A stretch of DNA of 33,089 nt from a virus. The position numbers were made by a program, and so were the translations under genes. Shown in pieces: positions 1 through 33,089 of this stretch. Under the pieces are notes generated by a model. That model was not told the DNA's origin, ran no database searches, and saw only the letters and a program-made list of their open reading frames with translations. Each line of letters opens with the position of its first letter. Positions within the stretch are counted from its first letter, which is position 1. The stretch spans positions 1 through 33,089 of IMG/VR virus record IMGVR_UViG_3300043449_000593; one strand, written 5' to 3'.

Positions 1-80
1 CGCTAAAATACGCACCCGCGAAATTGGCAATTCGGACATTAGGGACACATTACGCACAAAATTAAAAAAGGAGATTGTTA
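1..80. other. Leader before the terminase genes
   Basis: No complete gene fits here. One frame is open from base 3 to a TAA at 63-65, directly before the terminase ribosome binding site, and could be the 3' end of a gene cut by the window start. If the window is joined end to end, that frame continues the truncated HNH gene at 32804, but the joined residues lack the Cys/Asn pattern usually seen there, so circularity is not shown. An AAGGAG Shine-Dalgarno (68-73) serves the next gene. Confidence 0.4.
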
Positions 81-527
81 ATGGCTGCAGGCCGACCTCC
101 AAAACCTGTTGAATTAAAGCGAGCAACCGGCAATCCAGGTAAAAGAAAACTGCCTGCTCTTTCAGTTGTAAGCCTGATACCGATGGCGCACGAAACTCCC
201 GAACCACCTGCCAATCTCGGTGAAAATGGAATTGAACTGTGGAATCGTGCGTGGGATGCGGCTATCACTTGGCTATCGCCTTCGTCAGACCGCAACGCGA
301 TTGAGAACGCAGCTCGCCTTGCGGATACATTGGCAACTGCCCGCGCCAAGTACCACGCCACACTTGATGCCGCTGACCTTCGCGCTCTTGTGCAAATCAA
401 TAAGTCTTACACCGACTCACTCTCAGCCCTTGGCTTTGACCCTGTATCGCGTTCCAAGTTAGGTGTTGCTGAAGTTAAACGAGTGAGCGCACTTGATCAG
501 TTGCTCGCTAAACGTCAGAATAGGTAA
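81..527 (+). CDS. terS: Terminase small subunit, P27-like
   Basis: A 148-residue protein likely to recognise phage DNA and load the large terminase for packaging. The N-terminus has the GRPPKP and GNPGKRKLP signatures of P27-family small terminases, followed by a helical body (about residues 45-145). A TTG six bases upstream also opens the frame, but ATG at 81 is preferred because AAGGAG lies 7 bases before it. It is followed after two bases by the large subunit, the usual order. Family and role are well supported; DNA site preference cannot be read from sequence. Confidence 0.85.
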   Translation: MAAGRPPKPVELKRATGNPGKRKLPALSVVSLIPMAHETPEPPANLGENGIELWNRAWDAAITWLSPSSDRNAIENAARLADTLATARAKYHATLDAADLRALVQINKSYTDSLSALGFDPVSRSKLGVAEVKRVSALDQLLAKRQNR

Positions 528-529
528 CA

Positions 530-2080
530 ATGGCAAACGGGGGAAAGAAAGAAATAAAGGGATGGCCACCGCGTTATCTAAGTGAAGTTTCAGCAGCCGA
601 TTACAAGAGAAGCCGTGGCGAGAATACAATTGACTTCGCCGAAGCCCTTTGCAAAATTACAAAAGATTCGGTTGCTGGTAATGCTGGTGAGCCTTTAGTC
701 TTTCGTGATTGGCAAAAAGAATTAACAAGGAATTTGTTTGCAGTCAAAGCCGATGGCAAGTTAAAACATAAAGTTGCCCTTATCGGCCTGCCCCGCAAGC
801 AAGGAAAATCTGCTTGGTTGTCTGCACTTGCTCTTGAGCATTTAGTGTTAGGACCACAAGGCGGGGAAACATATTCGTGTGCAGCCGAAAAGGAACAAGC
901 AAAAATTGTGTTCGGCACTGCCAAACGAATGGTGGAGATGCAGCCTGAACTCTTAGAGCTTCTTGATGTATATCGAGATGCAATCTATAACCCAAAGACC
1001 GGCTCGGTCTATCGGGCGCTCTCTGCCGAAGCATTTAGCAAAGAAGGTCTTTCCCCTACCTTCGTTGCATTTGATGAGTTACACGCACAACCTAATCGTG
1101 AACTCTTTGATGTTATGTCACTTGCGATGGGTGCAAGAACTGAACCTTTAATGGTGGCAATTACAACTGCCGGTGTTAAAACAGATGTCAGCGGCAAGGA
1201 TTCAATCTGCTATTCATTGTATGAATACGGCAAGCGAGTCGCATCGGGCGAAGTTGATGATCCATCATTTTTCTTTTCTTGGTGGGAAGCAAATCCTGAT
1301 TTAGATTACAGAACACCCGAAGCGTGGGAATCTGCAAATCCCGGATACGGTGACATTTGCAGTAGTGATGACTTTGCCAGCGCAGTTCTTAGAACTCCCG
1401 AAGCTGAATTTCGCACCAAGCGCTTAAACATTTGGACATCCACATCCGATGCCTGGCTACCTCACGGCGCTTGGGATTCAATCGCCGATGAGAAGGCAAT
1501 TGGCGAAGGCGCCAAGGTTGTCATCGGCTTCGATGGAAGTTTTAATGGTGACTGCACTGCCATTGTGGCAGTATCAGTTGATGAAGTTCCCCACATTATG
1601 CCATTGGCAGTGTGGGAAAAACCTGACGAAGCAGGCGCCGATTGGCAAGTGCCAGTCCTAGATGTTGAAGATGTTTTGCGTGATGCCTGCAAGAAGTACG
1701 AAGTTATGGAAATTGCTTGCGACCCATACCGATGGGCTAGAACATTTCAGGTGTTAGAAGAAGAAGGTTTGCCGGTTGTCACATTCCCGCAGACTGCATC
1801 TCGAATGACACCTGCGACAACTCGCTTCTACGAAGCAGTTGTGAACCGCAGCATCACCCACGATGGCGATGTAAAAATGGCAAGGCACGTTGGCAATGCA
1901 ACCCTTCGTGTGGATCAACGAGGTTCTCGCTTAGCAAAAGAAAAGCGAGGTTCAACCCGCCGTATTGACTTGGCGGTGTCTGCAGTAATGGCTTTAGAGA
2001 GAGCTGCTTGGTGGCAATCTCAAGGTGGGTATCTACCCGCAATCTTTGACCCTTGGAATATGGAGGAACCTAATGCGTGA
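530..2080 (+). CDS. terL: Terminase large subunit
   Basis: A 516-residue packaging ATPase and nuclease that pumps DNA into the prohead and cuts the concatemer. The ATPase domain (about 60-300) has a Walker A-like LPRKQGKS near residues 85-92 and a Walker B FDE near 180-182. The C-terminal RNase H-like nuclease has candidate acidic residues in GFDGS (about 333), ACDPY (about 398) and RRIDLAVSA (about 483). Length is normal for phage terminases. It sits between small terminase and portal, and its last codons overlap the next small gene. Confidence 0.93.
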   Translation: MANGGKKEIKGWPPRYLSEVSAADYKRSRGENTIDFAEALCKITKDSVAGNAGEPLVFRDWQKELTRNLFAVKADGKLKHKVALIGLPRKQGKSAWLSALALEHLVLGPQGGETYSCAAEKEQAKIVFGTAKRMVEMQPELLELLDVYRDAIYNPKTGSVYRALSAEAFSKEGLSPTFVAFDELHAQPNRELFDVMSLAMGARTEPLMVAITTAGVKTDVSGKDSICYSLYEYGKRVASGEVDDPSFFFSWWEANPDLDYRTPEAWESANPGYGDICSSDDFASAVLRTPEAEFRTKRLNIWTSTSDAWLPHGAWDSIADEKAIGEGAKVVIGFDGSFNGDCTAIVAVSVDEVPHIMPLAVWEKPDEAGADWQVPVLDVEDVLRDACKKYEVMEIACDPYRWARTFQVLEEEGLPVVTFPQTASRMTPATTRFYEAVVNRSITHDGDVKMARHVGNATLRVDQRGSRLAKEKRGSTRRIDLAVSAVMALERAAWWQSQGGYLPAIFDPWNMEEPNA

Positions 2081-2216
2081 GAAAATCACAACCGTTGCAG
2101 AGATGCTAGGCGCAGTTTTAATCTCTCTTGGTGTTGGAATTGTTTTCAGTTGGGGCATCTCCCTTATCGTTGCCGGCTTGTTAGTAATTGCTGGCTCCTA
2201 TTTGGCGGCTGAATGA
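2073..2216 (+). CDS. Small two-helix membrane protein
   Basis: A 47-residue hydrophobic protein of unknown function. After a short charged start (MREKITT) two hydrophobic stretches (about residues 11-25 and 28-44) are broken by SWG, suggesting a membrane hairpin. ATG at 2073 follows a GGAGGA Shine-Dalgarno (2062-2067), overlaps the end of the terminase gene by 8 bases, and its TGA overlaps the portal ATG, so it looks coupled between them. Small membrane proteins at this place occur in other actinophages, but I assign no role. Confidence 0.6.
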   Translation: MREKITTVAEMLGAVLISLGVGIVFSWGISLIVAGLLVIAGSYLAAE

Positions 2217-3430
2217 GCATCATCAAACGTGGCCTAACAGGTCGCTATCCCCAATACAACAACTACGTTGCTCCTTTGTCGCAGCTCTATGGACAAACCA
2301 ACGTAACATCTGCAGCAGGTGAACGCATTGATGAGTGGAGCGCCTTTGGTGTCTCTGCAGTCATTAGCGCAATCTCATTGCTTGCCGACTCAGTAGCATC
2401 AATGCCACTTCGCACTTTCAAGTTTGTTGATGGCAATCGCCAGGCCGTTGCGCTGCCTGACATCATTAAGCAACCTGACATTGACTCCAATGAATATGAG
2501 TTAGTTCATCAAATTGTGGCTTCAATGGCTTTGCACGGCAATGCTTATGTCCACCTTGACCGCGACAAGCGCGGTGAAATCATCGGCCTTGTGCCATTGC
2601 ACGTTTATCAAATGCAGGTGTTGCCTACAGGTGATCAGACAGGTCGCAAGTATCTCCACCTTGGTAACGAGATTCCAGCCGAGGATTTGATTCATATGCG
2701 TTGGTTCACACCACCACAATCACTTGTCGGTGTCTCACCTTTAATTCAATCGCGTAACCTCATCGGACTTGCGATGGCAATGGATCGTCACCTTGGGCAA
2801 TTTTATGCCGAGGGTGCTACGCCTTCATCTGTTCTTGAGACAGACCAAAAATTAACCAACGACCAGGCTCAAATTATCCGTAACACCTGGGAGGCTACAC
2901 ATAGACGTCACCGCCGCCCTGCGGTGCTCTCAGATGGCCTCAAGTGGCGTCCTATCACTACTTCAGCAGCCGATAACGAGATGATTGCAACGCGTGAGCA
3001 GCTCATTAGAGATATTGCTCGCGTGTTCCGTATTCCTGCTCACCTTATCCTGGCTTCAGGTGGAGACACACAGACATATCAGAATGTTGAGCAGGCATCT
3101 TTGAACTTCTTGACTCACACAATCACACCTTGGTTGCGCCGAGTTGAGATTGGTTTATCTCGCGTTCTACCCGATGGCACCGACATCGCCTTTGACACGT
3201 CATCGTTGCTTCGCACCGATGCCTTAACACGGGCACGAGTCAATACCCTTAACGTTCAAATGGGTGCTCGCACTCCGAATGAGGTACGCCAAATTGAAGG
3301 CTTGGAGCCTTACGATGGCGGCGATACTTTTAATCAGGCATTAGCAGGCACCGTCACGGCCGGTGGCGATGTTGAGCCTTTAGGTTCGGATTCAGATACA
3401 TCGGTTCCATTGATGGGAGTCATTGAATAA
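2213..3430 (+). CDS. Portal protein, HK97 type
   Basis: A 405-residue portal, the dodecameric ring at the capsid vertex through which DNA passes and to which the tail attaches. It has HK97-portal hallmarks: an N-terminal VSAVISAISLLADSVASMPL segment, a LHGNAYVH segment around residue 104, a RWFTPP segment, and a C-terminal VARVFRIPAHLI-like helix around residues 268-282. ATG overlaps the preceding TGA (ATGA), and its stop overlaps the next ATG by one base. Length is typical. Confidence 0.92.
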   Translation: MSIIKRGLTGRYPQYNNYVAPLSQLYGQTNVTSAAGERIDEWSAFGVSAVISAISLLADSVASMPLRTFKFVDGNRQAVALPDIIKQPDIDSNEYELVHQIVASMALHGNAYVHLDRDKRGEIIGLVPLHVYQMQVLPTGDQTGRKYLHLGNEIPAEDLIHMRWFTPPQSLVGVSPLIQSRNLIGLAMAMDRHLGQFYAEGATPSSVLETDQKLTNDQAQIIRNTWEATHRRHRRPAVLSDGLKWRPITTSAADNEMIATREQLIRDIARVFRIPAHLILASGGDTQTYQNVEQASLNFLTHTITPWLRRVEIGLSRVLPDGTDIAFDTSSLLRTDALTRARVNTLNVQMGARTPNEVRQIEGLEPYDGGDTFNQALAGTVTAGGDVEPLGSDSDTSVPLMGVIE

Positions 3431-4785
3431 TGGCTGAAATGTATCGAGCACCAAAAGCAGTGCAAGAAGAAGCACAAAAGATTCTGTCACCTGTGGCAGA
3501 TGCAGTTCGTAACAATCAACTCTTGACCTTAGAGCAAGTTGCTGAAATCCGAAGCACTTGGGCATCTACTGAAGGTCGAATTTGGGCAAAAAATATCTGC
3601 GACAAGGTTGCCACTCGTGCATCTGTCGTGACTACATCCGAGGAGGATGCAATGGCAATCAATGAGGCAACCCCTGACCTAAGCGAAGAATTAACTGAAC
3701 TTCTTGCAGATGTTGTTACCTTTTACCTTCGCGCACACGGCGCACATTGGAATGTAATCGGAACAGACTTCGCCGAGTATCACGCATTGTTCGCTTCAAT
3801 TTATGATGACGTTTATGACAGTGTTGATCCACTTGCTGAAAATATCCGCAAGATTGGTATTCAAGCACCGTTCCAAATGTCACAGTTTATGGAACTTCGC
3901 TCAATCTCAGATGGCGAACTTTCAACCGATGCTCGCACGTTAGCACTTGACCTACTAGCAGCCAATGAGATTGTTATTCGTGGAATTGCAGATGCTTTTA
4001 CTTGCGCTACTGAATACAACGAACAAGGCATTGCAAACTTTCTTGCTGACCGCCTAGACAAGCACCAAATGTGGCGTTGGCAGCTTTCATCATCACTTGG
4101 AATGGAAGTTGCACCAAGTGATTTAACCGTTGAAAGCGTTGAAGAAGTAGCTGAAGAAGGAGCAGAGATGGAAATGAAGTCTGCAGATAAAGAATTAGTT
4201 GAAGCTCGCAAATCAATTGCAACGGCAGAACGCATTACAATGCAGGCTGAAGTTCGCACAATGGACACCACAGATGGCTCATTACGCATTGGTGGATATG
4301 CTGCAATTTTCAATTCTGAAGCAACTGGCTTGAATTTCCGCGAAGTTATTGCACCGGGCGCCTTCAAGCGCACACTTGCAACCGACAATCCTGTGTTCTT
4401 GCTTATCAATCACGATATGGAAGGCTTGCCACTTGCATCAACTCGCTCAGGCACTCTTACATTGACTGAAGATGAAGTTGGATTGCGTATGGATGCAGTT
4501 CTTGATCCGCTAAATCCAAGAGCGCAAGAACTGGCCTCAGCCCTACGCCGTCAAGATGTGGATAAGATGTCATTTGCTTTCACCGTTGAACCCGGTGGCG
4601 AAGTTTGTGAAGAAGGCTTGCGAACACTGACAGATTTGCATCTCTATGAGGTTTCAATTGTGACATTGCCTGCTTACGATTCAACAACTGTTGGTATGCG
4701 TAGTGCAGAAGAAGAAAACGAAGATTTAGAATTGCGCAAGAAGTTGCTTATTCTAAAAAATGCTCAGCGCAAACTGCGCAAGTAG
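3430..4785 (+). CDS. Dps/ferritin-like domain fused to HK97 prohead protease
   Basis: A 451-residue fusion. Residues 1-74 are a small helical segment of unknown role. Residues about 78-225 form a Dps-type four-helix domain with the full ferroxidase pattern: H106, H118, D133 and E137, in the same spacing as E. coli Dps (H, +12 H, +15 D, +4 E), inside AHWNVIG and PLAENIRKIG. An acidic linker (about 226-265) leads to a U35 prohead protease domain (about 266-435) with candidate catalytic H328 (NHD) and S381 (MSFAF). The protease should mature the capsid and ride inside the prohead. Strong internal Shine-Dalgarno/ATG pairs at codons 75 and 247 could make Dps-protease and protease-only forms. Domain calls are firm; iron oxidation or DNA protection in the capsid is inference. 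Confidence 0.88.
   Translation: MAEMYRAPKAVQEEAQKILSPVADAVRNNQLLTLEQVAEIRSTWASTEGRIWAKNICDKVATRASVVTTSEEDAMAINEATPDLSEELTELLADVVTFYLRAHGAHWNVIGTDFAEYHALFASIYDDVYDSVDPLAENIRKIGIQAPFQMSQFMELRSISDGELSTDARTLALDLLAANEIVIRGIADAFTCATEYNEQGIANFLADRLDKHQMWRWQLSSSLGMEVAPSDLTVESVEEVAEEGAEMEMKSADKELVEARKSIATAERITMQAEVRTMDTTDGSLRIGGYAAIFNSEATGLNFREVIAPGAFKRTLATDNPVFLLINHDMEGLPLASTRSGTLTLTEDEVGLRMDAVLDPLNPRAQELASALRRQDVDKMSFAFTVEPGGEVCEEGLRTLTDLHLYEVSIVTLPAYDSTTVGMRSAEEENEDLELRKKLLILKNAQRKLRK
3640..3654 (+). promoter_or_regulatory. Candidate internal ribosome binding site before the Dps domain
   Basis: GAGGAGG (3640-3646) lies five bases before an in-frame ATG (3652, Met75). Starting here would give a 377-residue Dps-protease protein without the N-terminal segment. 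The motif also encodes Glu-Glu-Asp, so coincidence is possible. Confidence 0.4.
4157..4170 (+). promoter_or_regulatory. Candidate internal ribosome binding site before the protease domain
   Basis: AAGGAG (4157-4162) lies five bases before an in-frame ATG (4168, Met247). Starting here would yield a 205-residue protease, about the length and extent of a stand-alone HK97 prohead protease. Confidence 0.45.
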
Positions 4786-4860
4786 CACATTAGATTTACC
4801 CCCGGCGCATCCTGCCCCGGCGGTTTTACACAAACCCACTCCAAAAGAAAAGAGAAATAA

Positions 4861-6204
4861 ATGTCTTTGACATCAAAGCTCAAGGAGCAGCGGGATGCAG
4901 TTGCAGTCGAAGCAGATACTCTGCTTGCAGGCGATGTAACAACTGAAATCCTAGATTCTGTATCCGCAAAGCACGATGAAATTGCAGCACTCGATGAGCG
5001 CATTGCAAAGTCAGAAGCAGTAGAAGCACGTTCAGCAGCAATTGCTGAATCACGCAAAGAATCAGGTGTAAAGCCATTTGTTGGTGGAACAACTGTTACA
5101 CGCGAAGCAATGACATACGACAAAGATGGTCGTAACTCATTTGTTCGCGATATGATTAACGCAACAATGCGTAATGATTCATCTTCTTGGGAGCGCCTAA
5201 ACCGTCACCAAACAGAAGTTTCAGTTGAAACACGCGACATCTCACGCACTGATACTGCAGGTGGAGATTTTGTTCCTCCAATCTACCTAATCAACGAATA
5301 CGCAGAGTTTGCCCGCGCAGCTCGTGTGACCGCTGATCTTGCGACAACAATGGCACTGCCGCTCGGCACTGACAGTATAAATATTCCGGCAGTCACGACC
5401 GGAACTCAGGTCGCTTTCCAATCAAGCGACAACTCTGCTACAAACACACGCGATATGGTCACAAGCACTGTTACTGCGCCAGTTCGTACAATTTCAGGCT
5501 ACGAGAATGTTTCAATTCAGCTCGTAGAACAATCACCACTTGCAGGCGGTCTTGATCGCTTAGTATTTGGTGACTTGATGAAGGACTACGCACTTGCACT
5601 TAACACCGCAGTTACAGGTAACGGCGATGGAACTTCAGGAACACTCAAGGGTTTCATTAACCTTGGTGCAGATACTACAAACGGTATCCCAACAACTTGG
5701 ACTGAAACAACACCAACTGCAGTAAACGGATTGCAAGCAATCTCAAAGGCCATTAGCAAGGTTGTAACAAACCGCTACCAGGCAGTTGAAGCAATTGTTA
5801 TGCACCCATCAATGTGGTACTGGTTCGCTTCAAGCACAGATGGAAATTCACGTCCAATCATCGTGCCTGTCGGCGCAGGTCCATTCAATGCAAACGGTGT
5901 AGTTACTGCTCCGGGAGCGCCAGCAGGACTCGTTGGAACAATCCACGGAGTACCTGTTTATGTTGATGCAACACTTCCAAAGACTTATGGAGCTGCTACA
6001 AATCAGTCCCCAATTCTTGTTGGTAAGTTCTCAGATTCATACCTATTTGAATCAGGCGTTAAGACTCGTGTTCTTCCAGATGTCTTGTCAGCAAACCTAA
6101 CAGTTCGCTTCCAGGTTTATGGATATATGGCACTTGCTCACCGCTATGCGAAGGCAGTTTCAGCAATTTCAGGAACTGGTACAGTCGCACCTTCAGGCTT
6201 CTAG
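4861..6204 (+). CDS. Major capsid protein, HK97 fold
   Basis: A 447-residue capsid subunit. Residues about 1-70 are a charged, alanine-rich coiled coil like the HK97 delta (scaffold) domain removed by the prohead protease; the shell domain follows from roughly residue 125. Typical segments include DFVPPIYLINEYAE, an E-loop-like FQSSDNSATNTRD region, and a C-terminal LTVRFQVYGYMALAHRYAKA strand-helix. It follows the protease gene after a 75-base spacer. A weak AAGAGAAA precedes the ATG. Codon choice looks uniform, as expected for a highly expressed gene. A terminator-like hairpin follows. Confidence 0.93.
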   Translation: MSLTSKLKEQRDAVAVEADTLLAGDVTTEILDSVSAKHDEIAALDERIAKSEAVEARSAAIAESRKESGVKPFVGGTTVTREAMTYDKDGRNSFVRDMINATMRNDSSSWERLNRHQTEVSVETRDISRTDTAGGDFVPPIYLINEYAEFARAARVTADLATTMALPLGTDSINIPAVTTGTQVAFQSSDNSATNTRDMVTSTVTAPVRTISGYENVSIQLVEQSPLAGGLDRLVFGDLMKDYALALNTAVTGNGDGTSGTLKGFINLGADTTNGIPTTWTETTPTAVNGLQAISKAISKVVTNRYQAVEAIVMHPSMWYWFASSTDGNSRPIIVPVGAGPFNANGVVTAPGAPAGLVGTIHGVPVYVDATLPKTYGAATNQSPILVGKFSDSYLFESGVKTRVLPDVLSANLTVRFQVYGYMALAHRYAKAVSAISGTGTVAPSGF

Positions 6205-6218
6205 TCTGTAATGTTGGA

Positions 6219-6251
6219 GACACCTGCCTCTTAATCGGGGCAGGTGTCTTT
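6219..6251 (+). terminator. Hairpin terminator after the capsid gene
   Basis: A perfect 10-bp stem, GACACCTGCC (6219-6228) with GGCAGGTGTC (6239-6248), a 10-base loop and a short T run. It sits 14 bases after the capsid stop and may end or reduce transcription beyond the capsid gene. Confidence 0.7.
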
Positions 6252-6277
6252 GACACAATTATTTAGGGGGAGTTTTA

Positions 6278-6421
6278 ATGCTTAGTTATCTTGACGGGTT
6301 GAAAGTTGCTCGTGATTTAGCAAAAAGGGAACAGTACCAAACACTTGATGGGCTAATTGAAGCCCTTGAAGAACGACAAGTGGAAACAACTGCTTTAAGT
6401 GTTGATGTGGAGACACGATGA
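6278..6421 (+). CDS. Small hypothetical protein before the glycosyltransferase
   Basis: A 47-residue, charged, probably helical protein (starts MLSYLDGLKVARDLAKREQY). No family recognised. The ATG is preceded by AGGGGGAG (6265-6272) at 5 bases, and its TGA overlaps the next ATG (ATGA), so it is probably translated and coupled to the glycosyltransferase. It is the first gene after the capsid terminator. Confidence 0.55.
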   Translation: MLSYLDGLKVARDLAKREQYQTLDGLIEALEERQVETTALSVDVETR

Positions 6422-7107
6422 AGCCTAAAGATAAAGTTTGCATTGCATTTCCACATTCAGGAACGGTAAACACAGAATTTGCAACAAATCTAGTTGAAAT
6501 CAATCGAAAGCGATTAGATCGTATTGATTCAATTGTAGGCATTGGCAATATCTCACTTTTAACTCGCTCACGCAACGTAATCGTTAAAAATTTCCTTGAT
6601 GAGACTAATGCAGAGTGGCTTTTGATGACCGACACCGACCAAATCTTGTCAGTTGAAGCCTTCGACAAGCTAATAAATGCAGCTAATGTTACCGAAAGAC
6701 CGATAGTTTCAGCCCTTATATTTGCTGCATTTTGGACTGACACTGACGAATTGCGCCCTGTACCTGTCATTTATCAAGACACCGACAACGGCCCAATGCC
6801 CTGGGATGCCTATCCCGACAATCAAATTGTCGAAATTGCGGCAGCCGGAACAGGCTGCTTGCTCATTCATCGCTCGATTTTGGAGAAAATGAGACTAGAA
6901 GCGACAGAGAATCAAGGCACTGATTGGTGTTGGTTCATTGACGGCGCTATTGGCGGGCGATGGTTTAGTGAAGATTTACTTTTCTCTCGCAAGGTGCGTG
7001 CAATGGGTTACAAAATTCACGCACATACAGGTGCAATCCTGCCTCATCGTAAAGAATTTTGGCTTGACGATAGACATCACAAGCCTTTCCACATCCAAAA
7101 CTCTTAA
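6418..7107 (+). CDS. Glycosyltransferase-like protein, GT-A fold
   Basis: A 229-residue soluble protein resembling GT-A (GT2-like) sugar transferases found in phages. LTRSRN near residue 48, a nucleotide-sugar/metal-binding DTDQ (residues 72-75, a DxD motif), a GTGCLLIHRSILEKM segment near 142, and SEDLLFSRKVRAMGY near 182 match the usual order. It lies between capsid and the large fibre, so a plausible role is glycosylation of a virion protein such as the capsid or fibre; the acceptor is inference. A large hairpin follows the stop. Confidence 0.75.
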   Translation: MKPKDKVCIAFPHSGTVNTEFATNLVEINRKRLDRIDSIVGIGNISLLTRSRNVIVKNFLDETNAEWLLMTDTDQILSVEAFDKLINAANVTERPIVSALIFAAFWTDTDELRPVPVIYQDTDNGPMPWDAYPDNQIVEIAAAGTGCLLIHRSILEKMRLEATENQGTDWCWFIDGAIGGRWFSEDLLFSRKVRAMGYKIHAHTGAILPHRKEFWLDDRHHKPFHIQNS

Positions 7108-7109
7108 AA

Positions 7110-7154
7110 GTGAAAGGGTTGGATATTACCCCCCCTGATATTCAACCCTTTCAC
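7110..7154 (+). terminator. Long C7-loop hairpin after the glycosyltransferase
   Basis: GTGAAAGGGTTG (7110-7121) pairs perfectly with CAACCCTTTCAC (7143-7154); the stem extends inward with G-T pairs around a loop of seven C. The stem is strong, but only a weak pyrimidine tract (CCTCTTATCT) follows, so it may be a partial terminator or an mRNA stabiliser before the fibre gene. Confidence 0.6.
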
Positions 7155-7177
7155 CCTCTTATCTACTAAGGAGAACC

Positions 7178-10100
7178 GTGGCAACTTCATATCCTGACGG
7201 ACTTGATAACTTCACAAATCCAACTGCATCTGACACGTTAGATTCAGCCACAGTTCCTCACGCTACTCAACACGCTAATACAAATGATGCGATTGAGGCT
7301 ATTGAAGCTGAACTTGGTACTACTCCTAAAGGATCAAAGGCATCTGTTAAGGCCCGCCTTGACTCCGTGGATGCTAACGCAATCACAACGTCATTGCCTC
7401 TTACATCTTCAGGCACCGTTGGCGGTTCTAACTTAATTGTTGGAATTAACTCATCATCTGCCGATACCGCAAACTTCGTTGTGCGCCGTGATGCAAACGG
7501 CGAGTTCATAACAGGCGCAGTAATAATTGACACAACAAAGACACCAACAAGCGCCCCCGGCAAGTTGTATTGGGATGGCGGTGGCACCGTCAATCTTGGC
7601 CTTGCAGGTGGCAATGTTGATGTTGCATTAGGTGAAAACCTTGTTTCCTATGTGACAAATGCCGAAGCCACAACCTTGGCCATTGGCGAGGTTGTTTATG
7701 TTTATTCATCTGTTGGCAATCGCATTTCTGTTAAACGTGCATCTAATCTAACTGAAGGATCATCTTCAAAGACACTTGGAATTGTTGCCGAATCTATTGC
7801 AGCAAATAACCCTGGCTTTATTATTGTGCGCGGTATTGTTGAAAAACAAACACTTAGCGGTTATACCGAAGGTGCAGCTTTATATCTTGGTGCAACTGCT
7901 GGAACATTTACTGCAACTAAGCCATCTGCCCCTAATCACCTTGTTGCTCTCGGTTGGGTGGTTCGTGCCAATAACGGCAACGGGCAAATTTATGTCAATG
8001 TGCAAAATGGTTTCGAGTTAGAAGAGCTGCACAATGTTGCCATTTCAAGCGTTGCTAATGGTCAGGTTCTTACTTATGATGCAACTACTGAACTTTGGAA
8101 AAATGAGGATGCAGCATCTCCTACTGTGCCAGCCACACCTACGGCTGAAGGTGTTGTGTATGGCAAAACTGAACTTGCTGGCAGTGACACAGAAAGTACC
8201 GCGTTAGGCAATCAAGCTCTTTTGAGCAACACTATTGGTTCGGCAAATGTTGCCATTGGTGTAAATGCTTTGACAGATAATACCGAAGGTGGGCTGAATA
8301 TAGCCATCGGTTATGATGCTCTTGCCAACAATACTGTTGGCGGTGGCAATACTTCCATCGGTGCTTATACATTATCAACTAACACAACGGGTGAGAATAA
8401 TACTGCAATTGGACTTGGTGCGCTTTTATCTAACACTTCAGGCAGCTTTAACTTTGGGCTTGGCAACGATTCCTTACATAACAACACAAGTGGTGGTAAC
8501 AACACCGCCATTGGTACCAATGCCGCTTATAGCAATACTACTGGTCAATACAACATTGGAATTGGTGGCAGCGCATTAGCGGCAAACTTAACTGGCAATA
8601 ATAACGTTGCAATAGGTAGAGGTTCTGGTGCAGCAGCACTTGGAACTGGCAATCTCTTTATTGGCTACAATGCAGGTTCAACTTATACCGGCAGCAACAA
8701 ACTCTACATCGCCAACAACTCTACAACTTCACTAATCATTGGAGACTTTTCGGCACAAACACTTATTGTTGATGGAACACTTACTGCCGATTCATTCATT
8801 GTGCCAAGCGGTACATCTACACAATTCCTTAAAGCTGATGGATCAGTAAGCGAAAGTAATGCCACACCGACAACCACAGGTGTTGTTTATGGATTGACTG
8901 AAAATGATGACACTCAAAATGGAAACACTGCGCTTGGCAACTATGCGTTAAATGACAACACAACTGGTTACAACAATGTTGCAGTTGGTAATGGCGCACT
9001 GTTAAATAATACAACTGGTGGAGACAATGTTGCCGTAGGTGCTTATACTGCGCTATTTAATGAAACTGGCGATGATAATGTTGCTATTGGCAATAGTGCA
9101 TTGAGTTTGAATGTTTCAGGTATTCAAAATGTTGCTATTGGTAAATCGGCTCTTGTTTCAAATACTGCCAATGGCAACACTGGTATTGGCTATTCAACTT
9201 TGAGTGCAAATACAACAGGAACCCAAAACATAGCACTGGGTGCCGCCGCTTTGAATTCAAATATATCAGGCAGTAGTAATACAGCCGTTGGCGTTGATGC
9301 TGGCCAAGCATCTTTAGGTTCAGGCAACGTATTTGTAGGCTATCGTGCAGGTTACAGTGAAACTGGCTCCAATAAGCTCTACATTGCCAACAACTCCACA
9401 ACATCACTCATCGTTGGTGACTTCTCAGCCAACACCCTGACCGTCAATGCCGCCGTCACCGCCACCTCTTATGCAGTACCAAGTGGCACTTCATCTCAAT
9501 TCTTAAAAGCTAATGGATCAACGGACTCAACCACCTACGCACCGATTGCCTCACCAACCTTCACTGGCACTGTCACCATCCCTGCCGGCTCATCCATCAG
9601 CGGTGTCGCCTACCTCGCCACCGCCAACACCTTCACATCTACGCTCAACGGCTTTGGCGGTGCCTACTCATCCACCGCACTTGCCGGCTACAACATTCTG
9701 CATGTATCACAGCGCGCATTGTTCATCAACGACAATGTCGACTTCAACTATGCCACTGGCGCTTACTATGCAAGCGGTTGGAAGTACGCTGGCACAGCGG
9801 CAGCAACGAATCTGAACAATGGCGGTGGCAAGTTCGATTTCTTGACCGCTGCTAGTGGTACGGCGGGATCGGCACTTACCTTTGTTTCTAGGTTGCAACT
9901 ACTGAACAACGGCCAGTTCGTACTCAATGGGTTCGGTGCTGGTGTTGTTGGAATGGTCATCAAGGGCGCAGTCTCTCAGACTGCCAACCTTCAAGAGTGG
10001 CAGAACAGTGCTGGAACGGTTTTAAGTTTGGTGGATTCAGGTGGACAACTTCGCGCACCAAACATTGGAATTGGTGGCACTTCAGTAGGTATTGCTTATG

Positions 10101-10369
10101 TGCGTTTAAGTAATGCAGCTGGAGATACTTCAGCAACGACAACAGTATTCAGGGGAATTGCCTCTCAGACAGGCGATTTCTTGCGATTCCAAAACTCAAC
10201 TCCCACCACTCTCACCGCAATTACCGCCGCAGGCACAATCAACTTTGCATCAGGCAATACATCTGCAACTGCAACTGCTGGAGCTATTACTGCCCCTGCT
10301 TTGGTGCAGGGTTACATCACAATGCAAGTGGCAGGCACAACCGTGAAGGTTCCTTACTATGCAAACTAA
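7178..10369 (+). CDS. Large fibre protein with YadA-head-like repeats (head or tail fibre)
   Basis: A 1063-residue structural fibre. Residues about 1-150 are an N-terminal attachment region. About 150-290 match a module common in phage fibres (NLVSYVTNAEATTLAIGEVV to QNGFELEELH). Two tandem blocks follow (about 330-520 and 570-750), each holding roughly 17-residue repeats of the NNTAIGxxAL type, like trimeric autotransporter heads, closed by GSNKLYIANNSTTSLI and VPSGTSxQFLK. The C-terminus (about 790-1063) has two SQTxxxxxxQNS units and ends VKVPYYAN. GTG start with AAGGAG 4 bases upstream. Position between capsid and neck genes is unusual for a tail fibre and permits a head-fibre role. Trimeric and glycosylated state is inference. 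Confidence 0.82.
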   Translation: MATSYPDGLDNFTNPTASDTLDSATVPHATQHANTNDAIEAIEAELGTTPKGSKASVKARLDSVDANAITTSLPLTSSGTVGGSNLIVGINSSSADTANFVVRRDANGEFITGAVIIDTTKTPTSAPGKLYWDGGGTVNLGLAGGNVDVALGENLVSYVTNAEATTLAIGEVVYVYSSVGNRISVKRASNLTEGSSSKTLGIVAESIAANNPGFIIVRGIVEKQTLSGYTEGAALYLGATAGTFTATKPSAPNHLVALGWVVRANNGNGQIYVNVQNGFELEELHNVAISSVANGQVLTYDATTELWKNEDAASPTVPATPTAEGVVYGKTELAGSDTESTALGNQALLSNTIGSANVAIGVNALTDNTEGGLNIAIGYDALANNTVGGGNTSIGAYTLSTNTTGENNTAIGLGALLSNTSGSFNFGLGNDSLHNNTSGGNNTAIGTNAAYSNTTGQYNIGIGGSALAANLTGNNNVAIGRGSGAAALGTGNLFIGYNAGSTYTGSNKLYIANNSTTSLIIGDFSAQTLIVDGTLTADSFIVPSGTSTQFLKADGSVSESNATPTTTGVVYGLTENDDTQNGNTALGNYALNDNTTGYNNVAVGNGALLNNTTGGDNVAVGAYTALFNETGDDNVAIGNSALSLNVSGIQNVAIGKSALVSNTANGNTGIGYSTLSANTTGTQNIALGAAALNSNISGSSNTAVGVDAGQASLGSGNVFVGYRAGYSETGSNKLYIANNSTTSLIVGDFSANTLTVNAAVTATSYAVPSGTSSQFLKANGSTDSTTYAPIASPTFTGTVTIPAGSSISGVAYLATANTFTSTLNGFGGAYSSTALAGYNILHVSQRALFINDNVDFNYATGAYYASGWKYAGTAAATNLNNGGGKFDFLTAASGTAGSALTFVSRLQLLNNGQFVLNGFGAGVVGMVIKGAVSQTANLQEWQNSAGTVLSLVDSGGQLRAPNIGIGGTSVGIAYVRLSNAAGDTSATTTVFRGIASQTGDFLRFQNSTPTTLTAITAAGTINFASGNTSATATAGAITAPALVQGYITMQVAGTTVKVPYYAN
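8197..8710 (+). repeat. YadA-head-like repeat block 1 in the fibre
   Basis: About ten degenerate units of about 51 bases (17 residues), core pattern NxAIGxxALxxNTTG, ending in IGYNAG and GSNKLYIA. The DNA copies have diverged, so the period shows best in the protein. Confidence 0.75.
8914..9395 (+). repeat. YadA-head-like repeat block 2 in the fibre
   Basis: A second set of about nine units like block 1, preceded by the same type of header (PTTTGVVYGLTEN versus PTAEGVVYGKTEL) and closed by the same GSNKLYIANNS tail. This indicates duplication of a whole module. Confidence 0.75.
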
Positions 10370-10444
10370 ACCTCACATCTATATGCAAATGAATACAGAA
10401 AACCTCACAACAAACCTAACAACCCTTGAAGGGGGAAACTAACA

Positions 10445-10669
10445 ATGGCACTTGACTACTCAGCACTTCTAACAGATGAACAAAAGAAGTCAATCCTGAC
10501 TCAGCGCATCGCACAATTTGCAACTGAGGCATACCAGCACGAGATCAATAAGAAGATGGCAGTTGGCAACGCCGAGGCCGAAGCCGCCGCGACAAGTGCG
10601 CTGGCAATCCTTGACAATGCCATTGAGATTCACCAAGAGGAATTGGCAAAGCTGCCAGTTTCTGAGTAA
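10445..10669 (+). CDS. Small hypothetical protein after the fibre
   Basis: A 74-residue acidic helical protein (starts MALDYSALLTDEQKKSIL). The ATG follows a purine-rich AAGGGGGAAA. Small proteins of similar look follow fibre genes in other phages, but I know no function. It could be a fibre chaperone or minor structural protein; this is only a guess from position. Confidence 0.65.
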   Translation: MALDYSALLTDEQKKSILTQRIAQFATEAYQHEINKKMAVGNAEAEAAATSALAILDNAIEIHQEELAKLPVSE

Positions 10670-10673
10670 ACCA

Positions 10674-10745
10674 ATGAACGCTCTCCTGGCAATACTGGGG
10701 GTAGCAGTCATTATTTTAATCTTAATCCATATTCACCACGGCTAA
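10674..10745 (+). CDS. Tiny membrane protein
   Basis: A 23-residue ORF (MNALLAILGVAVIILILIHI, then HHG) that is essentially one hydrophobic helix. It fits exactly between its neighbours and its stop precedes the AAGGAG of the next gene, but no good Shine-Dalgarno precedes its own ATG; translation would depend on coupling. Uncertain. Confidence 0.35.
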   Translation: MNALLAILGVAVIILILIHIHHG

Positions 10746-10755
10746 GGAGTCACTA

Positions 10756-11025
10756 ATGGGTATGAAACCACGGCAAGTTTCAGCGCCAACAATGGCTTCA
10801 CGCACACGAGCTAATGAAAACATCCTCACCAAGATGATTTCACGCTTTATTGCCACGCAGAAAATAACTCCAAGAACAGTGATTTCAGCGATTACCAATC
10901 ATTTCAGGTACAATGAAGTCGGTGTTGCATACAATCAAGCATTTGTCACCTATAACTATTCAAATGCTCAGGGGAATATAGTTCCAAGAGATATTGCAAC
11001 AACAACAATGAAGGGCAGATACTAA
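10756..11025 (+). CDS. Hypothetical protein before the neck genes
   Basis: An 89-residue protein without recognised domain. The first half is basic (MGMKPRQVSAPTMASRTRAN) and the second half is rich in Tyr, Asn and Val. AAGGAG (10744-10749) gives a clear start. It ends directly before the connector ATG, so it belongs to the structural operon and may be a minor capsid or neck protein. Confidence 0.65.
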   Translation: MGMKPRQVSAPTMASRTRANENILTKMISRFIATQKITPRTVISAITNHFRYNEVGVAYNQAFVTYNYSNAQGNIVPRDIATTTMKGRY

Positions 11026-11871
11026 ATGGCAGTTTATGATTTAGGCGATGTCGCAGCTCTCGGTGTAACAATCACCGATGCCGCCGGCGCCCCCGCCAAC
11101 GCCACAACGGTGGTAGCAACAATCACTTTGCCCGATGGATCAACATCAACACCAAGTGTGACCAATACAGGCACGGGTCTATATGATGTCTCATATACAC
11201 CCTCAACCTTTGGCCGTCACACAATCCGTTGGGTTGCAACTGGCACTAACGCCTCAGCTTATGCCGATGATTTCACCGTTCGTAATTTTGCCGACCTTGG
11301 AATTATTGCACTTGATGAAGTAAAGGCTCATTTGAACATTCCTAGCACGAACACGGATTTAGATGAGGAACTTCGCCGATTCATAGATGCCGCCACCGAC
11401 CTTTGCGAAAACTACGTTGGATGCGTTTTAGGCCGTCAAACCTTTACCAATGAATACTATGACGGCAACACCGACATCATTCGCCTTCGTAATCCACGAG
11501 CATTGAGTATCACTTCCGTGTATGAAAATGGAACCTTAATCTCATCTGATAACTATTCACTTGACCCAACAGGTCAGCGCATCTCACGTATCACCACGGG
11601 TTCAATCTCAGGCCCTAACTACTTTGGCATTTGGGCACCGGGGGCTAATAGCATCAAAGTCTCTTATGTTTCAGGCTTTATCAACCCACCGCCTGCCGCC
11701 AAGCAAGGTGTCTTAGAAGTTGTACGCCATTTATGGCAGACACAAAGAGGCGCTGCAAATGTATTGACTCGCAATCAAACAGGTGATGATTTCTATTCAG
11801 GCTCAACATATTCACTTCCACGCCGAGCGATGGAATTACTTGACCCTCTCAGCTTGCCGGGTATGGCGTAA
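11026..11871 (+). CDS. Head-tail connector (gp6-like) with N-terminal Ig-like domain
   Basis: A 281-residue neck protein. Residues about 95-281 match gp6-type connectors: a helical LDEVKAHLNIPSTNTDLDEE segment, FIDAATDLCENYVG, an RNPRALSITSVYENG strand region and a C-terminal helix starting about residue 228. Residues 1-92 form an extra beta-rich domain (DLGDVAALGVTITDAAGAP, then TGLYDVSYTPSTFGRHTIRW) resembling a bacterial Ig-like fold. The added domain may face outward at the neck and touch host surfaces; that is inference. It starts directly after the previous stop. Confidence 0.8.
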   Translation: MAVYDLGDVAALGVTITDAAGAPANATTVVATITLPDGSTSTPSVTNTGTGLYDVSYTPSTFGRHTIRWVATGTNASAYADDFTVRNFADLGIIALDEVKAHLNIPSTNTDLDEELRRFIDAATDLCENYVGCVLGRQTFTNEYYDGNTDIIRLRNPRALSITSVYENGTLISSDNYSLDPTGQRISRITTGSISGPNYFGIWAPGANSIKVSYVSGFINPPPAAKQGVLEVVRHLWQTQRGAANVLTRNQTGDDFYSGSTYSLPRRAMELLDPLSLPGMA

Positions 11872-12330
11872 ATGGCAACAGTAGCCTTTCCCACCCTTAT
11901 CACTAATATGATTGCAGCTCTTAATGGGGCAGCATCTTTGACAGGTGTTCGTGTATTTGACGGGCCTGAAATTGATGAGACTTATCCAGGTGATGCCATT
12001 GCGGTAGGTCACGATGGAAGTGAAGATGGCGATTTGCAAGCAATGACCGCCCGCAACTCTTATGATCAACTTGGCGCTAAAAAGATGTTTGAAGATGGTG
12101 TTATCAACTGCTCATTGTGGGCGTGGGATGGCACCACCGATTTAACTGCTCGCAGAGTTCGGGCTTATGCAATCTTGTCGGCGGTAGATACCGTCATCCG
12201 ACTCGACCCTTCATTTTCAAGTGCTTGTTTATACTCAGGGCTTGAAAACCATTCAGCCGTTTACCGTCAAACCAATGCCGGTGCGGTTGTAATCATTAAC
12301 TTCACCATTGCTTACCGAGCAAGGACATAA
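11872..12330 (+). CDS. Probable tail terminator or neck protein
   Basis: A 152-residue protein beginning at the base after the connector stop. It starts with a helix (LITNMIAALNGAA) and then has strands such as GVRVFDGPEIDETYPGD; the size, fold pattern and place between connector and tail tube fit tail-terminator or head-tail joining proteins (gpU/gp17-like). I recognise no specific catalytic motif; assignment relies on position. Confidence 0.6.
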   Translation: MATVAFPTLITNMIAALNGAASLTGVRVFDGPEIDETYPGDAIAVGHDGSEDGDLQAMTARNSYDQLGAKKMFEDGVINCSLWAWDGTTDLTARRVRAYAILSAVDTVIRLDPSFSSACLYSGLENHSAVYRQTNAGAVVIINFTIAYRART

Positions 12331-12340
12331 GGAGAAAATC

Positions 12341-12523
12341 GTGGCAAAAGTAAAAAATATATCGTCTCTTGGCGATTTAGATGTTCCTGCTTTGGGCATT
12401 ACGGTCAAGGCGGGGGCTATAGCAGATGTTGCAGATGATGCAGCAGCTTCATTGTTAGAACAAACAGATAACTGGGCACCTGCCGATAAAGCAGCAGCCT
12501 CAATCACCCCTGAAGGAGTATAA
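12341..12523 (+). CDS. Small hypothetical structural-operon protein
   Basis: A 60-residue acidic protein with GTG start; AAGGAG (12329-12334) is 6 bases upstream, which decides the start over an ATG inside the preceding gene. It begins (M)AKVKNISSLGDLDVPALG, a pattern seen in small beta-rich neck or tail proteins next to tail tube genes. Function not known. Confidence 0.6.
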   Translation: MAKVKNISSLGDLDVPALGITVKAGAIADVADDAAASLLEQTDNWAPADKAAASITPEGV

Positions 12524-12525
12524 TT

Positions 12526-13470
12526 ATGGCAATCGGCTCAGGTATTGGTTCCCAACTTGGAATTGCAACCGAAACAACTTTCAACACGCCTGTAACAGTC
12601 ACCCGCTTTTATGAGTTTACAAATGAAAGCATTAACTACAACAAGGTCACTGCAGTCGGCCTTGGCCTTCGTGCAGGTGGGCAGGTTCCACGCTCACAAC
12701 GCCGTGTAGTTACTACTTCAGATGCAAGCGGTGACATCACTCTTGACCTGCCAACAAAGGGCTTAGGCTTATTGTTAGCACACGCAATGGGTTCATTTCC
12801 AACTAAAACTGGTGGATCATTTACATTCACCCTTGGCGATGTTTACACTAAGTCATTTACATCTCAGGTTGGCGTTCCACAATACGGTGGCACCGTCACC
12901 CCTAAGACAATTGGTGGATGCAAGATTTCATCCTTTGAACTAGCCGTAAGCAATGCAGGCATTGCAACAGGCCGTTTCTCTGTTGATGGCGTTTCATTTA
13001 CAACTGGCACTGCGTTAGCAACTGCCTCATATTCTTCAACGACTAACCTGTTCAACTTTGCTCAAGGTGCAGTTACAGTTGATGGTTCATCTGTTGCTAA
13101 CATCAAGGATTTCACGCTGACTGTTGATAACGTGCTTAAATCTGATCGTTACAATCTAGGAGCTGCAGGCGTTAAGGCTGAGCAGGTCATTAACGGATTC
13201 CGCAAGGTTTCGGGTACCGTAACTGCAGAATTTACAGATACAGTCTTGCTTGCAAAGTTCCTTGCAGATACCACAACTGCTCTTGGTCTTACCTTCACAA
13301 GTGGAAGCGACATCCTTTCAATCACCGTCTCAGCCGTTAAGTTTGATGGCTCAGCCCCACAGGTCGGTGGCCCTGAAGTAATTGATGTCAGCTTTGCATT
13401 TGAAGGATACGACAACGGAACAGATGCTCCGCTAACAATCGTTTATACAACTACTGATACATCTCTCTAA
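12526..13470 (+). CDS. Major tail (tube) protein
   Basis: A 314-residue tail tube subunit. The N-terminus GSGIGSQLGIATETTFNTPV and the repeated beta-strand body (including a DITLDLPTKGLGLLLAHAMG helix near residue 68) are typical of siphovirus tube proteins, and the C-terminal part VSFAFEGYDNGTDAP fits the second half of the barrel. It lies in the expected place before the tail assembly chaperones. ATG three bases after the preceding stop. Confidence 0.85.
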   Translation: MAIGSGIGSQLGIATETTFNTPVTVTRFYEFTNESINYNKVTAVGLGLRAGGQVPRSQRRVVTTSDASGDITLDLPTKGLGLLLAHAMGSFPTKTGGSFTFTLGDVYTKSFTSQVGVPQYGGTVTPKTIGGCKISSFELAVSNAGIATGRFSVDGVSFTTGTALATASYSSTTNLFNFAQGAVTVDGSSVANIKDFTLTVDNVLKSDRYNLGAAGVKAEQVINGFRKVSGTVTAEFTDTVLLAKFLADTTTALGLTFTSGSDILSITVSAVKFDGSAPQVGGPEVIDVSFAFEGYDNGTDAPLTIVYTTTDTSL

Positions 13471-14004
13471 ATGGCAGATACATTCAAGGTTGATACTGCA
13501 GAGTTTGTTGCCTTTTACAAGGCACTTGCTCAGTTTGACCCTGAATTAAAGAAGGCTTTGCGTAAGCGTTTAATTGATCTTGCAAAGCCAGTTGTTGCCG
13601 AAGTTAAAGCAGCCGAGTTGAATCTTCCATCTAAGGGGGGGGAAGTAGAGAAAACTCAATTGCGCAAAAAGAAAGGCCAACACTTAGGCTTTCGTGCTTC
13701 ATTGGCGGCAGCAACTAAGGCTGACTTTAACGGTACAGGTCGCGGCGCCGTGCTACACGTTCGTGTATCTACTAGCCGCTTCTTAGCAGTATCAGGCAGA
13801 CCGCGCACTTTGCCTTTCTATATGGAAGGTCGCAGAAAACGAGAATGGCGCCACCCTGTCTTTGGCAGTAAAGATGTATGGGTTGGGCAAAAGCCTAAGC
13901 CATTTTTAGGCGATATAGTTGCACGCAATAAGCCTGCATTTGCAATAGCAATTGAAAATGCCGTCAATGATGTAGTTAAAGAAATCCAACACAAAATCAA
14001 ATAG
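13471..14004 (+). CDS. Probable minor tail or neck protein (HK97 gp10-like)
   Basis: A 177-residue basic protein starting directly after the tail tube stop. It opens with a helix (AEFVAFYKALAQFDPELKK), then a Lys/Arg-rich middle and a PKPFLGDIVARNKPAFAIA C-terminal helix, a pattern seen in gp10-like head-tail joining proteins. An eight-G run at codons 56-59 (KGGE) is intact in frame but is a spot where sequencing or slippage errors are likely. Confidence 0.5.
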   Translation: MADTFKVDTAEFVAFYKALAQFDPELKKALRKRLIDLAKPVVAEVKAAELNLPSKGGEVEKTQLRKKKGQHLGFRASLAAATKADFNGTGRGAVLHVRVSTSRFLAVSGRPRTLPFYMEGRRKREWRHPVFGSKDVWVGQKPKPFLGDIVARNKPAFAIAIENAVNDVVKEIQHKIK

Positions 14005-14012
14005 GGGGAAAA

Positions 14013-14375
14013 ATGCCACTTACAATCCGTGGGAAATCATATCCGGCACCAAATGAAGATAATCAGCCAGGTGTTCTTGGTAAAGAATTAGTTGCCATTG
14101 AGGATCACTTTGGTTTAGATGCAATCACCTTGCTCTCAACCCTTGAAAGCGCCGACCCAAGCAGCTTCCCTGGCTACACTAAAACAAAAGCGATGTATGC
14201 TTTTGCTTGGATATGCCTAACTCGTGCAGGTGAGATTTTATCTATTAACGATGTTCTCAATGATTATTCACTAGATGAGTTGATTGAAGTTGAGGAATCA
14301 GAAATAAAAAAAGAAGTAACCTCCTTATTCGAGGAGGAGCCAAAGCAAGAATCAGAAGCCATATCCCTATCTTAA
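14013..14375 (+). CDS. Tail assembly chaperone (gpG-like)
   Basis: A 120-residue acidic protein between tail tube and tape measure, the standard place of the lambda gpG-type chaperone that coats the tape measure protein during assembly. It has a beta-rich start (MPLTIRGKSYPAPNEDN), then helices (KELVAIEDHFGLDAITLL; KAMYAFAWICLTRAG) and an acidic tail. A slippery A AAA AAA G at 14306-14313 allows -1 frameshifting into an open frame that ends at 14476, which would give a 154-residue G-T fusion. AGGGGGAAA precedes the ATG. Confidence 0.8.
   Translation: MPLTIRGKSYPAPNEDNQPGVLGKELVAIEDHFGLDAITLLSTLESADPSSFPGYTKTKAMYAFAWICLTRAGEILSINDVLNDYSLDELIEVEESEIKKEVTSLFEEEPKQESEAISLS
14306..14312 (+). other. 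Candidate -1 programmed frameshift site
   Basis: The heptamer A AAA AAA, phased correctly on the 0 frame (codons ATA AAA AAA GAA), followed by G. The -1 frame is open from here to 14476 with no stop and carries the T-like segment. Confidence 0.6.
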
Positions 14376-14476
14376 TGCACACATATCCAGGCATTACGCC
14401 TTGGAATGTGTGGGATTTAGAGATGGATTTAATAAACGATTTAATAGCAACGGCAATAGCAAAACCTGAGATATAA
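14375..14476 (+). CDS. Tail assembly chaperone second part (gpT-like)
   Basis: A 33-residue segment (MHTYPGITPWNVWDLEMDLI and so on) whose TPWNVWDLEM pattern resembles the start of T segments of siphovirus chaperones. It can be read as the end of a -1 frameshift product from 14013, or separately from the ATG overlapping the upstream TAA (TAATG). The frameshift route is more usual for this gene pair. Confidence 0.6.
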   Translation: MHTYPGITPWNVWDLEMDLINDLIATAIAKPEI

Positions 14477-14487
14477 GGAGAAACCAA

Positions 14488-15933
14488 GTGGGTAAAGATT
14501 TATCCTTAACCGCCAGTTTATTCGGGCGCGATGTCTCTATGGGCAAGGCTCTCGGTGGCGTGGGCAAACAAGCAAAGAGCGCCGATGCCGCTTTTAAGAA
14601 TCTTTCTCGCGGTGCAACTGTTGCCTTTGCTGCCATTGCCGGTGCTGCAACCTTAGCGGTCAAGGCTGCTATGGAGGATCAGGCGGCGGCAGTTCAGCTT
14701 GCTCAAACTCTCAAGAACACTATGGGAGCCACCAAGGGGCAAACTGCAGCCGTTGAGGATTACATCTCAAAGATGACCTTGGCAACAGGTGTGTCGGATA
14801 ATGATTTGCGCCCGGCTTATCAGCGATTGATTTCTTCAACCAAGTCATACGAAAAAACTCAAAGTTTGATGTCACTCGCAATGGAAATTAGTTTTAACAA
14901 GACTATTCCTCTTGTTGATGTTGCCAATGCTCTTGCCAAGGCAAGTGATGGCAATGTAGATGCACTCAAGAAGTTAAAAATATCCTTGCCCGAGGTGGGT
15001 AAAACTCAGGCACAATACTCATCTAAACTTGGCATTGTTGATGGCAAACTGCAGATGGTTACAAAGCAAACCAAAGCAGCCACCAAAGAGACTTTAAGTT
15101 TTGGCAAGGTTCAAGAGTATTTAACAAAGACTTTTAAGGGATCAACTGAAGCAGCATTAGCAACAAGTGCCCAAAAGATACAGATATTCAACAACGGTAT
15201 GCTGGAATTGAAAGAAACCATTGGCTACGCCTTATTGCCAACGGTTAATAAATTCCTCAAGCGCCTGCCTGAAATACTAGATTATTTGACTCGCAATAAA
15301 GACACAATCATAAAAGTTGGAACTGCAATTTTAGCTCTTTCAGGATTTATCATTGGAGTCAATGCAGCTCTTAAAGTATTCCACGCGCTTCAAAGCGTTA
15401 AAATGTTTGCAGGTTTAATTGCTAGATGGATGGGCTTTGCCACTGTTGTTGAAATTGAAGCAGTAGGTATGGCAGCAGCCGGAACCGCCGTCAATATTGC
15501 TTGGGCACCCTTTTTGCTTACTATTCTTGGAATTGCTGCCGCCTTTGCAGGGATTAAACTTGTGACAGATAAATTGATTGCCAATCGAGAAGCCCTGCTC
15601 AATAAAGGTGATAAAAATCTTGGCAGCGATTTGAATAAATTGTACGGAATGACCCCTGAACGGTTGGCAGCATTAAACAAACCTTCAGAGATGCGAGCAA
15701 TGCCAAGAATGGCTAAGGGTGGAATTGTTACACGCGCCACAAGTTTAATAGCCGGCGAAGCTGGCCCCGAGGCAATAATCCCATTAAACAAGATGGGAAT
15801 GATGGGTGGGTCAATCAACATCCACGTTGCCGGTTCAATCATTGCCGAAAAGGATTTCATCTTGAAGGTACGCAATGAGTTGGCTCAACTGCTTCGCCGT
15901 GGTGGAGCTCCTATTAGTGCCCTGGGGATTTAA
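14488..15933 (+). CDS. Tape measure protein
   Basis: A 481-residue tape measure that sets tail length and probably helps DNA pass the membrane. The N-terminal half is alanine-rich and helical (AMEDQAAAVQLAQTLKNTMG near 58), two hydrophobic stretches lie near residues 270-292 and 335-360, and the C-terminus has the typical KGGIVTRATSLIAGEAGPEA followed by IPLNK. GTG start with AAGGAG (14475-14480). At about 1.5 angstrom per residue the tail would be roughly 70 nm, short for a siphovirus; this is a rule-of-thumb estimate. Confidence 0.9.
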   Translation: MGKDLSLTASLFGRDVSMGKALGGVGKQAKSADAAFKNLSRGATVAFAAIAGAATLAVKAAMEDQAAAVQLAQTLKNTMGATKGQTAAVEDYISKMTLATGVSDNDLRPAYQRLISSTKSYEKTQSLMSLAMEISFNKTIPLVDVANALAKASDGNVDALKKLKISLPEVGKTQAQYSSKLGIVDGKLQMVTKQTKAATKETLSFGKVQEYLTKTFKGSTEAALATSAQKIQIFNNGMLELKETIGYALLPTVNKFLKRLPEILDYLTRNKDTIIKVGTAILALSGFIIGVNAALKVFHALQSVKMFAGLIARWMGFATVVEIEAVGMAAAGTAVNIAWAPFLLTILGIAAAFAGIKLVTDKLIANREALLNKGDKNLGSDLNKLYGMTPERLAALNKPSEMRAMPRMAKGGIVTRATSLIAGEAGPEAIIPLNKMGMMGGSINIHVAGSIIAEKDFILKVRNELAQLLRRGGAPISALGI

Positions 15934-15935
15934 TT

Positions 15936-17327
15936 ATGGCTGGCTTTGATGGCACCAATGCGCCGACACAGTTTATGTATTTTTACAATGGAAGCACATT
16001 TGTGCAAGTTGCAACGGCAGACATTCGTGAGATAACTACTCACCGAGGCCGAACACGCAATGACCAAGAATATGACACAGGGCTTTTAACTGTTGTTCTT
16101 GATAACCGCACGGGCATCTATGACCCTGATTTCACAGGTTCCACGACAATGGTTGTCAGCGGCGCATCTATCATCCAGCGTTCAATGGCAATGTATTTTG
16201 GAATGCTTTGGTCATCTGTTGTTTACAACCAATTCTACGGCTACCTTGAAAATGTAGTAGTAGATCAAGGCTTTGATGCAAAAGTAACCTTGACCTTTAC
16301 TGACGGCACCGATTTGTTGGCTACATCTTTTGCTGATGGCTCTTATGCAATCCGCAACGCTGAAACTACAAGTGCGCGTGTATCGTATGTGAAAACTCTT
16401 TGTGTCAATGGAGTTTTTGATTTAGAGACTAACCTCAAGTCCACCATAACTAATGTTGTCGGCGCTGCAGGGGTTGTCAAATATAGCGGAGATAAGGTTT
16501 ATCTTGCGGGCGAAACCGTAACTATTACAGGTGTCAATCCAGGAGCTTACAATTTAACCAATCAAGAAATCACTTCAGTAATTGGCACAGATTTTTATGT
16601 AAACAATGCCGCCACCGGCACCTATGTTTCAGGTGGCATTGCTTCCCTTCGCCACGTCACAATGCAGGCAACGCTTGGAAATGATAGCCCGCTTTCAATG
16701 ATGCAAGAAGCGGCACGATGTGAAGCCAACGATTTCTACATTACCAACGTGAATAAGAGCACCTATGTGCAACGCAATATCTCAACAATCATCTTTCATC
16801 CTATTGCTCAAAAGTTCAATAGAATCACTCGCTTGGCCTTTTCAGATTCTCAAGCTGCGGGAACAGTTGAATATGACAACATTGAAACAAGCGTAAGTAT
16901 GCTTCAAAAGGTCAATAAGGCAGTCATTCAATATCCTGACTTTAACTCCACGGGTAGCGGTCAAGTATCTGCTATTTATGGCTCAGGCGATATTGCATCG
17001 CAACCTATTGATGCACCTGTTTACAATCCTTGGGCTGCAATCAACTTGGCAGCCTATAACGCTCGCAAGATGGCAACACCTTTATCTATGGTCAAGCAGA
17101 TTGAGTTCCAAGCCTTTGCCCTAGATACTCTTTATGATGACCTGCTTTTATTAGATTTAGGCGATCAGGTTACGGTTGCTCGCACAACCGTTGATGGTCG
17201 AAGTCAAAGTTACAACCTTGTTGTTGAAGGCATAGACCATAGCATTACTCCTGACGATTGGCGCATTACCCTTTACACTTCAGCAATGAATCCTTATTAC
17301 ACGGTCATTGATAAGAACGGTGGATGA
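15936..17327 (+). CDS. Tail tip / minor tail protein
   Basis: A 463-residue protein directly after the tape measure, the place of distal tail (Dit) and tail-associated (Tal) proteins. The sequence is beta-rich (ITTHRGRTRNDQEYDTGLLT near 28, then VVLDNRTGIYDPDF), with a later part (about 280-455) containing TRLAFSDSQAAGTVEYDN and VVEGIDHSITPDDWRITLYT, a pattern common to actinophage minor tail proteins that form the baseplate hub. No lytic motif seen. Overlaps the next ATG. Confidence 0.75.
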   Translation: MAGFDGTNAPTQFMYFYNGSTFVQVATADIREITTHRGRTRNDQEYDTGLLTVVLDNRTGIYDPDFTGSTTMVVSGASIIQRSMAMYFGMLWSSVVYNQFYGYLENVVVDQGFDAKVTLTFTDGTDLLATSFADGSYAIRNAETTSARVSYVKTLCVNGVFDLETNLKSTITNVVGAAGVVKYSGDKVYLAGETVTITGVNPGAYNLTNQEITSVIGTDFYVNNAATGTYVSGGIASLRHVTMQATLGNDSPLSMMQEAARCEANDFYITNVNKSTYVQRNISTIIFHPIAQKFNRITRLAFSDSQAAGTVEYDNIETSVSMLQKVNKAVIQYPDFNSTGSGQVSAIYGSGDIASQPIDAPVYNPWAAINLAAYNARKMATPLSMVKQIEFQAFALDTLYDDLLLLDLGDQVTVARTTVDGRSQSYNLVVEGIDHSITPDDWRITLYTSAMNPYYTVIDKNGG

Positions 17328-17818
17328 TGACAATTGCAGCTCAGGTGACAAATACACCTATCCATATCACATCATCTAGCAGTGGAATTACTGTCTCATC
17401 AACTTCAACTGTTAGCCGTAAAACCGCTTCAAAGGATGTTAAGTTTGAGCCGGGATTGTTGGCTTCGGCTGCAACCGGCACCATCAACCTTGATATGAGT
17501 TCTGCCCAAGTCATTTACCATTCAAGTGCAAGTGCCAATTTCATCTTTAACTTCAGAGGCGATTCAACACATACTTTTAATGAAATCACAGAGGTGGGTC
17601 ACACCGTCACCACCGCTATTGTGGTCAATAACGGATCAACGCCTTATTACGCCACATCGGTAAAGATTGACGGCACCACCGTCACCCCCAAGTGGGCAGG
17701 TGGCACCGCCCCTAGTGCTGGCACCGCCAGTGCCCACGACTTATATTCATTCAACATTCTAAAGCTCACCGACACCCCCACTTACTTAGTCATTGCAACT
17801 GTCGGTAACTACTCGTGA
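17324..17818 (+). CDS. Minor tail protein
   Basis: A 164-residue, Ser/Thr-rich, beta-strand protein beginning at an ATG that overlaps the previous TGA (ATGA). Segments HSSASANFIFNFRGDSTHTF and GTTVTPKWAGGTAPSAGTAS recur in tail fibre or baseplate proteins of cyanophages and related phages. It probably sits at the tail tip between hub and receptor-binding protein. No membrane or catalytic motif. Confidence 0.65.
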   Translation: MMTIAAQVTNTPIHITSSSSGITVSSTSTVSRKTASKDVKFEPGLLASAATGTINLDMSSAQVIYHSSASANFIFNFRGDSTHTFNEITEVGHTVTTAIVVNNGSTPYYATSVKIDGTTVTPKWAGGTAPSAGTASAHDLYSFNILKLTDTPTYLVIATVGNYS

Positions 17819-19248
17819 GAATGAGCCGTATGGGGGCATTGGCTGGGCCAAGGGCTGCATTGGAAAAAACATCAGGATATTTTGCAAGTTTGTATGGTTC
17901 TTCTGATTACAGTATCACTCACGGAATTGTTGTTGATTCATTAAATAATGTTTATACCACTGGTCAATGGAATTATATTGATTCAAATGGAAGAAATCAA
18001 TATGATATTTTTGTGGCAAAATATAGCAGTTCTGGACAATTAAAATGGCATCGTGTGCTTTCAAGTGCTTTTTCTTCTCAATCAAGAAACGGATCAGGAT
18101 GGAAAATAGCATTAGATTCCTCAAACGATGTCATTGTCACTGGACAGTATTCTTTTAATTCAATCCACCCATATATCGGCGCTTTTGTTGCAAAATTCAA
18201 TAATTCAGGAATTCTTCAATGGCAAAGACAATTAACAATCGTAAATGCAATTTCATACAAAACAAATAGTTATTCCTACAGTGTTGCAATTGATTCATCA
18301 AATTACATTTACATAACGGGGGCATACGCTAATAACAGTACAGGCGCTGTTGCAGTTGATATTTTTACTGCAAAGTATAATAGTTCCGGAACCCTTCAAT
18401 GGCAAAAATCATTAAATGGGCCTAATGCGGCAGATTTAAGACAGGATTGGGGAAATTCAATAGCTCTTGATTCTTCATCTAATGTATTTATTACAGGTAG
18501 ATTTAGGAACACTTCAGGTGGAACAAATGCTTTTGTTGCAAAATACAATAGTTCAGGAACGCTTCAATGGCAAAAATCAATAAACAGTCCTAACTCAGCA
18601 AGTTCGCAGTATGACATTGGATATGGAATTAAAGTAGATCAATATGGAGACATTTTTGTTGTTGGTGCTTTTCAAAAACCAACTACTTCCTACACAAAAG
18701 GATTTTTAATAAAATTTGATACATCGGGTTCTGTAGTATTTCAAAAAGAAATAGGAACTAGCGCAACAAATAATGGTTTAATCTTAAATAATTTATTTAT
18801 TGACTCTACAGGTAAAATTCAGGTTGTTGGATTAGAACCGACCAGCAGTTTGAGTTTTGGATTTTTAATAAAATTAGACACTTCTCAAAATATAGACATA
18901 CAAAAAATGCTATCTTCTTCAGTAGATAGCGGAAATGTGTCAATTGAGGATATTTCATTTGATTCAAAAAACAATTCAATAGTCTCAGGTTTTTTTGGAA
19001 GCACCGGAAACGTTCTTTATGGTCTAAATGCAAAACTTCCTAGCGACAACACCACAAATGGAACTTATACGGTAACTCCACCTGGAAAAAGAATTGCGTA
19101 CTCAACATCAACTCTTGTAAGCATTGCAAATTCTTCACTAACAATAGCCACATCTTCCTTAACTGATACAACTGCCACTTTAACTGATGCAAGTGCATCT
19201 CTTATAGATTCTGCAGGCAGTCTCAATTATGGAATTGTGTATATGTAA
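17815..19248 (+). CDS. Tail fibre with SBBP-like beta-propeller repeats (candidate receptor-binding protein)
   Basis: A 477-residue protein. After a short (M)RMSRMGALAGPRAALEK anchor, residues about 20-420 carry six to seven repeats of about 50-58 residues of the form IALDSSxNVxITGxF, then FVAKYNSSGTLQWQKS, like SBBP/beta-propeller repeats. Two copies are nearly identical at the DNA level (from 18370 and 18538, 168 bases apart). Residues 435-470 form a serine/threonine-rich run of short repeats. GTG overlaps the upstream TGA; ATG at 17821 is an alternative. The gene is visibly AT-richer than its neighbours, hinting at recent exchange. Position suggests host binding. Confidence 0.75.
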   Translation: MRMSRMGALAGPRAALEKTSGYFASLYGSSDYSITHGIVVDSLNNVYTTGQWNYIDSNGRNQYDIFVAKYSSSGQLKWHRVLSSAFSSQSRNGSGWKIALDSSNDVIVTGQYSFNSIHPYIGAFVAKFNNSGILQWQRQLTIVNAISYKTNSYSYSVAIDSSNYIYITGAYANNSTGAVAVDIFTAKYNSSGTLQWQKSLNGPNAADLRQDWGNSIALDSSSNVFITGRFRNTSGGTNAFVAKYNSSGTLQWQKSINSPNSASSQYDIGYGIKVDQYGDIFVVGAFQKPTTSYTKGFLIKFDTSGSVVFQKEIGTSATNNGLILNNLFIDSTGKIQVVGLEPTSSLSFGFLIKLDTSQNIDIQKMLSSSVDSGNVSIEDISFDSKNNSIVSGFFGSTGNVLYGLNAKLPSDNTTNGTYTVTPPGKRIAYSTSTLVSIANSSLTIATSSLTDTTATLTDASASLIDSAGSLNYGIVYM

Positions 19249-19287
19249 ACCCTCAACCACTCAACAACAGAACGGGAAACCGCGCAA

Positions 19288-19482
19288 ATGACCCCATCAA
19301 ACTGGGCAGCACTTATCGTCTCCATCATTGCAATTATCAGCGCCTTTGCAGGATCAGTGCGATGGCTAGTAAAGCATTACTTGGCAGAACTTAAACCAAA
19401 TGGGGGCAGTTCGATGCGGGATTCCATCAACCGCCTTGAGGCGCAGATGTCCATAGTGTTGGAGTTAGTAAAAAACAAATAA
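19288..19482 (+). CDS. Small membrane protein, holin-like
   Basis: A 64-residue protein with one N-terminal membrane helix (WAALIVSIIAIISAFAGSV), a linker LAELKPNGGSS and a C-terminal coiled helix. This N-in/C-helix form just before the endolysin is common in actinophage lysis cassettes. It may be a holin or a holin partner; the sequence alone cannot tell. Confidence 0.65.
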   Translation: MTPSNWAALIVSIIAIISAFAGSVRWLVKHYLAELKPNGGSSMRDSINRLEAQMSIVLELVKNK

Positions 19483-19492
19483 GGGGTCAGCA

Positions 19493-19954
19493 ATGAAATC
19501 AGTTAATGGATGGCCTGCAAGTGCTAACCAATCTGAAATTAGAATTGGCGTGTTCACCGTCATCGGCGGGTTAAAGCCCGTCAAGCTCCGTTGCGCTGGC
19601 GCAGTAGCTCCGCTACTTGTTGCCGCTTGCAAGGAGTGGCACAAGAGCGTTGAGAAGTTAGAGCCGGGTGAAGTGCAAGGTTATGCATTCAGAGATGTAC
19701 GCGGTGGCAATGGCACCCTGTCCAATCACGCTTCCGGGACTGCCGCTGACATTTGGCCAAGCCGCCATCCCCAGGGTGACAAAGATGGAAATTTCACCCC
19801 TGCTCAAAGAGCTGCAGTATTAGAGATTTGCACCAAATATGGGCTACGCTCAGGCGGCACCTATAAGAACGCCAAACCTGATTGGATGCACATAGAAGTA
19901 AATGTAAGCCCACCTCAAGCCAAGGCATTGATTGCCAAGTTAGGACTCAAATGA
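19493..19954 (+). CDS. Endolysin, M15-type D,D/L,D-peptidase
   Basis: A 153-residue peptidase expected to cut peptidoglycan stem peptides at lysis. The zinc site is clear: SNHASGTAAD (residues 77-86; H79 and D86) and DWMHIE (130-135; H133), as in VanY/extensin-like M15 peptidases. No signal peptide is visible, so release by a holin is expected. It lies between two small membrane proteins and overlaps the next ATG. Single-domain, with no separate cell-wall binding domain. Confidence 0.85.
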   Translation: MKSVNGWPASANQSEIRIGVFTVIGGLKPVKLRCAGAVAPLLVAACKEWHKSVEKLEPGEVQGYAFRDVRGGNGTLSNHASGTAADIWPSRHPQGDKDGNFTPAQRAAVLEICTKYGLRSGGTYKNAKPDWMHIEVNVSPPQAKALIAKLGLK

Positions 19955-20148
19955 AACTATCACCAAAATTCAAACAAGAATTTATGTCATACCTGCGCTC
20001 TGTAGGCGTTGCCACAATCACTGTATTGCTGGCACTCGTTGCAGATGTGCGCCCTGAATATGCAGTGTTGCTTGGCTCAATTGCTGCGCCAGTTTTCAAG
20101 TTGATTGACCCAACTTACAAGAACTACGGCATCGGCGCGGGCAAGTAA
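19951..20148 (+). CDS. Holin-like membrane protein
   Basis: A 65-residue protein with two hydrophobic stretches (about 17-31 and 36-50) divided by a charged DVRPEY turn and a basic N-terminus, fitting a small class II-type holin. ATG overlaps the endolysin TGA (ATGA), so translation is probably coupled; longer in-frame reading upstream lies inside the endolysin gene and is less likely. Confidence 0.7.
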   Translation: MKLSPKFKQEFMSYLRSVGVATITVLLALVADVRPEYAVLLGSIAAPVFKLIDPTYKNYGIGAGK

Positions 20149-20149
20149 T

Positions 20150-20413
20150 ATGGACAGGGGGGAAATACTAGCCGAGGCCAATCGCCTGACCCACGGTGAT
20201 CGCAATAAGAATTACGGCAAGCCAATTACCAATCACGCCCGCATTGCAGGTTTATGGTCTATCTTTCTTGAGTGCGAGATAACGCCAGCTCAAGCTGCAA
20301 TAATGTTGGGATTGGTCAAGGTTGCTAGATTGATTGAGACACCTGACCATTTAGATTCATTCGTGGACTTGGCGGCATATGCTGCCATTGCCGGCGAGAT
20401 TTCTACCGAATAA
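20150..20413 (+). CDS. DUF6378-like phage protein
   Basis: An 87-residue protein matching, from memory, a family common in phages (DUF6378): EANRLTHGDRNKNYGKP near residue 8, then PAQAAIMLGLVKVARLIETP and DSFVDLAAYAAIAGEI. Function unknown; it is mostly helical. ATG follows the previous TAA by one base. It is the last gene before a strong terminator. Confidence 0.7.
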   Translation: MDRGEILAEANRLTHGDRNKNYGKPITNHARIAGLWSIFLECEITPAQAAIMLGLVKVARLIETPDHLDSFVDLAAYAAIAGEISTE

Positions 20414-20426
20414 GTTTTACTGCATA

Positions 20427-20468
20427 GAGAAGCCCCGTAACCTGCCGTTCCAGGTTACGGGGCTTCTC
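20427..20468. terminator. Strong hairpin, probably bidirectional terminator
   Basis: A perfect 18-bp stem, GAGAAGCCCCGTAACCTG (20427-20444) and its complement (20451-20468), with a six-base loop. It lies between convergent gene sets: late genes ending at 20413 (+) and the minus-strand cassette ending at 20477. Confidence 0.88.
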
Positions 20469-20476
20469 GCCTTTAT

Positions 20477-20605
20477 CTAATCTTTTACATAATCCATCAA
20501 GGCTTGAATGACAATGGCGGTGACGGTTGTATATTCCAATTTGGCTTTGGCTTTAGCCATTGCCCATAAATCTTCAGGCACACGAACTGAGTGTTTAGTT
20601 CTCAT
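20477..20605 (-). CDS. Ribbon-helix-helix DNA-binding miniprotein
   Basis: A 42-residue protein with the Arc/CopG-type plan: a short strand (HSVRVPEDL), a helix (WAMAKAKAKLEY), a TTVTAIV turn and a second helix (IVIQALMDYVKD). GGAAGGA lies upstream on the minus strand, and the ATG overlaps the TGA of the preceding gene. It could repress phage or host promoters as a dimer; the target is unknown. It is the last gene of the minus-strand cassette. Confidence 0.7.
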   Translation of the reverse strand: MRTKHSVRVPEDLWAMAKAKAKLEYTTVTAIVIQALMDYVKD

Positions 20606-20679
20606 TTCTTATTCCTTCCGTGATTAAAGATTAAAACAAGTGCAAGGCAGATGACATAGGCGATGATCCATTTAATCAT
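20602..20679 (-). CDS. Tiny membrane protein
   Basis: A 25-residue protein: MIKWIIAYVICLALVLIF helix then basic NHGRNKK, a classic inside-positive single membrane anchor. ATG shares a base with the TAA of the upstream gene (TAATG), and its TGA overlaps the next ATG. Coupled overlaps on both sides support it despite its size. Confidence 0.5.
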   Translation of the reverse strand: MIKWIIAYVICLALVLIFNHGRNKK

Positions 20680-20846
20680 TACAACACCACACATTGACTC
20701 ATTGAACCCCAACACCAACCGAGGAACTCGGCGCTGGCGTTGCCAATGCCTACCCACCAAAGGTTTGCTGAGATGAGAAATAGTGCATATAGTAAAAAGG
20801 CTATGGCGATTGCCCGTGCCTGTTTTCCTCTTTTAGTTAGTGACAT
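20679..20846 (-). CDS. Small membrane protein
   Basis: A 55-residue protein with a basic start (MSLTKRGKQAR), a membrane helix (AIAIAFLLYALFLISANLWW) and a short tail with two cysteines (GWC and QC). It overlaps the gene upstream by 14 bases and the one downstream by one base. Function unknown. Confidence 0.55.
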   Translation of the reverse strand: MSLTKRGKQARAIAIAFLLYALFLISANLWWVGIGNASAEFLGWCWGSMSQCVVL

Positions 20847-21039
20847 TGACTGATTCCTCTCTGACGATGTTGAGACATACTTTGGTAATCATATTGACTG
20901 AGATAAGAGTTGATTCGATAAACTCTAAATCGCTACTGACGGAGGCATCCATCAATTTCTGAGCTGAACTACTCATAATGTTTGAAGGCGTTGAATACAC
21001 CTCAAGAAGTGAGTCCTTAATCATCTCGGCGTAATCCAT
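20833..21039 (-). CDS. Hypothetical small helical protein
   Basis: A 68-residue, mostly helical protein with an acidic N-terminal half (MDYAEMIKDSLLEVYSTPSN). No family recognised. Its ATG shares one base with the stop of the upstream zinc-ribbon gene, and it runs 14 bases into the next gene. Confidence 0.55.
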   Translation of the reverse strand: MDYAEMIKDSLLEVYSTPSNIMSSSAQKLMDASVSSDLEFIESTLISVNMITKVCLNIVREESVNVTN

Positions 21040-21188
21040 TATGCAGAAACCTTTGGATAGTGCCCGTTGATTTCAACATACTGAGCCAATGTCACCGCAC
21101 CCTTGTATTCGTTGCAGGGCACACAATGGGTTTGATTGGTAATCTCGCCATCGCAAAACACACACCAAAAGCGTTCCGTTGTTGTCAT
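21039..21188 (-). CDS. Zinc-ribbon miniprotein
   Basis: A 49-residue protein with two Cys pairs, CVFC (residues 9-12) and CVPC (22-25), spaced like a small zinc knuckle, followed by a short helical tail. ATG overlaps the upstream TGA by four bases. It may bind nucleic acid or a host protein; target unknown. Confidence 0.6.
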   Translation of the reverse strand: MTTTERFWCVFCDGEITNQTHCVPCNEYKGAVTLAQYVEINGHYPKVSA

Positions 21189-21301
21189 TTTACATTCTCC
21201 ATTTTCTCTAGTCGTGCTTCAAAACAAAGTAAACATTCAAAGATTTTCTCAACTGATTCAAAGACTGTTCCGCAGAATGTGCAGGTGCAGGTGTAGTTCA
21301 T
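21185..21301 (-). CDS. Zinc-ribbon miniprotein
   Basis: A 38-residue protein with CTFC (residues 7-10) and CLLC (23-26) pairs and a short charged helix. Both ends overlap neighbours by four bases (ATGA), which supports translation. Function unknown. Confidence 0.5.
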   Translation of the reverse strand: MNYTCTCTFCGTVFESVEKIFECLLCFEARLEKMENVK

Positions 21302-21486
21302 AGTGACATCCAAGGTGTGCAAGTCTCACAAGGTAATTCGCGCAGTGAGTATTCAAGCCACCAATCAAGTGGAGTCTCGTGATGTGTTGCAGTTGGGTCA
21401 TTATCAATTGCTGACTTCAAATAAACACCTGCGTGTGTATCGCAAGTGACACTGCCACCTGCACCAACCCATAAACGATTGCTCAT
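21298..21486 (-). CDS. Hypothetical small Cys-containing protein
   Basis: A 62-residue protein (MSNRLWVGAGGSVTCDTHAG and so on). ATG at 21486 is chosen over one 33 bases upstream because it shares a base with the preceding TAA and has AAGGAAGG about 8 bases before it. Contains CDTHAG near residue 15 and CETC near 55, a possible metal site. No family recognised. Confidence 0.6.
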   Translation of the reverse strand: MSNRLWVGAGGSVTCDTHAGVYLKSAIDNDPTATHHETPLDWWLEYSLRELPCETCTPWMSL

Positions 21487-21725
21487 TATGCAACCTTCCT
21501 TTCTGAAATAACACCGCAAGGATTAACAAAAACATATTCGGTGTTGAACTCTGACCAACCTGTGAACTTTTGTGCAATTGCATTGATTGCTGGACGAATT
21601 TCTTTATCGCCGTTGTATGAGATATGAACAACACCGCAATCAACTTTGCGTACTGAAAACTTATATGTTGGAAATGTTGCCTTTAGCTCTTCGCGTATTG
21701 CTTTTGTTGTTTCTACTGTTGTCAT
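21486..21725 (-). CDS. LPD29-like protein
   Basis: A 79-residue protein resembling the LPD29 domain known from large polyvalent proteins of mobile elements: TTKAIREELKATFPTYKFSV, then VHISYNGDKEIRPAINAI and FTGW. The ATG at 21725 gives a start at the domain edge; an ATG 81 bases upstream would add a segment without domain character. First gene of the minus cassette. Biochemical role unknown. Confidence 0.65.
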   Translation of the reverse strand: MTTVETTKAIREELKATFPTYKFSVRKVDCGVVHISYNGDKEIRPAINAIAQKFTGWSEFNTEYVFVNPCGVISERKVA

Positions 21726-21765
21726 TTTCTGATCCGTTCTGTAGGGGCCGTTCCCCAATGAGATA

Positions 21766-21793
21766 AAGATAGCACCTGTCCACCCATTGTCCA
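21766..21793 (-). promoter_or_regulatory. Candidate promoter of the minus-strand cassette
   Basis: On the minus strand, TGGACA (21788-21793) is five of six to the -35 consensus and TATCTT (21766-21771) four of six to the -10, 16 bases apart, about 40 bases before the first minus-strand start. Placed correctly but unproven. Confidence 0.4.
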
Positions 21794-21867
21794 TACCAAA
21801 CGACACGCAATTAGGTCACGATTTGATAACGATTTAGGCTCAGGTGTAGGCTCATCTTTGGCGTGGG

Positions 21868-21897
21868 AACCTGCAAATTGGGGAATTACTGCAGGTT
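21868..21897. promoter_or_regulatory. Inverted repeat in the divergent control region
   Basis: AACCTGCA (21868-21875) and TGCAGGTT (21890-21897) form a perfect 8-bp inverted repeat with AATTGGGGAATT inside. It lies between the divergent units, upstream of the candidate -10 at 21914, as an operator would. Confidence 0.45.
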
Positions 21898-21913
21898 TTC
21901 ACGCCTTTGGGGC

Positions 21914-21919
21914 TACCAT
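21914..21919 (+). promoter_or_regulatory. Candidate -10 box for a leaderless transcript
   Basis: TACCAT ends 6 bases before the GTG at 21926, and no Shine-Dalgarno is present. In actinobacteria this arrangement often marks mRNA that begins at the start codon. Confidence 0.4.
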
Positions 21920-21925
21920 AGAGCC

Positions 21926-22462
21926 GTGACCACCATAATTGCTTACCAAGGGGCAGGATTTGCCATACTTGGGGCAGATAGCCAAATTACCGATGGTGAC
22001 AAGCGCATCCTTTCGCCTTCAACACCCAAGATAGTCAAGGTGGGCAAGTACCTGTTGGCTTTATCCGGAGATGTAAGACCAGGAGACTTGCTTGCATTTA
22101 ACTGGAAGCCACCTGCCTATGACGGCACTGATCCTGTTAAGTTTGTCGGGCGCAAGATAATCCCAAGCATCATCACCACCTTTAAGGCTCACGGCTACGA
22201 CTTCAACAAGGATGCAGCTTCTTATTCCTACTTGCTCGCCTTCAACGGCAACATCTTTGAAATTGGCGATGAGCTGAGCATCTCACAATCATCGGACGGC
22301 ATCTACGGCGTAGGCTCAGGCAGTGCCTATGCGATGGGATACCTTGCTTCAGTTAAGAGCGCGGTTGGCGATGCCGAAATCCTGCAGGCCCTAGAAGTTG
22401 CCGCCAAATACGACATCAACACCGGCGGGCCGTTTCAGATTGAGTTGCAAAAAAAGATTTAG
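21926..22462 (+). CDS. Proteasome beta/HslV-like Ntn hydrolase
   Basis: A 178-residue protein of the 20S proteasome/HslV family. After removal of the initiator residue the N-terminus is TTIIAYQG, giving the catalytic Thr1. Asp17 in GADSQIT and Lys34 in TPKIVKVGKYLLALSGD match the active-site Asp17/Lys33 of proteasomes, and GVGSGSAYAMG near residue 130 matches the conserved GSGS segment. GTG start with no Shine-Dalgarno but a close -10-like TACCAT suggests leaderless translation. Related proteins occur in actinophages; substrate and partner ATPase are unknown. First gene of the rightward early or middle region. Confidence 0.75.
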   Translation: MTTIIAYQGAGFAILGADSQITDGDKRILSPSTPKIVKVGKYLLALSGDVRPGDLLAFNWKPPAYDGTDPVKFVGRKIIPSIITTFKAHGYDFNKDAASYSYLLAFNGNIFEIGDELSISQSSDGIYGVGSGSAYAMGYLASVKSAVGDAEILQALEVAAKYDINTGGPFQIELQKKI

Positions 22463-22538
22463 CCACGCCGAGCGTTACTAGCAGGCAAGTTGGTGTAATG
22501 TGTGTCATCCTTATCCAAACGAAAAAGGAGACACCCAA

Positions 22539-22649
22539 ATGTTACTAGCACTTGCCATTGGAATTGCCGGCGTTATTGGTATTTTCTACACCTTATTGCA
22601 GCTCGAAGGCACTCAAGATTTGATTGAGGGCACCGATGAATTTAACTAA
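22539..22649 (+). CDS. Tiny membrane protein
   Basis: A 36-residue protein: MLLALAIGIAGVIGIFYTLL membrane helix then an acidic tail. AAGGAG (22525-22530) stands 8 bases before the ATG, good support for translation. Overlaps the next gene by 14 bases. Function unknown. Confidence 0.55.
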   Translation: MLLALAIGIAGVIGIFYTLLQLEGTQDLIEGTDEFN

Positions 22650-23004
22650 GCCAGTTCGAGATCCATTGTTTTCAATCCATACAACCGATGACGGCACTGT
22701 TGCCCTATATCTTGAAGAACAAGATGCCATCAAGGATGTATTAGAAGATGTAGTCAGTCAATGGGATTATCAACTATTGATGGAACTGCAAGGTTGTGTC
22801 AATTCATCCGTCAAGGCTGACAATCACTTTGAAAACTTAGAGACTGCTCGCAGTAATTTTGAGCAAGGTGCAGTCAAGTTGGCATTGATGACTGAAGATG
22901 AAGCACTCAATCTTGCTCAAGATATTATTAAAGCAATCAAAGTCTCACGCCATATGCGTGAAGAACGCCGTGAACAAGTATTGGGATTGAGGATTGTTAA
23001 GTAG
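22636..23004 (+). CDS. Hypothetical helical protein
   Basis: A 122-residue acidic protein, predicted mostly helical (EEQDAIKDVLEDVVSQWDYQ near 27), ending in a basic RHMREERREQVLGLRIVK. ATG at 22636 is preferred to one 12 bases upstream because GAGGG lies in front. Directly followed by the resolvase ATG. No family recognised. Confidence 0.65.
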   Translation: MNLTKPVRDPLFSIHTTDDGTVALYLEEQDAIKDVLEDVVSQWDYQLLMELQGCVNSSVKADNHFENLETARSNFEQGAVKLALMTEDEALNLAQDIIKAIKVSRHMREERREQVLGLRIVK

Positions 23005-23355
23005 ATGACAAACCCAAATGGTCGCAAGGGCGCACTGTACGAAACCGATGTTATGCGTTGGCTTCGCGCAGCAGGTGCCTTGTGCGAGCGTTTGGTAAAA
23101 GCTGGCTCCAACGATGAAGGTGACTTGGTTGCCGTCATTGCTGGCAAGACTTACATTCTTGAACTCAAAAATAGAAAATCAATAACTTTGCCACAGTTTT
23201 GGCGTGAAGCTGAAGTTGAGGCAGAAAACTACGCAAAGGCTCGTGGTCTATCCACGCCTCCATTGCACTATGTCATCGTCAAGCGCAGAAACGCTGGCAT
23301 AGAAAAGAGTTGGGTTATACAAGATTTAGCCCAATGGTTAGAGGAACGCAAATGA
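23005..23355 (+). CDS. PD-(D/E)XK resolvase/nuclease (Hjc-like)
   Basis: A 116-residue nuclease with the compact Holliday junction resolvase layout: an early Glu helix (GALYETDVMRWLRAAG), D40 in EGDLVAV, and E53-x-K55 in ILELKNRK. It probably resolves recombination or replication intermediates before packaging. ATG follows the previous TAG with no gap; its TGA overlaps the WhiB ATG. Confidence 0.75.
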   Translation: MTNPNGRKGALYETDVMRWLRAAGALCERLVKAGSNDEGDLVAVIAGKTYILELKNRKSITLPQFWREAEVEAENYAKARGLSTPPLHYVIVKRRNAGIEKSWVIQDLAQWLEERK

Positions 23356-23810
23356 CGATTCGAGATGTCCTTTGCGATGCACCTAATTTTGCGCAAGCAG
23401 TTTGTGCAACCGTTGAGGATAAAGACTTCTTCTTCCCCGATGGTCGCACTGACGAGGCAGAGAGACTGCCACAACTGAAAGCATTATGCGCCAGTTGTAT
23501 CCACAGAAAGGAGTGCTTGGAATATGCCATAAGCAGGCAAATCCCGTATGGCATTTGGGGAGGTCAAACTCCGCGTGAGCGAGAGGTAGTAACTAGACCC
23601 CGCCGGATTCCAGTTGGCGAAATCGCTAACAACATCATTGATCTCAATGAACGAGGATTTACTGCTACCGAAATTGCAACAAGATTAGACACATCTCTTG
23701 GCTATGTCCGAAAGATTCTGTCTCAGTTTGGTGCAACTAGAAAAGGAGAAATCCAATCACACCAAAAGATAAAAGAAGGTTCCTCACCATCATTGGAATC
23801 CTCATCGTGA
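23352..23810 (+). CDS. WhiB-family Fe-S regulator with C-terminal HTH
   Basis: A 152-residue protein. The WhiB domain is clear: four cysteines C18, C46, C49 and C55 (CxxC then CxxxxxC) for a [4Fe-4S] cluster, DFFFPDG before them and GIWGGQTPRERE (67-78) after, the motif that in WhiB proteins contacts the host sigma factor. Residues about 85-130 (GFTATEIATRLDTSLGYVRK) form an extra helix-turn-helix. ATG at 23352 overlaps the upstream TGA. WhiB proteins are confined to actinobacteria and their phages, so this gene identifies the host group. It may redirect host or phage transcription. Confidence 0.87.
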   Translation: MTIRDVLCDAPNFAQAVCATVEDKDFFFPDGRTDEAERLPQLKALCASCIHRKECLEYAISRQIPYGIWGGQTPREREVVTRPRRIPVGEIANNIIDLNERGFTATEIATRLDTSLGYVRKILSQFGATRKGEIQSHQKIKEGSSPSLESSS

Positions 23811-24178
23811 CCGCTTTAATTAGCGGAGTTATTTCAGCGACTCAGGCAGTACCGCAATTGGTTATCTACAAGGATCGCCCACCGCTAATGCAGGTGAACG
23901 CCAAGGAAGTGGCTCAAGAGCTGCTTAACCATAAAGATTTCAAGTGTTTCAATGCTTTAATGAGCAAAGAAAGTGCTTGGAAAGATAAGAAAAACCCATC
24001 AAGTTCAGCTCAAGGAGTTGGACAGTTATTAGATGGCACCTATCGCAACCTTGGAATGAAACGCAGTAAATCTACTGTGGCTCAAACCATTGCAGCACTT
24101 GCATATATTGGGCGCAAGTATGGATCAGGTGGCCCGTGTGCCGCTTGGTCGTTTTGGAAAACCCACTCATATTACTAA
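23807..24178 (+). CDS. Secreted transglycosylase-like protein
   Basis: A lysozyme-fold (SLT/Rpf-like) protein: KESAWKDKKNP with a candidate catalytic Glu, SSSAQGVGQLLDGTY, and GGPCAAWSFWKTHSYY. The annotated start is the GTG overlapping the upstream TGA (123 residues). The same frame is open upstream, and an ATC at 23756, seven bases after AAGGAG, would add a basic TPKDKRRF start in front of the hydrophobic stretch, making a complete signal peptide or anchor (140 residues). I consider this longer form probable though ATC starts are rare. It may open the cell wall early, separately from the endolysin. Confidence 0.7.
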   Translation: MTALISGVISATQAVPQLVIYKDRPPLMQVNAKEVAQELLNHKDFKCFNALMSKESAWKDKKNPSSSAQGVGQLLDGTYRNLGMKRSKSTVAQTIAALAYIGRKYGSGGPCAAWSFWKTHSYY

Positions 24179-24188
24179 GGGGGAACGG

Positions 24189-24506
24189 ATGAGTGTAGAA
24201 ATTGAGAAGGGCATTATTGACTTTGATGTTAATGTTGCCGCTTGGTTGGAGCAATATAAATCAGCTCTTGCTAAGATAAAAGAGTTACAGGAGATTGCCG
24301 ATGTTGCTAGAGCGCATATTGAGCAAGCCCTTGGTGATAGCGAAACTGGAATGTTTCTCAATCGCCCTGTTGTTCGTTGGACACACGTTGAATCCAAGCG
24401 ATTCGACACCAAGCGAGCAAGAGAAATCTTGCCTGCGCAAGTAATCGAAGCACTTGAGGTAACATCTATCTCACGCAGATTCACACTTGTAAATGAGGAC
24501 AATTAA
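24189..24506 (+). CDS. Hypothetical protein linked to the Cas4-like nuclease
   Basis: A 105-residue protein: an N-terminal coiled helix (KSALAKIKELQEIADVARAH near 27), then WTHVESKRFDTKRAREI and SISRRFTLV, a pattern resembling the C-terminal part found after YqaJ-type nucleases. AAGGGGGAA before the ATG decides the start. It sits four bases before the Cas4-like gene, so they may act together in recombination. Confidence 0.6.
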   Translation: MSVEIEKGIIDFDVNVAAWLEQYKSALAKIKELQEIADVARAHIEQALGDSETGMFLNRPVVRWTHVESKRFDTKRAREILPAQVIEALEVTSISRRFTLVNEDN

Positions 24507-24509
24507 CAA

Positions 24510-25247
24510 ATGACATTCACACCCTTGACCACGCCCGCAGAGAATCTTGGTAGAGATTTAGCCAAGATGATTACCGATGCAGGTATTTATGCGCCACGAT
24601 CACAACAGGTCTATATCGGCCCTAGTGAAGTTGGCGAGAAATGCACACGCAAGTTGGCATATAAATTGCTGGCGTGGGACAAGGTGAATGAAGGCTCCAA
24701 TGGTAATTGGGCATCCCAAGTGGGAACTGCAATCCACTCACATCTTGAGAAGATTTTTAGCAAGATGCCTGAGCGTTATGAAGTTGAAGAAAAGGTCAAG
24801 ATTCGTGCAAACCTATCGGGCACCATTGACCTCTTTGATAAAGAACTAGGAGCCGTCCTAGATTGGAAAACTACCTCACCATCAAACCTTCAGGTGCGAA
24901 AGCGTGAAGGAGCTACTGAGCAAAACATTATTCAGACAATGCTTTATGCCTATGGCAAAGCACAACAAGGTGCAACGGTGAACTTCGTCGGCCTTATCTA
25001 TCTGCCAACTGGCGGTTCCATTTCAGATATGTATGTGGAGCTTCATCCTTATGATGAGCAGGTAGCACTCGATGCCCTGGCTCGCCTTGATTCTATCTAT
25101 CAGTTGCTCTCAACTGTAGATGTTGAGGCCAACCCTGATATGTGGGCAATGATTCCAACGGCGCCGTCACGCCTTTGCAACTACTGCCCATATTTTAGAC
25201 CATTCTCAGATGATCCATCTAAGGCTTGTGCGGGGGATACCAAATAA
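24510..25247 (+). CDS. Cas4/RecB-like PD-(D/E)XK exonuclease
   Basis: A 245-residue nuclease. D107 (GTIDLF) and D118-W-K120 (VLDWKTTS) form the PD-(D/E)XK core. C45 (EKCTRKLAY) together with C223, C226 and C240 at the C-terminus match the four cysteines of the iron-sulfur cluster in Cas4 and AddB nucleases. It likely resects DNA ends for single-strand annealing, with the ssDNA-binding-like protein two genes downstream. No CRISPR repeats or cas1/cas2 genes are nearby, so a CRISPR role is not suggested. Confidence 0.82.
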   Translation: MTFTPLTTPAENLGRDLAKMITDAGIYAPRSQQVYIGPSEVGEKCTRKLAYKLLAWDKVNEGSNGNWASQVGTAIHSHLEKIFSKMPERYEVEEKVKIRANLSGTIDLFDKELGAVLDWKTTSPSNLQVRKREGATEQNIIQTMLYAYGKAQQGATVNFVGLIYLPTGGSISDMYVELHPYDEQVALDALARLDSIYQLLSTVDVEANPDMWAMIPTAPSRLCNYCPYFRPFSDDPSKACAGDTK

Positions 25248-25384
25248 TGTGTGAGCGAGATGGATGCGCCTGCGGTATGCCGGCCAAAACTATTAACGAT
25301 ATTGCAAAAGAACTAGCGGAGATGAACCCGCCCACAGAGTTGGACAACCAACAAGAAAACCCAAGCAACACCCAAACAGAATAG
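25247..25384 (+). CDS. Small Cys-containing hypothetical protein
   Basis: A 45-residue protein (MCERDGCACGMPAKTINDIA and so on) with three Cys at the N-terminus, a helix, and a Gln/Asn-rich tail. Its ATG shares a base with the preceding TAA. No known family. Confidence 0.5.
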   Translation: MCERDGCACGMPAKTINDIAKELAEMNPPTELDNQQENPSNTQTE

Positions 25385-25395
25385 GGGGATGCCAA

Positions 25396-25851
25396 ATGGC
25401 ATTCGAAGCACCAAGTGCAGCAACGGAATCAGTGAAGGTTGCTGATCTGAATGGCAAGTTACTTATCATCGAACCTATCGAATACAAGGTAGGGATTCAA
25501 ACCGTTCACGGCGAGACAGATGCAATCGAAGTGAACATCACCAATCTTGACGATAACACCGAACATAACAATGTTCTGTTCTTTAATGTGGCACTTAAGA
25601 ACTCACTCAAGAGCAAGGTGGGACATAAAGTCCTTGCTCGCATAGGCCAGGGCGTTGCCAAGCCAGGCAAATCCGCACCTTGGATTCTGCTCGATGCCAC
25701 AGGCGATGCAGCGGCAGTTGCCAAAGCTAATGCCTACATCGGTGGCGCACCTGCACCTGCTGCGGCGGTAGCACCGGCAGTTGGCGGGGCCAACATCACT
25801 CCTGAAGTTGCAGCTTTGCTTGCACAATTAGGAGCGCAACAAGTTAAGTAA
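25396..25851 (+). CDS. ssDNA-binding-like OB-fold protein
   Basis: A 151-residue protein resembling actinophage OB-fold proteins placed with replication and recombination genes: MAFEAPSAA start, a beta barrel (LLIIEPIEYKVGIQTVHGET; NVLFFNVALKNSLK), an ARIGQGVAKPGKSAPWIL loop, then an Ala/Pro-rich flexible tail. Probable role: coating single-stranded DNA. The acidic tip common in classical SSB is missing; the C-terminus is LAQLGAQQVK. Confidence 0.6.
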   Translation: MAFEAPSAATESVKVADLNGKLLIIEPIEYKVGIQTVHGETDAIEVNITNLDDNTEHNNVLFFNVALKNSLKSKVGHKVLARIGQGVAKPGKSAPWILLDATGDAAAVAKANAYIGGAPAPAAAVAPAVGGANITPEVAALLAQLGAQQVK

Positions 25852-25892
25852 AAACTTCTCCGGGGCTTCGTCCTTTCCACCGGAAAAGAGGA

Positions 25893-25950
25893 GACATTGC
25901 AGGTTTGCACATCGCGGGGGTGATGTGGTGGTTCGAGTCCACCGATGTCA
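25893..25950 (+). other. Compact tRNA-like structure (degenerate or truncated tRNA)
   Basis: GACATT (25893-25898) pairs with GATGTC (25944-25949) as an acceptor-like stem. A short GCA-GGTT-TGC hairpin, an ACATC/GATGT stem with an eight-base G-rich loop, and a perfect T-arm GGTGG-TTCGAGT-CCACC (25927-25943) lie inside. Total is only about 58 bases, with no variable region, so it is not a normal tRNA. It could be a tRNA remnant, an attachment-site relic or a tRNA mimic. A separate hairpin (25855-25863 with 25880-25888) precedes it. Confidence 0.45.
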
Positions 25951-25978
25951 CAAGTTTGAAAACTATTTAGGGGGAAAA

Positions 25979-27127
25979 GTGAAACTGATCAACGCTGACT
26001 GCATTGAGGCAATGAGGGCGATGCCTGACAACTCGGTGGATTCAATTGTCACTGACCCGCCGTATGAGCTGGGCTTTATGGGCAAAAGTTGGGATGCCAG
26101 CGGCATTGCATTTAACATTGAAGTATGGCGTGAGGCGTTACGAGTGATTAAGCCTGGTGGCCACTTGATTGCTTTCAGTGGCTCTCGCACCTATCACCGT
26201 ATGGCCGTTGCCATTGAGGATGCAGGGTTTCAAATCCGCGATCAGATTATGTGGGTGTATGGGTCAGGCTTTCCTAAGTCGCACAACATTGAAAAAGCCA
26301 TTAACAAAGTTGATGGCGTTGAGTTTTTAGAAAAGCCTGCAAGTGGCGTTGGATTTATGAACGCTGAAGGTGCAGGCGGTTACAACACAACTATAAATCA
26401 ACTTGAACAGGTTGGTGATTCAAGTGAGCGAGCTGCACAATGGGATGGCTGGGGCACTGCACTTAAACCAGCACACGAACCGATGGTGCTTGCTCGCAAG
26501 CCGTTGGAAGGCACCGTTGCCAACAATGTGCTGACTTATGGCGTTGGCGGGTTGAACATTGACGGGTCGCGGGTTGGAACGGATGAGATGACCAAGACAA
26601 CTTCCAACGGCGTGAAGATTTCAGAAAATCGTTCAATGTCGGGAGCAAATTTTGAAAGAGAAGTGATTGGTACTGCAACAGGCCGTTTCCCCGCCAACTT
26701 CATTCACGATGGCAGTGATGAGGTTGATGAATTACTTGGTGAACCAGCCCGATTCTTCTACTGCGCAAAGGCAAGCAAGCGTGATAGAAATGAGGGGCTT
26801 GATGGGTTTGAAGTTAGGCGTGATCACGATGGGCGGGCAGATGGCGGGGTCGGTGGCGATAACCCACGCAACCGCACCAACAATGCAAAGTTAAATCATC
26901 ACCCAACGGTAAAGCCTGTAACGCTGATGCAATACTTGGTTCGCCTGGTGACACCGCCTGCAGGCATTGTTCTTGACCCGTTTATGGGTTCAGGTTCAAC
27001 TGGCAAGGCGTGTGCTTATGAAGGTTTTGATTTCATTGGAATAGATCAGTCGGCTGAGTATGTGGCAATTGCACAAGCCCGCATTGACTTTGCATTGGCA
27101 GATAAAGAAACAGAGTTGCCGTTATGA
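25979..27127 (+). CDS. DNA methyltransferase, beta class (N4/N6)
   Basis: A 382-residue site-specific DNA methyltransferase. DPPY (D26-Y29, motif IV) comes first and DPFMGSGSTG (333-342, motif I, SAM binding) near the C-terminus; this order defines the beta class. The middle (about 100-290) is the target-recognition region. No restriction partner is seen, so it is probably an orphan enzyme protecting phage DNA. GTG start with AGGGGGAA in front. Methylated base and site cannot be told from sequence. Confidence 0.87.
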   Translation: MKLINADCIEAMRAMPDNSVDSIVTDPPYELGFMGKSWDASGIAFNIEVWREALRVIKPGGHLIAFSGSRTYHRMAVAIEDAGFQIRDQIMWVYGSGFPKSHNIEKAINKVDGVEFLEKPASGVGFMNAEGAGGYNTTINQLEQVGDSSERAAQWDGWGTALKPAHEPMVLARKPLEGTVANNVLTYGVGGLNIDGSRVGTDEMTKTTSNGVKISENRSMSGANFEREVIGTATGRFPANFIHDGSDEVDELLGEPARFFYCAKASKRDRNEGLDGFEVRRDHDGRADGGVGGDNPRNRTNNAKLNHHPTVKPVTLMQYLVRLVTPPAGIVLDPFMGSGSTGKACAYEGFDFIGIDQSAEYVAIAQARIDFALADKETELPL

Positions 27128-27306
27128 AGGAAGAAGAGTTGCAGGGTGCCATCGCGGAGGCATTGTGGGCAGGGTATGAATATGCCTTGCCTGACACGCC
27201 GGGGCGGGTGGCGAAGTTTGTTATCTATCATATGAAAGAGACGGGATTTCTACCTAAGAAGAAGTTGAAGATGCAAGCTGCAAGGAACAAAGATGCCAAA
27301 CTATGA
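27124..27306 (+). CDS. Small hypothetical protein
   Basis: A 60-residue protein, helical, with a very basic C-terminus (KKKLKMQAARNKDAKL) that could bind nucleic acid. ATG overlaps the methyltransferase TGA; it overlaps the zinc-ribbon gene downstream by 14 bases. No family recognised. Confidence 0.55.
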   Translation: MKEEELQGAIAEALWAGYEYALPDTPGRVAKFVIYHMKETGFLPKKKLKMQAARNKDAKL

Positions 27307-27457
27307 CTTTCAATGTGAGTGTGGGCGTGTTGTTACTGAAAACTTTAATTTTGATGATGATAAAACTGTCACCTGTTTGTGTGGCACACAAATGAAGCGG
27401 GTCTATGGAACCTTTGGGATAGTTCTCAAAGGCACTGGTTGGGGCAAAGACAAATGA
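27293..27457 (+). CDS. FmdB-type zinc-ribbon protein
   Basis: A 54-residue protein with the FmdB pattern: MPNYDFQCECGRV start, a second pair CLCG (28-31), and an MKRVYGTFGIVLKGTGW ending. Such proteins are often called regulators, but the function is not firmly known. ATGA overlap with the next gene. Confidence 0.7.
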   Translation: MPNYDFQCECGRVVTENFNFDDDKTVTCLCGTQMKRVYGTFGIVLKGTGWGKDK

Positions 27458-27855
27458 CAGAGATTGAACTCTTTGATTATTTGCGCCACAACATCTTGCC
27501 TGATTTAATTCCAATCCCGCACCCATACTCTAAGTGGGATTGTGTCTCGCCTGCATCTAAGGCGTACTTTGAATTAAAGTGCCGCCGCCGCCATTATGAC
27601 GAGCTGATACTTGAGCAATCAAAGTACGATGCAATGATGACGATGGGGCAGGAATTGGGGTTGTCACCGTGGTATGTCTGCTCCACACCTGAAAGCATCT
27701 TTTTCTTTGATCTGATTCACTTGCGCCCTGAATGGATAACGATGGATTTACCGCAGACAACAGATTTTGACCGCACCGACAATGTGCCAAAGATTGTTAC
27801 CTTAATTGACAACAAGCAAGCATTTAAGATTGCACTACCGAACGGGGGGAAGTGA
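27454..27855 (+). CDS. Hypothetical protein with PD-(D/E)XK-like motif
   Basis: A 133-residue protein. KWDC (D29) followed by YFELKCRR (E40-x-K42) and helix HYDELILEQSKYDAMM resembles a small restriction-like nuclease core seen in phage hypothetical proteins. The nuclease call is a motif-level inference. ATG overlaps the FmdB-like gene's TGA. Confidence 0.6.
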   Translation: MTEIELFDYLRHNILPDLIPIPHPYSKWDCVSPASKAYFELKCRRRHYDELILEQSKYDAMMTMGQELGLSPWYVCSTPESIFFFDLIHLRPEWITMDLPQTTDFDRTDNVPKIVTLIDNKQAFKIALPNGGK

Positions 27856-27996
27856 ATGGAAAAGACAATAGAAATACAGTTGCAAGAATTGCGTGAGCAG
27901 ATTGCAGTTGAGATTGAATCGGTGGAGTTAGAGGCATCACGCGACAATGCACTTGGTATGCAGATCAAGGCAGCCAAGATTGCGAGGGGCAAGTGA
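27856..27996 (+). CDS. Small coiled-coil hypothetical protein
   Basis: A 46-residue protein (MEKTIEIQLQELREQIAVEI and so on), almost all helix with heptad-like Leu/Ile spacing and a basic end. ATG directly follows the previous TGA, with a GGGGGGAAG purine tract upstream. Its TGA overlaps the next GTG. Confidence 0.5.
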   Translation: MEKTIEIQLQELREQIAVEIESVELEASRDNALGMQIKAAKIARGK

Positions 27997-28172
27997 GTTA
28001 CCCGCTTGAATACATCCTTGAACAATTAGATCGCGGTTTCACTTTAGAATTTATTGCTCGTGATGCTGGCGTTCAGCTTAAATCTCTTACTCGGCGATTG
28101 GATAGAGCAAAAAAAATGGATAAGTTGCCAAATCGCTATAACGACATTGTGAACAGATTGCTTGAAAAATGA
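27993..28172 (+). CDS. Small HTH protein
   Basis: A 59-residue protein with a homeodomain-like helix-turn-helix: FTLEFIARDAGVQLKSLTRR (residues 16-35), then a basic helix. GTG start overlaps the upstream TGA (GTGA). A 14-bp perfect palindrome lies two bases after its stop and could be its operator. Probably a regulator; target unproven. Confidence 0.6.
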   Translation: MSYPLEYILEQLDRGFTLEFIARDAGVQLKSLTRRLDRAKKMDKLPNRYNDIVNRLLEK

Positions 28173-28173
28173 A

Positions 28174-28187
28174 AAACTGCGCAGTTT
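28174..28187. promoter_or_regulatory. Perfect palindrome, candidate operator
   Basis: AAACTGCGCAGTTT reads the same on both strands. It lies in the only non-coding spacer of the region, between the HTH gene and the HNH/helicase genes. Confidence 0.4.
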
Positions 28188-28254
28188 CAATTAGCAGCCT
28201 ACAATTCAAGGACATTAAAGACCCCGGCGTGGCGCTAACCACCCGAGGCACGAC

Positions 28255-28272
28255 CAACTCAGTTAGGAGTTG
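28255..28272 (+). promoter_or_regulatory. Hairpin over the HNH ribosome binding site
   Basis: CAACTC (28255-28260) and GAGTTG (28267-28272) can pair and cover part of the AGGAG (28265-28269) in front of the HNH start at 28275, so it may dampen translation. Confidence 0.3.
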
Positions 28273-28274
28273 AT

Positions 28275-28649
28275 ATGACTAATTTTAGCACCGAATTACA
28301 GGGAAGTGGCTATGAAGCCTACTTAAAATCACAGCAATGGAAAGAAAAAAAGACCCAATATAAGTTAAGCGAAAGATACAATTGTTGCTGGGCTTGCGAT
28401 CTGCCAGCACCTATTTCACTCAAGGGCTTTAATCTTCACCATCGAACATACAAAAATCTTTACAATGAAAAAGTAGAGGATTTGGTGCTTCTTTGCCAAC
28501 CTCATCATAAAGAGCTGGAAAAAATGCTCATTGAACTAAAGCCTCACGGATTTACTGTTGAATCTTGGACACCTATGTATATCAGGCTGAAAAGAAAACA
28601 ACTTAAATGTCCGACCAATCCTACTTGGGCACCAATGAGGTATTTATAA
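28275..28649 (+). CDS. HNH endonuclease
   Basis: A 124-residue HNH protein: CCWAC (38-42) zinc pair, FNLHHRTYKN with the HH start of the motif, EDLVLLCQPHHKEL with the closing His pair. Free-standing, in front of the primase-helicase; it may be a homing-type nuclease or a repair/packaging helper. AGGAG precedes the ATG. Stop overlaps the primase ATG (TAATG). Confidence 0.8.
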   Translation: MTNFSTELQGSGYEAYLKSQQWKEKKTQYKLSERYNCCWACDLPAPISLKGFNLHHRTYKNLYNEKVEDLVLLCQPHHKELEKMLIELKPHGFTVESWTPMYIRLKRKQLKCPTNPTWAPMRYL

Positions 28650-30793
28650 TGACTAACGAAATTCTAACCACCGCCCTGCGATTTGCCACCCAAGGAATTG
28701 TTTGCGTTCCGGTTGCATCCGATGGCACCAAGCGCCCGGGTGTTGGTTCTTGGAAAGAGTATCAAGAGCGCCAACCAACACAAGATGAATTGCTTGCGTG
28801 GTTTAACAATGACACCGTTCAAGGACTTGGTGTTATTTGCGGCAAAATTTCAGGCAACCTTGAAATGGTTGAATTGGAAAGTCGAGCAGTTGCAAAAGGC
28901 ATCCACAAAGAGCTAATGCAAGCCGTCAAGGATTCAGGTCTTGGCTACTTGTGGGAATTACTAGTCAATGGATATATGGAATCAACGCCATCGGGAGGTT
29001 TGCATTTCTTATATCGCATTGAAGATGGCATAGTTCCCGGCAATGAAAAACTTGCTCAAATGCCCGGTGATGATGGCGGTTGCCTGATTGAAACACGCGG
29101 TGAGGGTGGTTTCACCATTACCGCGCCTTCAGGTGGCACCGCCCACCCATCGGGTCATTCGTGGGATATGGCAAGCGGTGCAATTGAAACAATTCCAACC
29201 ATCACAATGCAAGAGCGTGAAGAACTTTTTCGCATTTTTAAGACATTTGATGAAATGCCTAATGTTGAAATCACCAAGCAAGAACTGACTAAGCGTGAAA
29301 TCAATCTTGAATTACCCGGTGATGATTACAACCAAAGGACATCTTGGGAGGAAATCTTAGAACCTATCGGCTGGAAGAAGATGTATCGCCAAGGTGAGAA
29401 GATGATGTGGCAACGCCCCGGAAAAGATTTTGGCGTTTCAGCTTCGACTAATCACGGAGGTGGCGATTCATTCTATGTTTTCTCAACATCTACTCAATTT
29501 CCCGCTGGTCAATCAATGACAAAGTTCTATGTGTATGCCTTATTGCATCATCGCGGTGATCTACGAGAGGCAGCCCAAGCCCTGCGGTTTAAGGGGTACG
29601 GAAAGCGCAATGGTGGCAATGACCTTGCCGAATACACCTATAACCCGACAACGGGGGAGATACTAGAAAAGGCACCCGCTGAGGCGCCCGGCATAGGCGT
29701 TTCCGATGAGTTGGTGGAAATCTCAGAGATGACCCGCCAAGAGTTGAAGGCAGCCCGTGCCCGCCGAGAGGCAAAGCGCATCCTCGACCAAGAGGAAGCA
29801 TCCAAGAATTACCACGAGCCAACCTATGTGCGCACACTCACAGATGAGCTTAAACTGCCTATTGAGGAAGTCAAGTGGACAATCAAGGATGTGTTCCCAA
29901 CAGGTGCCAATGTGACACTTACCGCCCAATACAAGGCTGGAAAGACCACAATGATCAACCACCTTGCCTCATCACTTGCAGATGGTAAAAAGTTCCTTAA
30001 TTATTTCAGCGAGCCTGAGCATCCGGGGCAGATTGTCATCTTTAACTATGAGGTGAGCGAGAACCAATACCGCCGATGGATGAATGATGTGGCAATTGAA
30101 AATAGCGACAAAATCACCCTTGTCCATTTGCGGGGAAAGCGACTACCGCTGACAGTTTCACGGGTGGAGGATTTAGTTGTCTCCATCCTGAAAGATTTAG
30201 GCGCTCAAACTTGGATTCTTGACCCATTCGCCCGCGCCTTCACAGGATGTGGCGATGAGAACTCAAACTCAGATGTGGGCGTGTTCCTAGATACCCTCGA
30301 TGTCATCAAAGACCGTGCAGGTGTCTCAAACCTTGTCTTACCTATCCACACAGGTAGAGCGCAGGAAAACGGCGTAGATCGTGCCCGTGGAGCTACACGA
30401 CTTGATGATTGGGCAGATGTTCGTTGGTTACTTAAAAAGACCACCGAAGGGCGATTCTTTTCAGCCGATGGTCGCGATGTGCTTCAAGAGGAACAAATGC
30501 TTACTTTTGACGAAAACACTCGTTCCTTAACCCTTGGTGGCGCCGATGCCTACACAACCAAGAAAAGGAATTACGAAGATCAATGGGTGGAATTGGTAGA
30601 GAAGAACCCGGGATTGACCACCTCAGATTTGTCAAACATCTTAGGAAAGCGTGTGGATGACAAGGGCTTCAAGAGCGCTCGTAAGAACGCCATTGCCAAT
30701 CATCGGGTGAAAACTCACAGGGTTGGCAGTAGCGATGTTTGGTACACCATTGATTACATCCCAACTTGGAGTCAAGGACAGGTGGCAAATTGA
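28649..30793 (+). CDS. Bifunctional primase-polymerase / RepA-like helicase
   Basis: A 714-residue replication protein. Residues about 1-185 are a primase-polymerase domain with acidic MVELE near 78, STPSGGLHFLYR and IETRGEGGFTITAPSG. A linker follows, then a RecA-fold helicase domain with Walker A AQYKAGKTT (426-434) and Walker B TWILDPF (D525). The C-terminus (about 640-700) is a winged-helix-like DNA-binding region (GLTTSDLSNIL). ATG at 28649, behind GAGG and overlapping the HNH stop, is preferred to one 42 bases upstream that lacks a ribosome site. It probably starts and drives phage replication; no DNA polymerase gene is in the window. Confidence 0.88.
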   Translation: MTNEILTTALRFATQGIVCVPVASDGTKRPGVGSWKEYQERQPTQDELLAWFNNDTVQGLGVICGKISGNLEMVELESRAVAKGIHKELMQAVKDSGLGYLWELLVNGYMESTPSGGLHFLYRIEDGIVPGNEKLAQMPGDDGGCLIETRGEGGFTITAPSGGTAHPSGHSWDMASGAIETIPTITMQEREELFRIFKTFDEMPNVEITKQELTKREINLELPGDDYNQRTSWEEILEPIGWKKMYRQGEKMMWQRPGKDFGVSASTNHGGGDSFYVFSTSTQFPAGQSMTKFYVYALLHHRGDLREAAQALRFKGYGKRNGGNDLAEYTYNPTTGEILEKAPAEAPGIGVSDELVEISEMTRQELKAARARREAKRILDQEEASKNYHEPTYVRTLTDELKLPIEEVKWTIKDVFPTGANVTLTAQYKAGKTTMINHLASSLADGKKFLNYFSEPEHPGQIVIFNYEVSENQYRRWMNDVAIENSDKITLVHLRGKRLPLTVSRVEDLVVSILKDLGAQTWILDPFARAFTGCGDENSNSDVGVFLDTLDVIKDRAGVSNLVLPIHTGRAQENGVDRARGATRLDDWADVRWLLKKTTEGRFFSADGRDVLQEEQMLTFDENTRSLTLGGADAYTTKKRNYEDQWVELVEKNPGLTTSDLSNILGKRVDDKGFKSARKNAIANHRVKTHRVGSSDVWYTIDYIPTWSQGQVAN

Positions 30794-30804
30794 GCATAAA
30801 AAGC

Positions 30805-30914
30805 ATTGAGGGTAACTTTTTACCTACAGTAGGTAAACCATTTACCCTCGAGTGCCCACCCCTATATAGGGGGGGCTTCAAGGAAACTACCTCCTCTAAG
30901 GGTATTGAGGGTAA
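30805..30914. repeat. Repeat-rich spacer, candidate replication origin or operator
   Basis: Two direct copies of ATTGAGGGTAA (30805-30815 and 30904-30914) and one inverted TTACCCTC (30842-30849) surround two palindromes: TTTACCTACAGTAGGTAAA (30819-30837, perfect about a central A) and CCCCTATATAGGGG (30859-30872). No gene fits. Directly after the primase-helicase, this arrangement resembles origin iterons or a multi-site operator. Confidence 0.55.
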
Positions 30915-30921
30915 AAAATAA

Positions 30922-31263
30922 ATGACCTCCTTCAACTTTTCAGCCATTGATTGCCGAAGCTGCGGAAACCTTGTATGGGATGGATTGAGCAGTTCAGGCA
31001 TCCCTATCAAACTTGATACGGCTCGGCTCAACCTTACAGATGAGATTATTCGATTGCTGGCAGGTGGTAAGACCTACCAAGCCCACCGCACCTATGTCTC
31101 ATTTGAGGCAACACGAAGATTGTCGGCAAGGATGGCAGCGCCGAACCCCGTAGTCCTAGCCCTGCACGAGTGCTACCCAATGACCATCTTTAGTGAGCAG
31201 GCACCTGACTATTGGGATCGGGCAATTGCCACAATGACTACAAACGAGGAAGTGCCATTTTGA
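30922..31263 (+). CDS. Hypothetical protein with Cys pair
   Basis: A 113-residue protein, starting MTSFNFSAIDCRSCGNLVWD; the CRSC pair near residue 11 may bind a metal with a later Cys. A helix with basic residues follows (EATRRLSARMAAPNPVVLAL). It begins 8 bases after the repeat-rich spacer. Its TGA overlaps the next start. Function unknown. Confidence 0.6.
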   Translation: MTSFNFSAIDCRSCGNLVWDGLSSSGIPIKLDTARLNLTDEIIRLLAGGKTYQAHRTYVSFEATRRLSARMAAPNPVVLALHECYPMTIFSEQAPDYWDRAIATMTTNEEVPF

Positions 31264-32009
31264 ACTGCCGTATCTGTGATAAGCCCAACAAGGTCGAAGG
31301 CATCTGTTACAAGTGCCGTTCTAAGATTGTGCTACATCTGAGCCAACTGCCTGACTTGCAGGTAACGGCTGCCGAGTATCTAACCCCGGGGCGAAGTGGC
31401 AATGGCGCAGTCTCTGCCGAACGCTCGATTGGTATCAATGTCTCTGCCCTTGACTTTTCAATGGCAACTGAGCTACTGGCTATCCTGCACGGCTGGGAGA
31501 TTCTTATCCGTGAGGGAAGGCGCCTGACACCGCCGGCGCTGCTCAAGAAACAGGCAACGACAGAGTTAGAGGTTGAGGCAACCTGCAAGTTTCATTTAGC
31601 TCACCTTGATTGGATATTGGATCAAGTATGGGCTAAAGACTTTGCTAGTGAAGTTGGCGAACTATACGCGAAAGGAATTGCAGCTTGTAAGCAATTCGTG
31701 GAGCAACCTCGCAAGATTCCCTGCCCCACCGATGATTGCAAACGAATGGTTGTCATAGATGCTCACCGATTAGGTGAGTATGGACTGACGGAGGAGATTG
31801 CTTGCTTTGGTTGCAAGCAATCGTGGAGCATTATCCGATTGATTACCTTGGCGATGAGCAACCCTGAAAAGAAGTTTTATCTCGATGCCGAGGCTATTGC
31901 ATCCTTGCTAGGGATAAAGGTTCGCCAGGTGTATAACATTATTAAAACCAATGAGATTGATAAACGAGGCAACCTTTACGATGTCAAACAAATTATCGCT
32001 GCAAGGTAA
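31260..32009 (+). CDS. Zinc-binding protein with C-terminal HTH
   Basis: A 249-residue protein with TTG start overlapping the previous TGA (TTGA) and GAGGAAG upstream. It opens with a four-Cys ribbon (CRIC near residue 3 and CYKC near 17), has a second four-Cys ribbon near residues 157-182 (CPTDDC, CFGC), and ends with an excisionase-like HTH (DAEAIASLLGIKVRQVYNII). It looks like a DNA-binding regulator or replication accessory; no known name is assigned. Confidence 0.7.
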   Translation: MNCRICDKPNKVEGICYKCRSKIVLHLSQLPDLQVTAAEYLTPGRSGNGAVSAERSIGINVSALDFSMATELLAILHGWEILIREGRRLTPPALLKKQATTELEVEATCKFHLAHLDWILDQVWAKDFASEVGELYAKGIAACKQFVEQPRKIPCPTDDCKRMVVIDAHRLGEYGLTEEIACFGCKQSWSIIRLITLAMSNPEKKFYLDAEAIASLLGIKVRQVYNIIKTNEIDKRGNLYDVKQIIAAR

Positions 32010-32012
32010 AAC

Positions 32013-32053
32013 TTGACAACAAACTGCACAAGCGTGTGCTACACTTTCGTGTA
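32013..32053 (+). promoter_or_regulatory. Candidate promoter with overlapping hairpin
   Basis: TTGACA (32013-32018) is a perfect -35 box; TGCTACACT gives an extended -10 (TACACT 32040-32045), but the 21-base spacing is long. TACAC-TTTC-GTGTA (32040-32053) is an inverted repeat over the -10, a possible repressor site. Confidence 0.45.
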
Positions 32054-32073
32054 ACAGATATCGCTATCCCATA

Positions 32074-32102
32074 AAGCCCTTGCCACCTACGGTTAAGGGC
32101 TT
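32074..32102 (+). terminator. Terminator-like hairpin just after the candidate promoter
   Basis: AAGCCCTT (32074-32081) pairs with AAGGGCTT (32095-32102), helped by inner GCC/GG pairs, followed by CTTTCG. Placed about 30 bases after the predicted transcription start, it could act as attenuator or end a short RNA; weak T run. Confidence 0.5.
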
Positions 32103-32124
32103 CTTTCGTATATGGACAAAGGAT

Positions 32125-32274
32125 ATGAATAGCGACATTGAAACTATCGAGGAAATTGATGAGGCATTAGCCCACGCCATCCTCACCCGCCAACAATCAA
32201 TAGATAGCAAGAAACATATCGTCAATAAATTCATTGATGATTTACTTGATAGCAGATTGGAGCTGACTAAGTGA
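32125..32274 (+). CDS. Small acidic hypothetical protein
   Basis: A 49-residue acidic helical protein (MNSDIETIEEIDEALAHAIL and so on). ATG at 32125 has AAAGGA unusually close (one base), and the longer in-frame start lies in the hairpin, so the start is uncertain. Its TGA overlaps the next GTG. Confidence 0.5.
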   Translation: MNSDIETIEEIDEALAHAILTRQQSIDSKKHIVNKFIDDLLDSRLELTK

Positions 32275-32453
32275 TCAACATTGTAGTCAGCATTGGTGAA
32301 GTATCAACTGAAGTTATGACGGATCAGCAATTATCCTTTGATGCAATTGATAGTTTGCTCACGCGAGCGACATCATCAACTCTTGATGCTTACAATAAAT
32401 ACTTTGTAAGCATTGAACAATATGAAAAATCTTTAGAAGAAGATGACGAATAA
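32271..32453 (+). CDS. Small acidic hypothetical protein
   Basis: A 60-residue protein (GTG start overlapping the previous TGA), beta-strand start (INIVVSIGEVSTEVM), then helical and very acidic end (EKSLEEDDE). No family recognised. Overlaps the next gene by 11 bases. Confidence 0.5.
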   Translation: MINIVVSIGEVSTEVMTDQQLSFDAIDSLLTRATSSTLDAYNKYFVSIEQYEKSLEEDDE

Positions 32454-32817
32454 AAAACAAATTTGTAAAAACTGCAAGATAGATAAACCTTTAGACCAAT
32501 ACCACAAAGACCATCGCACCGCTAATGGTTATCGTGTTATGTGTGCCGTTTGTCGCAGGCATCACCAATCAATCACTCGTTTACCAAAGCGTGAGTATAG
32601 GTTGTTGTTAGAAAAGCAAAATAGTTGTTGTGCCATTTGCGGCATCAATGTCAATGAGTTGTCGAAGGAGTTAAGTGTTGATCATAATCACGAGACTCAT
32701 CAAGTTCGCGGCCTTCTATGCAATAGTTGCAATGTTGGGCTTGGTCATTTCAAAGATAACACAACGCATTTGGCTATGGCAATCGAATACTTGATTGCAA
32801 CAGATGGTATTGCGTAA
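32443..32817 (+). CDS. Recombination endonuclease VII-like protein
   Basis: A 124-residue protein of the endonuclease VII / HNH group: N-terminal CKNCKIDKP ribbon with CAVC, then CCAICG, a LSVDHNHETHQVRGLLC core, and CNVGLGHFKDN, the zinc and catalytic pattern of T4 endo VII relatives. It may resolve branched DNA before packaging, next to the HNH gene. No strong Shine-Dalgarno; ATG is inside the previous gene end. Confidence 0.82.
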   Translation: MTNKKQICKNCKIDKPLDQYHKDHRTANGYRVMCAVCRRHHQSITRLPKREYRLLLEKQNSCCAICGINVNELSKELSVDHNHETHQVRGLLCNSCNVGLGHFKDNTTHLAMAIEYLIATDGIA

Positions 32818-33089
32818 GCCTTGCCTAGAGTGTGGCACACCATCTCGAAGCAGTAGATGTCCTAAGTGCAGCGAGTTGATATTACTTAACCGACCACGAC
32901 CTGCCAAGAGTTCCAGCGCACAAAGAGGTTATGACTATTCGTGGCAAAAGATTCGCAAACTTGTTCTTGACCGTGATGGATGGGTCTGTTACATATGCAA
33001 CAAACATCTGTCAGGAAGTGATGCAACCGTTGATCACATCGTTTCACTTGACCAAGATTATTCGTTGCGTTTGGATTCAAAGAACTTAG
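32804..33089 (+). CDS. HNH endonuclease, partial at window end
   Basis: At least 95 residues: MVLRKPCLECGTPSRSSRCP ribbon start, then QRGYDYSWQKIRKLVLDRDG, CYICNKH and ATVDHIVSLDQD, the first half of an HNH motif; the closing Asn/His part lies beyond the end. HNH genes commonly flank terminases and help DNA packaging in cos-type phages, so this one may lie just before the terminase genes if the genome is circular or permuted. The start overlaps the previous gene; TTG at 32810 is an alternative. Confidence 0.78.
   Translation, partial: MVLRKPCLECGTPSRSSRCPKCSELILLNRPRPAKSSSAQRGYDYSWQKIRKLVLDRDGWVCYICNKHLSGSDATVDHIVSLDQDYSLRLDSKNL

Follow-up and report, generated by a model that had tools for sequence, protein, structure and literature searches.

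Can a tailed phage carry a ferritin-like protein into its head by joining it to the protease that matures the capsid? The question is raised by one gene in a 33,089-base virus record (IMG/VR IMGVR_UViG_3300043449_000593), analysed over its whole length and referred to below as the window. According to the original prediction, this gene joins a Dps-type domain to an HK97 U35 protease, and the product might bring iron-oxidising or DNA-protecting Dps units into the virion or act as a scaffold. The analysis indicates that the fusion is real, conserved and recurrent, and apparently undescribed.

A Dps domain and a prohead protease in one reading frame

The gene is a single open frame of 451 codons with zero internal stops. 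Its ATG and the stop codon of the portal gene overlap at 3430, and it lies between the portal and major capsid protein (MCP) genes, in the order terL-portal-[fusion]-MCP (Table 1). The MCP has its own N-terminal segment of about 100 residues where the HK97 delta scaffold sits, as judged by sequence inspection. Directly 3' of the capsid gene is a glycosyltransferase-like gene (window 6418-7107; PHROG_34859, E 6e-32), and window 7178-10369 encodes a 1063-aa protein with many repeats of the 'NTAIGxxAL..NT.G..N' type that matches virion structural and tail spike PHROGs.

Table 1. Coordinates of the fusion gene, its parts and its neighbours in the window
Feature	Position	Strand	Evidence
Terminase large subunit	530..2080	+	Pfam/PHROG
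Portal protein	2213..3430	+	Pfam/PHROG
Dps-S78 fusion gene, 451 aa	3430..4785	+	ORF, Pfam, PHROG
N-terminal helical region, residues 1-80	3430..3669	+	Alignment, AlphaFold2 model
Dps (ferritin-like) four-helix domain, residues 81-225	3670..4104	+	Pfam, PHROG, PDB match, model
H106, ferroxidase ligand position (E. coli Dps H51), invariant	3745..3747	+	Alignment
H118, ferroxidase ligand position (H63), invariant	3781..3783	+	Alignment
A122, place of the fifth ligand (D67), non-acidic here	3793..3795	+	Alignment
D133, ferroxidase ligand position (D78), invariant	3826..3828	+	Alignment
E137, ferroxidase ligand position (E82), invariant	3838..3840	+	Alignment
Low-confidence acidic linker, residues 226-266	4105..4227	+	Model, composition
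S78/U35 prohead protease domain, residues 273-427	4246..4710	+	Profiles, alignment, model
H328, conserved protease His, 40/40	4411..4413	+	40-sequence alignment
S381, conserved protease Ser, 40/40	4570..4572	+	40-sequence alignment
HK97-fold major capsid protein	4861..6204	+	Pfam/PHROG

Both halves of the protein exceed the Pfam gathering score: Ferritin (PF00210) at residues 86-223 (E 1.2e-12; 48.4 bits, cut-off 24.5) and Peptidase_S78 (PF04586) at residues 273-427 (E 1.2e-36; 126.8 bits, cut-off 21). PHROG profiles identify a phage Dps at residues 82-224 (PHROG_3636, E 6e-23) and a head maturation protease at residues 230-438 (PHROG_80). The protease also matches NCBIfam TIGR01543 (108.5 bits, cut-off 59), and the protein scores below the NCBIfam Dps equivalog cut-offs. 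Candidate catalytic residues of the protease are H328, S381 and E407, the latter kept in 39 of 40 aligned sequences.

Structure prediction and superposition bore out the predicted Dps bundle. The AlphaFold2 model of the monomer has a mean pLDDT of 71.9, with values of about 80-95 in the bundle, where helices 84-108, 114-141, 168-195 and 199-223 form the four-helix bundle and 150-156 forms a short BC helix. The nearest solved structures are all of the Dps family, and Listeria innocua Dps is the best (Z 22.6, rmsd 1.6 Å, 150 residues). The top match in a PDB sequence search is also a Dps, PA0962 (8ff9, E 5e-20). A chance helical match was rejected on the basis of this Z score and E value and of the invariant ligands. 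The joining of a Dps domain to an HK97 U35 protease is supported by Pfam and PHROG, and its Dps part also by the PDB match and the superposition.

Four ferroxidase ligands are invariant and the fifth is mostly lost

The canonical Dps ferroxidase site lies between subunits and has five ligands (H, H, D/E, D, E). The prediction that all four ferroxidase residues are present was right for the residues named, as H106, H118, D133 and E137 are all there, in the register of a Dps. The site itself is incomplete, since A122 stands where the fifth ligand (E. coli D67, Listeria D47) would be. In the alignments of the PDB search, this place holds E in PA0962 and in V. cholerae Dps.

All four residues are invariant in a 40-sequence alignment, and equivalents of D133 and E137 were found in 135/135 distinct domains matching the spacing pattern, a pattern that itself requires both His and that only two fragments, both truncated, failed. 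The fifth-ligand place is variable among relatives (N, Q, L, A, G, S and others). Glu was found there in 2 of 79 Dps-S78 proteins, 8 of 20 fusions in which Dps follows an XkdF-like protease, the one S78-Dps protein (1/1) and 8 of 20 stand-alone phage Dps. Because an acidic residue is found in only a minority of relatives, and Ala122 occupies the position here, full di-iron chemistry is not assured. The idea of an iron-oxidising Dps is thus weakened, one of five ferroxidase ligands being absent both here and in most close relatives. The strong constraint on the other four ligands argues, however, for a metal role of the Dps part.

Compared with relatives L002 and L001, the Dps part has a dN/dS of 0.10-0.11 and the protease one of 0.09-0.10, against 0.30-0.31 in the N-terminal region. 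The Dps part is under purifying constraint equal to that of the protease.

The fusion is found in many uncultured phages

Full-length relatives in IMG/VR show 55-86% identity, and the same fusion is found on dozens of independent contigs. A join or assembly error was discarded for this reason: many independent contigs carry the fusion at that level of identity over its full length. In relatives L003-L006 a longer version of about 129 aa replaces the N-terminal helical region, and the linker varies from 49 to 283 aa among relatives, often with an Hva1_TUDOR domain.

A scan of IMG/VR with a Dps profile yielded at least 557 confirmed relatives. When 178 Dps ORFs were classed, in a sample whose loci overlap in part and which is biased toward the queries, 144 also encoded a recognised head protease in the same frame, 23 were short and stand-alone, 10 were uncertain or cut, and 1 was joined to something else. 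Synteny in the first 120 loci was overwhelmingly terL-portal-Dps/S78-MCP. We conclude that Dps-head protease fusions are common to many uncultured phages.

Only two relatives of this Dps subtype were found among 84,980 prokaryotic species genomes, both Dps-S78 fusions on short MAG contigs (labelled Betaproteobacteria and Actinomycetota). Host contamination was rejected in view of this near absence, and the subtype, marked by the motif AHGAHWN, is almost virus-only as far as sequence searches can tell. A tblastn search of isolate phages (INPHARED) returned no fusion; the matches were protease halves and four weak Dps matches in other records. In UniProt (BFVD), full-length relatives go unremarked under the name 'Prohead protease' (e.g., A0A6J7WIS1, 46% over 458 columns). 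The design had been put forward as one without a described counterpart, and the searchable full-text literature, which lacks most subscription papers and preprints, yields no Dps-prohead protease fusion.

Dps occurs in several arrangements and as one of several modules

Dps and head proteases are combined in more than one way. The arrangements can be summarized as follows:

(i). Dps precedes the S78 domain in the window and in most relatives. In L163-L165 a HAD phosphatase precedes both (HAD phosphatase-Dps-S78; L164 was domain-checked).

(ii). Dps follows S78 in L047, and follows an XkdF-like S78 protease in L009, L011 and L121-L141, where the Pfam S78 match is above cut-off; 'XkdF-like' is our own label for a divergent S78 type. 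A model of one protein with this reversed order (L126) has low overall confidence (63.7), but in it a mainly beta domain is followed by a clearly defined Dps bundle.

(iii). Dps follows a PHROG_3270 protease in L142. Dps is also at the end of a 1766-aa phage protein that resembles a polyprotein and matches portal proteins and head proteases (L159:633-5930).

(iv). Dps stands alone. In L170 a few bases separate the stand-alone gene from the portal gene before it, in L179 it overlaps the end of a gene that matches head proteases, and in L173 it comes about 0.5 kb after the terminase gene. Its neighbours gave no head-gene match in L149, L162, L167, L177 and L182. Fusion is not obligatory, as free-standing phage Dps genes exist.

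On a Dps tree, at least 8 changes among arrangements are needed against a minimum possible of 7; therefore, the arrangements are clustered on the tree. Because its deep branches are weakly supported, the argument for multiple origins rests on the different proteases and on the reversed order.

In a search made with the protease only, Dps was found in 22 of 67 complete XkdF-like ORFs and in 11 of 72 complete S78 ORFs. The S78 proteases that lack Dps often have long N-terminal extensions with HAD phosphatase, DUF5824, TUDOR or Cys-rich, weakly HiPIP-like modules. Since these relatives carry other modules in the same region, Dps appears to be one of several exchangeable modules, and the region seems to behave as an accessory-domain site.

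Some of these modules were observed beyond the Dps fusions. Of 304 prohead protease ORFs, 14 have a Cys-rich pattern, C-x2-C-x(8-18)-C-x(9-15)-C, that resembles HiPIP iron-sulfur motifs, and some of these also have Dps; the background is 48 in 1909 ORFs. Protease ORFs with the Cys-rich module include those of L308, L291, L325, L310, L317, L324, L327, L335, L119, L154, L184 and L280; Pfam HIPIP is matched only weakly (L317, E 0.0045, below cut-off). A HAD-superfamily domain (acid phosphatase-like or PNKP-like) is found at the N-terminus of S78 prohead proteases in L295, L310 and L164. Hva1_TUDOR (PF11160) is frequent in prohead proteases, where it separates Dps from the protease or comes after the latter (L009, L011, L019, L034, L324 and many others). 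DUF5824 (PF19141) is found in head-region proteins L168:4977-7019, L317 and L288, together with Dps in L168.

Is Dps carried into the prohead?

The reading we favor, with a probability of about 0.5, is that the gene encodes a working HK97-type prohead protease with an N-terminal Dps passenger, which is brought into the head and becomes a virion-internal protein. HK97-type proteases are enclosed in the prohead, where they cut the capsid protein and themselves, and the fragments leave. Dps, as part of the same chain, would enter the assembling head and would likely assemble there through its conserved dimer and ferroxidase interface. During self-processing and capsid processing, cuts in the flexible linker may leave Dps oligomers in the shell with the genome; the acidic linker, of low confidence in the model, is a plausible cut region. 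A Dps 12-mer measures about 90 Å, and would be too large to exit through the shell pores. Retained oligomers might bind iron or oxidise it and use up peroxide close to the packaged DNA; alternatively, they might act once delivered to the host. Entry into the virion and retention there are inferred from the recurrence of the joining with several protease types and orders and from Dps genes inside head modules; oligomerisation, release by cleavage and metal chemistry are likewise inferred.

A broader view, held more tentatively, is that prohead proteases of many uncultured tailed phages may be general carriers of swappable modules (Dps, HiPIP-like Cys, HAD phosphatase, TUDOR) into the capsid, the Dps version placing an iron-handling ferritin cage inside the virion.

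Alternatively, the Dps bundle may be a structural module for oligomerisation or scaffolding that sets the number and position of proteases in the prohead, metal binding being a leftover or structural. The Dps fold normally forms 12-mers and here adjoins the protease, one ferroxidase ligand is lost, and the N-terminal region near Dps is helical. We consider this explanation unlikely, however, as none of the four metal ligands varies among the complete domains examined, the MCP has a segment of its own in the delta scaffold place, and separate Dps genes exist. The scaffold role suggested originally is also weakened by related S78 and XkdF-like proteases that manage without Dps, and module exchange is more in keeping with a protease that acts as a carrier than with an essential scaffold.

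Slightly less probable still is that Dps acts in the infected cell rather than in the virion, lowering free iron and peroxide, with fusion to an abundant late head protein as a convenient route of expression. A role of this kind has been proposed for the stand-alone Dps of gut phages (PMC8008677). It would leave unexplained, however, both the repeated joining to a head protease in several arrangements and the presence of Dps genes inside head modules.

Cellular Dps proteins bind DNA, and a Dps predicted to lie inside the head might organise DNA there as an internal protein, condensing or shielding the packaged genome; this is very improbable, as the Dps domain is acidic (9 K/R vs 23 D/E) and its flanks are non-basic (N-terminal region, 9 vs 12; linker, 4 vs 12). 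DNA binding by Dps is carried by Lys/Arg-containing tails and usually requires Lys/Arg-rich ones (PMC9321382). Such a tail, a feature of many but not all Dps, was found in neither the N-terminal region, the Dps domain nor the linker, and the proposal of DNA protection by binding loses strength accordingly.

Relation to known systems and significance

The virion-internal passenger that we favor has partial counterparts. With bacterial Dps of the PF00210 family (PA0962, Listeria, E. coli) the fusion shares the four-helix bundle, the BC helix, the HWN motif and H/H/D/E ligands at an inter-subunit site; it differs in sitting in a prohead protease, in the mostly lost fifth ligand, in the lack of a basic tail and in its AHGAHWN subtype. 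With the HK97 gp4-type protease (Peptidase_S78, MEROPS U35) it shares the domain, the conserved His, Ser and Glu and the portal-MCP gene position, but adds a ferritin-like passenger and, in many cases, TUDOR or another module. Encapsulins that hold ferritin-like cargo, such as Myxococcus EncA with EncB and EncC (PMC9321382), have in common an HK97-fold shell, here predicted to enclose a ferritin-family protein. The features of an encapsulin (a cargo-loading peptide, a shell without phage packaging genes) are lacking, however: the window has terminase and portal genes besides the protease, and the Dps-type cargo is covalently fused to the latter, with neither a targeting peptide nor a separate cargo gene.

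Phage-encoded Dps is known from Lactobacillus phages and 'Gratiaviridae' (PMC8008677), but as separate enzymes with a proposed role in the infected cell and no described protease fusion. In Vi01-like phages, the ferritin-family protein gp217 was detected in phage particles (PMC10892097); it is, however, the product of a separate gene, tied by its authors to the tail and to entry (the 'ferrojan horse'). What is new is the joining of Dps to head proteases in several arrangements, together with separate phage Dps genes beside portal or protease genes and Dps-less relatives with other modules.

If the proposed reading is true, phage heads would hold ferritin-like proteins in much the way that encapsulins do, and a link would exist between two branches of the HK97 fold. 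Packaging of iron or redox enzymes would have a direct route, and perhaps their injection too, which would bear on the stability of virions exposed to oxidative stress and on iron carriage by phages. The prohead protease might then be regarded as a natural covalent tag for loading cargo into capsids.
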